64,000 nucleotides of DNA from an uncultured Ruminiclostridium sp. (GTDB taxonomy: Bacteria > Bacillota > Clostridia > Oscillospirales > Ruminococcaceae), in assembly GCA_947624435.1 (NCBI GenBank), contig CANQKE010000001.1, positions 32,072 to 96,071 on the forward strand, written 5' to 3'. Under the pieces are notes generated by a model. The model ran no database searches and was not told the DNA's origin. It worked only from the letters and a program-made list of their open reading frames with translations. How positions within the stretch are numbered: position 1 is the first letter of the stretch; each line of letters starts with the position of its first letter. Position numbers and translations under genes: made by a program. Shown here in pieces: positions 1 through 64,000 of this stretch.

Positions 1-197
1 TCGTTTATTGTGTGCGACCAGCCTCCTGTTTGATATTGTTCTATTGCTGTATTACCCTGCGAGTCTGATGTCAGAAAGTTTTCTTCGCTTGCGGAAAATA
101 TGTCCTCGATCGGTTCGGAATTTTCCGAAACATTCGCACAGGAGGTAAGCAGCAAGCATGCGATAAGAGATGGAAAAAATTTTTTGTAGATCTTCAT
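1..197 (-). CDS. N-terminus of a lipoprotein (cut by window edge)
   Basis: The reverse strand reads MKIYKKFFPSLIACLLLTSC from an ATG at 197, preceded by a good Shine-Dalgarno (AAGGAG, 8 nt upstream). The Lys-rich start, hydrophobic stretch and LTSC lipobox indicate a signal peptidase II substrate anchored by lipid at Cys20. About 65 residues are visible; after the Cys the chain is Ser/Glu/Asn-rich, a typical flexible tether, and ends in the window at ...GGWSHTIN. The functional domain lies outside, so no function can be given. Weak promoter-like boxes (TTCCAT, 17 bp, TACAAT) lie about 180 nt upstream around 381-409 and are not convincing. Confidence 0.8.
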   Translation of the reverse strand, partial: MKIYKKFFPSLIACLLLTSCANVSENSEPIEDIFSASEENFLTSDSQGNTAIEQYQTGGWSHTIN

Positions 198-526
198 ATT
201 ATACTCCTTAATTTTCTTTCCTGATAAATTGTTGCTTGATTTTTTTGATTTGTTGAATTTTTTGGTAACTGTCTGAACATGCTGATAAAACGTCAGACTG
301 ATTTCAAAGCATATATTTTATTGTTCATACCTCCCATTGAAAAACAAACTGTAATTTATTTGAATATGTTCTCTAACATTATTGTATCACATTACCGTTT
401 TATATGGAATACATAAAATAATTTTTTAATAAAAATACTGATAAATTTGTCGGTATTTACTAAAAATGCAATGCTTGTTTTAGTAATAATGCAATAGTAT
501 TCAAAACGGATCGTCTAATATAAAAA
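198..526. other. AT-rich intergenic region
   Basis: No reading frame with a plausible ribosome binding site is visible here. The stretch is strongly AT-rich and contains the upstream region of the reverse-strand lipoprotein gene. Apart from the weak promoter-like boxes around 381-409, nothing structured was recognised. Confidence 0.5.
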
Positions 527-550
527 AGCACTGCAAAAAGCAGCGCTTTA
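527..550 (-). terminator. Rho-independent terminator, distal copy
   Basis: Read on the minus strand, an 8-bp stem with one G-U pair and a T5 loop is followed by a run of six T. It would end transcription of the IscR-like gene that stops at 799. Confidence 0.7.
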
Positions 551-679
551 GGCTGTAGAAAAAGTTCTTAAAAGCCGGAAGGAAAGAGTGAGTATATACT
601 GCCGCCGTTCGGCGGACAGTTGGGGAAAACCATCAGGGTTTTCACCCTCATTAGTGATAAGTGCCGCTCGCAGAGCGGC

Positions 680-719
680 AAAAATGAGCAAGTATGTCAG
701 CACATACTTGCTCATTTTT
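680..719. terminator. Perfect 18-bp hairpin, bidirectional terminator-like
   Basis: The arms 680-697 and 702-719 are perfectly complementary with a CAGC loop. The outer base pairs are A5/T5, so either RNA strand ends in a U-tract. It lies inside the hairpin-dense element. Confidence 0.6.
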
Positions 720-798
720 TGGTCAGCTTGTCGAAAAATCCGACCGCAGGGAGGTTTTTCGACAGGCTGAAGCACTGCAAAAAGCAGCGCTTTAATAT

Positions 799-1206
799 TT
801 ATTTTCCGTCTAAAATGTCCTGTAATGTGATTTTATCAAGATAATCGTCTATCACTTTTTGCAGTCCTTTCCAGATAGGCAGGGTAAGACATTCCTCGCT
901 GCGCTCGCATTCTACAGGATCGTTTTCAAGGCAAGCCACCGGAGCAAGATTGCCCTCTGTCAGACGCAGTATCTCGCCGACCGTGTATTTGTCGGGAGAT
1001 TTTGCTAACTGATATCCGCCCTGAAAGCCTCGGTTCGTTTTCAGGTGATTGGTCTTGCTGAACATCGGAACGATCTGTTCAAGATATTTTTTTGAGATGC
1101 CCTGACGTTCGGCTATGTCTTTAAGCGCGATGAATCCTTTGCCTCTATGCTGAGCAAGATCTATCATCATTCTCAGCGCGTATCTGCCTTTAGTTGATAT
1201 TTTCAT
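799..1206 (-). CDS. Rrf2-family transcriptional regulator (IscR-like)
   Basis: A 135-residue protein starting MKISTKGRYALRMM, the classic Rrf2 N-terminus with a winged helix (about residues 1-75, including the wing GGYQLAKSP). Cys92, Cys100 and Cys106 have the spacing expected for an IscR-type [2Fe-2S] ligand set, followed by LPIWKGL. Such proteins sense Fe-S status and regulate Fe-S or cysteine metabolism genes. The frame continues upstream to 1263, but that part is translated from a dispersed repeat element also present before four other genes, so the ATG at 1206 is preferred; an in-frame ATG at 1218 is the alternative. The gene stands alone with no isc/suf genes beside it. Confidence 0.88.
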   Translation of the reverse strand: MKISTKGRYALRMMIDLAQHRGKGFIALKDIAERQGISKKYLEQIVPMFSKTNHLKTNRGFQGGYQLAKSPDKYTVGEILRLTEGNLAPVACLENDPVECERSEECLTLPIWKGLQKVIDDYLDKITLQDILDGK

Positions 1207-1290
1207 ACTTATTTCCATGCTTGCAAAGCAAGCATCTCTCCTTTCAAGTTTTATCAAACGCAAAGTCCGGAAAATTTATTTTTCAGACTT
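1207..1290 (-). repeat. Dispersed start-site element, copy A
   Basis: Read on the minus strand this matches the element before the ABC transporter at 15499-15578 almost base for base: an A/T-rich block with TTTTCCGGACTTTGCG, then an AAAGGAGAG Shine-Dalgarno, then an inverted repeat (ATGCTTGC-TTT-GCAAGCAT) and 10 nt to the ATG. See the separate finding on all five copies. Confidence 0.85.
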
Positions 1291-1406
1291 ATTCCCCCTA
1301 TTGCTTCATATTACTATAATAACATATATTTAATAGGTTTTCAAGTCGGGAAACAAATTGTTGACGCAACTTGCGGAGCGGGGCAATGCCTCTGGGCCGT
1401 TTACTG

Positions 1407-1435
1407 TTGACACATCTGCCGATTTGTGGTAAAAT
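1407..1435 (+). promoter_or_regulatory. SigA-type promoter for the three-gene membrane operon
   Basis: TTGACA at 1407-1412, a 17-bp spacer and TAAAAT at 1430-1435. The first ATG with a ribosome binding site is at 1552, giving a leader of roughly 110 nt. Confidence 0.8.
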
Positions 1436-1551
1436 TATTTAGATAAAATGTTTTGTCCGTTAAAACAGCGGGAAATATTTTTGCAAACGATAAGGCTTTA
1501 ATAAAACCTGAATATATTAAAAATATCTGCCGCGGTCGCAGGGAGGAAATA

Positions 1552-2229
1552 ATGTCACAGGATAATGACAAGCGCGAGCTGTTAAAGCTCAAACAAGGGC
1601 TTATAGAAAAAAGCGATACCGTGCCGGAAGACGGCTATGACGTGCAAATGCCGCAAAACGCCGGAGAGAAAACGAAAAACTGGCTGTGGTATCATAAGGT
1701 GATACTTATCGTCGGGGTGTTAGTTATAGCGGTCGCTGCCGTGATAGCGGCGTTCTTTTACTTCAAGCCGAAGCCGGATATAGGTATCTATTCGCTCAGT
1801 TGGTATTCCTCCACCACCCGCAGACTGTTAGAAAGCAATCTGCCGCGATACTGTCCGGATTTTAACGGCGATGGACAATATGTCGTAACGGTCACGCAGG
1901 CGCCCGACGACCCAGCTCTCGGGTTTATAGAAAAATATGAGGAGATAGAAAACGGCACTTCACAGATATTCATAGGCAAAAAAGAGGATATCGAACAAAT
2001 GAGCGCCGATATGACGGCCGCCGGGGAAGAAGAATATTTCGCCGATCTGTCAGAGATAGGAGCGGAGGGCTATATGCTGGAATTTTCCGCTTCTCCTATC
2101 GGAAAAGAGCTTAAAATTTTTTCTCAGGAAATTTATATAGCGGTCAAAAATACCAACGACGAGAACGAGCAGAACGCCGTTGAGTTTGTCGATAATATTA
2201 TTCATAATAAGGAAGTTAAAAACAGTTAA
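1552..2229 (+). CDS. Membrane-anchored protein of unknown function, paralogue 1
   Basis: 225 residues, start chosen at the ATG preceded by GGGAGG. The N-terminal cytoplasmic segment contains RELLKLKQGLIE, then one strong membrane helix (about residues 43-65), then an extracytoplasmic domain of about 155 residues with YCPDFNGDGQY. The next gene carries the same KRELLKLKQGLIE segment, one helix and a YCPDFDKNGN motif, so the two are tandem paralogues. I do not recognise the family. The topology (short cytoplasmic tail, one helix, exported domain) suggests a bitopic envelope protein. Confidence 0.75.
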   Translation: MSQDNDKRELLKLKQGLIEKSDTVPEDGYDVQMPQNAGEKTKNWLWYHKVILIVGVLVIAVAAVIAAFFYFKPKPDIGIYSLSWYSSTTRRLLESNLPRYCPDFNGDGQYVVTVTQAPDDPALGFIEKYEEIENGTSQIFIGKKEDIEQMSADMTAAGEEEYFADLSEIGAEGYMLEFSASPIGKELKIFSQEIYIAVKNTNDENEQNAVEFVDNIIHNKEVKNS

Positions 2230-2243
2230 AAGGGGATATAAAT

Positions 2244-3032
2244 TTGGCAACGGAAAATCAAGAAAAAAGAGAACTGCTTAAATTGAAGCAGGGGCTTATA
2301 GAAGACAGCGAGATAATAGAGGTAGATAAGCCGCACGAGAAAGAAGAGCTGAAAGGGCTTGCCAAGCTCGGCAATTTCTGGTATCACAATAAGTGGTATA
2401 TCATTGTGGCGGTGTTCTTTATCGCGGTGGGTTCGTTTTTGACGTATCAGTTATTAGCTAAAGAGGCGGCGGACATGCGTGTGTTGTTAGTCACCTCCAA
2501 CGTGGAGAATACGCCGGAGCTGTACCGCAAGACGATGGATATAGAGCTTGCGCTGGAGCAATATTGCCCGGATTTTGACAAAAACGGCAATGTCCATGTC
2601 GAGGTGTACTATATCGACCTTACCAAAGATACGCCGGATTCATACTACATTACCGTGAATAATGCTAAATTTTTCGGCGAGATTGACAGCGGCATAGCTC
2701 AGATGATTATATGTGATACTAACATATACACTGATCCCGAACTCAGCGACGCGGAAAATAAGGAGCGTTTCAACAGTCTGTTTACCGATCTCGCAGAGGT
2801 CACCGGAAACGAGAGCTTGTCCGGTACGTATACCGTAAAATTCAAGGATACCCCGCTTGCGGCTGCGGCAAACTACGAAAACTCCGCGCCGGAGATATTG
2901 GTGATGGGCGTGAAGAAAGAATCGCCCAACATGATAAGCTACAGCGATAAGGCGCTTGAGAAAAATTCACAGGCGCGCGAGGTAATGCAGAATATTCTTA
3001 ATAATAACGTGATAAACGAGAAAAAGCAATAA
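2244..3032 (+). CDS. Membrane-anchored protein of unknown function, paralogue 2
   Basis: 262 residues. The start is a TTG at 2244, placed 8 nt after AAGGGG; no ATG is better positioned, and the paralogous start MxxxxxKRELLKLKQ aligns. Order of parts: cytoplasmic KRELLKLKQGLIE segment, a membrane helix around residues 51-71 (WYIIVAVFFIAVGSFLTYQLL), and an exported domain with YCPDFDKNGNVHVEV. It lies 14 nt behind its paralogue and 13 nt before a polytopic membrane protein, so the three are probably one transcript and perhaps one complex. Function unknown. Confidence 0.75.
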   Translation: MATENQEKRELLKLKQGLIEDSEIIEVDKPHEKEELKGLAKLGNFWYHNKWYIIVAVFFIAVGSFLTYQLLAKEAADMRVLLVTSNVENTPELYRKTMDIELALEQYCPDFDKNGNVHVEVYYIDLTKDTPDSYYITVNNAKFFGEIDSGIAQMIICDTNIYTDPELSDAENKERFNSLFTDLAEVTGNESLSGTYTVKFKDTPLAAAANYENSAPEILVMGVKKESPNMISYSDKALEKNSQAREVMQNILNNNVINEKKQ

Positions 3033-3045
3033 GGAGGGATAGGTT

Positions 3046-3630
3046 ATGGAGCAATTCGGAACACCGGGCAGAAAATCATTTATAAAGCTGCTGCTGATAG
3101 GATTTTTATATATGCTGCTGGGCAACGTGCTTTGTACTATAATGACCTTGTCTACAGCGCCTTTTATAGGAATGGATATTATCAAGGTGGTAGTGGTGAT
3201 ACTTGCGTTTATTATATTCTACTCGCTGATGTTCACGGTGGGATATAAAGACGGCGACCGCGAACAGAATTTCGTGCGGCTGCATAAGGCGGAGCCGCCC
3301 GACAGCTATAAGTGGCTTAAGATAGGCATAATACTGACGCTGGTCATGTTTATTCCGTCGGTATTGCTGCTGATAAATAAGCTGACCGGCACTTTCCTGT
3401 TTTTGGATATGGATATCCTGCCTTATTATCGCTTTGCGGACGGCTTGGTATATGCGCTTTCGCTGATGTTGATACCAGACGGCAAGGAGGGCAACACGAT
3501 AGAGCAGATGAATATTGTGCTGCCGTTCATATTCATGCTGTGCTATTCGCTGATACCGGTGGCGACGCATTTCGGTTATTATTTCGGATATACACAGAAG
3601 TTTGATTCGGATAAGATAATGTATAAATAA
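3046..3630 (+). CDS. Polytopic membrane protein of unknown function
   Basis: 194 residues with four predicted membrane helices (about 13-35, 45-66, 88-108 and 160-185). The ribosome binding site AAGGAGG sits 10 nt before the ATG. There is no recognisable transporter or enzyme motif. It is the last gene of the operon with the two tandem paralogues, which suggests they act together in the membrane. Confidence 0.7.
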   Translation: MEQFGTPGRKSFIKLLLIGFLYMLLGNVLCTIMTLSTAPFIGMDIIKVVVVILAFIIFYSLMFTVGYKDGDREQNFVRLHKAEPPDSYKWLKIGIILTLVMFIPSVLLLINKLTGTFLFLDMDILPYYRFADGLVYALSLMLIPDGKEGNTIEQMNIVLPFIFMLCYSLIPVATHFGYYFGYTQKFDSDKIMYK

Positions 3631-3649
3631 ATCGCAGCGCCGTTTTAGC

Positions 3650-3668
3650 TCGGACATATTTTGTCCGA
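3650..3668. other. Small hairpin between operon and cwlD
   Basis: TCGGACA-tattt-TGTCCGA forms a 7-bp perfect stem with a 5-nt loop. No clear T-run follows, so it is a weak terminator or processing hairpin at best. Confidence 0.4.
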
Positions 3669-3713
3669 ACGTTTCATATTATTGAGTAATTCCAAAAAAG
3701 GACGGGATATGAT

Positions 3714-4481
3714 ATGAAACGTTTATTCTTTGATAAGCTCAAAAATAAGCTGCCTGACAAAAAGCTGCTTAAAAAGACAAGAATACCGGCGGTACTGGTA
3801 TTGTTGGGCTGCTTTGTCGTGATCGCGGTAAGCTCCGATTTTTCACGGCTTGCGGTGGCGGTTTCCGGCGGTAATGTCACCGAGCGTAAAACGGTCGTGC
3901 TGGACGCCGGACACGGCGGTGAGGACGGCGGCTGCGTCGGTATAAACGGCGAAACGGAAAAGGACATCAATCTTGCGATAGTAAAAGATCTGAGGGATAT
4001 GCTGACGCTGGGCGGCTTCAACGTCGTGCTGACTCGTGATGCCGATAAGGCGATATACGACTCCGGCACAGAGGGGCTCAGAAATAAAAAAGTATCCGAC
4101 ATGGAAAACCGCCTAAAGATAATCGAGGGGCAGAAGGACAGTATTTTCCTGTCCATACATCAGAACCAGTTTACTCAGCCGGAATATTTCGGCGCGCAGA
4201 TATTCTATAATGAAAACAATCCCGACAATCAGCTTTTAGCGCAGATAATGCAGGATAATTTTCATGCTCTTCAGCCGGAAAACGACCGAACTACAAAGCT
4301 GATGGACAGCGAGCTGTTTTTATTCAAGAACACTTCAAATCCTGCGGTACTTATTGAATGCGGATTTCTTTCCAACCCGGACGACGCGGCAAAGCTGTCC
4401 GATCCGCAGTACCAGCGCCGCGTCGCGTTTATGATATACAACGGCATAGTCCGCTATATGCAGACCGTTTCTGCAAAATAA
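3714..4481 (+). CDS. cwlD: N-acetylmuramoyl-L-alanine amidase, CwlD type
   Basis: 255 residues: an N-terminal membrane anchor (about 24-43), then an Amidase_3 zinc domain. Visible landmarks are LDAGHGGEDGG (first zinc His), GETEKDINL (zinc Glu), SIHQNQF (second His) and LIECGFLSN (catalytic Glu). CwlD removes the stem peptide from muramic acid in spore-cortex peptidoglycan so that the deacetylase PdaA can make muramic delta-lactam. The size and single anchor fit CwlD better than the large vegetative amidases with binding repeats. It is followed 20 nt later by radA and may share its transcript. Confidence 0.88.
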   Translation: MKRLFFDKLKNKLPDKKLLKKTRIPAVLVLLGCFVVIAVSSDFSRLAVAVSGGNVTERKTVVLDAGHGGEDGGCVGINGETEKDINLAIVKDLRDMLTLGGFNVVLTRDADKAIYDSGTEGLRNKKVSDMENRLKIIEGQKDSIFLSIHQNQFTQPEYFGAQIFYNENNPDNQLLAQIMQDNFHALQPENDRTTKLMDSELFLFKNTSNPAVLIECGFLSNPDDAAKLSDPQYQRRVAFMIYNGIVRYMQTVSAK

Positions 4482-4501
4482 TATAAAAATGAGGAAGTAC
4501 A

Positions 4502-5887
4502 ATGCCTAAGACTAAAACCGTATATATATGTTCGCAATGCGGGCAGGAATATCCCAAGTGGAACGGCCGCTGCTATGCCTGCGGCTCATGGGGAACGCTG
4601 GAGGAAACGATAAGCGAAAAACGTTCCGGCAACGCTGTTCACACCGCCGCTAAAATGACCATGAGTAGGATAGACGGCGTGGATTTTCCGGAGGAAACGC
4701 GCTGTAAGACCGGCATGAACGAGCTTGACAGAGTGCTTGGCGGCGGGCTGGTGAGAGGTTCGCTGGTACTGCTGGGCGGCGACCCCGGTATAGGAAAATC
4801 CACGCTGCTGCTTCAGATATGCAATACGCTTGCGGCCGATCAGCGAGTTATGTATGTTTCGGGAGAGGAAAGCGAGCGGCAGATAAAGCTGCGCGCCGAC
4901 CGCCTCGGAGTAAATGCGCCGGGACTGTATATTTCCTCCTGCACCGACTGTGATGCGATAATAGAAGCTATGCGCACCGAAAAGCCGAGCGTTATGATAA
5001 TAGACTCGATACAGACAATGCAGCTGTCCGATATCCAAAGCGTGCCGGGCAGCCTTGTTCAGGTCAGAGAATGTACCAACGCCTTTATGCGCGCGGCTAA
5101 GGCGCTGGACATTTCCGTTTTCCTTGTCGGACACGTCAATAAGGACGGCGGTATCGCAGGTCCGAAGGTTTTGGAGCATATCGTGGACACGGTATTGTAC
5201 TTTGAGGGAGATAAACAGCTCTCATATCGGATACTTCGCGCGGCGAAAAACCGTTTCGGCTCTACAAATGAGATAGGCGTTTTTGAAATGCGGGACAAGG
5301 GATTGTATGAGGTCGAAAATCCCTCCGCTATGCTTTTGTCCGGCAGACCCGCAGGAGTCAGCGGCATTACTATTCTCTGCACTATGGAGGGCAGCCGCCC
5401 TATATTGGCAGAGGTTCAGGCGTTAGTGGCAAAGAGCGGATTTTCCGCGCCGAGGAGAGTGTCGGCGGGCTTTGATTATAACCGGCTGTGCGTTTTGCTT
5501 GCCGTATTGGAAAAGCGCGCGGGCTTTGCTTTCGGCGCGTTTGACGTTTATATAAACATAATCGGCGGACTGAAAATAGACGAGCCTGCAAGCGACCTTG
5601 CGGTGGCGCTGGCGTTGTATTCCGGGCTGTGTGATAAGGTCATAGGTGAGGACGTCGCGGTGTTCGGCGAGGTCGGGCTCGGGGGAGAGCTGCGTGCCGT
5701 TTCGCATATAAGACAGCGCGTGAGAGAAGCCGCGCGCATGGGCTTCGGAAAATGTATCGTGCCGAAAGCGTCGCTTAAAGAACTGGACAAGTCCGAAAAC
5801 TACGGTATCAGCATTTACGGCGCGGCAAATCTCAAGCAGGCGTTCAAGGTGCTGGAGGCTATCGCTGAGCCGGGAGATAAAAAATGA
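4502..5887 (+). CDS. radA: DNA repair protein RadA
   Basis: 461 residues, normal for the family. Order: a four-cysteine zinc finger (CSQCGQEYPKWNGRCYACGSW), a RecA-like ATPase with Walker A GGDPGIGKST, the RadA-specific KNRFGS motif, and a C-terminal Lon-protease-like domain (no protease activity is known in RadA). RadA drives branch migration during homologous recombination. The gene ends in ATGA, where the TGA stop overlaps the rsmA start by 4 nt, indicating translational coupling. Confidence 0.96.
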   Translation: MPKTKTVYICSQCGQEYPKWNGRCYACGSWGTLEETISEKRSGNAVHTAAKMTMSRIDGVDFPEETRCKTGMNELDRVLGGGLVRGSLVLLGGDPGIGKSTLLLQICNTLAADQRVMYVSGEESERQIKLRADRLGVNAPGLYISSCTDCDAIIEAMRTEKPSVMIIDSIQTMQLSDIQSVPGSLVQVRECTNAFMRAAKALDISVFLVGHVNKDGGIAGPKVLEHIVDTVLYFEGDKQLSYRILRAAKNRFGSTNEIGVFEMRDKGLYEVENPSAMLLSGRPAGVSGITILCTMEGSRPILAEVQALVAKSGFSAPRRVSAGFDYNRLCVLLAVLEKRAGFAFGAFDVYINIIGGLKIDEPASDLAVALALYSGLCDKVIGEDVAVFGEVGLGGELRAVSHIRQRVREAARMGFGKCIVPKASLKELDKSENYGISIYGAANLKQAFKVLEAIAEPGDKK

Positions 5888-6744
5888 CGCTTACCGATAT
5901 AGGACAGATAAAGTCGCTGTTTAATAAATACGGTTTTTCCTTTACCAAATCGCTGGGGCAGAATTTTCTGATAAATCCTACCGTTTGTCCGAGGATAGCC
6001 GAAAAAAGCGGGATAACGCCCGACAGCGGAGTTATCGAGATAGGTACCGGGATAGGAGTGCTGACCTGCGAGCTTGCTAAGCGCGCTAAAAAGGTAGTGG
6101 CGCTGGAGATAGACCATACTTTGCAGCCTATTCTAAAAGAAACGCTGGCGGAATACGATAACGTCGAGGTCATCTTCGCCGATGTTATGCAGACCGACCT
6201 GAAACAACTGATAGCCGATAAATTTCCCGGAATGGAAACCTCGGTCTGTGCCAATCTGCCGTATTATATCACCTCTCCCGTTATAATGAAGCTGCTTGAA
6301 GAACGGCTGCCGATAAGATCGATAACAGTAATGGTACAGCTTGAAGCGGCGCAGCGTATCTGTGCTGCGCCCGGAACAAGGAACAGCTCGGCGCTGACGA
6401 TAGCGGTGAACTATTATTCCTCCCCCAAAAAGCTGTTCAACGTAAGCCCCGGTTCATTTATGCCCGCTCCCAAGGTGGACAGCGCGGTGATACGTCTTGA
6501 GCCGCACGAAACCCCTTTGTATGATGTTGACGATGAAAAGCTGTTTTTCTCCTGCGTAAGACAGGCGTTTTCTCAAAGAAGAAAGCAGCTTATAAATCCG
6601 TTGGCGGGATATTTCGGGATAAATAAAGAGATACTTTCCGACTTGATGAGTGAAAGCGGACTTAAGCCCACCGCCCGCGCGGAGGAGCTTACCATGGATA
6701 ATTTTGTAACTCTTTATCGTATTGTAGAGCAGCTTAAAAAATAA
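5884..6744 (+). CDS. rsmA: 16S rRNA dimethyladenosine transferase RsmA (KsgA)
   Basis: 286 residues. The SAM-binding region EIGTGIGVLT and the catalytic NLPYYITSP motif are intact, preceded by the family signature SLGQNFLINP. The enzyme dimethylates two adjacent adenines near the 3' end of 16S rRNA during small-subunit maturation. The start codon overlaps the radA stop (ATGA). Confidence 0.96.
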   Translation: MTLTDIGQIKSLFNKYGFSFTKSLGQNFLINPTVCPRIAEKSGITPDSGVIEIGTGIGVLTCELAKRAKKVVALEIDHTLQPILKETLAEYDNVEVIFADVMQTDLKQLIADKFPGMETSVCANLPYYITSPVIMKLLEERLPIRSITVMVQLEAAQRICAAPGTRNSSALTIAVNYYSSPKKLFNVSPGSFMPAPKVDSAVIRLEPHETPLYDVDDEKLFFSCVRQAFSQRRKQLINPLAGYFGINKEILSDLMSESGLKPTARAEELTMDNFVTLYRIVEQLKK

Positions 6745-6785
6745 ACGGATAAAAAGGCGAAAGATTATAGGAATAAAGCCTCTGT

Positions 6786-6818
6786 TTGACAAAATTCACG
6801 CTTACTTTGCTGTAGAAT
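6786..6818 (+). promoter_or_regulatory. Spo0A-dependent type promoter of spoIIE
   Basis: TTGACA at 6786-6791 and TAGAAT at 6813-6818 are separated by 21 bp, too far for normal SigA use. The bottom strand over the -35 reads TTTTGTCAAA, matching the Spo0A box TTTGTCRAA. B. subtilis spoIIE uses the same long-spacer, Spo0A-activated SigA arrangement. Confidence 0.75.
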
Positions 6819-6850
6819 ACAGACATGACCTACAGAAAGGAAGATGAGCT

Positions 6851-9124
6851 TTGGCAAGAGAGGCTTTTTTGTCTGCCGAAAAGCACGGAATGGACGCTGC
6901 GCGCCATGTGGCAGTGGCGGGTGTAGCGCTGCTTATCGGAATGAGTACCGTGATGTCCCGGCCGTCGCCGTTCTCTGCGTCGTTTACCGCGTCAATGAAC
7001 GGGATAGACTGCATAGGAGCGTTTATCGGCAGTGTGTTCGGCTATCTTGTCACCGGAAGATTTGCCGAGTTCGTCACCGTATGCTCCTCGCTGATGTCGG
7101 TCATGGCGGTGCGCCTTATAACCTACAGAATAAAGTCCCGCGCCGCTGACTGGATATGCGCGGTGACTTCCGCCTGTTCGGTCTTTACCGCCGATTTTAT
7201 CACCGCAAACGGCGTGCATGACATACTGATATGCTTTGCGCTGGGGCTTATCGCGGGAGCAGGCACGTTAGTATTCCTTAACGTGAAACGGCTGGTAAAG
7301 CAAAGAGAGACCGCCGCGCTCATTGTGAAAAACAGCCCTCTGAGCCTTATAAGTGTGCTGTGCTTTGTAGGTATAGCGGCGAGCGTATTGTCCTATTATT
7401 CGTTTAATGTTTTCAATTTCGGTATAATAGTAAGCGGCGCTGCGGTCCTGCTTACCGCGATGCGTTATAATATCGGAGCGGGCTGCCTGTGCGCGGCGGC
7501 TGCGGGTATCGGCATAGCGTCGGTCATGCCGCAGTACGGCTGCGCCGCCGCGGTCATGTGCTGTGCGGCGGCGGTAGGGAAGAGCTTTTCCGACGGTAAA
7601 AAGCTGGGCGGCGCGGGTGCGTATGTGCTTTGTTCGACGCTGATAATAATGCTTTTCGGCATGAATGACGAAAATCTCGCGCTGACTGCGGACATGTTTA
7701 TGTCGGCGGCGGTATTTCTGCTGCTGCCCGCGTCCTGGTGCGATCCGGAGCAGCAAATGCTGAATTATGAATATAACGAAAATTCGGTGCGTGCGTTATT
7801 TTCCCGCAGACTTAAATTCGCAAAAGCTGCGGTGGACGAGGTGCGCCGTACCGTAGACCTTACCGCAGAGCGGCTTGAGCAGCGGGACAAGCGTGATATC
7901 AGTTGGGTATATGATTCCGCATGCAACGAGGTGTGCTCTCAGTGCCGTTTTAATATGCGGTGCTGGGGACATGAATACGGCAAAAGCGCAGCTATGTTCT
8001 CCAAAATGGTAAAGCAGCTGAAAAACGGCGGGGAGATCACCGAAGAGCAGTTTACCGGCGAGCTTGCCGAGCGCTGCCCGAATAAGCAGCAGCTATGCGG
8101 CCGGCTAAAGGATTTTTATAACTCTTATACCTCCTGCGAAGCGGAAAAACGCCGCGTCGCCCGTATGCGGGCGGTGCTGACGGTACAGCTTGCGGCAACG
8201 GAGAATCTGCTTGAGCAGCTTTCCGGCGAGATAGATATAGGAGAAGGCGACGTAAGACTTAACAAAATCGCGGGCGAGGTGCTGAAAAATCTCGGCTGTG
8301 AGGACTTAAGCGCCGTGAGCGTGAATGTTGGAGAACACGGCAGAATGTCGGTAGAGGCATATTCCGGCAAGGGCTTTTTCTGCTCAAAACAGGAATTGTG
8401 CGAAGCGATGAGCCTGGCTTTGCGCAGCAGGTTCGATTTGCCGGTGTTCGCGGGAGTGGGCGGCAGCTATAAGCTCAGCATGTTCACTAAAACGACGTAT
8501 TTCCTTGATGTTGAAATTTGCCAGATAAGCAGGGAAGAGGGCGCGGCCTGCGGAGATTATTACGAGAGCTTTATAGACAGCAACGGCACCGCTTACGTTG
8601 TATTGTCGGACGGCATGGGTACCGGAAGCCGTGCAAGAGTGGATTCCTCCTTTGCCTGCGGTATGCTTATCCGTCTGCTTCAGGCGGGCGTCGGGATAGA
8701 GGCAGGGCTCGGCATAATCAATATGTCGCTGATGGTAAAATCCTCCGACGAAAGCTTTGCAACGCTGGAGCTTTGCAAGATAGACCTGTACAACGGAAAG
8801 GTGGAATTATACAAGGCGGGCAGCGCAAACACCTATATCCGCTGCGGCAGCGTTAATACCCGCTCAGGCTGCAAGGGTCTGCCGATGGGTGTGCGCGATA
8901 CTCCGGTGTACGATAAGCAGACCTTCACTTTGGGAAACCGCGATATGATAGTAATGACCAGCGACGGCGCACAGCTTAATGAAAAATGGCTTTACCGCGA
9001 AATGGCAAAGCCGGATATAGACCTTAAAGAATTATCCCGGCAGGTGGCTGAAACCGCGCGCTTTTACAGCGGCGATAAAAAAGCGGACGATATATCCGTG
9101 ATAGCCATGCGGCTGTATAAATAA
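6851..9124 (+). CDS. spoIIE: Stage II sporulation protein E (SpoIIE phosphatase)
   Basis: 757 residues. Start is TTG at 6851 after AAAGGAAG; the ATG at 6844 is in another frame. The first ~300 residues form a multi-helix membrane domain, followed by a central region with several Cys (CNEVCSQCRFNMRCWG), and a C-terminal PP2C-type phosphatase with VLSDGMGTG as a metal-binding signature and MTSDGAQLN later. SpoIIE dephosphorylates SpoIIAA at the polar septum and so activates SigF in the forespore. The total length and layout agree with the family. The promoter upstream has the expected Spo0A architecture. Confidence 0.95.
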   Translation: MAREAFLSAEKHGMDAARHVAVAGVALLIGMSTVMSRPSPFSASFTASMNGIDCIGAFIGSVFGYLVTGRFAEFVTVCSSLMSVMAVRLITYRIKSRAADWICAVTSACSVFTADFITANGVHDILICFALGLIAGAGTLVFLNVKRLVKQRETAALIVKNSPLSLISVLCFVGIAASVLSYYSFNVFNFGIIVSGAAVLLTAMRYNIGAGCLCAAAAGIGIASVMPQYGCAAAVMCCAAAVGKSFSDGKKLGGAGAYVLCSTLIIMLFGMNDENLALTADMFMSAAVFLLLPASWCDPEQQMLNYEYNENSVRALFSRRLKFAKAAVDEVRRTVDLTAERLEQRDKRDISWVYDSACNEVCSQCRFNMRCWGHEYGKSAAMFSKMVKQLKNGGEITEEQFTGELAERCPNKQQLCGRLKDFYNSYTSCEAEKRRVARMRAVLTVQLAATENLLEQLSGEIDIGEGDVRLNKIAGEVLKNLGCEDLSAVSVNVGEHGRMSVEAYSGKGFFCSKQELCEAMSLALRSRFDLPVFAGVGGSYKLSMFTKTTYFLDVEICQISREEGAACGDYYESFIDSNGTAYVVLSDGMGTGSRARVDSSFACGMLIRLLQAGVGIEAGLGIINMSLMVKSSDESFATLELCKIDLYNGKVELYKAGSANTYIRCGSVNTRSGCKGLPMGVRDTPVYDKQTFTLGNRDMIVMTSDGAQLNEKWLYREMAKPDIDLKELSRQVAETARFYSGDKKADDISVIAMRLYK

Positions 9125-9173
9125 GAGCCTGTTCGCTCTTTCAAAATTGCTTTTACCATATCCCCTCTCTTTT

Positions 9174-9212
9174 GTGCGTAAAACGTTTCGCACCCCTCGG
9201 ACGTTTTCGCAC
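9174..9212. other. Bulged 12-bp hairpin after spoIIE
   Basis: GTGCG-t-AAAACGT pairs with ACGTTTT-CGCAC around a 14-nt loop. It lies between the 3' ends of convergent spoIIE and mrp, next to the mrp terminator. Confidence 0.45.
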
Positions 9213-9220
9213 GCAAAAAT

Positions 9221-9254
9221 ATCCCCGCTTTGGAGCATTTCCTATAGCGGGGAT
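9221..9254 (-). terminator. Terminator of mrp (possibly bidirectional)
   Basis: A 9-bp perfect stem (ATCCCCGCT/AGCGGGGAT) with a 16-nt loop. On the minus strand it is followed by ATTTTTGCG; on the plus strand by AAAATTTTATT. It separates the convergent spoIIE and mrp genes. Confidence 0.75.
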
Positions 9255-9260
9255 AAAATT

Positions 9261-10088
9261 TTATTTCATATTTTCCAATTTGTCGGCTAAACCGTCCAAG
9301 GCGGTAACTCCGAACAATTCTATCAGGCCCTGATCGCAGCCTGCCGCGAGCTTCGGATCGATCGGCAGCCGTGCCGTAGCGTCTATATCGTACTGCTTAG
9401 CGATATCTTCGATATGGCTCTCTCCGAAAACGCTGTGCTTTTTACCGCAGTCGGGACATTCAAAATACGACATATTTTCAACTAATCCGAGTATCGGAAT
9501 ATTCATCATGCGCGCCATTTTTACCGCCTTGCCTACTATCATAGATACCAGCTCCTGCGGGGAGGTCACCACGATTATACCGTCTACCGGTATAGACTGA
9601 AATACCGTCAGAGGCACGTCGCCGGTTCCGGGAGGCATATCCACGAACATATAGTCGACGTCGTTCCAGATAACGTCGGTCCAGAACTGCTTTACCGCTC
9701 CCGCGATGACCGGACCGCGCCATACTACAGGGTCGGTATCGTTAGGCAGCAGCAGATTTATCGACATTATTTCTATACCTGTCTTGCTCTTCACAGGGAT
9801 AATTCCGGTGTTGTCGCCCATTGCCTTTTCCTTTATGCCGAACGCTTTGGGGATAGACGGTCCGGTTATATCCGCGTCAAGTATAGCGGCCTGCCAGCCT
9901 TTTCTTTGCATCGTTACCGCCAACATAGAAGTGACGAGAGATTTTCCCACGCCGCCCTTACCGCTGACTATTCCTATTACCTTTTTGATGTTTGACAGCT
10001 CGTTCGGCTTTTCAAGAAAGCTCTCCGGCTGATTTCTTGAGGAGCAGTTCTGTGAGCAGCTCCCGCAGTCATGTGTACAATCGCTCAT
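9261..10088 (-). CDS. mrp: Mrp/NBP35-type Fe-S cluster carrier ATPase
   Basis: 275 residues from an ATG preceded by AAAAGGAG. The N-terminus is Cys-rich (CTHDCGSCSQNC), a clostridial extension like that of Nbp35. It is followed by a deviant Walker A (GKGGVGKS), DMPPGTGD switch region and CPDCGKKHSVFG, whose Cys pair normally bridges a [4Fe-4S] cluster at the dimer interface. The protein is expected to hold and deliver Fe-S clusters in the cytosol. Single-gene unit with its own terminator. Confidence 0.92.
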   Translation of the reverse strand: MSDCTHDCGSCSQNCSSRNQPESFLEKPNELSNIKKVIGIVSGKGGVGKSLVTSMLAVTMQRKGWQAAILDADITGPSIPKAFGIKEKAMGDNTGIIPVKSKTGIEIMSINLLLPNDTDPVVWRGPVIAGAVKQFWTDVIWNDVDYMFVDMPPGTGDVPLTVFQSIPVDGIIVVTSPQELVSMIVGKAVKMARMMNIPILGLVENMSYFECPDCGKKHSVFGESHIEDIAKQYDIDATARLPIDPKLAAGCDQGLIELFGVTALDGLADKLENMK

Positions 10089-10193
10089 TATATATTCTCC
10101 TTTTGGTGATTTGTCTTTAACTAGTATATCACTGTTTATATAAAAAATCAACCGTAATTTTTTTGCTTGCAGACATTTCTTATAGGTTTTATC

Positions 10194-10222
10194 TTGTTTT
10201 TTTTGAAAAAATCTGTTATACT
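10194..10222 (+). promoter_or_regulatory. Probable promoter of the hydrolase-nadE pair
   Basis: TTGTTT (10194-10199), 17-bp spacer, TATACT (10217-10222), about 34 nt before the translation start at 10256. Confidence 0.55.
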
Positions 10223-10255
10223 ATTCCTAGCAACAATATTTTCGGAGGCGACAAA

Positions 10256-11215
10256 ATGGCGTATGTAAAATACAGCGGCAGCTTTAACTCTTCAAACGGT
10301 ACGGACAGGTGCGCGTATTATGTTTACGTACCCGCCGAACAGCCGTACAAAGGCATAATCCAGATATCCCACGGTATGCGCGAGTATATGGGACGTTATG
10401 ATGAATTTGCGGATTTTTTCACCGATAAAGGCTATATAGTATGCGGCAACGACCATCTCGGTCACGGCAATACCGCGAAAACTCCCGATGATTACGGCTA
10501 CTTTGCTCCGAAAGACGGGTGGAGCTATTTGGTAAACGACCTTCACCGGCTTACCCTTATAATGAAAAACAAATACCCGAATCTTAAATATTTGATCTAC
10601 GGACACAGCATGGGCAGCTTTGTCGCAAGGCTGTACTGCTCGCGCTTTCCGAAAGTGCCGGACGCCGCTATTTTCTACGGAACAGGCGACGATAAGGCGC
10701 TGGCGGAGATAGGAGTGCGCGCGGCTCGTTCCGCCGTTATGATAAACGGAGAGCGTCATCGAAGCGAACGGCTTAATTCCATCTTATTCGGCGCATATAA
10801 CGAGCGGATAACTAACCGGCGCACCGATTACGATTGGCTGTCTCGCGATGATGAGGTGGTGGACAAATTCATAAGCGACGAGAAGTGCGACTTCATTTTT
10901 ACCTGCTCGGGGTTTGTAGACCTTACCATGCTGTTAAACCGCGTTTCCTCCCAGAAATGGGCGGATCAGATACCGAAGGACCTGCCGATACTGCTCGGCG
11001 GAGGTACGGATGATCCGGTAGGCGGCTACGGCAAGGGCGTGCTTAAAGTTTTTGAAAAGCTGATAATCAACGGCTGCCGTACCGATATAAAAATTTACCC
11101 CGGCGCGCGGCACGAGCTTCTCCACGAGATAAACAAGGACGAGGTCTACCACGATATGCTTACCTGGATAGAATATGCTTTGACGCTGGAAAGAAACAGG
11201 GGAGATAACTCATGA
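10256..11215 (+). CDS. Alpha/beta hydrolase (monoacylglycerol lipase/lysophospholipase-like)
   Basis: 319 residues; the ATG at 10256 follows GGAGGC. Features: an oxyanion-hole region ISHGMREYMGRY, the nucleophile elbow YGHSMGS with the catalytic Ser, and a C-terminal GARHELLHE that supplies the His. This places it in the serine aminopeptidase/lysophospholipase (Hydrolase_4) group. There is no signal peptide, so it acts in the cytosol. The substrate cannot be read from sequence. It overlaps nadE by 4 nt (ATGA), so the two are translationally coupled. Confidence 0.8.
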   Translation: MAYVKYSGSFNSSNGTDRCAYYVYVPAEQPYKGIIQISHGMREYMGRYDEFADFFTDKGYIVCGNDHLGHGNTAKTPDDYGYFAPKDGWSYLVNDLHRLTLIMKNKYPNLKYLIYGHSMGSFVARLYCSRFPKVPDAAIFYGTGDDKALAEIGVRAARSAVMINGERHRSERLNSILFGAYNERITNRRTDYDWLSRDDEVVDKFISDEKCDFIFTCSGFVDLTMLLNRVSSQKWADQIPKDLPILLGGGTDDPVGGYGKGVLKVFEKLIINGCRTDIKIYPGARHELLHEINKDEVYHDMLTWIEYALTLERNRGDNS

Positions 11216-13119
11216 CGGACGGATATGTAAAGTCAGCGGCAGCTGCCGTAAGTATAAAAGTTGCAGATGTAGAATACAATACCGCCGCCATTATAAAAAA
11301 AGCGCGCGAGTTAGCCGGACAGGGAGTGCGGCTGGCGGTTTTCCCGGAGCTTTGCGTTACGGGATACACCTGTCAGGATCTGTTTTTCCAGTCCGCTTTG
11401 CTGGACGCCGCGGAAAAAGCATTAGAAGAAATTTCCGCCGCACTTGCTGATCTTGACATGATAACCGCAGTAGGTCTGCCGGTTCGATATAAATCAAAGC
11501 TGTATAACTGCGCGGCGGTGCTTTATCACGGGCAAACACTCGGTTTTGTGCCAAAGCAGAATCTGCCGAATTATAACGAGTTTTACGAAAAGCGACACTT
11601 CGCCGCTTGGAATGACGGGGACGGAGTGGTAATGCGCGGCGGCGTTCCGTTCGGCAGCGGGATAATATTTGTATGTGACGAGCTGCCGGAGTTTTCTTTC
11701 GCAGCGGAGATATGTGAGGACCTTTGGGCTCCCTGCCCGCCGTCCGGTGCGCTTGCTAAGTCGGGGGCGGCTGTTATTATAAATCTGTCCGCCGGCAATG
11801 AGATGACCGGCAAGGCGGATTATCGGCGGGAGCTTGTCAGCAATCAGTCCGCGCGGCTTATCGCGGGATATGTATATGCTTCCGCGGGAGAGGGCGAGTC
11901 AACGCAGGACCTTGTTTTTGCCGGACACAATATGATATGTGAAAACGGCGTGATTCTGGCGCAGAGCAAACTGTTTTCCGGCGAGAGCGCCGTCAGCGAG
12001 ATAGACGTTAAAATGCTGGATCACGAGCGCAGGAAGAACACCACGTTTTCCGTGGATACAAGCGGGTATACCGTGCGGTTTTCCATGCCGCCGGAAAAGA
12101 CGACGCTTACAAGATATATCACGCCCGCGCCTTTCGTTCCCACAGACAGCGGAGAAAAGGACAGACGCTGCGAATTGATACTTACCATGCAGTCGGAGGG
12201 ATTGAGGAAGCGGCTGGAGCATACCAACAGCAAGACTGCCGTTATCGGCGTGTCGGGAGGACTGGATTCTACATTAGCTCTCATAGTCTGTGCCAAAGCT
12301 ATGGAGAGAGCGGGCAGGTCAAACGCCGATATACTTGCGGTGACTATGCCGTGCTTTGGCACTACAAAGAGGACGCGCTCCAACGCCGAGCGGGTGTGCA
12401 ATGCGCTCGGTACTTCCTTCAAAGAGGTGGATATTACCGACAGCGTAAAACAGCATTTTGCCGATATCGGACATGATATTAACGACCACAGCGTGGTATT
12501 TGAAAACGGACAGGCGCGTGAACGCACGCAGGTGCTTATGGATATCGCCAACCGGAATAACGGTCTTGTTATAGGCACCGGCGACCTGTCGGAGCTTGCG
12601 CTCGGCTGGGCTACCTACAACGCAGACCATATGTCTATGTACGGCGTGAATTGCTCTGTACCTAAGACGCTTATCCGTCATTTGGTGAAATATTACGCGG
12701 ATAATACCGATAATAAGCCGCTGAAAGATGCGCTTTACGATATACTGGATACTCCGGTCAGCCCGGAGCTGCTTCCGGCGGAAAACGGCGAGATATCCCA
12801 AAAGACCGAAGAGCTGGTAGGTCCTTATGAGCTGCACGACTTTTTCCTTTACTGCGCGATAAGACGCGGATATCCGCCGCGTAAGGTGTACAGGCTGGCT
12901 ATTTATTCCTTTGACGGGAAATATCCTGCCGCGGTAGTTAAAAAGTGGCTGTGCATATTTTACAGGCGCTTTTTCTCGCAGCAGTTCAAGCGCTCCTGCC
13001 TGCCGGACGGACCTAAGGTCGGTTCGGTGACGCTGTCGCCCCGCGGGGATTGGAGAATGCCCAGCGACGCGGTAAGTAAGCTCTGGCTTTCCGAAGCGGA
13101 AAATATCGATACCGAATAA
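11212..13119 (+). CDS. nadE: Glutamine-dependent NAD+ synthetase
   Basis: 635 residues with two fused domains. The N-terminal nitrilase-type glutaminase shows the E-K-C triad at FPELCVTGY, PKQNLPNY and AEICEDLW. The C-terminal synthetase has the PP-loop SGGLDST. It converts nicotinate adenine dinucleotide to NAD+ using ammonia tunnelled from glutamine. The length is right for the two-domain form. The start overlaps the stop of the upstream hydrolase. Confidence 0.95.
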   Translation: MTDGYVKSAAAAVSIKVADVEYNTAAIIKKARELAGQGVRLAVFPELCVTGYTCQDLFFQSALLDAAEKALEEISAALADLDMITAVGLPVRYKSKLYNCAAVLYHGQTLGFVPKQNLPNYNEFYEKRHFAAWNDGDGVVMRGGVPFGSGIIFVCDELPEFSFAAEICEDLWAPCPPSGALAKSGAAVIINLSAGNEMTGKADYRRELVSNQSARLIAGYVYASAGEGESTQDLVFAGHNMICENGVILAQSKLFSGESAVSEIDVKMLDHERRKNTTFSVDTSGYTVRFSMPPEKTTLTRYITPAPFVPTDSGEKDRRCELILTMQSEGLRKRLEHTNSKTAVIGVSGGLDSTLALIVCAKAMERAGRSNADILAVTMPCFGTTKRTRSNAERVCNALGTSFKEVDITDSVKQHFADIGHDINDHSVVFENGQARERTQVLMDIANRNNGLVIGTGDLSELALGWATYNADHMSMYGVNCSVPKTLIRHLVKYYADNTDNKPLKDALYDILDTPVSPELLPAENGEISQKTEELVGPYELHDFFLYCAIRRGYPPRKVYRLAIYSFDGKYPAAVVKKWLCIFYRRFFSQQFKRSCLPDGPKVGSVTLSPRGDWRMPSDAVSKLWLSEAENIDTE

Positions 13120-13195
13120 TTTTGTTTGAATAAACAGCAAAAATCTTGCCGATAATTACCCTGCGGATAAAGACCGCGAAAGGAAGGTACTTATT

Positions 13196-13780
13196 ATGGC
13201 AAGATTTTCTGTTTTTGACGGGGCGATGGTGATAGGGGCGATAGCGTCTGTCGTAGTGGGGAGTTTTACGGCGTTTGCCGAGGACTGCGACGCAAAGCCG
13301 GACGAGGTGCTTCGTCTGCATATAATAGCAAACTCAGACAGCGAGGAGGATCAGTCGTTAAAGTATGATCTTAGAGATCATATGCTGTCGGATTTTTCGG
13401 ATATATTCAGCGGCTGTGAAAACCTTGACGAGGCAAAAGCCGCCGCCGATGAAAATCTTGAGGAAATGCGGCAGTCGGCGCAGGAATTTATATGGCAGCA
13501 GGGTTATGACTATACCGTTCAGTGCGAGCTTACCGACTGCTATTTTACCACGCGGTGCTATGGAAATTACACTCTTCCCGCCGGAGATTATACTGCGGTG
13601 CGGCTGATAATAGGCGAGGGCAAGGGCAAAAACTGGTGGTGCGTAATGTTTCCGCCTTTGTGTCTGCCTGCCGCCGGAGAGTTTTTCACCGACGCGCAGA
13701 GCCGGGAAATAGAAAACACCTCTGTTATCGAACCTAGATTCGCATTGTTTGAATGGCTGCAATCTCTGTTTTGCGGGTGA
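13196..13780 (+). CDS. spoIIR: Stage II sporulation protein R
   Basis: 194 residues with an N-terminal signal/anchor and the family landmarks RLHIIANSDSEEDQ, LPAGDYTAVRLIIGEG and GKNWWCVMFPPLC. SpoIIR is made in the forespore, exported into the intermembrane space and triggers SpoIIGA to process pro-SigE in the mother cell. The RBS AAAGGAAGG precedes the ATG. A convincing SigF promoter was not found upstream. A terminator follows at once. Confidence 0.93.
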   Translation: MARFSVFDGAMVIGAIASVVVGSFTAFAEDCDAKPDEVLRLHIIANSDSEEDQSLKYDLRDHMLSDFSDIFSGCENLDEAKAAADENLEEMRQSAQEFIWQQGYDYTVQCELTDCYFTTRCYGNYTLPAGDYTAVRLIIGEGKGKNWWCVMFPPLCLPAAGEFFTDAQSREIENTSVIEPRFALFEWLQSLFCG

Positions 13781-13800
13781 TCTGAATAAAGAATAAGCAT

Positions 13801-13835
13801 ACGAACGACGGTGTATATTCCGCCGTTCGTTTTTC
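13801..13835 (+). terminator. Terminator after spoIIR
   Basis: ACGAACGACGG pairs with CCGCCGTTCGT (one mismatch) around an 8-nt loop and runs into TTTT. Confidence 0.75.
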
Positions 13836-13864
13836 TTGCTTTTCATCCTAAAATATGTTATACT
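13836..13864 (+). promoter_or_regulatory. Promoter of the LytTR two-component genes
   Basis: TTGCTT, 17-bp spacer, TATACT. The response-regulator ATG at 13894 follows AAGGAG. Confidence 0.6.
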
Positions 13865-13893
13865 TTATTCGCTGATCAAAAAGGAGTCTTTAT

Positions 13894-14589
13894 ATGCTTA
13901 CTATCACCCTATGCGACGATAATGCGCAGGAGCGCGGATACATAAAGTCCCTTGTTCTCGGCTGGGCGGAACAGTCGGGGAACGGGGCTTATGTGCATGA
14001 ATATCCGTCCGCGCAGCCGCTGCTGTTCGCATACGAAGATGACCCGCCGGATATTTTGCTGCTTGACATCGAAATGCCGGGAATGAACGGGGTAGAGCTT
14101 GCGAAAAAGCTGCGCGCTCGCCAACAGACTGCACAGATAATTTTCATAACCGGCTATCCTGACTTTATCGCGGAGGGCTATGAGGTCGAGGCGCTGCACT
14201 ATCTTTTGAAACCGGTCAATCCGGAAAAATTGTCCGAGGTGCTTTATCGCGCGGCGGCTAAAATTTCACAGACCGAGAAGAAAATTTTAGTGCCGCATGA
14301 CGGCGGCGAGGTCGCTTTGCCAATCAGCGAAATACACTTTATCGAGGCGCAGCGGCAGTATTGTGTTATCTGCGCGGCTTCGGGCGAGTATAGGCTGAAA
14401 ACGCCGATATCCGAGCTTGAAACGCGGCTTGACGGATACTTTCTGCGGGTACAGCGGTCGTTTATAGTAAATCTTCGAGAGGTTTTACGGATAAACCGCA
14501 CCGAGTTAATATTAAAAAGCGGCGCGGCAGTACCTATAAGCAGAGGTATGGCAAAAACGGTAAGCAAAAAAATAATTGAGCATTTTTAG
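13894..14589 (+). CDS. LytTR-family response regulator
   Basis: 231 residues. A receiver domain (about 1-120) with acidic pocket CDDN and phospho-acceptor Asp58 in LLLDIEMPGMNG, followed by a LytTR DNA-binding domain (about 130-231) with RVQRSFIVNL. This class (AgrA, VirR) binds paired direct repeats about two helical turns apart. A matching repeat lies at 15411-15446 before the ABC transporters two genes downstream, so it probably activates them. The cognate kinase follows after an intervening repeat element. Confidence 0.92.
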   Translation: MLTITLCDDNAQERGYIKSLVLGWAEQSGNGAYVHEYPSAQPLLFAYEDDPPDILLLDIEMPGMNGVELAKKLRARQQTAQIIFITGYPDFIAEGYEVEALHYLLKPVNPEKLSEVLYRAAAKISQTEKKILVPHDGGEVALPISEIHFIEAQRQYCVICAASGEYRLKTPISELETRLDGYFLRVQRSFIVNLREVLRINRTELILKSGAAVPISRGMAKTVSKKIIEHF

Positions 14590-14595
14590 GTGATA

Positions 14596-14719
14596 AGTCT
14601 TAAAAATAAATTTTTAAGACTGTGAGTTTTGCGCTTTGCTGAGTACGGTCAGCAATTTTGCTTCGCAAAACCGCACAAAACTCGAAAGGAGAAGCTTCTT
14701 TGCAAGCATAGTGATAAAT
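14596..14719 (+). repeat. Dispersed start-site element, copy B (long form)
   Basis: Almost identical to 17401-17525. Order of parts: an 11-bp perfect inverted repeat (14596-14621); a nested hairpin with GTTTTGCG/CGCAAAAC outer and TTGCTGA/TCAGCAA inner arms; an AAAGGAGA Shine-Dalgarno; the GCTTCTTTGCAAGCAT block; and 10 nt to the kinase ATG at 14720. In this copy the inner ATG is ATA. Confidence 0.85.
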
Positions 14720-15397
14720 ATGCTGTTTGAAAGAATAATAAACCGTAGGATAGAAAGATACCAGACCGAACTTTTGCAAAAATATTGCGACGAGGTGGAA
14801 TCCATGTACCGCAAAATGCGAGGCTGGCGGCATGACTATCACAATCATATCCAGGCTATGCAGGCTTCTATGGCGCTGGGAAAATACGACGAGGTCAACC
14901 GCTATCTTTCCGACCTCAACGATGATCTTACGAACGTTGATACGGTCATAAAGACAGGGCGGGTGATGGTGGACGCTATCTTAAACGGTAAGCTGAACAT
15001 CGCCGCACAAAACGAGATACCTGTAAATGCCAAGGCGAAGATCCCCGACGGCACGCCTGTTTCGGATATAGACCTTTGCGTTATCATAGGTAATCTTTTG
15101 GACAACGCCATAGAGGAAAATAAGCGCCTTGACAGCTCTCCCCGCTTTATTCGTGTTTACATAGGAAGGAAAAATACACAGTTTTATCTTTCGGTGACGA
15201 ACGCGGCAGGCAAGAAACAGCCTAAAAGCGCGGCGGGCTATTCCTCCTCAAAAGGGGTAGAACACGGCTTCGGACTTGCGCGTGTGGAGGCGGTCGTGAA
15301 AAAGTATGGCGGTTATTTCTCGGCAGACAGCGAGGACGGCGGGTTCACGGCGGAGATACTTATACCGCTGGAGAATAATGATCAGGCTGCGGAGTGA
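14720..15397 (+). CDS. GHKL sensor histidine kinase without membrane domain
   Basis: 225 residues: a short helical start, the AgrC/SpoOB-like phospho-acceptor region WRHDYHNHIQ (His38), and a GHKL ATPase domain with DLCVIIGNLLDNAIEE (N box) and HGFGLARV (G box). Typical AgrC-type kinases have five to seven membrane helices before this; none is present, so it is either cytosolic or relies on another sensor. The start at 14720 is taken because the upstream frame is only repeat element. It probably phosphorylates the LytTR regulator just upstream. Confidence 0.85.
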   Translation: MLFERIINRRIERYQTELLQKYCDEVESMYRKMRGWRHDYHNHIQAMQASMALGKYDEVNRYLSDLNDDLTNVDTVIKTGRVMVDAILNGKLNIAAQNEIPVNAKAKIPDGTPVSDIDLCVIIGNLLDNAIEENKRLDSSPRFIRVYIGRKNTQFYLSVTNAAGKKQPKSAAGYSSSKGVEHGFGLARVEAVVKKYGGYFSADSEDGGFTAEILIPLENNDQAAE

Positions 15398-15413
15398 TTT
15401 TCGCAGCCTTTTT
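15385..15413 (+). terminator. Terminator overlapping the kinase stop codon
   Basis: GGCTGCG and CGCAGCC form a 7-bp stem around a 10-nt loop that contains the TGA stop at 15395-15397, followed by TTTTT. It would separate regulator-gene transcription from the ABC transporters. Confidence 0.7.
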
Positions 15414-15446
15414 GCATTTCGTACCACAAAATTTGCATTTCGTACC
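15411..15446 (+). promoter_or_regulatory. Probable LytTR operator (21-bp-phased direct repeat)
   Basis: The 15-mer TTTGCATTTCGTACC occurs at 15411-15425 and again at 15432-15446, exactly 21 bp apart. The second copy ends 7 bp before the expected -35 position of the promoter with TATGAT at 15477-15482, whose own -35 is poor (AACATT). This is the usual layout for activation by LytTR regulators. Confidence 0.75.
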
Positions 15447-15476
15447 CCGGATAAACATTTTTGATTTTTTATATGC

Positions 15477-15482
15477 TATGAT
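15477..15482 (+). promoter_or_regulatory. -10 box of the ABC transporter promoter
   Basis: TATGAT with no consensus -35 at the 17-bp position (AACATT at 15454-15459), as expected when an activator bound at 15411-15446 is required. Confidence 0.55.
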
Positions 15483-15498
15483 AGGGTCAAGAGGATAA

Positions 15499-15578
15499 AG
15501 TTTTGAAAAATAAATTTTCCGGACTTTGCGTTTTACAAAACTTGAAAGGAGAGCTTCTTTGCAAGCATGGTGATGAAA
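15499..15578 (+). repeat. Dispersed start-site element, copy C (short form)
   Basis: Matches copy A (reverse strand, 1207-1290): shared TGAAAAATAAATTTTCCGG and ACTTTGCG block, AAAGGAGAG Shine-Dalgarno, CTTTGCAAGCATGG block, and 12 nt from the inner ATG (15567) to the main ATG (15579). Confidence 0.85.
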
Positions 15579-17408
15579 ATGTCAAAAAAGAAAAAAGAAA
15601 AGGAGCAAAAGCATAAACCGAAATACGGTATGTTTTCCTGCGTGAGGTATATCTACCGCATTTTATGGGAAAACGAGCGGTTTTTGGTGTTCGTGGGGCT
15701 GGCGATCGTGCCGTTGTCGCTTTTGGCGGCGGCATTCGGACTATACGCGACTCCCGCGATAATTGACGCCCTCGGCAGCTACTCCGATTTCGGATATATC
15801 GCGCTCGTTGTTGCGGGGATAGTTTTAGCTCGCGCAATAGTAAGTACCGCAAACGGAATGATCCAAATGCTCGTCGACCATTCCGAAAACCACATCATGG
15901 CGCTTTTGTCGTATAAATCTATCGAGGCGTTGAGGCTTTGCGACTACTGTCTTCATTACGACGTAAATCACCGCGCGATCTGCGAAAGGGCGGGCGCGGG
16001 TGTTAGGGATCACTCTCACGCCACCCACTTCCCGATGATTTTCGCCGAGACCGTCGGGGAGATAATTAAATTCTTCCTCTTCGGCGCGACGGTGTCAATG
16101 CTCCACCCCGCGCTGGTACTGCTGCTTATCGTCGGTGCGATAATCGACCGCAGAATGTCAAATTGGCAATGGCGCAAACATTATGAAGAGCGGGACGGGC
16201 GCAACGCAGCCGAGCGCAAGCGGGACTACATTTCCTCGAACATCACCCGAGACCTCGGCTACCAGAAAGAAATTCGGCTTTACGGCATGGCAAAGCCGCT
16301 TTCCGAGCGGTTTTCAAGGCATATCGACGAGTGCCTCGGGTGGCAGAAAAAGCATGAGCGCCGAGGGTTTCTGGCATCTCTGTCAGGCTTTGTCACGGTG
16401 CTTTTGCGAGACGGTTTAGCTTACGCGATACTTATATATAAAGCGCTTTCGGGCGAGGTAGACGCGGCGCAGTTTGTCCTCTATTTCTCCGCGATAAGCT
16501 CTCTTGCGGGACTATTGGGAGGTATGGCATGGCGGTTCCAGCAAATCAAGGAGGGTTCGGCGCAGATAAGCGACATTCGTGAGCAGATAGAATACGAGGG
16601 AAAGCTCAACCTCGGCGAGGGTATCGCGCTGCCGAAAAAGCCGTTTTCTATTGAGTTTAGGGACGTCACGTTCAAATATCCGCAGGGCGAGAAAAATGTC
16701 TTGGAGCATGTTTCGTTTAAGATAGAGCCGGGCGAAAAGATAGCGCTTGTCGGCTTAAACGGCGCGGGAAAGACCACGCTGGTAAGAATGATGTGCGGAC
16801 TGATCCTGCCCGACGAGGGAGAGGTGCTGCTCGACGGCCACACCCTCTTTGAATACAACCGCGATGAGATGTATTCGCTGTTCGGGCTTATCCCGCAGAA
16901 ATACAGCCTGCTGCCTGTATCGCTTGAAAAGAACATCGCCTGTACCGTAAACGAGGAGGAGATAGACCGCAAAAGGCTCGAGCGCGCGGTCGAGCTGTCG
17001 GGCTTCAAAGAAAAGGCGGAAAGTCTGCGGCTCGGCTTAAAAACGCCCTTAGACCGCACGGTAAACGACGACGCGGTAGATCTTTCCGGAGGGGAAAAGC
17101 AAAGGCTGCTGCTTGCAAGGCTGATTTATAAAGACCCGCTTTGTATGATCTTGGACGAGCCGACTGCGGCGCTTGACCCGATAGCGGAGGACAAAATGTA
17201 TCGCCGCTACAACGACATAGCGAAAAATTCCACCTCGATATTTATTTCCCACCGCCTCGCCTCCACCCGATTTTGCGACAGGATATTTTTACTGGACGGC
17301 GCAAATTTTGCCGAGGTAGGAACGCACGACGAGCTTATGGCAAAGCACGGAAAATACCGCGAGCTGTTCGACGTTCAGGCAAAATATTATCAGGAGGTTA
17401 AGTCTTAA
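15579..17408 (+). CDS. ABC exporter half-transporter 1
   Basis: 609 residues. An N-terminal membrane domain of about 330 residues, then an ATPase with Walker A GLNGAGKTT, signature DLSGGEKQR, Walker B MILDEPTAALDP and the switch His in FISHRLAS. The ATG at 15579 is preferred; an in-frame ATG at 15567 lies inside the repeat element. It is followed by a second half-transporter, so they probably form a heterodimeric exporter for a peptide, lipid or drug controlled by the LytTR system. The last codons and stop (AAG TCT TAA) lie inside the next repeat element. Confidence 0.88.
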   Translation: MSKKKKEKEQKHKPKYGMFSCVRYIYRILWENERFLVFVGLAIVPLSLLAAAFGLYATPAIIDALGSYSDFGYIALVVAGIVLARAIVSTANGMIQMLVDHSENHIMALLSYKSIEALRLCDYCLHYDVNHRAICERAGAGVRDHSHATHFPMIFAETVGEIIKFFLFGATVSMLHPALVLLLIVGAIIDRRMSNWQWRKHYEERDGRNAAERKRDYISSNITRDLGYQKEIRLYGMAKPLSERFSRHIDECLGWQKKHERRGFLASLSGFVTVLLRDGLAYAILIYKALSGEVDAAQFVLYFSAISSLAGLLGGMAWRFQQIKEGSAQISDIREQIEYEGKLNLGEGIALPKKPFSIEFRDVTFKYPQGEKNVLEHVSFKIEPGEKIALVGLNGAGKTTLVRMMCGLILPDEGEVLLDGHTLFEYNRDEMYSLFGLIPQKYSLLPVSLEKNIACTVNEEEIDRKRLERAVELSGFKEKAESLRLGLKTPLDRTVNDDAVDLSGGEKQRLLLARLIYKDPLCMILDEPTAALDPIAEDKMYRRYNDIAKNSTSIFISHRLASTRFCDRIFLLDGANFAEVGTHDELMAKHGKYRELFDVQAKYYQEVKS

Positions 17409-17525
17409 AAATAAATTTTTAAGACTGTGAGTTTTGCGCTTTGCTGAGTACGGTCAGCAATTTTGCTTCGCAAAACCGCACAAAAACTCGAAAGGAGAAG
17501 CTTCTTTGCAAGCATGGTCATAAAA
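17401..17525 (+). repeat. Dispersed start-site element, copy D (long form)
   Basis: Near-identical to copy B at 14596-14719. It starts inside the last codons of ABC half-transporter 1 and ends at the ATG of half-transporter 2 at 17526. Contains the 11-bp inverted repeat, nested hairpin, Shine-Dalgarno and GCAAGCATGG block. Confidence 0.88.
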
Positions 17526-19397
17526 ATGGCTAAAACACGACTTAAAGATGACATTTACTGCCTTAAGAGGGCGATGAAGATATGGCGGGAATACGCGCCG
17601 AAATACTGGACTTTTTCTATAATCAGAAAGGTTTTACAGCGGGTCTCGGCGTACTTTTCCCTCACGATGTCGGCGCTTTTGCTCGACGAAATATCGGGAG
17701 CGAGAGATGAGAAAAGGTTAATAATTTTCGCCTGTCTCACCGTTTTCGGAGGATTTTTGTTCTCGGTTCTGTCCCGCGCCGCACAGATGAAAGAGAGCAT
17801 TTTGGACAGCCGGAATTATTACAAATATACCCAAATCATGTTCGACGCGAACTGCAAGCTGCAATACGAGCACCTCGAAAACCCCGACATCAGGCTATTG
17901 AGCGAGAAGATAGACGCAAACACGAGGACTATTTACGGCGGACTGATGAGCGTTTTGGATACCGCCGTCCCGAACATGGCAGAGGCACTGACCGATGTCG
18001 TTTTATCGCTCTCGCTGACTGCCGCCGCGCTCTTTGCAAGCGCTAACGGGCAGTTTACCGGAATATTAGGGATCATCAATTCCAAAGCGTCGAGCTGCTT
18101 AATGCTCATAATGATTGTGGCATTTTCGGCGCTGACGGTAAGGCTTCGGATTGCCCGCAGAAAGCGCGTGGATGAGGCGCGGGAGGAGATCTCGCTCACG
18201 AACCGCCAATACATGGCTTACGACCACCTCTGGGGCGAGGATATGACGATTTTCGGGCTCCACCCGATCGTCCTCAGCGAGTACCGCAAGCACACCTTGC
18301 GCCCATCTTGGCTTTTGAAACTCCAGAAAACAGGACTTGTGTTCCGCGCGCTTGACGCCCCGAAAAACGCCGCCATGCAGATAATAATTCATCTTTACGT
18401 CGCGGCAAAGGCGTTCTGCGGGGCGTTCGGGATAGGCAGTTTTGTGCTTTACGAGGGTGCGATAAGCCGTTTTGTAAACGCCGTGGACATGCTGACCGAG
18501 ATATGCACGTGGCTGCGCTTCAACACCAAGTATCTTCAGACGACCTATGAATTTTTCGACCTGCCGAATAATATGTACAAAGGCACGCTTGCCGTAGAAA
18601 AGCGGGACGATCTTGATTATGAGATAGAGTTTAAGGACGTGAGCTTCAAATATCCCCGCACCGACGCGTGGGCGCTCAGGCATATTTCGATGAAATTCAA
18701 GATAGGTGACAAAATCGCTATCGTCGGCGAGAACGGTTCGGGCAAGACGACCTTTATAAAGCTGCTCTGCCGTCTGTATGACCCGACCGAGGGGAAGATT
18801 TTACTTAACGGTATTGACATTACGCGCTACCGCTATAATGAGTATATGGCGCTTTTTTCGGTGGTATTTCAGGACTTCCGTCTGTTCGGATTTTCACTTG
18901 GCGACAATGTGTCGGCGGGGTTCGGATATGATGAAAAGCGTGCGCGGGACTGCCTTGAGCGCGCGGGAATGGGCGAAAAGTTAAGAGAGCTTGACATAAA
19001 GGCCGAGCAGGACGGCAAAAACGCGCTGGATTACTGCAACGGCAGGGAGTACGACATAAACGGCGTTGATTTTTCCGGCGGCGAAGATCAGAAAATCGCG
19101 CTTGCAAAGGCGCTTTATAAGGACGCACCGTTCGTTATCTTAGACGAGCCGACAGCAAGCCTTGACCCGCTTGCCGAAGCGGCGGTGTATGAAAATTTCA
19201 ACAATATCGCAAAGGACCGCACTTCTGTATTTATCAGCCACCGCTTGTCAAGCTGCCGCTTTTGCGAAAGAATATTGGTGTTCGATAACGGGCAGATAGT
19301 GCAGGACGGCTGCCACGATGAACTTGAAGCGGCGGAAGGGAAGTATAGAACGCTCTGGAATGCGCAAGCGAAATATTATGTAGACGAACAAAAGTAA
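17526..19397 (+). CDS. ABC exporter half-transporter 2
   Basis: 623 residues. A membrane domain of about 345 residues, then an ATPase with Walker A GENGSGKTT, a divergent signature DFSGGEDQK, Walker B VILDEPTASLDP and switch His in FISHRLSS. The two half-transporters differ clearly in the membrane part, supporting a heterodimer. The start is taken at 17526, just after the repeat element. Ends at a strong bidirectional terminator. Confidence 0.88.
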   Translation: MAKTRLKDDIYCLKRAMKIWREYAPKYWTFSIIRKVLQRVSAYFSLTMSALLLDEISGARDEKRLIIFACLTVFGGFLFSVLSRAAQMKESILDSRNYYKYTQIMFDANCKLQYEHLENPDIRLLSEKIDANTRTIYGGLMSVLDTAVPNMAEALTDVVLSLSLTAAALFASANGQFTGILGIINSKASSCLMLIMIVAFSALTVRLRIARRKRVDEAREEISLTNRQYMAYDHLWGEDMTIFGLHPIVLSEYRKHTLRPSWLLKLQKTGLVFRALDAPKNAAMQIIIHLYVAAKAFCGAFGIGSFVLYEGAISRFVNAVDMLTEICTWLRFNTKYLQTTYEFFDLPNNMYKGTLAVEKRDDLDYEIEFKDVSFKYPRTDAWALRHISMKFKIGDKIAIVGENGSGKTTFIKLLCRLYDPTEGKILLNGIDITRYRYNEYMALFSVVFQDFRLFGFSLGDNVSAGFGYDEKRARDCLERAGMGEKLRELDIKAEQDGKNALDYCNGREYDINGVDFSGGEDQKIALAKALYKDAPFVILDEPTASLDPLAEAAVYENFNNIAKDRTSVFISHRLSSCRFCERILVFDNGQIVQDGCHDELEAAEGKYRTLWNAQAKYYVDEQK

Positions 19398-19415
19398 TGT
19401 AGACGAAAAGCAGTA

Positions 19416-19455
19416 AAAATTCCCGCCTGAAGATGATACTTCAGGCGGGAATTTT
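19416..19455. terminator. Strong bidirectional terminator
   Basis: A perfect 17-bp stem (19416-19432 with 19439-19455), 6-nt loop, AAAATT/AATTTT outer pairs. Shared by ABC half-transporter 2 and the convergent amidase-domain gene. Confidence 0.9.
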
Positions 19456-19465
19456 ATCTAAAAAA

Positions 19466-20887
19466 TCAATTACTGCCTATTACTTTTATCAGTCTTATAT
19501 CGGAATAGCCGTAAGCCGACATAGGATAATCCACCTTATCGGAGGTGTTGCTGTTTACCAGATAATCGATGATGTTTCCGGAGGAATCCTTTACTACTTG
19601 AGTGATTATGACCGAATGATAGGTGTATCCGTTGACCGAATACTGGATAATATCGCCCGGCTCTCCGGTGTAAAGATTAGCGTCCGGCACAGTTACCAGC
19701 ACGTCGGTATTGTTAAGACAATACTGGTAAAAGCTGTAGGTATCCGACCAGGAGGGAACGCGCCCTTTGGCGGTCTCCTTGTAGTTCAGCTCGTCGTCGT
19801 ACCATTTCCACTGCTTATCGTATGTACCTTTGCTGTCCATCGGTATCCCGCTTTCATGCAGACACTGCGAAACGAAGTTCTGACAGTTCCCGCCGAAACC
19901 GGAGTAGTCGCTGTAATTCTCTTTGTTGCGCACCACCGAGGTCTTGTCTGTCCATTGGTAGGAGTACGCTACGGCGGCGTCCCTGTCATATTCATTCTCG
20001 GCGGTGACGGTTATTTCGGCATCGGCGGCGGTTTCGGCCTGCTTTTTACGGTCGCTTGCCGATGCGTCTACCGCTGCTGTAAGCTGTTCGAGAACGCTCG
20101 CGAACGTTTTGGAAATATCCGTCTTTTCCGGAAAATCCGCCTCGGTAAAATCTGAGCCGTACGGATCCATATCCAGACGAGTCATAACGTATTCCTCGGT
20201 TTCTACCGTAGCGGCGTTTTCGTCATACAGCATGATGAACTTTCCGCTGTCCGAGGATATCTTCGCTTTGCCGTCGTTGCCGACCGTGTAGGAGGGCTCG
20301 TCGCTAAGTGCAAAGTCTATCTTTTCTCCAAGCTTGTAGTTTATTGAATAAGATCCGTCGCTTATTTTGAAATCGGTGATGGTTATATCGACCTCGGCAG
20401 TCGTAAATGACAGATTGGATTCAAACGATCTGTGCAGATACACTTCATATTCCAACACCGTGGAATTGAGTGCGGCGAAAAGCTCGCCACGGCGGACTTC
20501 CTTATCGAAATATTCGTCGAGAGGGGAATATTCCAGACTGCCAAGCGCAATATATTTGTCGGTGAAATATCCGGTCAGCAGCTCTTTGACCGTATTCGGT
20601 ATGGGAGCGGCGGTGTCGTCGATATTGACATTTACCGTGGGCCTTGTATATGCTAAAGTGCCGCTGTTTTCCAGCGACAGCGAAACATCCTCTTTTATCG
20701 CCTGCTGTGAGCTTTCTTCCGAAGTGTTTACCTCGATAGTAAGGTCGTTTTTAAGCTCTCCGCTTGCCGCAAGAATTATAACAAATACTACAACTACGCC
20801 GAATATGCAAAGACACGGCACGGTCAGCAGCGCCGTTAACGCGGAATTTTTCTTCTTTTTTCCGTATGAGGTACGTCTGTTGCTCAA
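19466..20887 (-). CDS. Membrane-anchored protein with C-terminal Amidase_6 domain
   Basis: 473 residues. Start is TTG at 20887, 8 nt after GAGGT. A basic cytoplasmic head (MSNRRTSYGKKKK) and one membrane helix (about 17-42) are followed by an exported region. The C-terminal ~160 residues carry YDRDAAVAYSYQW, NCQNFVSQCLHESG (candidate catalytic Cys) and YHSVIITQV (candidate His), the marks of the putative amidase family PF12671. Such proteins are presumed cell-wall or peptide hydrolases. The middle ~270 residues are unassigned. Confidence 0.8.
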   Translation of the reverse strand: MSNRRTSYGKKKKNSALTALLTVPCLCIFGVVVVFVIILAASGELKNDLTIEVNTSEESSQQAIKEDVSLSLENSGTLAYTRPTVNVNIDDTAAPIPNTVKELLTGYFTDKYIALGSLEYSPLDEYFDKEVRRGELFAALNSTVLEYEVYLHRSFESNLSFTTAEVDITITDFKISDGSYSINYKLGEKIDFALSDEPSYTVGNDGKAKISSDSGKFIMLYDENAATVETEEYVMTRLDMDPYGSDFTEADFPEKTDISKTFASVLEQLTAAVDASASDRKKQAETAADAEITVTAENEYDRDAAVAYSYQWTDKTSVVRNKENYSDYSGFGGNCQNFVSQCLHESGIPMDSKGTYDKQWKWYDDELNYKETAKGRVPSWSDTYSFYQYCLNNTDVLVTVPDANLYTGEPGDIIQYSVNGYTYHSVIITQVVKDSSGNIIDYLVNSNTSDKVDYPMSAYGYSDIRLIKVIGSN

Positions 20888-21062
20888 GCTGTTTTACCTC
20901 GCTTTTCAGTTCTTCTATTTGCAGTTTAACATAAAAATCGAAATATGTCAACAAATTTCACAATAGTTTCATTTTGTGATTTTCGGTACATACACCATCT
21001 TTTTGCCGGCCGCATATTTTGTTATCGCGGGAGCGCATATTATCTAAAAGGAGTGAAACAGT

Positions 21063-22166
21063 ATGTACAAAAAACTCTCACGACCGCTCAAAGGCGCGGA
21101 TATCAGCTATGCACAGGAAGATTTTGATTTTGCCGAGGCAAAGGATTACGGAATACGGTTTTTTATTATTCGTGCGGGAATAGGCAACAGCACAGATTCG
21201 CTGCTTTATTCCCATATAGCCGGCGCTAAGTCGGTCGGTATACCGTTCGGCTTTTATTGGTATTCTACCGCAATGAGCGTTAAAGATGCAAAGGCCGAGG
21301 CTGCCGCCTGCCTTGCTGCGATAAAGGACTATAAACCGGAATATCCTGTATTTTATGATATAGAAAGTCAGCAGCAGATAGATTTGCTCACCACTAGGGA
21401 ACGCACCGATATAATAAAAGCGTTCTGCAACGCGGTCATAAAGGGCGGCTATCCCTGCGGCGTATACCTGAATCCCAGCTGGATACTGAATTATATCGAA
21501 AAGTCGGAGATAGTGGACAAATATGAGCTTTGGCTTGCTAACTGGACAGACAGCCCCAACAAGCCTACCGGTTTTGAATTCGGTCAAACGATATGGCAGT
21601 GGGGCTTGGATATCATAGGCGGCATAGAAACCGACGGTGATCTGTGCTATGTGGATTATCCCTCCATCACCAAGGAGTTTTACGATAAGAATAAGCCCGA
21701 ACCCAAGCCTGAACCCGTGCCTGAGCCGGAACCCACACCTAAGCCGGAACCCAAGCCTGTATTCAAGGTCGGGGAAATGGTAAAAGTCAAAAGAGGCGCA
21801 AAGACCTATGACGGTAAACCGCTTGCCAGCTTTGTATACGACAATGCCTACACGGTCAAGCAGGTCGGCATTGTCGGCAAGCCGGATTATATAGTGATAG
21901 GAATTGCCGGAAAAGTTACCGCCGCGGTAAAGGCTGACGATCTCATACCATACAAAGTACCCGCCGTAAAAATTAAGGTAGGGGAGAAGGTCAGAGTCAA
22001 AAGAGGTGCAAGGACTTACGACGGTAAATCGCTCGCCGGCTTTGTCTATGACAATGTTTATACTGTCCAGCAGGTAGGCATTGTAGGTAAACCAGATTAT
22101 ATCGTGATAGGAGTTGACGGTCAGGTGACCGCCGCGGTCAAAGCAAGCGATCTTTACAAAGCGTAG
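21063..22166 (+). CDS. GH25 lysozyme with two C-terminal SH3-like repeats
   Basis: 367 residues. GH25 domain (about 8-205) with GADISYAQ, YPVFYDIES and IWQWG; the Asp/Glu pair in FYDIES is catalytic. Then a Pro-Glu-Pro-Lys linker (about 213-235), then two near-identical repeats of about 65 residues starting KVGE.V.VKRGA.TYDGK, probably wall-binding. No signal peptide is visible, as in phage endolysins, yet no holin or phage gene is nearby. RBS AAAGGAG is 9 nt before the ATG. It cuts the glycan strand of peptidoglycan. Confidence 0.88.
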   Translation: MYKKLSRPLKGADISYAQEDFDFAEAKDYGIRFFIIRAGIGNSTDSLLYSHIAGAKSVGIPFGFYWYSTAMSVKDAKAEAAACLAAIKDYKPEYPVFYDIESQQQIDLLTTRERTDIIKAFCNAVIKGGYPCGVYLNPSWILNYIEKSEIVDKYELWLANWTDSPNKPTGFEFGQTIWQWGLDIIGGIETDGDLCYVDYPSITKEFYDKNKPEPKPEPVPEPEPTPKPEPKPVFKVGEMVKVKRGAKTYDGKPLASFVYDNAYTVKQVGIVGKPDYIVIGIAGKVTAAVKADDLIPYKVPAVKIKVGEKVRVKRGARTYDGKSLAGFVYDNVYTVQQVGIVGKPDYIVIGVDGQVTAAVKASDLYKA

Positions 22167-22206
22167 CAAAATATACGCCGTTAAAGAAGCGGCCTTTACA
22201 AATCAT

Positions 22207-22238
22207 AAAACGCTCCCCGCCTTATGACGGGGAGCAAT
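22207..22238. terminator. Terminator between GH25 and GH94 genes
   Basis: GCTCCCCG/CGGGGAGC stem (8 bp, 22212-22219 with 22228-22235) with GTTTTATGATT following on the minus strand and AATTT on the plus strand. Serves the convergent genes. Confidence 0.75.
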
Positions 22239-22252
22239 TTGCGTATTATGTA

Positions 22253-24754
22253 TTAGCCGAGGACTACTTCAACAGTATGAACACCGTCGCTGAATGCGGG
22301 AATGATGTTGCCGTCAACGTCCTTGCCGTCTACCTTTACCGATCTAACGCCATGACCGGTATGCTCGGGATTGGAAACCGTGATATTGTAGGTCGCGCCT
22401 CTGAACAGTCTTGACGCGGTAAAGCCGTCCCATGCAGAGGGAATGGACGGGTCTATCTTAAGACCGTTGTAATCCGGTTTGATACCGAGAATATACTGCG
22501 ATACAGCCACGAAATTCCATGCCGCTGTACCTGTGAGCCAGGAGTTCTTTGCCTCGCCGTGACGGGCAGCGTCCTTTCCGGCTATCATCTGAGCGTATAC
22601 ATACGGCTCGGTGCGGTGCAGGTCGGAAATATCCTCTCTGTATGCCGGAGCGATCTTTGAATAGTATTCAAATGCCTTGTCGCCTCTGCCTACCGCGGCT
22701 TCCGCACAGATTATCCATGCGTTGTTGTGGCAGAAGATTCCGGCGTTCTCCTTATATCCCGGCGGATAAGTGGATATCTCACCGTACTCAACGTAATAAT
22801 GGGTGAACGCGGGGTTGTTAAGCACCAGACCGTGCTTTGAATTAAGATATTTGTCTACGCTGTTTAACGTCTGTATATCGTAACCCTTGTCCTTGCCTAT
22901 ACCGGCGAGAACGCACCAGCCCTGCGGCTCGATGAAGATTTTGCCTTCCTCGTTCTCGGAAGAACCTACCTTGTTGCCGTTATGGTCATACGCACGCAGG
23001 AACCATTCTCCGTCGTAACCGTATTTCTCGGTAAGCTCTCTCATCTTCTCTATCTCGCCCTCGGCTCTCTTCGCCTCGGCTTCGTCGCCCTTAAGACGGC
23101 ACATAGCGGGATATTCGGGAGCAATATAGCAGAACATTCCGGCGATCATGACCGATTCAGCTATCTGGCTGTAGAAAGGCGGCTCGGTGAACATTTCCTT
23201 GTTGTTGTAGGTCTGGAAGGATTCGCCCGGCTTATCCGAGAAGCAGGAGAGATTCAGGCAGTCGTTCCAGTCGGCGCGTCCGCTCAGCGGCAGGCCGTGA
23301 GGTCCTACCTTCTTAACGACGTGGTTAAACGCGCGCTTCATATGGTCGAGCATGGTGTCAGCCAGCTCGTCTTTGTTTTCGTAAGGAACCTTTTCGTCCA
23401 GTATGGAAACGTCGCCGGTTTCCTTGATATATGCGGCTGTTGCGAGTATCATCCACAGCGGGTCGTCGTTGAAGTTAGAGCCCAGCTCGTGATTGCCTTT
23501 CTTGGTAAGAGGCTGGTACTGGTGATAAGCGCCGCCGTCCTCTAACATGGTAGCCGCGAGGTCGAGCAGTCTTTCTCTTGCTCTGGTCGGTATCTGATGA
23601 ACGAAACCGAGCAGGTCCTGGTTAGAATCACGGAAGCCCATGCCTCTGCCTATACCGCTTTCAAAATAAGATGCGGAGCGCGACATATTAAAGGTAACCA
23701 TGCACTGGTACTGATTCCAGATATTTACCATGCGGTTGAGCTTTTCGTCGGGCGAATTTACGCTGTACTGGCCGAGCAGACTGTTCCAGTGAGCCTTGAG
23801 CTGCTCGAACAGCTTGTCCGCTTTTTCGGCGGTGTCGCACATTGCGAGCATTTCCTGCGCCTTTTTCTTGTTGATTATATTCTTTTTGCTGTTGCCGGAG
23901 GTTATAATAGTGCTGTTTTCGTCAAGATCGGGAGCAAACTTCTCGTTTACGGGATTTTCCACATATCCGAGGCAGAATACCAGGTCTTTGCTTTCGCCTG
24001 GCTTTAAGTCAAGCTCGATATAATGCGAAGCTATCGGCGACCAGCCGTCCGCAACGGACATCGAGGGCTTGCCTGCCAGCACCGTCTGCGGAGAGTCAAA
24101 ACCGTTGTACAGTCCGAGGAAGCTCTCTCTGTCGGTATCGAATCCCGATATCGGGGCGTTAACGGCATAAAAAGCGAAATGGTCGCGCCTTTCTTTATAT
24201 TCGGTCTTGTGATAAATAACGGAACCGTCTATCTCTACCTCACCGGTATTAAAGTTTCTCTGGAAATTAGTGGTGTCATCGTTTGCGTCCCATAAGCACC
24301 ATTCAGCCAGACTGAACAGCTTTAGCTGCTTTTCCTTGTCGGAATTGTTGGTAACGGTGACCTTTTGTATCTCTCCGTTGAAGTCCTGCGGTACGAAGAA
24401 AGTAACACCGACGGTAACTCCCATCGAAGAGCCGGTTATCTTTGTATAGCCCATGCCGTGACGGCACTCGTAAGAATCAAGCTCGGTCTTTACGGGCGAC
24501 CAGCCGGGATTCCAGACATGCCCTCCGTCGTTTATGTAAAAATAACGACCTCCCATATCCACCGGTACATTGTTGTAGCGGTATCGCGTGATCCTCCTGA
24601 GCCTTGCATCCTTGTAGAAGCTGTAGCCGCCTGCTGTGTTTGAAATAAGCGAGAAAAAGCCCTGTGTTCCGAGGTAATTAATCCACGGATAAGGCGTCTT
24701 GGGAGATGTGATGACATATTCCCTGTTGGCATCGTCAAAATAGCCGTATTTCAT
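22253..24754 (-). CDS. Cellobiose phosphorylase (GH94)
   Basis: 833 residues starting [15 protein letters not shown], with [14 protein letters not shown] and [12 protein letters not shown], all very characteristic of GH94 cellobiose phosphorylases. The (alpha/alpha)6 catalytic domain has [12 protein letters not shown], containing the general-acid Asp. The enzyme splits cellobiose with phosphate to glucose-1-phosphate and glucose in the cytosol. There is no signal peptide. RBS AGGAGG is 7 nt before the ATG. The AraC-type gene diverges from it. Confidence 0.93.
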
Positions 24755-24984
24755 GTTGACCTCCTAAATTTTACTGTGACGCGTCCGTTCGGTACAGAGC
24801 TTTCGCACGGTGCGTCTTTTTAATAAGGAGAGCCTAGCCTTCTTTTAACGTTTTATACACGCTAAAAGGTGCACAGCGGATCTTACAGAGCAAATTGCGT
24901 CAAGACAAAGCGACGGTAAGACCGGCAGAGTGATATTGACGCGCGGCTCTGTTCAAAAACCGGCTTGGCTTTACTCACCTTTGT
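24755..24984 (-). other. Long structured 5' leader of the cellobiose phosphorylase gene
   Basis: About 225 nt lie between the promoter and the start codon. On the minus strand three stem-loops follow each other: arms 24936-24951 with 24886-24903 (GCGTCAA and CAGAGC blocks); arms 24859-24868 with 24842-24851 (10 bp, one mismatch); arms 24807-24816 with 24778-24788 (GACGC and CCGT blocks). It matches no riboswitch class I know. Confidence 0.55.
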
Positions 24985-24987
24985 TTT

Positions 24988-25016
24988 ATTATATAACATT
25001 TATTCACTTTCCGCAA
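24988..25016 (-). promoter_or_regulatory. Promoter of the cellobiose phosphorylase gene
   Basis: On the minus strand TTGCGG, a 17-bp spacer and TATAAT. Confidence 0.7.
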
Positions 25017-25148
25017 GTATATTTTGACATTTTGTAAAAAATTTTTAGTTACATTAGAAAGAACTTACACTTTTTACCCGAATTTTTGAAAATTTTCATA
25101 TAAAATTTACAAATAATAGGATTTTTACAAAAATCTTTAATTTTTATC

Positions 25149-25177
25149 TTTACTTTGGAAAAATTAAATGTTATAAT
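25149..25177 (+). promoter_or_regulatory. Probable promoter of the AraC-type regulator
   Basis: TTTACT, 17-bp spacer, TATAAT (25172-25177), divergent from the phosphorylase promoter. The leader is about 140 nt. Confidence 0.55.
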
Positions 25178-25322
25178 AACATTGGGTAACTACATACCGA
25201 TCAAGGTGATTTGGGACGCCTTGAATAGTATGCAGTAGAGATATATACAAAAAAACGTTACCTTGAGGCGGATTTTTGATTTGTAATTCGGGGTACATTT
25301 GCAGGAAAGGCAGGGCAGAAAT

Positions 25323-26174
25323 ATGAAGTACATTGATTATCGTGAGAAACGCAGCCACGGCAGCAAAGAATTTCCGTTTGCGGTGTATCATGTGACGGAC
25401 GAGCATCCGAGATATCACATGATATATCATTGGCATTCGGAATGTGAACTGATGGTAGTAAGATCCGGAAGCTTTGAGCTTAACATCGACGGACAGGATC
25501 ACACCTTATATGAGGGTGACTGTTCGCTGATAATGGGCGGTTCATTGCACGGCGGTATGCCGCTAAAATGTGTGTATGACTGCCTTGTGTTTGATATGGC
25601 GGCGCTAATAAAGGGCTGTCCTGAATGTTCGCTTATGTTGCAGCCGGTAATGAATCACGAAAAGAAATTTTCGGCGGTATTGCACAGCGGTACAGCGGCG
25701 GCAAAATATGCGGCGGAGGCTGTTGACGTAATGCTTAAAAAAGAGCCGGGATATGAATTTTTTGTACAGGGCAGCCTCTTATCAATGCTCGGCAGTATAA
25801 TGTCTACCGATGAAATGCACCCGCAGACCGAAGCGGTGCAGGGGGATATGAAAAGAGTACGCAAGTTCAAGAAGGTACTTTCTTTTATCGAAACGCATTA
25901 TAAAGAACCTATCACGCTTGCCGATATGGCAAAACAGTGCGGCATGAACCGGAATTATTTCTGCCGCGCATTCAAGGAATATACCTCGAAAACGCCGGTC
26001 GAGTATCTGAATTACTATCGTATAGAATCGGCGTGCGAGCAGATAGTGGGTACCGATGATAAGCTGATAGATATCGCAATGAACTGCGGTTTCAACGATT
26101 ACAGCTATTTTATAAAGGTGTTCAAAAGCCATAAGGGAGTAACACCGAGAGACTTTTGCAGAAAAAGCTTTTGA
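25323..26174 (+). CDS. AraC-family transcriptional regulator with cupin sensor
   Basis: 283 residues. An N-terminal cupin (HWHSECELMVVRSGSFELNIDG and a second barrel strand region), a linker, and a C-terminal double HTH (about 185-283) with LADMAKQCGMNRNYFCRAFKEYT and IDIAMNCGFNDYSYFIKVFKSHKGVTPRDF. The ATG at 25323 gives the usual start; a TTG at 25299 is possible. It is divergent from the cellobiose phosphorylase gene and probably responds to a sugar and controls it. Confidence 0.88.
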   Translation: MKYIDYREKRSHGSKEFPFAVYHVTDEHPRYHMIYHWHSECELMVVRSGSFELNIDGQDHTLYEGDCSLIMGGSLHGGMPLKCVYDCLVFDMAALIKGCPECSLMLQPVMNHEKKFSAVLHSGTAAAKYAAEAVDVMLKKEPGYEFFVQGSLLSMLGSIMSTDEMHPQTEAVQGDMKRVRKFKKVLSFIETHYKEPITLADMAKQCGMNRNYFCRAFKEYTSKTPVEYLNYYRIESACEQIVGTDDKLIDIAMNCGFNDYSYFIKVFKSHKGVTPRDFCRKSF

Positions 26175-26235
26175 CCGCTGACTGATATTCCGCCCGGCAT
26201 GGCGGGATAAAATACAGCCGGATTTAATAAAAAAT

Positions 26236-26275
26236 AAAAACAGCGTGGAGAGCGGATACTTTCCACGCTGTTTTT
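26236..26275. terminator. Terminator of the AraC-type gene
   Basis: AAAAACAGCGTGGA/TCCACGCTGTTTTT, a 14-bp perfect stem with a 12-nt loop. Confidence 0.85.
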
Positions 26276-26289
26276 AACAGTAAACGAAC

Positions 26290-26321
26290 GCGTCCCGCTG
26301 AAATTTCTGCGGGACGCTGTT
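26290..26321. terminator. Terminator of the M23 peptidase gene
   Basis: GCGTCCCGC/GCGGGACGC, a 9-bp perfect stem with a 10-nt loop, followed by TGTTTC on the plus strand and GTTCGTTT on the minus strand, 16 nt downstream of the M23 stop. Confidence 0.65.
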
Positions 26322-26336
26322 TCGTATTGCTAAGTT

Positions 26337-28184
26337 TTAAGGAATTGTCAGATAATAGTCCGGATTAAGCCGTTCGTTGCCGTACCGTACTTCAAAGTGG
26401 CAATGATTTCCGTAAGCGCGTCCGGTAGCGCCTACAGCCGCGATGCACTGACCTTGTACGACCTCTTGCCCCTCATATACGAATATCTCGCTGCAATGTC
26501 CGTAAAGCGTGGTGTAGCCGTCCGGGTGCAGAATAGTGACCATGTTGCCGTATCCGCCGTTATCAAATCCGGCGAAAGTGACTACACCGGTAGCACCGGC
26601 GTAAATGTCTGCGCCGTATGCGCCGCCTATATCCACTCCGGTATGTCCCGAATAAGATTCCCAGCCGCCCCAGTAAGAGCCGCCCTGTACAGGCCATATA
26701 TATTTCTTGTCAACTCCTACCGAATCGTCGGAATAATGCGACGACTGCGGCGGGAGAGTACCCTCGGATATTACTTCTGACACCGGCTTTTTCACAACTT
26801 CGGTATTGGTTATCGTGCGCTTTGTTTCCACGCCGTTTACATAATATACTCTGGCGGTAACCTTGTTTGTGCCTTTTTCTCCTTTTTGGACTGTGGTCAA
26901 AACTCCTTCATAATGCTCGTCGTCATCGACGTATTCGGTATCATAGGGAACCGACACCTCGTAAGTTTCCGTTCTGGCGATGCTCACCGACAGGAAAGGC
27001 ACGCTCTGCTCAAGCAAAAGCTGTTTTCCGGCGCGCATGATATAATCTTCTTCGGTGATCTCCGGATTGTATTCCTCCAGCTTTGACATCGGGATATCCA
27101 ATTTATCCGAGATAAGCGACGGAGAGTCGCCCTCCTCGACGGTATAATACGACGCCTGCTGCTTTTGCGAATTGAGCAGCTTGATTATATCGCTTTGAGG
27201 AATAATGCTTTCCTCTAAGAACAGTCCCGGCTCATAGGTTATTTCCTGCTCGAATGCCACCTGTTCGTCTTTGTTGTCGGTGCGATACGAGTCGAGTATA
27301 CGCTCAAGCTCTTTTTCTATTTCGGTGTTTTCGGTGACCGCTCCGTAAAATTTTTTATCTATATATACGCCGAGCGCGTATTCAATGGTGGAATCCGACA
27401 TTTCAAGCATCATGTTCGCCAGCTCAAATTTGGTGACATACTGTTGATTGCCCAGCCGCTCAAGCGAGTATTCCGGCATGAAATCCACGTCTGTGGCAGC
27501 TCCGCCCGCGTATACTATACGTTCATTAGTTATCCTTTCGGCGTCGGCATATACCTGTTCGTTTTCGATATAGCCCATCATTTTGCCGTTTATAGACAGC
27601 TTTATCGCATAGCTTGTACCTGTTATGTAATTTACGATATTAAACAGAAATACCAGCGCGATTATAGGCGCGGCATAATTGAAAGCCGTTACCAGCAGTC
27701 CGTGCTTGCCGAACAGCGCGTCCCTTATCACCGCTCTTTTTATTCTTGCCGCCGCTCTGCGGTCGCGGTTTTCCTCAGCCTTTTTTATCTCGGCGCGGGA
27801 TATGCGCAGCGTGCGTTTTGTCCTGATAAACGGCGCCATTACAAATTTGAACAGCGCGGTGAATATCCTAACCATCGCGTCACGGAACAGCACCGTGTGT
27901 TTCCATAAAAATTTTCCCAGCGCGATCATCCAGCTTACAGGTTTTGATAAAGTCGCGGTAAATATATAACAGATGTATTCTCCAAAAGAGGAGATCGCAT
28001 TGTACATCCGATTTCTTAATGTTATACTGTTTTTTTCAGCCGATTCTTCCGGCGTTTTTTCCTGAGAAGAGGAGTCTGCAACAATATCCTCTTCCTGCTT
28101 AGCTGGCTTGTCCTCGAGCACTATCTCTTCTATATCGTCTTGTTCGGACATTTTTACGGTATCCGGCTGTTTAAGCTCGTTCAT
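26337..28184 (-). CDS. M23 family metallopeptidase with LysM and G5 domains
   Basis: 615 residues. An acidic cytoplasmic head (1-50), a region with amphipathic or membrane segments, one clear membrane helix (about 168-190), an exported region, a LysM-like stretch (YTVEEGDSPSLISDKL), a G5-like domain (SVPYDTEYVDDDEHYEGVL.TVQKGEKG), and a C-terminal M23 domain with GHTGVDIG (H and D ligands) and NHCHFEV. It is predicted to cut peptide cross-links of peptidoglycan at the cell surface. Its promoter carries WalR-type sites. RBS AAAGGAG before the ATG. Confidence 0.9.
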   Translation of the reverse strand: MNELKQPDTVKMSEQDDIEEIVLEDKPAKQEEDIVADSSSQEKTPEESAEKNSITLRNRMYNAISSFGEYICYIFTATLSKPVSWMIALGKFLWKHTVLFRDAMVRIFTALFKFVMAPFIRTKRTLRISRAEIKKAEENRDRRAAARIKRAVIRDALFGKHGLLVTAFNYAAPIIALVFLFNIVNYITGTSYAIKLSINGKMMGYIENEQVYADAERITNERIVYAGGAATDVDFMPEYSLERLGNQQYVTKFELANMMLEMSDSTIEYALGVYIDKKFYGAVTENTEIEKELERILDSYRTDNKDEQVAFEQEITYEPGLFLEESIIPQSDIIKLLNSQKQQASYYTVEEGDSPSLISDKLDIPMSKLEEYNPEITEEDYIMRAGKQLLLEQSVPFLSVSIARTETYEVSVPYDTEYVDDDEHYEGVLTTVQKGEKGTNKVTARVYYVNGVETKRTITNTEVVKKPVSEVISEGTLPPQSSHYSDDSVGVDKKYIWPVQGGSYWGGWESYSGHTGVDIGGAYGADIYAGATGVVTFAGFDNGGYGNMVTILHPDGYTTLYGHCSEIFVYEGQEVVQGQCIAAVGATGRAYGNHCHFEVRYGNERLNPDYYLTIP

Positions 28185-28247
28185 GCTTTTCTCCTTTCTG
28201 TAGTTTTTGACAAGCAGAGAAGTCCGATTGACTTCTTTACTTTTTAT

Positions 28248-28276
28248 ATTATATCAAAACGGTAACAAAACTTCAA
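28248..28276 (-). promoter_or_regulatory. Promoter of the M23 peptidase gene
   Basis: On the minus strand TTGAAG (28276-28271), 17-bp spacer, TATAAT (28253-28248). The spacer and upstream flank are filled with 11-bp TGTWAC repeats. Confidence 0.7.
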
Positions 28277-28310
28277 GGTTTTGTTACCGTTTTGTTACTA
28301 TTTTGTAACC
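28255..28310. promoter_or_regulatory. WalR-like operator array over the M23 promoter
   Basis: Three tandem 11-mers at 28278-28310 (GTTTTGTTACC, GTTTTGTTACT, ATTTTGTAACC) give TGTTAC-N5-TGTTAC-N5-TGTAAC, fitting the WalR/YycF box TGTWAH-N5-TGTWAH. A fourth, inverted unit at 28261-28271 lies in the promoter spacer. Together with 28278-28293 it makes a 16-bp perfect inverted repeat with the -35 in its loop. Confidence 0.65.
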
Positions 28311-28367
28311 TTTTCGGCTTATTTACCATTTTTAATGTAAAGAACTTGTGCAAAAGCACAACGATTT

Positions 28368-29198
28368 TTAGCCAAAATAATACTTTTCGATACTGTCAGT
28401 CACGCCGCTGTATTCGGGAAATTCCTCCGAGATGCGCTTTTTGCATCTTTGACAGAACCTTTCCGCCTTGTCGGGATCGTCGCGCATCGCCTGTTTTGCG
28501 CCCCAGAGATGGGTAAAGCTGTCCTGCGGGAAAAACAGCCTGTCCTTGTCCATCAGCACGGTATAATCTATTCCGCATTTTTTAGCGAGCATAGGCAGCA
28601 GACGTTGTTCGGCAAATACCATATAAGTAAGCGGGTCGCCGGTATGAGCCGCAAGCCGCATGAACGCCGCCGCCTGCGAAGTGTAGTACAGCTTGAAATC
28701 CTCGTCTGGCATGTACAAAAAGGCGGTATTGAGCGGCTTTACGTTAAAATCTATCCCGTCGGGGAATGTATATCCGTTCATTAAAAAATGCGACACGTCG
28801 GGATATATGTCCGGATTCAGCTCTTCCTCGTGAGCGGCGGTCATTATTGAAAGGTCAAGCTTTCGCCACACTATAAAATCCGTATCCAGCATGACGCAGG
28901 GAGCGGGGAAGTCTCTCAGCGCGAGCAGCTTTGCCCCCGCCCAGAACATCTGCGGGTCAACGCCTCCCGCGTCGGCGGCAAGGCTTCCCTCCAGCCTGTC
29001 CCATACCGAAACAATGCCGAGCTTTTCAAAAAGCCCGACGCCATGTTTATCCGTTATCATGGTTATGCTGCCGTTGTGTTTTCGCCATTCCAGCGCCGAT
29101 AATACCGTGCAGTATGCCTCGGCACGGTCTATATGCGGCTCACCGAGAGGGTTTTTAGCGAAAAACGGCGCGGTCGAATATATATGAAAAGCGTTCAT
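28368..29198 (-). CDS. Glycosyltransferase-like protein (DUF6734-like)
   Basis: 276 residues. The start FHIYSTAPFFAKNP and following LSALEWRKHNGSITMITDKHGVGLFEKLG recall the uncharacterised DUF6734 group. The MLDTDFIVW segment is a DxD motif as in GT-A glycosyltransferases, where it binds metal and sugar nucleotide. It is therefore probably a sugar transferase, but acceptor and donor are unknown. Its ATG overlaps the stop of the GS[FY]-repeat protein gene by 4 nt (ATGA), with little Shine-Dalgarno of its own, so its translation depends on that gene. Confidence 0.65.
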   Translation of the reverse strand: MNAFHIYSTAPFFAKNPLGEPHIDRAEAYCTVLSALEWRKHNGSITMITDKHGVGLFEKLGIVSVWDRLEGSLAADAGGVDPQMFWAGAKLLALRDFPAPCVMLDTDFIVWRKLDLSIMTAAHEEELNPDIYPDVSHFLMNGYTFPDGIDFNVKPLNTAFLYMPDEDFKLYYTSQAAAFMRLAAHTGDPLTYMVFAEQRLLPMLAKKCGIDYTVLMDKDRLFFPQDSFTHLWGAKQAMRDDPDKAERFCQRCKKRISEEFPEYSGVTDSIEKYYFG

Positions 29199-29854
29199 AT
29201 TATATGTATACCGTAGCCGAATCTGTTAAGCGGCTCAGAAGTAAGATTTTTTATAATAGGAGCGGCGGGGCAGAACTTCCCGTCGATAAGAAAATCATCA
29301 TACCTAAAACTGCCGAACACAAAGCTGCCGGCCGAAAATGTAAAACTGCCGAATCGGAAAGAGCCGAGATATTGCGCAAACGATCCGGAGAAGAACGAGC
29401 TCAGATATTTTGCAAACGAACCGGAGAAAAACGAGCCTAACTCATATTCAAGTTCATATTCGTGATAGCTGCCTTTGCGGAAACTTCCGACGTTGTAGCT
29501 GCCTAAATTGTAACTTCCGGTCTTATAGCTTCCGAAACTAAAGCTTCCGGATATGGAGCTAAGCCGATACGAGCTTTGACCTGCCTGGGATGGAGCGCTT
29601 GAAACAACGCCTTTATGGTAAACCGGCTTTATGTAATTGCCGGTAAAAATATCGTAAAGCATTTTATCGGGATTTTCTCCCGCGGGAATGCTTTTCAAAG
29701 CGTCAGCCTTTTCATGCTCGCCCAGATTTTCCAGCCAAGGTACAAGACTGCCTCCCAAAAAATATCCGCGGACGTCTGTGATATTGAAGTTGTCGGTTAT
29801 TCCTTGCGCGTCACTGACCTTTACGCCGTTTATCCAAAGGCAGACGTTAGTCAT
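29195..29854 (-). CDS. Gly-Ser-Phe/Tyr pentad-repeat protein
   Basis: 219 residues. The N-terminal ~75 residues (WINGVKVSDAQGITDNFN..GYFLGGSLVPWLENLGEHEKADAL) look like a small helical domain. Residues about 100-200 are a degenerate pentad repeat GS[FY]xx (FGSYK, TGSYN, LGSYN, VGSFR, KGSYH) with an inner duplication (SGSFAKYLSSF, SGSFAQYLGSF). The C-terminus is unrelated. No signal peptide. The strict five-residue period suggests a beta-solenoid, or an array of modifiable Ser/Tyr. AAGGAGGGG precedes the ATG. It is coupled to the downstream DxD protein. Function unknown. Confidence 0.7.
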   Translation of the reverse strand: MTNVCLWINGVKVSDAQGITDNFNITDVRGYFLGGSLVPWLENLGEHEKADALKSIPAGENPDKMLYDIFTGNYIKPVYHKGVVSSAPSQAGQSSYRLSSISGSFSFGSYKTGSYNLGSYNVGSFRKGSYHEYELEYELGSFFSGSFAKYLSSFFSGSFAQYLGSFRFGSFTFSAGSFVFGSFRYDDFLIDGKFCPAAPIIKNLTSEPLNRFGYGIHII

Positions 29855-29857
29855 TTG

Positions 29858-30613
29858 TTACCCCTCCTTTTTATAACCATCCGCTGCCCAACCGTCGGCA
29901 GCACTTTTGCACAGCGCGACAAACAGCCTATGCTTAAAGCCGCGGTGTTCATGTTCTTTTGAAGATATGAATTCTTTTATATTTTGACGTTCGGTGTGCT
30001 TGTCAGCGGGGCAAGGGGAGGTCATAGGAATTATGCCCTCGCGTTCGCACGCCGAAATTATACTCGTTTCAGGCGCTAGGATAAGCGGCCTTATTACGGT
30101 GATACTGTGTCCCTGTCTTATGCCGTCCGGTTTTATCTCAGTAACAGGGGAAAAGCAGCCGATACGTCCCTCGTTGAACAGGCACATCAGAAATGTTTCC
30201 ACGACATCGTCGTTGTTGTGACCTAGCGCCAGCTTATTGCAGCCCAGCTCCTCGGCCGCGCCGTATAACGCTCCGCGCCTTAATGAGGCGCACAGCGAGC
30301 AGGGATTGCTTTCCTTGCGTATATCAAATACGATCTTTGCGATATCGGTGCTGATTATCCTGTATTCTATCCCGTACTTGTCACATAGCTTTTTCGCCGT
30401 ATCAAAATTGCCCGGTATCCCGCCGAATTGCATATCTACAGACACGGCGGCAACCTCGTATTCTTTAGGATAAAACCGTTTCATCTCGCACAGAGCGGCC
30501 AGCATTATAAGGCTGTCCTTTCCTCCGGAAACGGCTGCCGCTATCTTATCGCCGGAATGTATCATGTCGTATTCCTGACATGCCTTACGCATAAAACCCA
30601 ATATCTTCTGCAT
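29858..30613 (-). CDS. TtcA-family ATP pyrophosphatase (tRNA thiolation type)
   Basis: 251 residues with PP-loop SGGKDS, CSLCASLRRGAL (CxxC of TtcA-type enzymes), LGHNNDDVVET and a late Cys in SPCPADKH. TtcA-like proteins activate a base with ATP and insert sulfur, often using a [4Fe-4S] cluster; TtcA itself makes 2-thiocytidine 32 in tRNA. The stop codon overlaps the Shine-Dalgarno of the repeat-protein gene and the start lies 1 nt after the small membrane protein gene, so it belongs to this operon. A tRNA role is likely but not proven. Confidence 0.8.
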   Translation of the reverse strand: MQKILGFMRKACQEYDMIHSGDKIAAAVSGGKDSLIMLAALCEMKRFYPKEYEVAAVSVDMQFGGIPGNFDTAKKLCDKYGIEYRIISTDIAKIVFDIRKESNPCSLCASLRRGALYGAAEELGCNKLALGHNNDDVVETFLMCLFNEGRIGCFSPVTEIKPDGIRQGHSITVIRPLILAPETSIISACEREGIIPMTSPCPADKHTERQNIKEFISSKEHEHRGFKHRLFVALCKSAADGWAADGYKKEG

Positions 30614-30614
30614 A

Positions 30615-30845
30615 TTATTTGTGCTTACCGAAGCGGAAGAAATTCTCGTGATATTTTATCGGTATGCCGAGTTTTTTCTGAAGCACCGTAGTAACAGCGT
30701 CAGATGCGATAAACAGAAGTATACATACTATGCACAGCAGATAGAATATATCCAGCTTTGCGATAACTGCGGCAAGACCGAATACGGCGGCTGCGATTAT
30801 TATAACGTATCTGGCTGTTTTCAATATTTCATAAGCAAGCCGCAT
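30615..30845 (-). CDS. Small two-helix membrane protein
   Basis: 76 residues, two hydrophobic helices (about 12-30 and 33-52) and a basic C-terminus. One nucleotide separates it from the FtsX gene upstream and one from the TtcA-type gene downstream, so it is clearly translated within the operon. Family not recognised; possibly an accessory subunit of the FtsX permease. Confidence 0.65.
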   Translation of the reverse strand: MRLAYEILKTARYVIIIAAAVFGLAAVIAKLDIFYLLCIVCILLFIASDAVTTVLQKKLGIPIKYHENFFRFGKHK

Positions 30846-30846
30846 A

Positions 30847-33615
30847 TCAATCCTCGCCTAACTTTAGAGCCTTGTTGATATTTATCTTCCTGATTATCGA
30901 ACCCAGTATTGCAAATCCGCCGATAAGCATTATTGCAATAAGCGCGTATATCTTTATATAGTCCGCCTGCATTGCCGCAACGCGGAAAGGAGGCATCTGC
31001 TCGCTTACGTCGTACATATTCTGGAACAGCGGTACAAACAAGTCGCTTACCACGCCGCCTATTATGAACGAGCAGGCGATAGACACGCCGGATACCAGCA
31101 GCTGCTCATAGCCGAGCATACCTATTATCTCGCGGAATGAAAGTCCCATCGCGCGCAGTATGCCGAATTGCAGCGTGCGCCCTCTTATCGAGAGTATCCA
31201 GTAGATCAAAAATCCTATTATCGTCATTATCATGATTATGATGAAGTCCAGCGTCAGCGCGCCGTTCATTCCCTGGAGCGACGGATCGGTCTTTGCCTCT
31301 ATCAGCTCCTGCGAGCTGTCGTTTATTTCCGCGATAGGAAGTCTTGATTCGGATATGCTGTCATACAGCGCCTGACTGGTAGCGCCTTCTTTCATCTTAA
31401 GCCATATCTCATACGGCTCCAGAATAGTGCGGGAACGCACATAGCCGTAATTCATCACCGCAAAATTGCACTCGTTGGGGTTAAGTCCCGGCCAGTAGTC
31501 GACTATCGCCATGACGGTAGCGTCAACGTTATCGTTCTTGCCCCAGCGCAGCGCCACCGTATCTCCGATAGCAAGATCGGCGTCCTCGGCAAGCCCGCTT
31601 GAGATGAGCACGCCGGAACGGCTTTCCACCATTGCGTTGCAGTAGTTCCACCAGTGTATCGGCAGCAGGTCGTTTCTGAACCATGCGGTCTGTGCGAATT
31701 TATCCGGCTCTACCGCCATAAGCGTCAGGTTTTCCTTGTAATCCGAGCCGGAAAGCCTTACGGTGTCGTTTATCAGTACCTTTGTCGCTATTTCAACGCC
31801 CTCCAGCGCCTCGTAACGCTCAAAGTCGGTTTCTACATATTCCATACCCTCGGTATCCTCGGAATTAGAGGACAGCCAGTATTCCTTCAGCGTAACGTCC
31901 GCGCCGTTTTCATAATAGATACGGTCGCTTATGTTGTTGTTTATCGCACGCGCGGTGTTCGCCGAGAACAGTCCGAACGAGAAAGTTATCACCAAGAACA
32001 GCATAAGAAACCGCTCTTTTCCGCCCTGAGAGCGGCATACGGTAGTAATAGCCATATACTGCGGCGGCGACCACAAGGGTCTTAACAGGAAGTATATCGC
32101 TTTAAGTACATAAGGATAAATTCTTATGAACAAAAGTCCGAAGCCGAGTATCAGTATAGTCGAGAACACGAACAGTAGCGGATCAAGCTCTCCGGTAGCG
32201 GTAAAGGTCCCGTCAGCATACGCCGCCTCAAGCTGCTGCGCGTAGAAGAACAGGTATACAAAGCCTGCCGCTATAAAGATGATATCGATAAAGCATTTTT
32301 CCCAAAGCGACATCTTCACTACCTTGGTGCGGCTCAGCTTGTACTGCACAATGCTCAGCTTTGACGCAGGGATTATCGGTATCATCGTGGTGATGAAGAA
32401 TACTATCGTCGCTATCAGCGCGTATAGCACGCTTATTATAGTTATTTTTGCGGAAATTCCGGTACGGTTGACAAACTCCAGAAATCCGTTTGATACGCCC
32501 AGGAATTGGCACAGCACCAGTCCTATAAACGGTGCGAATACAAGCGTTACCAATCCTAAAATACCGGACTGCGCGGCGTATATGCCGAATATCTGCTTAG
32601 AGCTTGCGCCGCGGCTCTTGAATACTGCTATTTCGTTTCTTTCACGGTCAACGTTCAATTGTGATACCATGAACAGGTAGAACGCCAGCATTACCATCGC
32701 CGGTATCTGCAATATCCACAGGATACGGGTAAGACGGTCGGCGCGGTCTATATATCCCTTGATTATCTCCGTTACATCGAATGTGTGATTTAAGCCCTGA
32801 CTGCTGTAAAAGCTTTCGTCATAATCCAGCTGTGCGGATATATCCGCGATACGGTTCATATCCATTGTATGGTAATCCAGTGCATACCTGCGCTGGATAT
32901 CCTGTATGTTGAATCTTCCGGCGGGTATCATATCGTTTACAACGGTGTCATAATCGATTATGATGTTGTTAAGATACGGGCTCATCGTTTCAGACCAATA
33001 GCTGTCGTTATCGGTAAGCTGCTCGAAAACGCCGGTTATTTCCACATAATAAGGCTCAATGGAGTTATCTATGCCTAATATCTGGTATTTTTTGCCGATA
33101 TTGATACCGAGGACTTTCAGCGCCTCTTCAGTGGCGACGCCCTGATATACTCCGTCCACCGGAGCTGCCGACGGCCATTCTCCGCGAGCTAACTTCATAT
33201 GATCGCGGTAGCCGGTCATGCCGGTAAGCCTTAACCTTTTTGAGCGATTTGCGTCGCCGCTTTGGTCGGTGGTTATAAATAAGTAATTATCCACCAGTAC
33301 CGTCTTTTGATTTTCCGCCGCAACGCCTATTGCCGATATGCGCGAATCCGAAGCGGAAACCACCCGGTTTATTTCGTTAAGCTGGGTCTGAGGGTCGATA
33401 TTATACTGTAACTCCTCATTTACAAAATAAGCGCCGGGATAATTGCCGGTATCTATCTGGTACTGCTCCATATCCTTTATCAACAGACGCTGGAGCGACG
33501 CGTCCATGTATATCGGTATGGTACTCATCATGCCTGCCGCCATAAGATAGCCTATAAACAGACACAGCACCATCCATTTTGTATTGCGCATTTTGCGCCA
33601 AAGCATTGTAAACAT
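30847..33615 (-). CDS. FtsX/MacB-type ABC permease
   Basis: 922 residues. One N-terminal helix (about 15-37), a large extracytoplasmic domain, a first FtsX helix bundle (about 300-430 plus further helices to 520), a second extracytoplasmic domain, and a final bundle (about 765-910). These permeases either export substrates or transmit force to cell-wall hydrolases and need a separate cytoplasmic ATPase. No ATPase gene is next to it. The adaptor lipoprotein lies upstream, as in MacAB-like systems. Confidence 0.85.
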   Translation of the reverse strand: MFTMLWRKMRNTKWMVLCLFIGYLMAAGMMSTIPIYMDASLQRLLIKDMEQYQIDTGNYPGAYFVNEELQYNIDPQTQLNEINRVVSASDSRISAIGVAAENQKTVLVDNYLFITTDQSGDANRSKRLRLTGMTGYRDHMKLARGEWPSAAPVDGVYQGVATEEALKVLGINIGKKYQILGIDNSIEPYYVEITGVFEQLTDNDSYWSETMSPYLNNIIIDYDTVVNDMIPAGRFNIQDIQRRYALDYHTMDMNRIADISAQLDYDESFYSSQGLNHTFDVTEIIKGYIDRADRLTRILWILQIPAMVMLAFYLFMVSQLNVDRERNEIAVFKSRGASSKQIFGIYAAQSGILGLVTLVFAPFIGLVLCQFLGVSNGFLEFVNRTGISAKITIISVLYALIATIVFFITTMIPIIPASKLSIVQYKLSRTKVVKMSLWEKCFIDIIFIAAGFVYLFFYAQQLEAAYADGTFTATGELDPLLFVFSTILILGFGLLFIRIYPYVLKAIYFLLRPLWSPPQYMAITTVCRSQGGKERFLMLFLVITFSFGLFSANTARAINNNISDRIYYENGADVTLKEYWLSSNSEDTEGMEYVETDFERYEALEGVEIATKVLINDTVRLSGSDYKENLTLMAVEPDKFAQTAWFRNDLLPIHWWNYCNAMVESRSGVLISSGLAEDADLAIGDTVALRWGKNDNVDATVMAIVDYWPGLNPNECNFAVMNYGYVRSRTILEPYEIWLKMKEGATSQALYDSISESRLPIAEINDSSQELIEAKTDPSLQGMNGALTLDFIIIMIMTIIGFLIYWILSIRGRTLQFGILRAMGLSFREIIGMLGYEQLLVSGVSIACSFIIGGVVSDLFVPLFQNMYDVSEQMPPFRVAAMQADYIKIYALIAIMLIGGFAILGSIIRKININKALKLGED

Positions 33616-33665
33616 CAGAACAAATTCCTTTATTGCATATTACCGCAGATGATAAACGCCTCTGT

Positions 33666-33694
33666 TCCGCTTTTCGACCATGTCGGAAAGCGGA
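33666..33694. other. 13-bp hairpin between adaptor and permease genes
   Basis: TCCGCTTTTCGAC and GTCGGAAAGCGGA pair (one G-U) around a 3-nt loop. There is no T-run, so it may be an mRNA stabiliser or processing site rather than a terminator. Confidence 0.5.
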
Positions 33695-33724
33695 CTTAAA
33701 ACGTTCATACTGTCCGACAGGTCT

Positions 33725-34702
33725 TTACTTTACTACTACTTCGTCGCCCTCGCTAAGTCCGGAAAGGACCTGCACCTCGGTCGCGTTGGATATGCCCAGC
33801 TCGACCTGAACCTCGGTTTTGACGCCGTCTTTGAATACTTCAACAAAATCCTGCCCGGAAAGCGTTTTGACCAGATACTTCGGAATAACTATCGCGTCCT
33901 CCGCCTGATCTTTGATATATGAGATATCTGCAACTTCGCTTATTTTGGTAAAGCTAGGCAGCGTTCCCTTAAACTCCACATATATCGAGCTGGTATCGTC
34001 GTCGCCCTCTTCTTTAGCTTCTACCGGGGTTTTTATCACGGTACCGTCAAAATCCTCTTCGTCTATCGTGATAGTTACGTCCTGACCTTTGGTGAATTTC
34101 TTATCCTCGTTGACGTTGGCTTTTATATAGAGATCCTCGGGGTCTACTATGGTAGCTACTATCTTATAAGCTTTTACCGATTCTCCGGGCTTGAAATGCT
34201 CGGTGAAGCTGACCAATCCGTCCGCCGGAGCGAAGACCCTTGAGCAGTCATATTCATGCTGGAGCTGATCCAATGTGTTCTGCTCCATCTCAAGCTGGAG
34301 CCGGTCGGATTCAGAGCCGGAGGAATTATAGTTAAGCTGTGCTTTTTGAACGGTAAGCTCCTGATTGCGCAGCCGGTATTCCAGATCGCCCGTACTGTAT
34401 TCCGCGATAAGGTCGCCTTTTTTAACGGTGTCACCGGCTTTTACATAAATCTTCTTTATATTGCCGTCCTCGGTGAAAGTGCAGTTTTCCTGCATACGGG
34501 AGACCACATATCCGCTGGTAGCGGCACGGTTTACAAGCGTCTTTTTGACTGCTCTGTAAGTCGAATACGCCACGTCCTCTACTTTAAGCACCGGAGGGTC
34601 AAGCAGCTTTTCTTCCTCCGGGAAGAAGTAACAGCCCGAAAACGATCCGGCAGTTATGCACAGCGCGACGCAAGCCGCCGCGATTCTTATGGTTATTTTC
34701 AT
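33725..34702 (-). CDS. Efflux adaptor lipoprotein (MacA/HlyD-like)
   Basis: 325 residues. N-terminal signal with Cys in AGSFSGCYF (probable lipobox), a biotinyl-lipoyl-like fold split by an alpha-hairpin (EDGNIKKIYVKAGDTVKKGDLIAEYSTG ... FAPADGLVSF), and beta-barrel parts near the end (LSGLSEGDEVVVK). In Gram-positives such lipoproteins work with FtsX-type permeases. ATG at 34702 is chosen because the signal peptide starts there; the GGAGG is 12 nt away. The frame runs to an ATG at 34732. Confidence 0.85.
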   Translation of the reverse strand: MKITIRIAAACVALCITAGSFSGCYFFPEEEKLLDPPVLKVEDVAYSTYRAVKKTLVNRAATSGYVVSRMQENCTFTEDGNIKKIYVKAGDTVKKGDLIAEYSTGDLEYRLRNQELTVQKAQLNYNSSGSESDRLQLEMEQNTLDQLQHEYDCSRVFAPADGLVSFTEHFKPGESVKAYKIVATIVDPEDLYIKANVNEDKKFTKGQDVTITIDEEDFDGTVIKTPVEAKEEGDDDTSSIYVEFKGTLPSFTKISEVADISYIKDQAEDAIVIPKYLVKTLSGQDFVEVFKDGVKTEVQVELGISNATEVQVLSGLSEGDEVVVK

Positions 34703-34778
34703 GAAATTGTATGACCTCCATAGGCAAAACATATTTTACGGAGCGAAAAACGCAGGTGCGCATTTTTTGCCCGACGTT

Positions 34779-34794
34779 ATGTAAACGTTTATAC
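34779..34794. promoter_or_regulatory. LacI/CcpA-type operator near the adaptor-gene transcription start
   Basis: ATGTAAACGTTTATAC has a perfect 10-bp palindrome core (TAAACGTTTA) and fits the cre consensus at all but one fixed position. On the minus strand a TAGAAA-17-TATAAT promoter (34829-34801) would start transcription inside it. Confidence 0.5.
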
Positions 34795-34923
34795 ATGTCA
34801 ATTATAGCACTTTTCATATTGCTTTTCTATACTTTTGAAAAAATAAACGTATTTCACAAAAAAATAATCGGATATTTGTGAATTTTTAACATCTCGGAAA
34901 TTTTCAAAATATTCAAAAAAACC

Positions 34924-34952
34924 TTGAAATCCGTCATGATTTTTTGTATAAT
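34924..34952 (+). promoter_or_regulatory. Promoter of pyrG
   Basis: TTGAAA, 17-bp spacer, TATAAT (34947-34952). Leader of about 62 nt with a short GGGC/GCCC hairpin (34972-34987). Confidence 0.8.
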
Positions 34953-34954
34953 AA

Positions 34955-36634
<1,680 letters not shown>

Positions 36635-36648
36635 ACCGAGGAGAGAAA

Positions 36649-38775
36649 ATGTCGGGCAGTTTGGTGTATGACAATCGTGAGCTTTCGTGGCTGAAATTCA
36701 ACCGCAGAGTGCTGGAGGAGGCGGAGGATATCACCGTTCCTCTGTTTGAGCGGCTCAGGTTTATTTCGATATTTTCAAGCAACCTTGATGAGTTTTTTAT
36801 GGTCAGGGTAGGTTCTTTGCGCGATACTTTGCTGGTAACGCCGAATAAAAAGGACAATAAGACCTCTATGACGTCGGAGGATCAGCTTGACGCGATAACG
36901 CAAAAGGTACGCGATATGCTTATCTCCAAGGACGCCGCGTATCTTGATATAACCGCCAAGCTTTCCGCGGGGTACGCCCGAATGGTAAAGCCGTCCGAGC
37001 TGCACGGCGACGACAAGGCTTTTATGAAGCTGTATTTTGAGCGGGAGATAATGCCGCTGCTTTCTCCCGGCGTGATAGATAAAAATCACCCGTTTCCTTT
37101 TCTTAAAAACCGCTCGGTTTATATCGGCGTGGAGCTTAAAAAAGGCGATGAAAAGAAAAAGACGCTGCTCGGCATAATCAGCGCCGAAACAGGAAAGGAT
37201 TTTCCCAGAGTTATTTACCTCCCCGGCGAAGACCTGCGGTTTTTGCTGGTGGAGGACGTTATACTTCATTACGCGGACAGATTGTTTGCCAGCTTTTCGG
37301 TGGAGGGACGTTGCCTGTTTAGAGTCACTCGCAACGCCGATATAGACGCTGAGGAAGCGCTTTACGACCATGACGTGGATTTCCGCCATGTTATGGAGGA
37401 GCTTATAAGAAAGCGCAAAAAGCTTATGCCGGTACGCGCGGAATTTTCCGCCGACGCGCCCGCTGAGCTTGTTGACAGGCTGCTTTCCCATCTGGAGCTG
37501 GATAAGAAATATGCCTTTTACCAGAGCTGTCCGTTGGATCTGGAATTTATCTCGCTGCTGGGCGGACGTATGGAAAAATATACCGAGCTTTTTTATACCA
37601 AGCTATCCCCGCAAAAGCCGCTGTGGGTCAATCCATACGAATCTATGTTCACCCAGCTTTCACAGCGGGATATTTTGCTTTCTTATCCTTATGAAAAATT
37701 CAAGGGCTTTCTGCGGCTGTTGGACGAGGCGGCAGACGATCCGTATGTTTCTTCTATAAAAATAACGCTGTACCGCGTCGCGCATGACAGCGAGATAGTA
37801 AACGCGCTTATCCGCGCCGCAGAAAACGGCAAGTCGGTGCTGGCGCTGGTGGAACTGCGCGCACGCTTCGACGAGGAAAACAACATCGACTGGAGCAAAA
37901 AAATGGAAGAGGCGGGCGTAAAGGTCATTTACGGACTGGACTCGCTCAAAGTCCATTCAAAGCTGCTGCTGATAACCCGAAAGACCGGCAACGGTATCAA
38001 GTATTTCACGCAGATAGGGACCGGGAACTATAACGAAAAGACCGCAAAGCTGTATACCGATCTTACGCTTATGACCTCAGACAAGGATATCGGCGCGGAT
38101 GCGAGCGTGATCTTCAATGCGCTTTCACTCGGTACCGTGGTGGAAAGCTCTAACAATCTGTTAGTCGCGCCGCAATGCTTAAAATCCCGCATTGTGGAAA
38201 TGATAGATATTGAAACGGCTTTCGGCAGCGATGGATACATCGGACTTAAAATGAACTCGCTGACCGACCGCGACCTTATAGATAAGCTGATAGAGGCAAG
38301 CTGCAAGGGCGTAAGGATAGACCTTATAATAAGAGGTATCTGCTGTCTTGTAGCGGGCGTAGAGGGAAAAACGGAGAACATAACCGTGACCTCCATAGTG
38401 GGGCGTTTTCTTGAACACAGCAGGATATATATTTTCGGCAAGGGAGAACGCAGAAAGACCTACATCTCTTCGGCGGATTTTATGACCCGCAATACCGAAC
38501 GCAGGGTAGAGGTCGCCGCGCCTCTTAAAGACCGCGAGGTCGCCGACCGCGTCGTTGAGATATTCAACGATATGCTAAGAGATAACGTCAAGGCGCGGGT
38601 GCAGGGCAGCGACGGCGTATACCGCAAAAAGCGCCGACTTCCCGACGAGCCGGAATTTGAGGTGCATAAGGCGTTTTATCTGCGCGCATACCAAAATGCC
38701 GAGGAGGCGGAAAAGCTCTATAAGCCTCCGAGAAAGAGCATTTTTGCACGGATAAAGGAGCTTTTCACACGCTGA
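36649..38775 (+). CDS. ppk1: Polyphosphate kinase 1
   Basis: 708 residues. Starts with NRELSWLKFNRRVLEEA and SSNLDEFFMVRVG, typical of Ppk1. The two phospholipase-D-like catalytic domains carry LKVHSKLLL (autophosphorylated His) and FLEHSRIYIF. It reversibly makes long-chain polyphosphate from ATP, a reserve tied to stress and sporulation. RBS GAGGAG before the ATG at 36649, 14 nt after pyrG, so the two are probably co-transcribed. Confidence 0.95.
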   Translation: MSGSLVYDNRELSWLKFNRRVLEEAEDITVPLFERLRFISIFSSNLDEFFMVRVGSLRDTLLVTPNKKDNKTSMTSEDQLDAITQKVRDMLISKDAAYLDITAKLSAGYARMVKPSELHGDDKAFMKLYFEREIMPLLSPGVIDKNHPFPFLKNRSVYIGVELKKGDEKKKTLLGIISAETGKDFPRVIYLPGEDLRFLLVEDVILHYADRLFASFSVEGRCLFRVTRNADIDAEEALYDHDVDFRHVMEELIRKRKKLMPVRAEFSADAPAELVDRLLSHLELDKKYAFYQSCPLDLEFISLLGGRMEKYTELFYTKLSPQKPLWVNPYESMFTQLSQRDILLSYPYEKFKGFLRLLDEAADDPYVSSIKITLYRVAHDSEIVNALIRAAENGKSVLALVELRARFDEENNIDWSKKMEEAGVKVIYGLDSLKVHSKLLLITRKTGNGIKYFTQIGTGNYNEKTAKLYTDLTLMTSDKDIGADASVIFNALSLGTVVESSNNLLVAPQCLKSRIVEMIDIETAFGSDGYIGLKMNSLTDRDLIDKLIEASCKGVRIDLIIRGICCLVAGVEGKTENITVTSIVGRFLEHSRIYIFGKGERRKTYISSADFMTRNTERRVEVAAPLKDREVADRVVEIFNDMLRDNVKARVQGSDGVYRKKRRLPDEPEFEVHKAFYLRAYQNAEEAEKLYKPPRKSIFARIKELFTR

Positions 38776-38801
38776 TATTGCTGTGATAAAGGAGAATGTA
38801 A

Positions 38802-41282
38802 ATGGTATTTCTTATAATTGACGGCAACAGCATATTAAACCGCGCTTATTACGGCATAAGACTGCTTACTAACAAGGACGGTATGCCGACGAACGCGATA
38901 ACCGGCTTTATGAACACGCTGCTTATGCTGGAAAAGGACATCAGCCCCGACAGGATCGCTGTCGCTTTCGACCTTAAAGAGCCTACTTTCCGCCATAAAA
39001 TGTACGACGGTTATAAAGCCAACCGGCACGGTATGCCGGATGAGCTTGCGCAGCAGCTCCCTTATGTAAAGGATATTATACGCCTGATGGGTATCAGGAT
39101 AATAGAAAAAGAGGGATACGAGGCGGACGACATCATTGGCACTATCTCCGCAAAATGCGCTGCCGACGGCTGGGACTGTTACATTTCCACCGGCGACCGT
39201 GATTCTTTCCAGCTCGTGAACGATCATGTTACCGTGCGTCTTGCAAAGACTAAAGAGGACGTTTATTACACGCCCGCTGTTATAGAGGAAACCTACGGCG
39301 TAACTCCCAAACAGATGATAGAGGTAAAGGCGCTTATGGGCGACTCCAGCGATAATATCCCCGGAGTAAAGGGCATAGGCGAAAAGACCGCGCTCAGCCT
39401 GATAAAAGAATTTAAGAGCGTTGACGGCGTGTATGAAAATATAGACAGCCCGTCCATAACCGCGGGCGTAAGGAACAAGCTGGCGTCGGATAAGGATATG
39501 TGTTATCTCAGCAGAAAACTGGCCGAGATATGCCTTGACGCGCCTATAGATACCGCGCTGGACGGTTATATAAGACAGGGCGGGAACGATACGGAGCTTA
39601 GCAGACTGCTGACCTCTCTTGAAATGTTCTCGATACTTAAAAAGCTGAAGCTGCGCCCTGCGGAAATCACCGAACAAAGCAGACCCGCGCCTAAAACGGA
39701 TATCCCTGAAATGGAAAGCGGAGAGCTTTTGTTCGAGTACAACGGCTCTGTATATTGCGGAAAGGTCGGAGAAGTAAGAGAACTGACCAATTCCGATGCC
39801 GCGAAATTTCTGCTTTCCGATACGCCGAAGCACACGTTCAATCTTAAACAGCTTATAACTGTGACCTCGGCCGCCGGCGCTAACAACGTGACATTCGACA
39901 CTACGCTGTCCGCTTATCTTTTAAGTCCGGATTCCACCGATTACGGACTGGAAAAGCTCTGCGCGGTGTACGGCGTGGGAATGGGAGGAAATCCCACCGA
40001 GCTTTCGATAACGATAAGCGCGCTCAATTACGAGCTTTACGCTAAGCTGTATGAACAAAAAGCACTGTCTGTGCTTACCGATATCGAGATACCGCTTGCC
40101 GCCGTGCTGGTCGATATGGAGCGCGAGGGCGTGGAGCTTGATAGACAGGGAGTAGAGGATTTCGGCAGGGAGATATTTGACAAGTCCGAAGAGATACAGA
40201 AAAAAATATACGAATATGCCGGAGAAGAATTTAATATAGGCTCTCCAAAGCAGCTTGGGCATGTGCTTTTCGATGTGCTTATGCTGCCTCCTCCCGGCAA
40301 AAAGAACAGGCACGGTTATTCCACCAACGCGGAGGTGTTGGAGCAGCTTTCCGATAAACACCCGATAATCCCGCTTATCACGGAGTACCGCGCGCTGACA
40401 AAGCTGTACAGCACCTATGTCACCGGTCTGCTTAAGGTAGTGGCGGAGGACGGGCGAGTACATTCTACCTTTAAGCAGACGGAGACCCGAACCGGGCGCA
40501 TTTCCTCCGCCGACCCGAATATACAAAATATTCCGGTGCGCACCCCGCTCGGCAGGGAAATGAGGAGATTTTTCCGTGCCAAAGACGGGTATATGCTGGT
40601 GGACGCAGACTATTCTCAGATAGAATTGCGCGTACTTGCGCATATTTCCGGCGACGAGATAATGAAGCAGGCTTTCCGTGACGAGGTGGATATCCATACC
40701 GTCACCGCCTCGCAGGTGTTCGATCAGCCGGTACAGTGGGTCACCCCGGAGCTCAGAAGCAAGGCAAAGGCGGTAAATTTCGGAATAGTGTACGGTATCG
40801 GTGCATATTCGCTCTCAAAAGACATAAATGTTTCTATGAAAGAGGCGGCGGAATATATAAAACAGTATCTGACCCGTTATACCGGCGTTTCTCAATATAT
40901 GAACAAAACCGTGGACGAGGCGGCAAAGACCGGATATGTAAGTACGCTGTTCGGCAGGAGAAGATATATAAAAGAGCTTGCATCCTCAAATAAAGTCATG
41001 CAGGCTTTAGGCAAGCGGATAGCGATGAACACCCCGATACAGGGCACCGCCGCGGATATAATAAAGATAGCGATGATAAAGGTCTATCGCCGGCTCAAAG
41101 AAAGCGGACTTGACGCAAAGCTTATCTTGCAGGTGCATGACGAGCTTATTATAGAGGTAAGGAAGGATCAGGCTCAGCAGGTATCCGGACTTCTCAAAGA
41201 CGAGATGGAGAACGCCGCAGAGCTTTCCATACCGATGACCGTCGATGTTAATATCGGGAAAACATGGTATGATACTCACTGA
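38802..41282 (+). CDS. polA: DNA polymerase I
   Basis: 826 residues. Domains: 5'-3' exonuclease (about 1-290; DDIIGT, GDRDSFQLV, MGDSSDNIPGVKGIGEKTA), a reduced middle domain without the DxE motif, so probably no proofreading, and the polymerase (TRTGRISSADPNIQN, DYSQIELRVLA, KAVNFGIVYGIG, HDELIIEV). Acts in Okazaki-fragment processing and repair. AAAGGAG lies 8 nt before the ATG. Its end overlaps rimI by 14 nt. Confidence 0.96.
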   Translation: MVFLIIDGNSILNRAYYGIRLLTNKDGMPTNAITGFMNTLLMLEKDISPDRIAVAFDLKEPTFRHKMYDGYKANRHGMPDELAQQLPYVKDIIRLMGIRIIEKEGYEADDIIGTISAKCAADGWDCYISTGDRDSFQLVNDHVTVRLAKTKEDVYYTPAVIEETYGVTPKQMIEVKALMGDSSDNIPGVKGIGEKTALSLIKEFKSVDGVYENIDSPSITAGVRNKLASDKDMCYLSRKLAEICLDAPIDTALDGYIRQGGNDTELSRLLTSLEMFSILKKLKLRPAEITEQSRPAPKTDIPEMESGELLFEYNGSVYCGKVGEVRELTNSDAAKFLLSDTPKHTFNLKQLITVTSAAGANNVTFDTTLSAYLLSPDSTDYGLEKLCAVYGVGMGGNPTELSITISALNYELYAKLYEQKALSVLTDIEIPLAAVLVDMEREGVELDRQGVEDFGREIFDKSEEIQKKIYEYAGEEFNIGSPKQLGHVLFDVLMLPPPGKKNRHGYSTNAEVLEQLSDKHPIIPLITEYRALTKLYSTYVTGLLKVVAEDGRVHSTFKQTETRTGRISSADPNIQNIPVRTPLGREMRRFFRAKDGYMLVDADYSQIELRVLAHISGDEIMKQAFRDEVDIHTVTASQVFDQPVQWVTPELRSKAKAVNFGIVYGIGAYSLSKDINVSMKEAAEYIKQYLTRYTGVSQYMNKTVDEAAKTGYVSTLFGRRRYIKELASSNKVMQALGKRIAMNTPIQGTAADIIKIAMIKVYRRLKESGLDAKLILQVHDELIIEVRKDQAQQVSGLLKDEMENAAELSIPMTVDVNIGKTWYDTH

Positions 41283-41706
41283 TATAACGCCCGACGGCGC
41301 AAAAGCTGTCGCCGAAGTGGAACGCGTATGCTTTCCCGATCCGTGGAGCGAAGCTTCGGTGCTGTCTCTGTACAAAAGCACCGGTTCAATAGTGCTTGCC
41401 GCTTGCGAGCAGGGCAATATCGTCGGCGCTTTGCTGGCAAGGTGCGCCGCAGACGAGTGCGAGCTTTACCGTATAGCGGTCTTGCCGCAGTACCGCAGTA
41501 AAGGATACGCGCTTGATATGCTCGGTGCTATGAAGGATATCTGCCGCGATCGGGGAATAAATACAGTCTATCTGGAAGTCAGACGGTCAAATAAACCTGC
41601 AATAGGGCTTTACACACGCTTCGGTTTTCAGTCGGCCGGAGTAAGGAAAAACTATTACAGCCTGCCCGATGAGGACGCGCTGATATATCTGCTTAAACTG
41701 ACGTGA
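41269..41706 (+). CDS. rimI: Ribosomal protein alanine N-acetyltransferase RimI-like (GNAT)
   Basis: 145 residues, GNAT fold with VERVCFPDPWSEASV, the acetyl-CoA loop LPQYRSKGYALDML and LEVRRSNKPAIGLYTRFGFQ, close to RimI. It acetylates N-termini of ribosomal or other proteins. The ATG lies inside the 3' end of polA (14-nt overlap). In many Firmicutes rimI sits between tsaB and tsaD; here those are absent, so the assignment to RimI rests on sequence alone. Confidence 0.82.
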   Translation: MILTDITPDGAKAVAEVERVCFPDPWSEASVLSLYKSTGSIVLAACEQGNIVGALLARCAADECELYRIAVLPQYRSKGYALDMLGAMKDICRDRGINTVYLEVRRSNKPAIGLYTRFGFQSAGVRKNYYSLPDEDALIYLLKLT

Positions 41707-41755
41707 AAACGTTTTGCACAGACGTTATTCTGTTGTTATCAGGAAAGGAGTTTTT

Positions 41756-44700
41756 ATGAACAAGTTTTTTAAGGGCATTGTCGGATCATGTGTTATCTCG
41801 GCTCTGCTGATCCCGACGTTTACCGCAGCTGCGGCTGACGGGGATAAACTTCCGGAGAGCTACAGCTCGGTGGAGCAGGGCTACATATCTTCCGTAAAGG
41901 ATCAGGGTCAATGGGGAAGCTGCTGGGCGTTTACCGCGGCGGCGATCAGTGAGGCTTCGATATCCAAGGAGTTCGGTAAGGATATCGATATTTCCGAGGA
42001 GCTGTCGACCTATTTCTGGACGCATCCCACCGAGTACGGACTACAGATAGGGCAGTCGGCGGATACTTACACTGCTTTGCTGACAGAGCCTTATAATTAT
42101 CTCAATTTCGGCGGCACTTCCGCTTATGCCGCATTTTTAATGATGTCCGGTATAGGACCGTACGAGGAGGATCCGAATTATCCTTATTCGGCAAAAGGAA
42201 AACCCGAGCTTGCTTTGAACGGGCTGCCGGAGGATAAATATGTAGAACTGCGTGGCAAGTTACCCGCAAAGTTGACCGATTTTTACTACGTCAACGCAAA
42301 AGTCGACGAGATGGGTAATCCGATAGAAGCGTACGATATCGACTCCGTTAAGCGTTTGGTGTATGAATACGGCGCCGTAGGCTCGGGATATGCCGAGCTT
42401 GCTGACGATAAACTTGACGAAAATTATATAAACGAGTATGACGGTGAGTATTATTACTATTGCGGCGACCCGGATGCAATGCCGAATCACGCCGTTACCA
42501 TAGTCGGCTGGGACGATAATATACCCGCCTCAAGATTTACAAATCACGGGCTTACTCCCGAAGGCGACGGCGGTTGGCTGATAAAGAACAGCTGGGGCGA
42601 AAAAGCGCGTAACAACGGTTATTTCTGGCTGTCATATTACGATAAGACTATCTATTCGATGCTTGTTGCAGTGGATTTCACCATGGAAAATGAGGACGAT
42701 TATTATGACAACGTTTATTCGTATGACAACGCTGAATTGCTGGTTTTTTTGACCAATAACGAAAGCAAAATATATTCGGCAAATGTTTTCTCTGCCGAGA
42801 ACGACGGAGAACTGCTGAACGCCGTATCATATTTTACCGGAGAAGCGGGTTCCGTGCATGATATAGCGGTTTACCTCAATCCGTCGGACCCCGGCGATCC
42901 TACTTCCGGCGAAAAGGTTTTCCAAACGACCGACATCGCGCCTTATGCCGGTTACAGATCCGTTATGCTTGATAAGCCGGTATCGCTCAAAGCGGGTGAC
43001 ACATTTGCGGTGGTGAATAAGGAAACCAATCCGTCGGGAACCGCATATATGTGGGCGGAGTACGGCAGCGAGCAAACATCCGACAACTGCCTTACCAGCG
43101 AAGCAAAAATTAAAAACGGCGAGAGCTTTTATTCGGAGGACGGAGAAAATTGGTCCGATATTATCACGTTGGGACTGACTTCCGGAAATTTAAGGATCAA
43201 GGCGTATACGGTTATGCCGGAAGAGCAGCAGCCTTCCGAGATAACCGAAGAATCGGTAAGCGATATCGATGATCAGACTTACAATACCGAAGAGATAACC
43301 CCTCCCGTTACCGTAAAGTGCGGCGGTAATGTTCTGGTAAAGGGAAAGGATTACGAGCTTACTTTCGAGGATAACATTGAAGCGGGCACGGCGTCTTATA
43401 CCGTAAAGGGTATAGGCGATTATACCGGAGAGGTCACCAAGACCTTTACGATAAAAAAGCTTGCGATGTATTATAAGACCAATACCGAGGTAACGTTTGC
43501 TCCGTCGGCTGACGGAACGCTTGATTTCCCGTTCACCGGCAAGGAGATACAGCCTGACGTCACCGTTGTGACGGACGGTATAAAGCTGACACCCGGTAAG
43601 GATTTTACCGTAAAATATAAAAACAATATATATGTGACCGAATACGAGGAAAATTCCGCCCCGTTTGTCACCATAACCGGAACGGGAAGCGTAAGCGGTA
43701 CGCTGCTTATATCCGACGCATTTAAGATAGTAATAAACGCTCCCGCGGGACATACTCACAGCTTTGTTGAAAAAGAGAGCACCGCTCCGACCTGCGTTGA
43801 GGACGGTGAGTTAGTTGAGATATGCCCGGTATGCGGATATGAAAAAACTACCGTATTGAAAGCCACCGGCAAGCACACCGGAGAATGGGTAGTTGAAAAA
43901 GCTCCTACCTGCGCCGATAAAGGCATACGCTCTATGATATGCGAGGTATGCGGTGAAAAACTGACGGAAACGATCCCCGCGACAGGAGCGCATAGCTACA
44001 AGGCGACGGTTATCCCGCCTACTTATACAGAACCCGGATATACTCTTTATGTCTGCGAGGTATGCGGCGACAGCTATAAGGAAGATTTTGTTCCTGTACT
44101 CACTCTCGGCGAGATAACGAAATTTTCGCTTACAAAACGCGATTACCAGTCGTTAGGCCTTTCATGGAACAAGGCGGAGGGCGCTGACGGCTATCAGTTA
44201 CAGGCGGAGAAAAACGGCGCGTGGGTGACTATCGCCCTTATAAACGGCGGCTCGAATCTGTCCTACACTATTACAGGACTTGAGGCGGGTACTTACTATC
44301 CGCTGAGGATACGCCCGTTCGTTATAGACAGCGACGGCGTGAAGCTGTACGGCAAGTACAAGACCGGCTCGGCAAATACCGCTCCCGCAAATATGACCGG
44401 CTTCAAATTAGCTGAACGCGGAGTAAATTCCACCGTACTGTCCTGGGACGAAAATCCCTCTGCTGACGGCTATCAGCTGGAAATTTACGTCGACGGCAAA
44501 TGGGTAGGCTATACTGTACGGGACGGCTCTGAAACATCTTATACGATAAGCGACCTTTCGGCGGGAACTAAATATAACGTCCGCATAAGGGCATATATTA
44601 CCTCCGGCAGCAAGAATATCTACGGAGCATATAAGACCGGCTCGATCTACACCGCTCCGGCAAGTGTCACGGGCTTCAAATTAGCGGCGCGCGGTGTAAA

Positions 44701-45478
44701 TTCCGCAGAGCTTTCATGGAACAAGGACAGCACGGCAAGCGGCTATCAGCTTGAAGTGTACAAGGACGGCAAGTGGATAGGCTATACCGTAAGAGGCGGC
44801 TCTTCTTCCTCTTACACGATAAAAAATCTCGCGGCGGGTACGAAATACAATGTCCGTATAAGAGCATATAAGACGATAAGCGATAAGACGGTGTACGGAG
44901 AATATAAGACCGGTTCGATATATACCGCGCCGTCCGGAATGAGTGGGTTTAAGCTGGCGTCGCGCGGAGTAAATTCGCTTAAGCTGTCCTGGACAAAGAA
45001 CAACACCGCAAGCGGCTATGAACTCGGAATATACAAGAACGGCAAGTGGATAACTTATACTATAAAGGGCGGTTCTTCGACCTCTTATACGATAAAGGAC
45101 CTTGCAGCGGGTACGAAATACAGCGTCCGCATAAGAGCATATAAGAATATCAGCGATAAGAAGATATACGGTTCGTATAAGACCGGTTCGGCAAATACCG
45201 CGCCGTCTAACATGACCGGCTTTAAGCTGGTAAGCAAGACCGCTTCTTCCGTAAAGCTGCAATGGAATAAAAATACCAGCGCCGACGGCTATCAGCTTGA
45301 AATATATAAAAACGGCAAATGGCTGCGCTATACCATAACTGATAATAACACCACCACTTACAACATTAGCGGGCTCGCAAAAGCCACAAGGTATAATGTC
45401 CGAATAAGAGCCTATAAGACCAATAGCGGCACTACCGTATACGGTGCTTATAAAAACGGCAGCTGCGGCACTAAATAA
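41756..45478 (+). CDS. Secreted papain-family (C1A) protease with FN3 repeats
   Basis: 1240 residues; ATG at 41756 after GGAAAGGAG. Signal peptide (1 to about 26), then a C1A protease: QGQWGSCWAF (Cys56), NHAVTIVGWDDN (His245), WLIKNSWGE (Asn278). Then a beta-rich domain with DIAVYLNPSDPG, immunoglobulin-like segments, and three Cys-pair segments (CPVCGYEKT, CEVCGEKL, CEVCGDSY). Five FN3-like repeats of about 85 residues end the protein (starting ITKFSL, MTGFKL, VTGFKL, MSGFKL, MTGFKL). No sortase or dockerin motif, so it is probably released or held by the repeats. Confidence 0.9.
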   Translation: MNKFFKGIVGSCVISALLIPTFTAAAADGDKLPESYSSVEQGYISSVKDQGQWGSCWAFTAAAISEASISKEFGKDIDISEELSTYFWTHPTEYGLQIGQSADTYTALLTEPYNYLNFGGTSAYAAFLMMSGIGPYEEDPNYPYSAKGKPELALNGLPEDKYVELRGKLPAKLTDFYYVNAKVDEMGNPIEAYDIDSVKRLVYEYGAVGSGYAELADDKLDENYINEYDGEYYYYCGDPDAMPNHAVTIVGWDDNIPASRFTNHGLTPEGDGGWLIKNSWGEKARNNGYFWLSYYDKTIYSMLVAVDFTMENEDDYYDNVYSYDNAELLVFLTNNESKIYSANVFSAENDGELLNAVSYFTGEAGSVHDIAVYLNPSDPGDPTSGEKVFQTTDIAPYAGYRSVMLDKPVSLKAGDTFAVVNKETNPSGTAYMWAEYGSEQTSDNCLTSEAKIKNGESFYSEDGENWSDIITLGLTSGNLRIKAYTVMPEEQQPSEITEESVSDIDDQTYNTEEITPPVTVKCGGNVLVKGKDYELTFEDNIEAGTASYTVKGIGDYTGEVTKTFTIKKLAMYYKTNTEVTFAPSADGTLDFPFTGKEIQPDVTVVTDGIKLTPGKDFTVKYKNNIYVTEYEENSAPFVTITGTGSVSGTLLISDAFKIVINAPAGHTHSFVEKESTAPTCVEDGELVEICPVCGYEKTTVLKATGKHTGEWVVEKAPTCADKGIRSMICEVCGEKLTETIPATGAHSYKATVIPPTYTEPGYTLYVCEVCGDSYKEDFVPVLTLGEITKFSLTKRDYQSLGLSWNKAEGADGYQLQAEKNGAWVTIALINGGSNLSYTITGLEAGTYYPLRIRPFVIDSDGVKLYGKYKTGSANTAPANMTGFKLAERGVNSTVLSWDENPSADGYQLEIYVDGKWVGYTVRDGSETSYTISDLSAGTKYNVRIRAYITSGSKNIYGAYKTGSIYTAPASVTGFKLAARGVNSAELSWNKDSTASGYQLEVYKDGKWIGYTVRGGSSSSYTIKNLAAGTKYNVRIRAYKTISDKTVYGEYKTGSIYTAPSGMSGFKLASRGVNSLKLSWTKNNTASGYELGIYKNGKWITYTIKGGSSTSYTIKDLAAGTKYSVRIRAYKNISDKKIYGSYKTGSANTAPSNMTGFKLVSKTASSVKLQWNKNTSADGYQLEIYKNGKWLRYTITDNNTTTYNISGLAKATRYNVRIRAYKTNSGTTVYGAYKNGSCGTK

Positions 45479-45501
45479 CAGAGCAGCCTAGGCATGCCTA
45501 C

Positions 45502-45546
45502 CCCCTCGGTCATCTGACGGCCGAGGGGATATTTTATACAGATACG
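45502..45546 (+). terminator. Terminator after the C1A protease gene
   Basis: CCCCTCGG/CCGAGGGG, an 8-bp perfect stem around a 21-nt loop, followed by ATATTTTAT. Confidence 0.7.
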
Positions 45547-45599
45547 CTTACTTTTAAGGTGAAAACATAAAACTTTCTGCAAAAGCTGAAAAATTTTAC

Positions 45600-45628
45600 T
45601 TGAAAAATTTTTCGGTTTATGGTAAAAT
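45600..45628 (+). promoter_or_regulatory. Promoter of the DtxR-family regulator
   Basis: TTGAAA, 17-bp spacer, TAAAAT. Confidence 0.7.
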
Positions 45629-45716
45629 TCAATTATAGAGTTTATCATGCAGTTAAAACAGCGGCGCTTTGCCGTAACGTCTGCTGACAAAAGCGTCAAA
45701 GTGCGGGAGGTAACAC

Positions 45717-46088
45717 ATGAAAATACAGGAATCCGCCGAAAACTATCTTGAATCTATACTTATTCTGAAAAATCGTCTGGGCAACGTCCGTTCGATAGAT
45801 ATAGTTAATTTTCTGGACTATTCCAAGCCCAGTATAAGCGTAGCTATGAAAAATCTGCGGAATGAAAATTATATAGAGATAGACTCAAAGAATTATATCA
45901 CTCTTACCGAAAAAGGGCTCGCTATAGCGGAAAAAATGTACGAGCGTCATACTATGCTGACAGATTGGCTTACCCGGCTCGGCGTTGATGAAAAGACGGC
46001 GGCGGAAGACGCTTGCAGGATAGAGCATGTGCTCAGCGATAAGAGCTTTGCGGTGCTTAAAAAACATATCCTTGAAACAAAGGAATAA
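45717..46088 (+). CDS. DtxR/MntR-family metal-dependent repressor
   Basis: 123 residues, the short (MntR-like) form without an SH3 domain. N-terminal HTH (ENYLESILILKN..VRSIDIVNFLDYSKPSISVAMKNL) and a dimerisation/metal domain with ERHTML and DACRIEHVLS. The metal site reads Cys-x-x-Glu-His as in DtxR, where MntR has Glu-x-x-Glu-His. The N-terminal MntR Asp is Asn here. This points to Fe(II)-type rather than Mn(II) sensing. RBS GGGAGG. No metal transporter is adjacent. Confidence 0.85.
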   Translation: MKIQESAENYLESILILKNRLGNVRSIDIVNFLDYSKPSISVAMKNLRNENYIEIDSKNYITLTEKGLAIAEKMYERHTMLTDWLTRLGVDEKTAAEDACRIEHVLSDKSFAVLKKHILETKE

Positions 46089-46106
46089 ACAGTGTATCCG
46101 AATACC

Positions 46107-46150
46107 AAAGCATCCCTCAAACCGTAAACGCGGTTCGGGGGATATTTTCG
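46107..46150 (+). terminator. Terminator-like hairpin after the DtxR-type gene
   Basis: ATCCCTCAAACCG pairs imperfectly with CGGTTCGGGGGAT around TAAACG, followed by ATTTTCG. Confidence 0.5.
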
Positions 46151-46193
46151 TGTACGCCGCGGTCCTTTTATTGAATTTATTTTTATTCACCTA

Positions 46194-46222
46194 TTGCAAT
46201 AGCCGGAAAAGTGATGTATAAT
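46194..46222 (+). promoter_or_regulatory. Promoter of the hprK operon
   Basis: TTGCAA, 17-bp spacer, TATAAT (46217-46222). Confidence 0.75.
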
Positions 46223-46279
46223 ATTATTATAGGTTTTTATGCCCTGTTGAAAATCATAACGATGAAAAGAGGAATATAT

Positions 46280-47239
46280 ATGGCAAAAGAATTTACCGTT
46301 TCCCTTAAGACTATCATAGACAATTTTACACTTGAGATCATCCATATGCCCGGAGAACCGAGTAATATATTGATAAATAACGCCGACATTAACCGACCCG
46401 GATTGCAGCTCGCGGGCTTTTATGAGTATTTTGACCACGAGCGCATACAGATAATCGGGCGGGCGGAAACGGCGTATCTTGAACAGTGCGGAGCTGAGAT
46501 AAGGCTTCAGCGGCTGAGAAAATTTTTCAGTGAAAAGCCCGCCGCCGTGATAGTTACCCGCGGACAGGAGATAATGCCGGAGATGAAACAGACCGCGGCA
46601 GAATATAAAGTACCGCTGCTGCTTAGCGAGGAAAGCACGACGGTGTTCGTGTCAAAGCTTGCGGCGTCCCTTTCACTGGAGCTTGCTCCGAGAATAACCC
46701 GCCACGGCGTGCTTATCGAGGTATACGGCGAGGGTATGCTGATACTCGGCGACAGCGGCGTGGGCAAGAGTGAAACGGCTATAGAGCTGGTAAAGCGCGG
46801 TCACAGGCTGGTTGCGGACGACGCGGTAGAGATAAGAAAAGCGTCTAACATAACGCTGGTAGGCAGTTCACCTGATAATATCCGCCACTTTCTTGAGCTG
46901 CGCGGCATAGGAATAGTAAACGCGCGCCAGTTGTTCGGTATAGGAGCGGTAAAGGTCAGCGAGAGAATAGACCTTGTAATAGAGCTTGAAATGTGGAATC
47001 CGGAAAAGATATACGACCGTATGGGCGTGGATAATCATTACATGTCCATCTTAGGCGTAAAAGTGCCGTCCCTTACCATTCCGGTAAAGCCGGGACGTAA
47101 TCTTGCGGTAATACTGGAAGTTGCGGCGATGAACAACCGTCAGAAGAAGATGGGCTACAATGCCGCACAGGAGCTGCTTGATAATCTCGGACTTGACCTT
47201 GAGGGCGCGGACACAGTCACCGACTGGGAAAATCAATAA
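46280..47239 (+). CDS. hprK: HPr kinase/phosphorylase
   Basis: 319 residues. ATP loop GDSGVGKSE and the HprK signature LELRGIGIVNARQLFG. It phosphorylates HPr on Ser46 when glycolytic intermediates are high and so switches on CcpA-dependent catabolite control; it also reverses the reaction. ATG at 46280 after AAAGAGGA. Upstream in-frame Met codons lack a binding site. Leads an apparent operon with a PHP protein and a glucokinase. Confidence 0.96.
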   Translation: MAKEFTVSLKTIIDNFTLEIIHMPGEPSNILINNADINRPGLQLAGFYEYFDHERIQIIGRAETAYLEQCGAEIRLQRLRKFFSEKPAAVIVTRGQEIMPEMKQTAAEYKVPLLLSEESTTVFVSKLAASLSLELAPRITRHGVLIEVYGEGMLILGDSGVGKSETAIELVKRGHRLVADDAVEIRKASNITLVGSSPDNIRHFLELRGIGIVNARQLFGIGAVKVSERIDLVIELEMWNPEKIYDRMGVDNHYMSILGVKVPSLTIPVKPGRNLAVILEVAAMNNRQKKMGYNAAQELLDNLGLDLEGADTVTDWENQ

Positions 47240-47257
47240 TGAAAAGAGCTTTTTGAG

Positions 47258-47989
47258 ATGAATTTTATTGCAGATATGCACACACATACGCTCGCTTCCA
47301 CACATGCGTACTCTACTATCACCGAAAATGCGGCGGCAGCGGCGCAAAAAGGACTTAAATATCTCGGAATGACCGACCACTGTATAAAAATGACCGATGC
47401 TCCGCACTCGTGGCATTTCCAGAATCTTAGAACGATACCGCATTTTCTCAGCGGCGTAAGGATAATAAAAGGGGTAGAGGCGGACCTTATCGGTTATAAC
47501 GGCGAGCTGGACCTTACCGACGATATAAGAAATTCCGTCGAATGGGTGAATGTTTCGATACATTGGGGATTGCTTATGCCGTCTTCCGAGGACGAGCATA
47601 CAAAAACATACATAGCGGCGGCACGCGACCCTAAGACTTGCGTGTTGAGCCATACCGATTCGCACGATTTTCCGTATGATTACGACGCCGTTACCTGTGA
47701 GTGCAGGGATAACAACGTGCTTATCGAGCTTAACGCCAGCAGACTGGCTGACCCGCGTTCGGTCAAACGGCTTAAGGAAAATATTCTGCCGGCCTGCATA
47801 AAAAACGGCTGCCCGATAATAGTAAACTCCGACGCGCATTTCTGGTCGAGGATCGCGGCGTTTGATGCGGCAAAGCAGCTTATAAAAGACGTCTCCTTTC
47901 CTAAGGAGCTGATAGTAAACGCCGACCTTGAAAGGTTTGAAGCGTTTTTAAGAATGAAAAACATATCGGTATTAACCGAAGAAAAATAA
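47258..47989 (+). CDS. PHP-domain phosphoesterase (YcdX-like)
   Basis: 243 residues. Metal ligands visible at DMHTHTLAS, GMTDHC, GVEADL, SIHW, SHTDSH and NSDAHFW, the full set of PHP phosphatases. Cytosolic; substrate unknown (YcdX and histidinol-phosphatase are relatives). Between hprK and the glucokinase, 18 nt after hprK, so probably co-transcribed. Confidence 0.85.
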   Translation: MNFIADMHTHTLASTHAYSTITENAAAAAQKGLKYLGMTDHCIKMTDAPHSWHFQNLRTIPHFLSGVRIIKGVEADLIGYNGELDLTDDIRNSVEWVNVSIHWGLLMPSSEDEHTKTYIAAARDPKTCVLSHTDSHDFPYDYDAVTCECRDNNVLIELNASRLADPRSVKRLKENILPACIKNGCPIIVNSDAHFWSRIAAFDAAKQLIKDVSFPKELIVNADLERFEAFLRMKNISVLTEEK

Positions 47990-48015
47990 AATATAATATA
48001 AAGGCAGGAAGAAAA

Positions 48016-48972
48016 ATGTACAACATAGGTATTGATCTTGGCGGAACTAACATAAAGGCGGGCGTTGTTGCGGACGATTGCCGCATAATAGGACGTTCAA
48101 ACATAAAGACTGCGCTGCCGCGTCCGGCGGAGGATATCGCGGACAGCATTGCCGAAGCGGTAAAGCTCGCGGTGGCTGACAGCTCGGAAAAGATAGACAA
48201 GATAAACAGCATAGGAATAGGCACGCCCGGCGTTGCGGAACGTAATTCCGGTATAGTGCTGTATTCCTGCAATTTAGGATTTGAAAACACCCCGCTCGGC
48301 GTTCTGCTCAAGGAGCGGCTGGGTACGGACATATATGTTGAAAACGATGCTAACGTCGCCGCTTACGGAGAGGTGCTGGGCGGCGCGGCAAAGGGCTGCC
48401 GTGACGTCGTGGTGGTAACTCTCGGTACCGGCGTGGGCGGCGGAATAATAATCGACGGCAAAATTTACACCGGTTTTAATTACTGCGGCGCGGAGCTTGG
48501 TCATACCGTTATAGAATATAACGGCAGAGAATGCTCCTGCGGAAGAAAAGGCTGCTTTGAGGCGTATTCCTCCGCTACCGCGCTTATCACCGCTACCAAA
48601 CACGCAATGAGAGAGGATAAGAACAGCCGTATGTGGGCTATCGCGGATAATTCTCTTGATAACGTAGACGGCAAGACTGCGTTTGACGCAATGCGCGCGG
48701 GCGACGCCAGCGGAACGGCCGTAGTAAACGAGTATATCGAATATCTCGGCTGCGGACTGGTCAATATTGTAAATACCTTCCAGCCGGAAATGCTGCTCAT
48801 CGGCGGCGGTATCTGCAAAGAGGGTGACTATCTTATAAAGCCGCTGCAGGAGATCATCAAAAAAGACAGCTATTGTATAAATCCCGAGCGTTCGACCGTG
48901 CTTGCCGTAGCACAGCTCGGAAATGACGCGGGCATAGTAGGCGCCGCAAATCTTTACCGTCTCAGCAAATAA
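48016..48972 (+). CDS. glcK: ROK-family glucokinase
   Basis: 318 residues. ATP motif GIDLGGTNIKAG, sugar-site ENDANVAAYGE, LGTGVGGGII, and the ROK zinc signature ECSCGRKGCFEAY. Converts glucose to glucose-6-phosphate. Fits with the cellobiose phosphorylase elsewhere in the window, which releases free glucose. RBS is a modest GGCAGGAAG. Confidence 0.92.
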   Translation: MYNIGIDLGGTNIKAGVVADDCRIIGRSNIKTALPRPAEDIADSIAEAVKLAVADSSEKIDKINSIGIGTPGVAERNSGIVLYSCNLGFENTPLGVLLKERLGTDIYVENDANVAAYGEVLGGAAKGCRDVVVVTLGTGVGGGIIIDGKIYTGFNYCGAELGHTVIEYNGRECSCGRKGCFEAYSSATALITATKHAMREDKNSRMWAIADNSLDNVDGKTAFDAMRAGDASGTAVVNEYIEYLGCGLVNIVNTFQPEMLLIGGGICKEGDYLIKPLQEIIKKDSYCINPERSTVLAVAQLGNDAGIVGAANLYRLSK

Positions 48973-49033
48973 CAGGCGCTGCGGCGGAATGACTTTGCGC
49001 TGTCCGCCGTGACCGTATTTAAGGAGAAAAGCA

Positions 49034-49945
49034 TTGAGCCTTTTTGATTTGGAACAGGCGGCAAAGATCGCCGGATTATACGGCGCCGAGGTGCTGTATA
49101 ACGAGCCTATGAAAGCGCACACCACCTTCAGGATAGGCGGAACGTGCGAGATGATGATAAAAATAAATTGTGAGGCGCTGCTGCGGGAGCTTATCGTGTG
49201 CTGCCGCGGTAACGGCATACCTTATTACGTTGTCGGCAGGGGCAGCAATATACTTGTCAGCGATAAAGGATTAAAGGGTATCGTGCTGCTTATCGGCGCG
49301 GATTTTGCCGCCGCGCATATCAGCGGAGAGGTCATTGAATGTCAGGCGGGCGCTTCGCTTGGGGCTGTATGTTCGCTTGCTTTGGAAAATTCGCTCTCCG
49401 GGCTGGAATTTGCCTACGGAATACCCGGAACGGTAGGCGGCGCGGTATACATGAACGCCGGAGCATACGGCGGAGAAATGAGCGATGTGATTATTTCCTG
49501 CCGCTGCATAGATAAAAACGGCGAGATAAAGACCTTTACCCGCGACAAAATGGAGTTGGGCTATCGCACAAGCGTATTTTTACGCGGCGGATATTGTATC
49601 ACCTCAGTTTCTATGAAGCTGGAAAAAGGCGATCCTTCGGCGATAAAGGAGCGCATGGATACTCTGATGTCCCGCCGCAAAGCGAAGCAGCCTTTGGAAT
49701 ATCCCAGCGCGGGCAGCACGTTCAAGCGGCCGTCGGGAGATTATGCCGCGCGCCTTATCGAGGAAAGCCGGCTTAAAGGCGTATCGGTAGGAGACGCACA
49801 GGTAAGTGAAAAGCACAGCGGCTTTATTATCAATAAAGGCGACGCCAGCTTTGACGATGTTTGCAGACTAATAGAACAAGTGAAAGAAAAGGTATATTCA
49901 GACAGCGGAATAATGCTGGAATGTGAAGTTCTGATAATGGAATGA
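49034..49945 (+). CDS. murB: UDP-N-acetylenolpyruvoylglucosamine reductase
   Basis: 303 residues. Start is TTG at 49034, 8 nt after AAGGAG. FAD-binding domain with HTTFRIGG and GRGSNILVSDKG, then GIPGTVGGAVYMNAGAYG, YPSAGSTFKRP (with the catalytic Ser region) and the final GIMLECEV with the Glu. It makes UDP-N-acetylmuramic acid. Its rapZ-whiA-dnaE neighbours follow the conserved Firmicutes order. Confidence 0.95.
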   Translation: MSLFDLEQAAKIAGLYGAEVLYNEPMKAHTTFRIGGTCEMMIKINCEALLRELIVCCRGNGIPYYVVGRGSNILVSDKGLKGIVLLIGADFAAAHISGEVIECQAGASLGAVCSLALENSLSGLEFAYGIPGTVGGAVYMNAGAYGGEMSDVIISCRCIDKNGEIKTFTRDKMELGYRTSVFLRGGYCITSVSMKLEKGDPSAIKERMDTLMSRRKAKQPLEYPSAGSTFKRPSGDYAARLIEESRLKGVSVGDAQVSEKHSGFIINKGDASFDDVCRLIEQVKEKVYSDSGIMLECEVLIME

Positions 49946-49966
49946 ACTAATATAGGGGGGACGGCA

Positions 49967-50836
49967 ATGAAAACGGAATTTGTAATAGTTACCGGTATAT
50001 CCGGTTCCGGTAAATCCTGCGCGGTGAATGTGCTGGAGGATATAGGCTACTACTGTATAGACAATATGCCGCCGCTGCTTATAGAAAAATTCGCGGAGAT
50101 ATGCGAGAAAAACGACGAGATAAACAAGGCCGCCATAGTTACCGATATACGCGGGGGTACGCTTTTTCTGAATATGAACGAGAGTATCGAGCAGCTTAAA
50201 AACAGAGGGCTTAATATCAAGGTGCTGTTCGTCGACGCAAATCCCGCGGTAATAAAGCGCCGCTATAAGGAGACACGTCGGCCGCATCCGCTGTTCGATC
50301 TTGCAAACGGGGACATTGACAAGGCGATAGAGGCGGAGGCGGCGATGCTTGAGCCTATGCGCTCAATAGCGGATTATTATATAGATACCAGCCTTATGTC
50401 CACCGCCACCTTTAAGGAAAACATAATAAATATCTTCCTTGATAATCCATCCGACAGCATGACTATAAGCTGTATGTCTTTCGGCTTTAAGTACGGTGTG
50501 CCTAACGAGGCGGATCTGGTGTTCGACGTGCGCTGTCTGCCGAATCCGTTCTATATTCCGGAGCTTAAGACCAAGACCGGAATGGATAAAGAGGTCAGGG
50601 ATTACGTCATGAAATTCGACAGCTCGAAAACGTTGCTGGATAAGCTGTACGAGCTGATAGATTTTCTTATCCCGCAGTATCTGCACGAGGGTAAAAGCCA
50701 GCTGGTGATAGCTTTCGGCTGCACCGGCGGAAAGCACCGCAGCGTTACTTTCGCCCAGATGATGTACGATCACATCAAGGACGGCGGGTTCAAGGTCAGG
50801 GTGCTGCACCGCGATCTGGATAAAAAGAACAAATAA
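49967..50836 (+). CDS. rapZ: RapZ/YvcJ-family nucleotide-binding protein
   Basis: 289 residues. N-terminal Walker A GISGSGKS, YYCIDNMPP, and C-terminal FGCTGGKHRSVTF. In Gram-positives the family (YvcJ) is a GTPase/ATPase tied to competence and envelope homeostasis; E. coli RapZ controls GlmS. RBS AGGGGGG. The usual partner yvcK (glmR), normally next to it, is missing here. Confidence 0.93.
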   Translation: MKTEFVIVTGISGSGKSCAVNVLEDIGYYCIDNMPPLLIEKFAEICEKNDEINKAAIVTDIRGGTLFLNMNESIEQLKNRGLNIKVLFVDANPAVIKRRYKETRRPHPLFDLANGDIDKAIEAEAAMLEPMRSIADYYIDTSLMSTATFKENIINIFLDNPSDSMTISCMSFGFKYGVPNEADLVFDVRCLPNPFYIPELKTKTGMDKEVRDYVMKFDSSKTLLDKLYELIDFLIPQYLHEGKSQLVIAFGCTGGKHRSVTFAQMMYDHIKDGGFKVRVLHRDLDKKNK

Positions 50837-50856
50837 ATGTGAAAGGTCGTGCCGGC

Positions 50857-51699
50857 ATGTCTTTCTGTACCGATATCAAAAACGAGCTTTGCCGGCAAGA
50901 GCCGGACAATCGGTCAAAGCTGTATATAGCAAAGGGCGCGGCGTTTGCGATGAACGGCGGTGCTTTTAAGACAGGCAATAAAAAGACCGCCTCTTATTTA
51001 AGCCGAATACTTACGGAAAGCGGCTGCGCCTCGGCATTGGATACCGTGGAGCAAAACGGCAAAAAGCGTTATATACTGACACTTAAAGACAGCCGCTTTG
51101 CGGACGAGCTGCCGGATTGCAGCGGCGACGCTTCACTCGGCGCGTTTTTAAGGGGCGCTTTTCTGGTATGCGGTTTTGCCTCGGACCCGTCAAAGGAGTA
51201 CCAGCTGGAATTTTTTCTGCGCGACAGTGAAAAGACCGCAATGGTCGCCGATATGATATCGGAACACGGAATGAGCGCGAGGATATCAGCCCGCCGCAGC
51301 GGCAGCTTTCTCTATATCAAGGACAGCGAAAAAATCGCGGACATGCTCACCTTTATGGGCGCTATGGTCATGTCTATGACTTTGATAAACGTCAAGATAT
51401 ATAAAGAATTAAGGAACAAAGTAAACCGCAGCGTTAATTTTGAGGCGGCAAACCTGGACAAGACTATAGCCGCCGCGCAAAAGCAGATAGACGACATCAA
51501 TTACATAGTTTCCCTTAAAGGGATAGACTATCTGCCGGAGGAGCTTAGGGAAACCGCACGGCTTCGGCTGGAATCTCCGGAATCGTCGCTTACTGAGATA
51601 GGCGGCAGGCTTGACCCGCCGATAAGCCGTACCGGAGTGTTCCGGAGGCTGCGCAGGATATCTGTCATCGCGGACGAGCTTCGCAGAAAAGGAGAATAG
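50857..51699 (+). CDS. whiA: DNA-binding protein WhiA
   Basis: 280 residues. N-terminal LAGLIDADG-like part (SFCTDIKNELCR, AKGAAFAMNGGAFK) and C-terminal HTH (SSLTEIGGRLDPPISRTGVFRRLRRI). WhiA affects cell division and chromosome segregation in Gram-positives. The ATG at 50857 is chosen (AAAGG 10 nt upstream); a GTG at 50839 is in frame. Its TAG stop abuts the dnaE start with no gap. Confidence 0.94.
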   Translation: MSFCTDIKNELCRQEPDNRSKLYIAKGAAFAMNGGAFKTGNKKTASYLSRILTESGCASALDTVEQNGKKRYILTLKDSRFADELPDCSGDASLGAFLRGAFLVCGFASDPSKEYQLEFFLRDSEKTAMVADMISEHGMSARISARRSGSFLYIKDSEKIADMLTFMGAMVMSMTLINVKIYKELRNKVNRSVNFEAANLDKTIAAAQKQIDDINYIVSLKGIDYLPEELRETARLRLESPESSLTEIGGRLDPPISRTGVFRRLRRISVIADELRRKGE

Positions 51700-54600
51700 A
51701 TGAGCGGATTTGTCCATTTACATGTTCATACCGAGTACAGCCTTCTTGACGGCGCCTGCCGTATAAGAGGGCTTGTTCAGCGTGTGAAAAAACTCGGACA
51801 GACCGCAGTTGCCATAACCGACCATGGTGCAATGTTCGGATGTGTAGAGTTGTATAACGCGTGCATAGAAGAGGGGATAAAACCTATAATCGGCTGCGAG
51901 GTCTATGTCGCGCCGGCAAGCCGTTTTGATAAGAATACCAAAGCCGACTTAAAGCCGTATCATTTGGTGCTGCTGTGCAAGGATAACGAGGGCTATCATA
52001 ATCTTGTAAAGCTGGTATCGCTTGGATATACAGAGGGCTTTTACGGCAAGCCGCGTGTGGATAAGGAAAGCCTCAGAAAGTATTCAAAAGGGCTTATCTG
52101 CCTGTCAGCCTGCCTTAACGGTGAGCTTGCACGGCTGCTTACTAACGGCGATTATTCCGGCGCGGTGAGCTGCGCGCAGGAATATAAGTCCATATTCGGC
52201 GGGGAAAATTACTTTATCGAGCTTCAGGATCACGATATGGAGGAACAGCAGCGTATACTTCCGCTGCTTAGGCGGGTCGCAAAGGAGACCGGTACTCCCA
52301 CGGTCGCCACCAACGACGCGCATTATTTGGAAAAGTCCGACGCTTATGTACAGAAAACGCTTACATGTATTGCGACTAACACAACGCTCGACGATAAGAA
52401 CGCGCTGCATTTTCCTACAGACGAGTTTTATATAAAATCCGAGGAGGAAATGGCACAGCGGTTCGACGAAGCCAGCCTTGAAAATACGGTAAATATAGCC
52501 GACCGCTGTAATGTTACCTTTGAATACGGGCATACGATACTGCCGTATTTCAAGGCGGAGGGCTATGACAGCAACGAGGAATATTTTGACATTCTGGTAA
52601 ATAAAGGCGCTCGCCGCAGATACGGGGATACGCTGTCCGAACAGGTAAAAGAGCGGATAAGCTATGAAACGGGTGTTATCCGCAAAATGGGGTACACCGA
52701 TTATTTTCTGATAGTGGCGGATTTTGTCGCTTATGCCAAGAGCAAGGATATCGCGGTAGGCCCCGGCAGAGGAAGCGGCGCGGGAAGTATCTGTGCATAT
52801 TGTCTTGGGATAACCGATATAGACCCTATCCGGTTCGATCTGCTGTTTGAGCGTTTTCTTAACCCGGAAAGAGTCAGCATGCCGGATTTTGATATAGATT
52901 TTTGCTATATCAGACGGCAGGAAGTGATAGATTACGTTATACAAAAATACGGTCGTGACAGAGTCGCACAGATAATTACTTTCGGCACTATGGCAGCGAG
53001 GGGTGCCATCCGTGACGCGGGCAGGGCGATGGGTATGCCTTATGCAAAGGTGGACAGCGTAGCAAAGCTGATACCGCAGCATTATTCCTACACTCACGGC
53101 TCGATAGAGGGCGCGCTGAAAAGTGAAAAAGAGCTTGCAAGTCTCGCAGCCTCCGACAGCGAGGTGTCGCGGCTTATAGATACCGCCGTAAAGATAGAGG
53201 GCATGGCGAGAAATACCTCTATACACGCGGCGGGAATAGTCATCACTCGCGAGCCGGTAACGGATTATGTCCCGCTTTACCGAACCTCCGGCGAAACGGT
53301 GACTCAGTATACAATGGGCACGTTAGAGCGGCTGGGGTTGCTTAAGATAGACTTTCTCGGACTGCGTTATTTAACGGTGATACAGGACTGCTGTAAGGCT
53401 TTACAGAAAAACGACCCCGGCTTTGATATAGAAAAAATACCGGAGGATGACCTGCCTACCTATAAAATGATGGAAAGCGGTCAGACCGAGGGCTTGTTCC
53501 AGCTGGAAAGCGGCGGCATGACGCAGCTTTTAGGCAGGATGAAGCCGCGTTCTCTTGAGGATATCACGGCGGCGATATCGCTGTACCGTCCCGGTCCTAT
53601 GGATTCGATACCGCAATATTTGGAAAACCGCAAATCGCCGGAGAAAATACGTTACCGCCATCCGATACTAAAAGAGATACTTGAGGTCACCAACGGCTGT
53701 ATAGTGTATCAGGAGCAGGTAATGACCATCTGCCGCAGGCTGGCGGGGTATTCCTACGGGCGCGCCGATATAGTTAGACGAGCTATGGCAAAGAAAAAAT
53801 CCGACGTAATGCTGCAAGAGCGCCGGACGTTCGTCGAGGGAGCAATGAAAAACAACTGCGACGAAAAGACCGCCAATGAGATATTTGACGACATGGTGAG
53901 CTTTGCTTCCTACGCGTTCAATAAATCCCATGCTGCCGCTTATGCGCTGCTTGCGTACAGGACGGCATATCTGCGCTGTCATTATTATAAAGAATACATG
54001 GTCGCGCTGCTTACCAGCGTAATGGATTGGAGCAGCAAGACCGCCGAGTATATAGGCGATCTGACCGAGCGCGGGGTAAAGCTGCTGCCACCCGATGTAA
54101 ATAAGAGCGTGCGCGGCTTTTCGGCTGAACCGGAGGGCATACGCTACGGGCTTATGGCGGTAAAAAATCTCGGCAGCGGGGTAATAAACACTATTATACA
54201 GGAGCGCAGCGAGCGGGAATTTACAAGTCTGAATGATTTTCTGAGGAGAATGTGCAGTCATCGCGGCTGTATGAATAAACGCGCGGCGGAATCGTTGATA
54301 AAATGCGGCGCGCTTGACCGCCTGGGCAATAACCGGCGCGAAATGTTGTCGGCGTATGAAGCAATCATAGACCGCTGTTCAGGCACAAGCAGGAATATTG
54401 AAGGTCAGCTGGATCTGTTTTCGGCTTTCGATGAGCCTACGGTGGACGAGGTAGCTATAGCTAAAGCGGAGGAGTATCCGAAAGAACAGCTGCTTCAGAT
54501 GGAAAAGGAGATAACGGGAATTTATATTTCCGGCCACCCGTTAGATGAATACGCCGGTGTGATAAAAAAGCTGAAATGTTCTTATATTTCAAAAGCTGTG

Positions 54601-55095
54601 AACGATATTGAGGACGGCGAAAAGATAAAGGTGATCGCGGTGGTTTCCCGCAAGAGGATGCACATCACCAAGCAGAATAAAAGCATGTGCTTTGTGACGC
54701 TGGAGGATCGCAGCGGAGAAACGGAAGCGTTACTATTCAGCAAAAATTATGAACGTTTCGGAAATGTTATAAAAGAGGGGCAGATAATGCTGTTCGACTG
54801 TACGGTGTCCGGCGAGGACGAGGGAGAGTCTAAGCTGCTGATAGACGGCGTTTCCCCGGCGCCTGCTCCCGAAAGCATGTATACGGTCTTTATAAAGCTG
54901 GAATCTCCAAACGATAAAAAGCTGTCCGGGGTGAATGCGCTGCTGAGCGCTTATAAAGGCAACGGCAGGGCAAAGCTGTGCTATGCCGATACCCGCACCG
55001 TACAGGCTTATACCGGCGGGGTAAGAGTGTGCGACGAGCTTAAAGCAAAGCTTACGGAGTTGTGCGGCGGAGAAAATATTGTAATAAAACCCTGA
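51700..55095 (+). CDS. dnaE: DNA polymerase III alpha subunit, DnaE type
   Basis: 1131 residues. PHP domain (HVHTEYSLLDG), polymerase core with VGPGRGSGAGSICAYCLGI and PDFDIDF (catalytic aspartates), helix-hairpin-helix and a C-terminal OB domain (IKVIAVVSRKRMHITKQNKSMCFVTLEDRSG). The size is typical of Firmicutes DnaE, which extends primers on the lagging strand beside PolC. The start follows whiA directly. Confidence 0.96.
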   Translation: MSGFVHLHVHTEYSLLDGACRIRGLVQRVKKLGQTAVAITDHGAMFGCVELYNACIEEGIKPIIGCEVYVAPASRFDKNTKADLKPYHLVLLCKDNEGYHNLVKLVSLGYTEGFYGKPRVDKESLRKYSKGLICLSACLNGELARLLTNGDYSGAVSCAQEYKSIFGGENYFIELQDHDMEEQQRILPLLRRVAKETGTPTVATNDAHYLEKSDAYVQKTLTCIATNTTLDDKNALHFPTDEFYIKSEEEMAQRFDEASLENTVNIADRCNVTFEYGHTILPYFKAEGYDSNEEYFDILVNKGARRRYGDTLSEQVKERISYETGVIRKMGYTDYFLIVADFVAYAKSKDIAVGPGRGSGAGSICAYCLGITDIDPIRFDLLFERFLNPERVSMPDFDIDFCYIRRQEVIDYVIQKYGRDRVAQIITFGTMAARGAIRDAGRAMGMPYAKVDSVAKLIPQHYSYTHGSIEGALKSEKELASLAASDSEVSRLIDTAVKIEGMARNTSIHAAGIVITREPVTDYVPLYRTSGETVTQYTMGTLERLGLLKIDFLGLRYLTVIQDCCKALQKNDPGFDIEKIPEDDLPTYKMMESGQTEGLFQLESGGMTQLLGRMKPRSLEDITAAISLYRPGPMDSIPQYLENRKSPEKIRYRHPILKEILEVTNGCIVYQEQVMTICRRLAGYSYGRADIVRRAMAKKKSDVMLQERRTFVEGAMKNNCDEKTANEIFDDMVSFASYAFNKSHAAAYALLAYRTAYLRCHYYKEYMVALLTSVMDWSSKTAEYIGDLTERGVKLLPPDVNKSVRGFSAEPEGIRYGLMAVKNLGSGVINTIIQERSEREFTSLNDFLRRMCSHRGCMNKRAAESLIKCGALDRLGNNRREMLSAYEAIIDRCSGTSRNIEGQLDLFSAFDEPTVDEVAIAKAEEYPKEQLLQMEKEITGIYISGHPLDEYAGVIKKLKCSYISKAVNDIEDGEKIKVIAVVSRKRMHITKQNKSMCFVTLEDRSGETEALLFSKNYERFGNVIKEGQIMLFDCTVSGEDEGESKLLIDGVSPAPAPESMYTVFIKLESPNDKKLSGVNALLSAYKGNGRAKLCYADTRTVQAYTGGVRVCDELKAKLTELCGGENIVIKP

Positions 55096-55112
55096 AATTT
55101 GCGAATTTTCTC

Positions 55113-55141
55113 TTGACTTATTTCCCGTTTTAGAGTAAACT
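55113..55141 (+). promoter_or_regulatory. Promoter of pfkA
   Basis: TTGACT, 17-bp spacer, TAAACT (55136-55141), 56 nt before the start codon. Confidence 0.65.
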
Positions 55142-55196
55142 AATATTAAGCGACAAATAAGCGGATTTATTCCCAATCGGAAAGAAGGAAAAAATT

Positions 55197-56156
55197 ATGA
55201 AAAAAATCGGCGTACTTACCAGCGGCGGTGACGCCCCCGGCATGAACGCGGTTATTCGTGCTGTCACCAGAGCGGGCATATTCAAAGGAATGGAAGTAGT
55301 CGGCATACGCAGAGGCTATAACGGACTTATCAACGGCGACATTGTACCTCTTGACGTTCGCAGCGTTTCGGACATCATACAAAGAGGCGGCACCGTGCTT
55401 TACACTGCGAGATGCTCGGAATTCAGATACGAAGAGGGGCTGCAAAAGGCAAAGCAGACCTGTATCGACAACGGTATCGAGGGTATAGTTGTCGTTGGCG
55501 GCGACGGCTCTTTCCGCGGCGCTGCGGACCTTTCCGCGCGCGGTATTCTTTGCGTAGGCGTTCCCGGTACGATAGACAATGATATTGCAATGTCCGAGTA
55601 TACAATAGGCTATGACACCGCGATGAACACCGCGATGGAAATGGTAGATAAGCTGCGCGACACCGCACATTCTCACGACCGCTGCTCGGTAGTAGAGGTA
55701 ATGGGACGCAACGCCGGATATATCGCGCTCAACACCGGTATCGCCTGCGGAGCTACATATATAATCACTAAAGAAGAGCCGTTCACTATGAACGACGTAT
55801 ATAATAAGATAGTTGCCGGACTTCAATCCGGAAAGCATCACTTTATCATCGTCGTTGCCGAGGGCATCGGTAATTCCGAGCAGATAGCAAAGGATATCGA
55901 GAAGGAGACCGGCGTTGAAAGCCGCGCTACCATTCTCGGTCATGTACAAAGAGGCGGCAGCCCCACCGTGCGTGACAGAGTTGCGGCAAGCCAGCTCGGT
56001 TATCATGCCGTTGAGCTTTTGTCCCGCGGTACCGGCAACCGTGTTGTCGGACTTCAGGGCAACGTAGTGGTAGACTATGATATTCAGGAAGCTCTCAAGA
56101 TGCACAAGGAGTTCGACCACGAGCTTTACCGCATCGCGAGTGAAATAAACTTCTGA
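55197..56156 (+). CDS. pfkA: ATP-dependent 6-phosphofructokinase
   Basis: 319 residues. TSGGDAPGMNAVIR, VVGGDGSFRGA and VPGTIDNDI, with Gly at both positions that are Asp and Lys in pyrophosphate-dependent enzymes, so ATP is the donor. MGRNAGYIA and LGHVQRGGSP follow. Commits fructose-6-phosphate to glycolysis. RBS AAGAAGG before the ATG. Confidence 0.96.
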   Translation: MKKIGVLTSGGDAPGMNAVIRAVTRAGIFKGMEVVGIRRGYNGLINGDIVPLDVRSVSDIIQRGGTVLYTARCSEFRYEEGLQKAKQTCIDNGIEGIVVVGGDGSFRGAADLSARGILCVGVPGTIDNDIAMSEYTIGYDTAMNTAMEMVDKLRDTAHSHDRCSVVEVMGRNAGYIALNTGIACGATYIITKEEPFTMNDVYNKIVAGLQSGKHHFIIVVAEGIGNSEQIAKDIEKETGVESRATILGHVQRGGSPTVRDRVAASQLGYHAVELLSRGTGNRVVGLQGNVVVDYDIQEALKMHKEFDHELYRIASEINF

Positions 56157-56181
56157 GGTTCCTTAAGGAACAGAAAAATCA

Positions 56182-56283
56182 AACAGAGTAGGAAAGTGCG
56201 CGTTAAGTGCCCTTGAGAACGGAGAGTTGTCTTAGGGACGAACATCGGCGACGATGGCGGTGGGCTTTCCGCATCTCGCTGTT
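56182..56283 (+). ncRNA. Tetrahydrofolate (THF) riboswitch
   Basis: The stretch contains the conserved THF-I features AGAGTAGGAAA and CGCGTTAAGTGCC, then GACGA, GGCGGTG and TTTCCGCATC. Terminal pairing is AACAG (56182-56186) with CTGTT (56279-56283), and GGAAA (56191-56195) pairs with TTTCC (56266-56270). It lies directly before folT, the normal target of this class. Confidence 0.88.
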
Positions 56284-56296
56284 GCATAAAAGTGAT

Positions 56297-56358
56297 AACG
56301 CCATAATTATCCTTTTTCTATGCGATCGCGTGATAAAAGGAGGTAAAGTTATGGCGTT
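56297..56358 (+). promoter_or_regulatory. Expression-platform hairpin that masks the folT start site
   Basis: AACGCCATAA (56297-56306) is fully complementary to TTATGGCGTT (56349-56358), which contains the folT ATG. Just inside, CCTTTT (56311-56316) pairs with AAAAGG (56335-56340) of the Shine-Dalgarno. Folding would hide both, so control is at translation initiation. Confidence 0.7.
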
Positions 56359-56977
56359 TTTTTCAATGTTCAAGCGCTCCGCACTTGAACTGAAATCGGT
56401 GCGTTCGCTTGCGGTCATCGCGCTGTTGGTAGCAGTATCGGTCGTGCTGGAATTTCTCATAATACAGCCGACTCCGGACTTGAAATTCGGCTTTTCGTTT
56501 CTGGGACTTGCCGCTATAGGTATGCTGTACGGCCCTGTAGCGGGGGCGCTGGGCGGAGTGGCGATAGACGTTCTCGGCTGGATAGTAAGGCCTACCGGCT
56601 CGTTTTCGCCTATACTGACTGTGGCAACATTGGCGGAGGGTCTGATATACGGGATTTTTCTCTATCAGATGTCGCCGGCAAAGCTGAATTTTGCGCGGGG
56701 AGAATTTTGGAAAAGTTTTAAGCAAAACGCTGTACCCGCATTAAGGACGTTTTTTGCAAGATTTACGGTAAATGTCGTCTGCAACGTGTTCCTTAATACT
56801 ATAGGTCTGTTCATACTCGGTTACATAGCGGCGGACAGATTATGGCTGAGCGTATGGGCAAGGATCGGCAAGAATGCGATACTTCTGCCGTTTGAGGTGC
56901 TTATACTGATACCGGTGCTGTATATCGTATATATCGCGTACCGTTCGGCATTCGGCAAAAATAAAAAAACGGTTTGA
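56351..56977 (+). CDS. folT: Folate ECF transporter substrate-binding protein FolT
   Basis: 208 residues with about six membrane helices. SLAVIALLVAVSVVLEFLI is the first helix of the S-component family, then FSFLGLAAIGMLYGPVAGALGG. FolT binds folate and works with a shared EcfAA'T energising module encoded elsewhere. The THF riboswitch upstream confirms folate as substrate. RBS AAAGGAGG before the ATG at 56351. Confidence 0.92.
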   Translation: MAFFSMFKRSALELKSVRSLAVIALLVAVSVVLEFLIIQPTPDLKFGFSFLGLAAIGMLYGPVAGALGGVAIDVLGWIVRPTGSFSPILTVATLAEGLIYGIFLYQMSPAKLNFARGEFWKSFKQNAVPALRTFFARFTVNVVCNVFLNTIGLFILGYIAADRLWLSVWARIGKNAILLPFEVLILIPVLYIVYIAYRSAFGKNKKTV

Positions 56978-56990
56978 AAAACACAGAACA

Positions 56991-57030
56991 AGGAAGGAGA
57001 GATGCTTGCTTTGCAAGCATGGTCATAATT
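56991..57030 (+). repeat. Dispersed start-site element, copy E (3' part only)
   Basis: GGAAGGAGAG Shine-Dalgarno, the ATGCTTGC-TTT-GCAAGCAT inverted repeat as in copy A, then GGTCATAATT before the proC ATG at 57031. The 5' half of the element is absent. Confidence 0.8.
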
Positions 57031-57825
57031 ATGAAAAAACTCGGTTTTTTAGGCGCAGGAAACATGGGCGGCGCCATAATCAGGGGCTTGCATTCCCAAA
57101 ATACGGATATAGAGCTTTATGTATACGAAAAGGACAGCGATAAGGCAAATGCGCTTACCGCATACGGCGTAACTCTTTGCGGCAGCGAGGGCGAGCTTGT
57201 CAAAAAGTGCGACGCAGTGCTGCTCGCGGTAAAGCCGCAGGTGCTGCCGGACGTTCTGGCGGCCGCTGCCGGAGATTTTACGCCGGACAAACTGATAATA
57301 TCCATCTGCGCGGGCGTATCCGCGGAATTTATCCGCGCGCGTACACTGCCTGACGCAAAGGTCGTGCTGGTAATGCCCAATACTCCGATGATGCTGGGAC
57401 TCGGGGCGAGCGCCGTTTCGCGTTCCGACGGTGTTTCCGATGAAGAATTTGCTTTTGCAAGATCCGTTGTGGAAAGCTGCGGGATAGCCTGCGAGGTACC
57501 CATAAACAAGATGAAAGAGATAATCGCGGTAAACGGAAGCTCTCCCGCGTTCATCTACCTTTACGCAAAGGGATTTATAGATTACGCCGACAGCGTCGGT
57601 ATAGAGCGTGACAGCGCGTTGAAATTGTTTGCTCAGTCGCTTGTCGGCTCGGCGAAAATGCTTACCGATTCCGGTATGACGGTGGACGAGCTTATTAAGC
57701 AGGTATCCTCTCCCGGCGGTACGACGATAGCCGGACTGGATAAGCTGTACGAGGGCAAGCTCACCGAAACGGTGGAGGAATGCTGCAAAGCCTGCACCAA
57801 ACGCGCTTATGAACTCGGAGAATGA
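57031..57825 (+). CDS. proC: Pyrroline-5-carboxylate reductase
   Basis: 264 residues. N-terminal Rossmann GFLGAGNMGGAIIRG, then AVKPQVLPDVL, VMPNTPMMLGLGAS and the C-terminal SSPGGTTIAGL signature. Catalyses the last step of proline synthesis. The ATG at 57031 is chosen because the frame upstream (to 56974) runs through the dispersed start-site element. Confidence 0.94.
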   Translation: MKKLGFLGAGNMGGAIIRGLHSQNTDIELYVYEKDSDKANALTAYGVTLCGSEGELVKKCDAVLLAVKPQVLPDVLAAAAGDFTPDKLIISICAGVSAEFIRARTLPDAKVVLVMPNTPMMLGLGASAVSRSDGVSDEEFAFARSVVESCGIACEVPINKMKEIIAVNGSSPAFIYLYAKGFIDYADSVGIERDSALKLFAQSLVGSAKMLTDSGMTVDELIKQVSSPGGTTIAGLDKLYEGKLTETVEECCKACTKRAYELGE

Positions 57826-57833
57826 TCTTTCTA

Positions 57834-57866
57834 AAAAACCGGAGGACTTTACGCCCTCCGGTTTTT
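57834..57866. terminator. Bidirectional terminator between proC and the DacA-MurF-like gene
   Basis: A 12-bp perfect stem AAAAACCGGAGG/CCTCCGGTTTTT with a 9-nt loop, A-run and T-run on the two sides. Confidence 0.9.
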
Positions 57867-57906
57867 GTTAATGACTGTTCGTTAAATGTCTGCGGCGAAA
57901 TGATCA

Positions 57907-60111
57907 TCAGGTTATCGCGGCCATGATATCCGCCAGTCCGGTATCCTCCGAGCCCTTGAACAACACCGCGTCATTCGGACGGATATTAAGTCCGAGAAAC
58001 TCTATCAGCGCCGACTCGCTCTTGAAAACTATAACCGATTTCTTTTTGACATCTGCCGTCTGGACAATGTTTGCCGCAACGTCACCGTAGCACACGGTTA
58101 TATCCACGGAGCTTTTGTTAAGCACGGCGCCGACGCGCTGAAACAGGTTCTCTTCCTGCTCGCCGCCGCCCGCGATATCGGAGAACACCGCTATCCTCCG
58201 CGCGTCCGCCGGGATATAAGCCGCGCAAAGCTCTTTGAGCGCGGTAGCCACGCTTTCTGCGCCGGTGTTTTCAAAGTCCGAGATAACGGTGACGTTATTT
58301 CCGTTTTTCACGGTATTAAGCCCTGAAACCTTGCGGTATTTTTCTATGGAAGCCAGTATCTGCTTTGCGGGTATGCCCATTATCTCGCCCAGAGCGAATG
58401 TTGCCAACGCCTGATATATCGCGTGCTTGCTGTCGGAGTATAATTCTGCATGGTGGATAACGGTGCCGTTTACTATCTCAAAGGTTATCTTGTCGCCCTC
58501 AACGGTTATACCGTCGGCGTAATAATCCGCCGCTTTGTTGTCTATTCCTATCGTGATTATATCCTGCTGTATGGAATAGATGCCGGCAAGCCTTTTATCG
58601 TCGATGTTTATTATCACCGCGCCCGCTTCGGACATACCGCTGCATATACCGAGCTTTTCATTGAGCTGCTCATCTTTTGACAATCCGCGCGGGTTATGCG
58701 ATACCGCTGCGGAGGAAAGGATAGCTATATCCGTACCGGCCCCCGCAGATACCCGTTCAGCGTTGTGTTCTTGTTCAAGAGAAACGCCTATTACCGCCGC
58801 TCCCGTATCCTTTGAGGAGGAAAGCAGCGCTTTGAGCATAGACTCGCAGTTATCCTCAAGCGACACCGATTTTACTATCTTCATCTTCTCGCTGAGCATG
58901 CTGCATATCATTCCCATCGGGTAGATTTGTTCGGGACTGTCGGTTATCGCTATCGACCACATACCAAGCTTGGTCTTAAGATACGACGCAAGAGTCTCTT
59001 TGGCGGCAGTAAGATTTTCCACCACTATATTGGAAATACCATATACCGGCTTTTCAGTGACCGTCACGGCCGCGCCGTTATTGTAAGCGTCTTTTGCGGA
59101 TCGGTCGTCCTCGGCAAAATATGCGCAGTCCTTTTTTATCTTCTGCTTTCCTATCGCTATAGAGTTTATCGCCGCTTCGGGAGAATTGCGCTGCATGGCG
59201 TTAAGCACGTCGCACATCTCGGAAACGGTGAGCAGCGCGTCCTCGCTTTCCGCCTGGGACTCGCCTTGCTTTTTACCGCTTAGCTGTTCAAAATTGTCAA
59301 AGGTAAAGTCAAGTAATGTTATCGCGTCGTAGAACACATATTTCATCTGTTTTGTATGTTCCGCGCCCAAAATTATCGCCATGACTTCTTCTCCCTGCTT
59401 GCCCTTGGGAGGCAGGGCAGAGCAGGCAAGGCATGACTTTGAACGGACGGTATATCCGCTTTTTATACCTATAGCAGTGTCGTATTTATACCTTTTATAT
59501 GTGCTGTTTACCAAAAGATTGGAGTTGCTTATCGTGCGCTCCGGGCTTTTGTCTGTCGCGGCGATAGTGTATTTTTCGGTTTTAGCGATCGTGCGGAACA
59601 GCCGATTGGTCATGCAGTATCGGCAGATTATCGCCAGATCATACGCATTGGAAAGCTGTTCGGAGGTGAACCGTCCCTCACTGTCCATAACTACGGTGTT
59701 CTGCGCGCCTATCAGCTCCGCTTTTGTCTGCATCATCTGTGCGAATTTATCCTTTCCGCCGCAGATAAATTCTCCCAGAGCGAACATCGCGTCGTTGGCA
59801 GATGCGAGCATCATTGAATATACTAAATCAAGCACAGAAATACGTTCACCCTCAAGAAAGCCCATCGACGCAGAGCCTTTCCATCTGGTCATCTCATTAA
59901 CAACGCTTTTGGAGATAACTACTGTGTCGGTAGGATTGCATTTCTCAAGCGCGATTATCGACGCTAACAGCTTGGTTATAAAAGCCGGGTACATCTTCAT
60001 TTTAGCGTTCTTTTCCAGCAGTATCTTACCTTCGTTCTGTGTTACAACTATCGCCGCCTGTGCGTTGATCTGCGGCATATCGGTCTTTTGGACCGCTTTT
60101 ACTTCAGACAT
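57907..60111 (-). CDS. Cytoplasmic fusion of a DacA-like and a MurF-like domain, both lacking catalytic residues
   Basis: 734 residues. Residues about 15-270 align by eye with D-Ala-D-Ala carboxypeptidases (PBP5/DacA): YPAFITKLL stands where PAS-x-TK is expected, so the nucleophile Ser is Phe44 (codon 59982-59980), while Lys47, SAN (104-106) and KSG (217-219) remain. Residues about 295-734 resemble MurF: N-domain, a central part without the GKT ATP loop (near 387-400), and a C-domain ending DAVLFKGSEDTGLADIM. No signal peptide, so it should stay in the cytosol, unlike DacA. RBS AAGGGAGC. Likely a regulatory or scaffold protein. Confidence 0.75.
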   Translation of the reverse strand: MSEVKAVQKTDMPQINAQAAIVVTQNEGKILLEKNAKMKMYPAFITKLLASIIALEKCNPTDTVVISKSVVNEMTRWKGSASMGFLEGERISVLDLVYSMMLASANDAMFALGEFICGGKDKFAQMMQTKAELIGAQNTVVMDSEGRFTSEQLSNAYDLAIICRYCMTNRLFRTIAKTEKYTIAATDKSPERTISNSNLLVNSTYKRYKYDTAIGIKSGYTVRSKSCLACSALPPKGKQGEEVMAIILGAEHTKQMKYVFYDAITLLDFTFDNFEQLSGKKQGESQAESEDALLTVSEMCDVLNAMQRNSPEAAINSIAIGKQKIKKDCAYFAEDDRSAKDAYNNGAAVTVTEKPVYGISNIVVENLTAAKETLASYLKTKLGMWSIAITDSPEQIYPMGMICSMLSEKMKIVKSVSLEDNCESMLKALLSSSKDTGAAVIGVSLEQEHNAERVSAGAGTDIAILSSAAVSHNPRGLSKDEQLNEKLGICSGMSEAGAVIINIDDKRLAGIYSIQQDIITIGIDNKAADYYADGITVEGDKITFEIVNGTVIHHAELYSDSKHAIYQALATFALGEIMGIPAKQILASIEKYRKVSGLNTVKNGNNVTVISDFENTGAESVATALKELCAAYIPADARRIAVFSDIAGGGEQEENLFQRVGAVLNKSSVDITVCYGDVAANIVQTADVKKKSVIVFKSESALIEFLGLNIRPNDAVLFKGSEDTGLADIMAAIT

Positions 60112-60204
60112 GTTATGCTCCCTTTCGCAGATGTTTTGTTCCTGTTATCTGTTATAAATATCGGTATGATTACAGGACAGAATTGTTTCTTTTTTTATGT
60201 AATT

Positions 60205-60233
60205 ATTTTATCACAAAAACTCTGTAATGTCAA
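60205..60233 (-). promoter_or_regulatory. Promoter of the DacA-MurF-like gene
   Basis: On the minus strand TTGACA (60233-60228), 17-bp spacer, TAAAAT (60210-60205); leader about 85 nt. Confidence 0.8.
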
Positions 60234-60380
60234 TGTAGATAACTGATTATCACAAAAATATTCATTTTAGAGCAAATATGGAAGAATTTTCAATTTTTAT
60301 TGTTGAAATATACTGAAAAAATTAAAATAAACATGTTTTAATTTCGTGAAAAATGACATAAAAATTTTTGAGATTATCTA

Positions 60381-60409
60381 TTGACACGAGTTTTTGTGGA
60401 CTATATAAT
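60381..60409 (+). promoter_or_regulatory. Consensus promoter of the Asp-Thr repeat surface protein
   Basis: TTGACA, 17-bp spacer, TATAAT: both hexamers are perfect consensus, the best promoter in the window. The leader carries a CGGGAG/CTCCCG hairpin (60422-60445). Confidence 0.88.
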
Positions 60410-60501
60410 AAAACTACAAGCGGGAGAGCAGTGAAATGCTCCCGGAAAATCAAAGATAAGAAAGATAAAAAGTAATTATCGCTTTTTAAGGAGGAATTTT
60501 C

Positions 60502-63500
60502 ATGATGGATAATGTTAATAACCTTTCAGCACGCAAAAAGCTGCTGAGAAAGATTATAGCCTTTATCTTTGCGATAAATATGCTGTTTGCGCGCTTGTTC
60601 TCTCTTCCTTCTGCAGCGCCTTCGCATACGGTTGACATGGATCTGTTCGGTCAAGGTACGGCTCAGACCTATTATACGGAAAATGTTTACCAAACTGAAC
60701 TTCCTTCGATACTTGCAACTTCTGACGCCAGTGTGTTTGACCAGGAAACTATAGATTACGATGCGCTCCTCGGCATGAACGATGACGACAAATCCTACGA
60801 ATCCGTCAACGGACTTCTCGGATATGCGGCAGGCTTCAGCATCTTTGTTGAAGAGGACGCAGTTATTGAAGGCTCCGACTGCGGCGGACGTGCTGCTGTC
60901 GGCGGCGATCTTACCGTTACCGCTTCCGATGGTTGGTTTACTTTCAACAACGAGGACCTCGGCGGCGAGGGTGCGGCTGACGTTATCGTCGGCGGCAAGG
61001 CTGACTTCAAGGTAAGCGACAGCGGTCGTGTTATCTGGGCTAATGAAGTTTCCGACAGATTCTCCAATCAGGCAAGCGGCGCTACCGTTATCGGCGGCGT
61101 AAATGAGAAAACTGATTTCAGCTTTGAGAATTCTTTTGAAAAGCTCAGAGCCGCTTCTCAGAAGCTCGCTGCTATGGAGACCACCGGCGCTTACAATAAC
61201 AACTGGGGCAACTTCGAGTTTACCGGATATTCTGACGGCGTTAATGTATTTACTATCACCGCAGATGAGATAAACTCCACTAACGGTGCGCCTTTCGGAC
61301 TTTCCTTCTCGAACATTCCCGAAGGTTCTACTATACTGCTCAACATCGTCGGCGGCGACGCTGATACTGTACTTAATCTGCGCATTAACTATGTATCCAT
61401 CAACGGATCACAGGTAAGCCAGTACAACGATCCCGATCACAGATATCGCAACTTCATAATCAACGTTACTGACGCCGGAACGGTTGACCTTTACGGTTAC
61501 ACCGGTTCGCTGCTCGCTCCGAATTCTCATGTAAATGGTGAACAGCGCCACTTAGAGGGCCAGATGATCGCAAAGTCCTACAAGGGCGGCATGGAGTTTG
61601 GTTGGAATACCTTTGATATTCCTACCAGCGACGATGATTTCGATACCGATACGGATACGGACACCGATACAGACACTGATACGGATACTGATACTGACAC
61701 GGATACCGATACAGACACAGATACGGATACCGATACAGATACCGACACAGACACTGATACTGACACTGATACAGACACGGACACAGATACCGACACCGAT
61801 ACTGATACCGACACGGATACTGATACCGACACCGATACTGATACTGACACGGATACAGATACCGATACTGATACGGACACCGATACAGATACGGATACTG
61901 ACACGGATACCGATACTGACACGGATACGGATACTGACACTGATACAGACACGGACACAGATACCGACACCGATACTGATACCGACACGGACACAGATAC
62001 CGACACCGATACTGATACCGACACCGATACTGATACTGACACGGATACCGATACGGATACAGACACCGATACAGATACCGACACGGACACCGATACTGAT
62101 ACGGACACTGATACGGATACCGATACTGACACGGACACCGACACGGATACCGATACTGATACGGACACAGACACTGACACTGATACGGACACAGACACCG
62201 ATACCGATACCGACATGGATACCGATACCGACACAGATACTGACACAGACACCGATACTGACACAGACACTGATACCGACACGGATACTGATACAGATAC
62301 TGATACAGATACCGATACTGACACGGACACAGATACCGACACTGATACGGATACTGATACAGATACGGACACCGATACCGATACTGATACAGACACGGAT
62401 ACTGATACAGATACGGATACCGACACCGATACTGATACGGATACGGATACAGACACTGATACCGATACTGACACGGATACAGATACCGATACAGACACGG
62501 ACACCGATACCGACACGGACACTGATACAGATACGGATACCGATACAGACACAGACACCGATACAGATACGGATACCGATACCGATACAGACACCGACAC
62601 TGATACTGATACGGATACCGACACTGATACGGACACAGACACCGATACCGATACAGACACCGATACGGATACCGACACAGACACTGATACCGACACCGAC
62701 ACTGACACGGATACCGACACAGACACTGATACGGACACCGATACTGACACGGATACCGATACGGATACAGATACCGACACAGATACTGATACAGATACTG
62801 ATACGGACACTGACACGGATACAGATACCGACACGGATACCGATACTGATACGGACACTGACACGGATACGGATACAGATACCGACACTGACACGGATAC
62901 CGATACTGATACAGACACTGATACCGACACAGATACCGATACAGACACGGATACTGACACTGACACCGATACTGACACTGACACCGATACTGACACGGAC
63001 ACAGATACAGACACCGATACGGATACGGACACCGATACCGATACAGACACTGATACAGACACCGATACGGATACAGACACCGATACGGATACAGATACTG
63101 ATACTGACACGGACACAGATACAGACACGGATACCGACACGGATACTGACACCGATACTGATACGGATACAGATACCGATACTGACACGGATACAGATAC
63201 CGACACTGACACGGATACTGATACAGACACGGATACTGATACAGATACGGATACCGATACCGACACCGATACCGACACGGATACCGACACGGATACTGAC
63301 ACTGATACAGATACGGATACCGATACAGACACAGATACCGATACAGATACAGATACCGACACCGACACAGATACCGATACTGATACCGATACAGACACAG
63401 ATACGGATACCGATACTGACACCGACACGGATACAGATACTGACACTGACACTGACACCGATACGGATACTGATACAGACACTGATACCGATACAGACAC

Positions 63501-63843
63501 TGACACTGATATGGATACAGACACTGATACCGACACAGACACAGACACAGATACGGATACCGACACTGATACGGATACAGATATTGACACGGACAGTGAT
63601 TTCGATTTACCGGTTCTGGATTTCGATCAGACAACTCCGCAGGGAGATGTTCCGGTGCTCGACTTTGATCAGCCCACTCCTCAGGGAGACGTTCCGACGC
63701 TTGATTTCGATCAGCCGACTCCTCAGGGAAGCAACCCGCATACCGGCGTTGGACTTGACGGCGCAGCAGGCTTAGGCGCTATGGCGGCAGCAGCACTCGC
63801 AGCAGCTACAGCGATCGCAGGCAAGCGCAAAAAGAAAAAATAA
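60502..63843 (+). CDS. Cell-surface adhesin-like protein with 325-unit Asp-Thr stalk and NPxTG anchor
   Basis: 1113 residues. Signal peptide (about 1-40, KKLLRKIIAFIFAINMLF), then a head of about 335 residues resembling the choice-of-anchor A domain (VNGLLGYAAGFSIFVEEDAV, GGRAAVGGDLTV, LNIVGGDADTVLN, GYTGSLLAPNSHV). Residues 381-1030 are an almost pure Asp-Thr repeat, then three copies of [VT]LDFDQ[TP]TPQG, then the sorting signal NPHTG, a hydrophobic Ala-rich helix and KRKKKK. A sortase would join it to the wall, with the poly-acidic stalk holding the head away from the cell. RBS AAGGAGG. Confidence 0.9.
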   Translation: MMDNVNNLSARKKLLRKIIAFIFAINMLFARLFSLPSAAPSHTVDMDLFGQGTAQTYYTENVYQTELPSILATSDASVFDQETIDYDALLGMNDDDKSYESVNGLLGYAAGFSIFVEEDAVIEGSDCGGRAAVGGDLTVTASDGWFTFNNEDLGGEGAADVIVGGKADFKVSDSGRVIWANEVSDRFSNQASGATVIGGVNEKTDFSFENSFEKLRAASQKLAAMETTGAYNNNWGNFEFTGYSDGVNVFTITADEINSTNGAPFGLSFSNIPEGSTILLNIVGGDADTVLNLRINYVSINGSQVSQYNDPDHRYRNFIINVTDAGTVDLYGYTGSLLAPNSHVNGEQRHLEGQMIAKSYKGGMEFGWNTFDIPTSDDDFDTDTDTDTDTDTDTDTDTDTDTDTDTDTDTDTDTDTDTDTDTDTDTDTDTDTDTDTDTDTDTDTDTDTDTDTDTDTDTDTDTDTDTDTDTDTDTDTDTDTDTDTDTDTDTDTDTDTDTDTDTDTDTDTDTDTDTDTDTDTDTDTDTDTDTDTDTDTDTDTDTDTDTDTDTDTDTDTDTDTDTDTDTDTDTDMDTDTDTDTDTDTDTDTDTDTDTDTDTDTDTDTDTDTDTDTDTDTDTDTDTDTDTDTDTDTDTDTDTDTDTDTDTDTDTDTDTDTDTDTDTDTDTDTDTDTDTDTDTDTDTDTDTDTDTDTDTDTDTDTDTDTDTDTDTDTDTDTDTDTDTDTDTDTDTDTDTDTDTDTDTDTDTDTDTDTDTDTDTDTDTDTDTDTDTDTDTDTDTDTDTDTDTDTDTDTDTDTDTDTDTDTDTDTDTDTDTDTDTDTDTDTDTDTDTDTDTDTDTDTDTDTDTDTDTDTDTDTDTDTDTDTDTDTDTDTDTDTDTDTDTDTDTDTDTDTDTDTDTDTDTDTDTDTDTDTDTDTDTDTDTDTDTDTDTDTDTDTDTDTDTDTDTDTDTDTDTDTDTDTDTDTDTDTDTDTDTDTDTDTDTDTDTDTDTDTDTDTDTDTDTDMDTDTDTDTDTDTDTDTDTDTDTDIDTDSDFDLPVLDFDQTTPQGDVPVLDFDQPTPQGDVPTLDFDQPTPQGSNPHTGVGLDGAAGLGAMAAAALAAATAIAGKRKKKK
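61642..63591 (+). repeat. 1950-bp hexanucleotide repeat (GAY ACN)x325
   Basis: 325 consecutive six-base units coding Asp-Thr. Both Asp codons and all four Thr codons are used in an irregular order. Three units are changed by single-base substitutions: two to Asp-Met (ATG, near 62216 and 63511) and one to Asp-Ile (ATT, near 63583). The antisense strand and one other frame are open by chance. Confidence 0.95.
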
Positions 63844-63852
63844 TAATTCGCA

Positions 63853-63882
63853 AAACACCGCACGCTAAAACGTGCGGTGTTT
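63853..63882. terminator. Terminator after the Asp-Thr repeat protein gene
   Basis: A 12-bp perfect stem AAACACCGCACG/CGTGCGGTGTTT with a 6-nt loop. Confidence 0.85.
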
Positions 63883-63925
63883 CAGTTTATTTAAGGATAG
63901 AGTAAAAACTTTAGCCATTCTTTTT

Positions 63926-64000
63926 TGAACTGCTCCCCTTTTGTTAGACAATATGGTATAATAGAGATACACCAAAATAAAAGTCTAACGAAAGGGGGCA
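63926..64000 (+). mobile_element. Probable left end of an IS3-family (IS150-type) insertion sequence
   Basis: TGAACTGCTCCCC followed by TTTTGTTAGACA, an extended -10 promoter (TGG TATAAT, 63954-63962) and a transposase-type Shine-Dalgarno (AAAGGGGG, 63991-63998) at the very edge resemble IS150-group left ends. A 15-bp inverted repeat (63935-63949 with 63983-63997, one mismatch) encloses the promoter. The transposase and right end are outside the window. Confidence 0.5.

Follow-up and report, generated by a model that had tools for sequence, protein, structure and literature searches.

A conserved two-gene unit of a doubly altered S11-MurF fusion protein and a divergent adhesin-like protein

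Comparison of eleven loci showed a conserved two-gene unit, made up of a signal-less fusion of a peptidase S11 (DacA-type) domain with a MurF-type ligase domain and, encoded divergently from it, a repeat-rich adhesin-like protein with a sortase-type C-terminus. The unit was analysed in a stretch of 64,000 nucleotides from an uncultured Ruminiclostridium sp. (hereafter the window). The fusion is a maintained, doubly altered and apparently cytosolic protein, and judged from its retained folds and lost catalytic residues it is a pseudoenzyme. DacA-type and MurF enzymes, which both belong to cell-wall metabolism, are normally separated by the membrane. As far as can be judged from the sequence, the divergent adhesin-like gene is the best clue to the function of the fusion; since the fusion gene adjoins the gene of a repeat-rich surface protein, the arrangement suggests that dead enzymes have been reused to help or control a surface protein.

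The fusion is encoded by a 734-aa open reading frame on the minus strand (57907..60111), supported by Pfam and NCBIfam profiles and by the orthologue alignment. Frame, strand, length and codons were as originally predicted, including TTT at 59982-59980 for Phe44. The S11 half (residues 1-285; 59257..60111, minus strand) was assigned by profile, AlphaFold2 model and PDB matches, and the MurF-type half that follows it (residues 286-734; 57910..59256, minus strand) by motif comparison, model and PDB matches. Pfam Peptidase_S11 (PF00768) matched residues 8-251 with E 1.4e-39 and 136.5 bits, against a cut-off of 27.6. In the second half, Mur_ligase_M (residues 401-574, E 2.2e-9) and Mur_ligase_C (residues 600-721, E 7.1e-11) were found with Pfam. 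The NCBIfam model murF (TIGR01143) matched residues 339-732 (E 2.2e-33) at 115.8-117.1 bits, well under its cut-off of 288.6, a value exceeded by any match in only 2 of the 71 genomes of the genus.

Around residue 44 the window protein reads PAFITK, with Phe in place of the nucleophilic Ser (codon at 59980..59982, minus strand). In 18 other aligned S11 domains this column holds Ser (17) or Cys (1), and in the fusion it is Phe in all 11 orthologues described below. Lys47 of the SxxK motif, the SxN motif (SAN, residues 104-106; 59794..59802, minus strand) and the K(T/S)G motif (KSG, residues 217-219; 59455..59463, minus strand) are invariant in the same 11 proteins. The predicted loss of the Ser beside a surviving Lys47, SAN and KSG can thus be read directly and extends to every orthologue. 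That Phe44 has the single codon TTT in 11/11 carries no weight, because two other invariant Phe columns are also one-codon. In L032 (G099) the nucleophile position of an S11 domain is occupied by Cys (GCAAK).

As a yardstick for the MurF half, 14 MurFs from the fetched loci were used, which were chosen by their YNA(N/S)P signature and include two near-identical pairs. DxR, the ATP loop (TGSxGKT), the Glu of EMGM, the Asn of HN and the Arg of RQ are each present in 14/14 of these MurFs and in 0/11 fusions. YNASP is also found in 0/11 fusions, its presence in 14/14 MurFs following from the way they were selected. At the site of the lost P-loop (58924..58944, minus strand) the window protein reads TDSPEQI, in agreement with the predicted lack of an ATP loop. 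In addition, the six residues ahead of the DGH position are deleted in all 11 fusions, and the His at the SHIE position is retained in 2 and the His of HN in 10 of them. NxDD and Lys486 (58654..58656, minus strand) are retained in 11/11; Lys486 aligns with a Lys found in all 14 MurFs, which we take to be the carbamylated Lys of MurF.

A binding or regulatory role had been suggested for the fusion, for example the sensing of UDP-MurNAc-peptide. The general idea fits, but sensing of UDP-MurNAc by the MurF half is unlikely, since the motifs compared are lost except for NxDD and one Lys (DxR, the stretch before DGH, the ATP loop and the EMGM Glu in 11/11), and this part of the suggestion is not supported. 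Besides the fusion, the genome of the window encodes a MurF-like protein that has a P-loop, and SxxK is present in four further S11 proteins. Its best murF match (L042, G000:C47; cf. L148, G013:C9) is a 559-aa open frame in which, by eye, N-terminal membrane helices apparently replace the N domain; a D-Ala-D-Ala-ligase-like ORF (by eye) adjoins it.

No export signal or membrane segment was detected in the window fusion by hydropathy, the best 19-residue mean being 1.24 over the whole protein and 0.47 in the first 45 residues. A hydrophobic N-terminus was absent from all 11 orthologues by the same measure (best 19-residue means of 0.45-0.73 in the first 45 residues), which bears out the predicted lack of a signal peptide.

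The fusion gene had also been expected to have its own promoter and terminator, and candidates for both are present in the window. A promoter-like site with 11/12 matches (TTGACA-17-TAAAAT; 60205..60233, minus strand) was found by pattern scan, which listed 10 such sites in the region, shuffled sequence giving 5.0 +/- 2.5. An intrinsic-terminator-like hairpin with a 14-bp stem and a T tract (57834..57866, minus strand) lies between the convergent fusion and proC genes; its folding z is -4.4 over an 81-nt stretch, and it was not listed by the pattern scan. On the fusion side, a promoter-like site with <=2 mismatches is present in 10 of the 11 intergenic regions, but this evidence is weak outside the window because 15-33% of shuffles also contain one. 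The site before the partner gene is a perfect TTGACA-17-TATAAT (60381..60409, plus strand; pattern scan), found in 11/11 intergenic regions and in 0-2 of 2000 shuffles each.

Modelling of the whole fusion from the 11-row alignment gave good results in the MurF half only. Because the S11 half was poor in this model, it was modelled anew from an alignment in which 18 of the 28 rows were other S11 domains. The new AlphaFold2 model (residues 1-290) had a mean pLDDT of 91.9 and a pTM of 0.89, and its best PDB matches by Foldseek were PBP5, DacA-type and K15 enzymes (E 3e-20, with the 18 other S11 domains contributing to the model). For the MurF half, each of the ten best PDB matches was a MurF, at E 7e-30 to 9e-24; the TM-score by target was 0.57-0.61 and the rmsd 8-12, so that the MurF fold was recovered and its exact arrangement was not. 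Two plastid RNA polymerase chains (8r6s_Q and 8xzv_J), presumably PAP11, were also among the structure matches of this half. According to these models both folds are retained in the fusion, as predicted: the second half is MurF-like in sequence as well as in the model, and the S11 half matches the PBP5/DacA type.

A search of 149 genomes yielded 10 with a full-length fusion, that of the window included, and the other nine proteins were 57-98% identical to the window protein. The same 10 carriers were obtained when all 71 genomes of the genus were searched. A collection of genome contigs added six loci: four encode proteins identical to those of genomes in the count already, one, from UBA5579, encodes a distinct protein, and the sixth, which matches part of the MurF half at 29%, was left out of the orthologue count. 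The resulting eleven distinct orthologues are each 734 aa long and align without gaps at 54-98% pairwise identity. Their dN/dS (NG86, whole gene) was 0.04-0.13 in pairs with a computable dS, many pairs being saturated. Beyond the ten carriers and UBA5579, no full-length fusion was found in the 71 genus genomes (E up to 1e-100), nor in any other genus in searches of 396 genomes of the family (E up to 1e-50) and 391 of the class (E up to 1e-70), where the best two candidates per genome at most were scored. The matches listed below the carriers among the family genomes each correspond to one half of the fusion. No relative was detected among viral contigs with two short peptide patterns as query.

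No orthologue (0/11) has an intact SxxK Ser or a P-loop. A recent mutation, frameshift or sequencing error is ruled out by the 11 orthologues that share Phe44 and the missing P-loop. The loss of both catalytic sites would be expected of a decaying remnant or of an error in the sequence, but the exact length and gapless alignment of orthologues that have diverged to 54% identity, the low dN/dS where it can be computed, and the promoter-like and terminator-like sites leave this explanation with almost no probability. The view that the gene is not decaying debris, already put forward from the window sequence, is upheld.

The two halves are not equally constrained: 135 of 285 columns are invariant in the S11 half and 105 of 449 in the MurF half, a share twice as high in the former. 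Because the S11 half is the more constrained, the working centre of the protein is probably this half, with the MurF half apparently acting as a scaffold. An alternative in which the dead MurF fills a Mur-enzyme contact site in a cytosolic wall-synthesis complex, as scaffold or decoy with the dead S11 domain as passenger, would agree with a MurF fold that is retained after its catalytic motifs were lost, and with the plastid RNA polymerase chains among the structure matches. However, it is the MurF half that is less conserved, and the linkage to the adhesin would go unexplained; we consider this alternative improbable.

Ten cysteines are invariant in 11/11 fusions, including Cys58 and the CxxC pairs 163/166 and 227/230 in the S11 half. 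An enzyme with changed chemistry, in which Ser104, Lys47, Lys217 or the invariant cysteines catalyse something new, would be in keeping with the invariance of these cysteines and of the remaining S11 motif residues, and with Lys486 and NxDD in the MurF half. It has to be set against the loss of the ATP loop, the EMGM Glu and the nucleophile, each in 11/11, and appears very improbable.

The partner gene (60502..63843, plus strand; ORF and profiles) encodes 1113 aa, all features of which lie on the plus strand. A conserved N-terminal segment (LSARKKLLRKIIAFIFAINMLFARLFS; 60523..60603), recognised by alignment and genome searches, is followed by a domain matching the pAdhesive_15 (PF20597) and choice-of-anchor A (TIGR04215) profiles (60817..61599). 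Next come a stalk of Asp-Thr repeats, with approximate limits read from the sequence (61642..63567), and an NPHTG motif (63733..63747), at which the Rumino_NPXTG model scored 22.6 bits, slightly below its cut-off of 23.5. The scan for the adhesive domain was done on the window's partner, and the other ten partners are its relatives by sequence. Divergent pairing of the fusion with an adhesin-like partner of this one sequence cluster was found at 11/11 loci. An NPXTG end is readable in 7 of the 11 partners (in G013 as a second ORF), and the contigs of the other four end within the repeats; in G028 a matching partner C-terminus was found at the end of a different contig. The partner of G013 is split into two overlapping ORFs (L074:10815-11783 and 11768-12466), by a frameshift or an assembly error.

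Among the 71 genomes of the genus, the N-terminus of the partner was found in the ten fusion carriers and in no other. Its first 372 residues match 29 of the 71 genomes; the match starts at residue 1-7 in the 10 carriers, and in the 19 non-carriers at residue 103 or later, with E 4e-27 or weaker. When the first 45 residues were searched in nine carriers (G031 left out), the partner was the sole match below E 0.01, and in 7 non-carrier genomes the best E was 0.03. Invariant residues make up 11/28 of the N-terminal segment and 40/268 of the adhesive domain (12/28 and 55/268 without the split G013 copy), the limits of the segment having been picked after the alignment was viewed. Fusion and partner distances correlate with r 0.90 over 55 pairs, which joint descent alone would also give. 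The linkage of the two genes would be compatible with a physical or a regulatory link.

We tentatively propose, at somewhat below an even chance, that the fusion works without catalysis in the cytosol, as an accessory protein dedicated to the partner adhesin, and serves in its targeting, holding or control. The S11 cleft, with Lys47, SAN and KSG kept and Phe at the nucleophile position, would be the surface that binds, with what is left of the MurF domain as scaffold. The most probable client would be the adhesin itself, for example its conserved N-terminal segment, which would be cytosolic before export. Its conservation, and its absence from other proteins of the carriers searched, make this segment a candidate. 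The fusion might then hold the long acidic repeat protein, target it or time its export; in a looser form, it might match the production or anchoring of the adhesin to the wall precursors available. A more specific version, a dedicated cytosolic escort that recognises the N-terminal segment of the sortase-anchored Asp-Thr-repeat adhesin before export, perhaps bound in place of a D-Ala-D-Ala peptide, seems to us doubtful. The conserved hydrophobic N-terminus of the partner may be a mere export signal instead of a client site.

Sortase anchoring uses wall precursors. For that reason a cytosolic sensor might act on adhesin expression: its S11 cleft would bind wall precursors that end in D-Ala-D-Ala, leave them uncleaved and pass on the state of the wall. 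The invariance of Lys47, SAN and KSG, the lack of an export signal and the NPXTG ends of the partners (in all seven copies readable to the end) would suit such a sensor. On the other hand, the pocket may be blocked by Phe44, the MurF half is without DxR and the stretch before DGH, and Pfam and NCBIfam scans detected no DNA-binding or signalling domain in the fusion. Wall-precursor sensing is possible through the S11 cleft and hardly so through the MurF half, and as an explanation of the fusion we hold it to be unlikely.

The accessory role dedicated to the adhesin, which we prefer, concerns two genes that are found together in changing surroundings. The other neighbours mostly differ between loci, as far as the stretches reach, and the unit has proC as a neighbour in just two of them, the window and G031. 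In G030 and G009 the partner has a two-component system next to it, identified by family scan in G030, and the fusion is adjoined by a gene common to both. A stable locus beside proC was considered and ruled out, as the proC regions of G030, G009, G018 and G014 are without the unit, which lies elsewhere. The next gene downstream of the fusion in G013 (L074:6970-8112) encodes an S11 protein with SxTK, SAN and KTG.

A ProC match was obtained in 61 genomes, and in a ProC tree built from 30 of these all ten carriers lie inside one 15-genome clade (support 97/96), whose other members are three genomes with a fusion in the reverse order and two with neither. Since the carriers are confined to this clade, the co-occurrence of fusion and partner does not represent ten independent events. 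Within it they do not form one clade (4 changes; p-AU 1e-7), and their distribution would fit one gain with some losses, or transfer. Apparent losses are open to doubt: assemblies break at the Asp-Thr repeats, so that a missing contig could hide both genes; partner-like C-termini were seen at contig ends in G066, G069 and G026.

The reverse-order fusions are proteins of about 733 aa with MurF first and S11 second, encoded in G039 (L155:4384-6582), G066 (L156:2947-5145) and G069 (L157:1364-3568). A longer form in G062 (L159:5635-8523) continues into a hexapeptide domain. Their MurF half retains the P-loop, Glu, His, NADD, HN and RQ, lacks DxR and has an altered YNASP; their S11 half retains the Ser and has lost SxN, and the motif Lys is replaced by Ser (by Thr in G062). 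In G069 the fusion lies one gene from a partner-like C-terminus. No partner-like gene was recognised near those of G039 and G066 in the stretches read, and the fold pair is therefore not always tied to such an adhesin. None of the 71 genomes was found to contain both orders, although contig breaks could hide genes. The S11 halves of both orders group together with support 62/26, where an earlier FastTree run had placed them apart, and a common origin of the MurF halves gave p-AU 0.437. The presence of a reverse-order fusion in close relatives suggests that the two folds have worked together repeatedly, or since an older common ancestor.

Other Mur ligase combinations were also noticed. In G062 one ORF (L159:8666-11698) combines PGA_cap, Mur ligase and leucine-rich-repeat parts by profile scan, with a TupA-like ATP-grasp gene nearby; in G055 the same parts are seen by eye as two ORFs (L158:5090-8125), and a similar-looking ATP-grasp gene was also noted there by eye.

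Pseudoenzymes are already known as a kind; the S11-MurF combination and its adhesin partner appear to be new. In a literature search that reached few subscription journals, we found no account of such a fusion protein. Here two wall enzymes from opposite sides of the membrane are fused and kept in a dead state, and in several species of gut bacteria their gene is linked to one adhesin-like gene. This offers a testable link between wall-enzyme folds and the export or control of surface proteins. It is also a warning against annotating the fusion gene as a carboxypeptidase or as MurF.

With Peptidase S11/DacA (PBP5-type) the fusion has in common the fold, Lys47, SxN and KSG, and it differs in the change of Ser to Phe, the lack of an export signal and the attached MurF-type domain. 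With the MurF ligase (TIGR01143) it shares fold family, domain order, NxDD and the motif Lys, but P-loop, DxR, EMGM Glu, HN Asn, RQ Arg and YNASP are missing in 11/11. The reverse-order proteins likewise join a MurF-like and a degenerate S11 domain; in contrast to the fusion of the window they start with MurF, keep the P-loop and the S11 Ser, and are without the motif Lys and SxN. Reuse of a Mur fold outside wall synthesis is exemplified by plastid PAP11, which belongs to the chloroplast RNA polymerase as a MurE-like subunit; PAP11 differs from the fusion in being of the MurE type, organellar and without an S11 part. The Asp proteins of the accessory Sec system are cytosolic. A report on that system (PMC6973325) describes accessory proteins (Asp1-5) encoded beside a long serine-rich-repeat adhesin with an atypical signal. 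The fusion is also encoded beside a long repeat adhesin, and if it does escort the adhesin, the unit would be a small two-gene analogue of the accessory-Sec chaperones.
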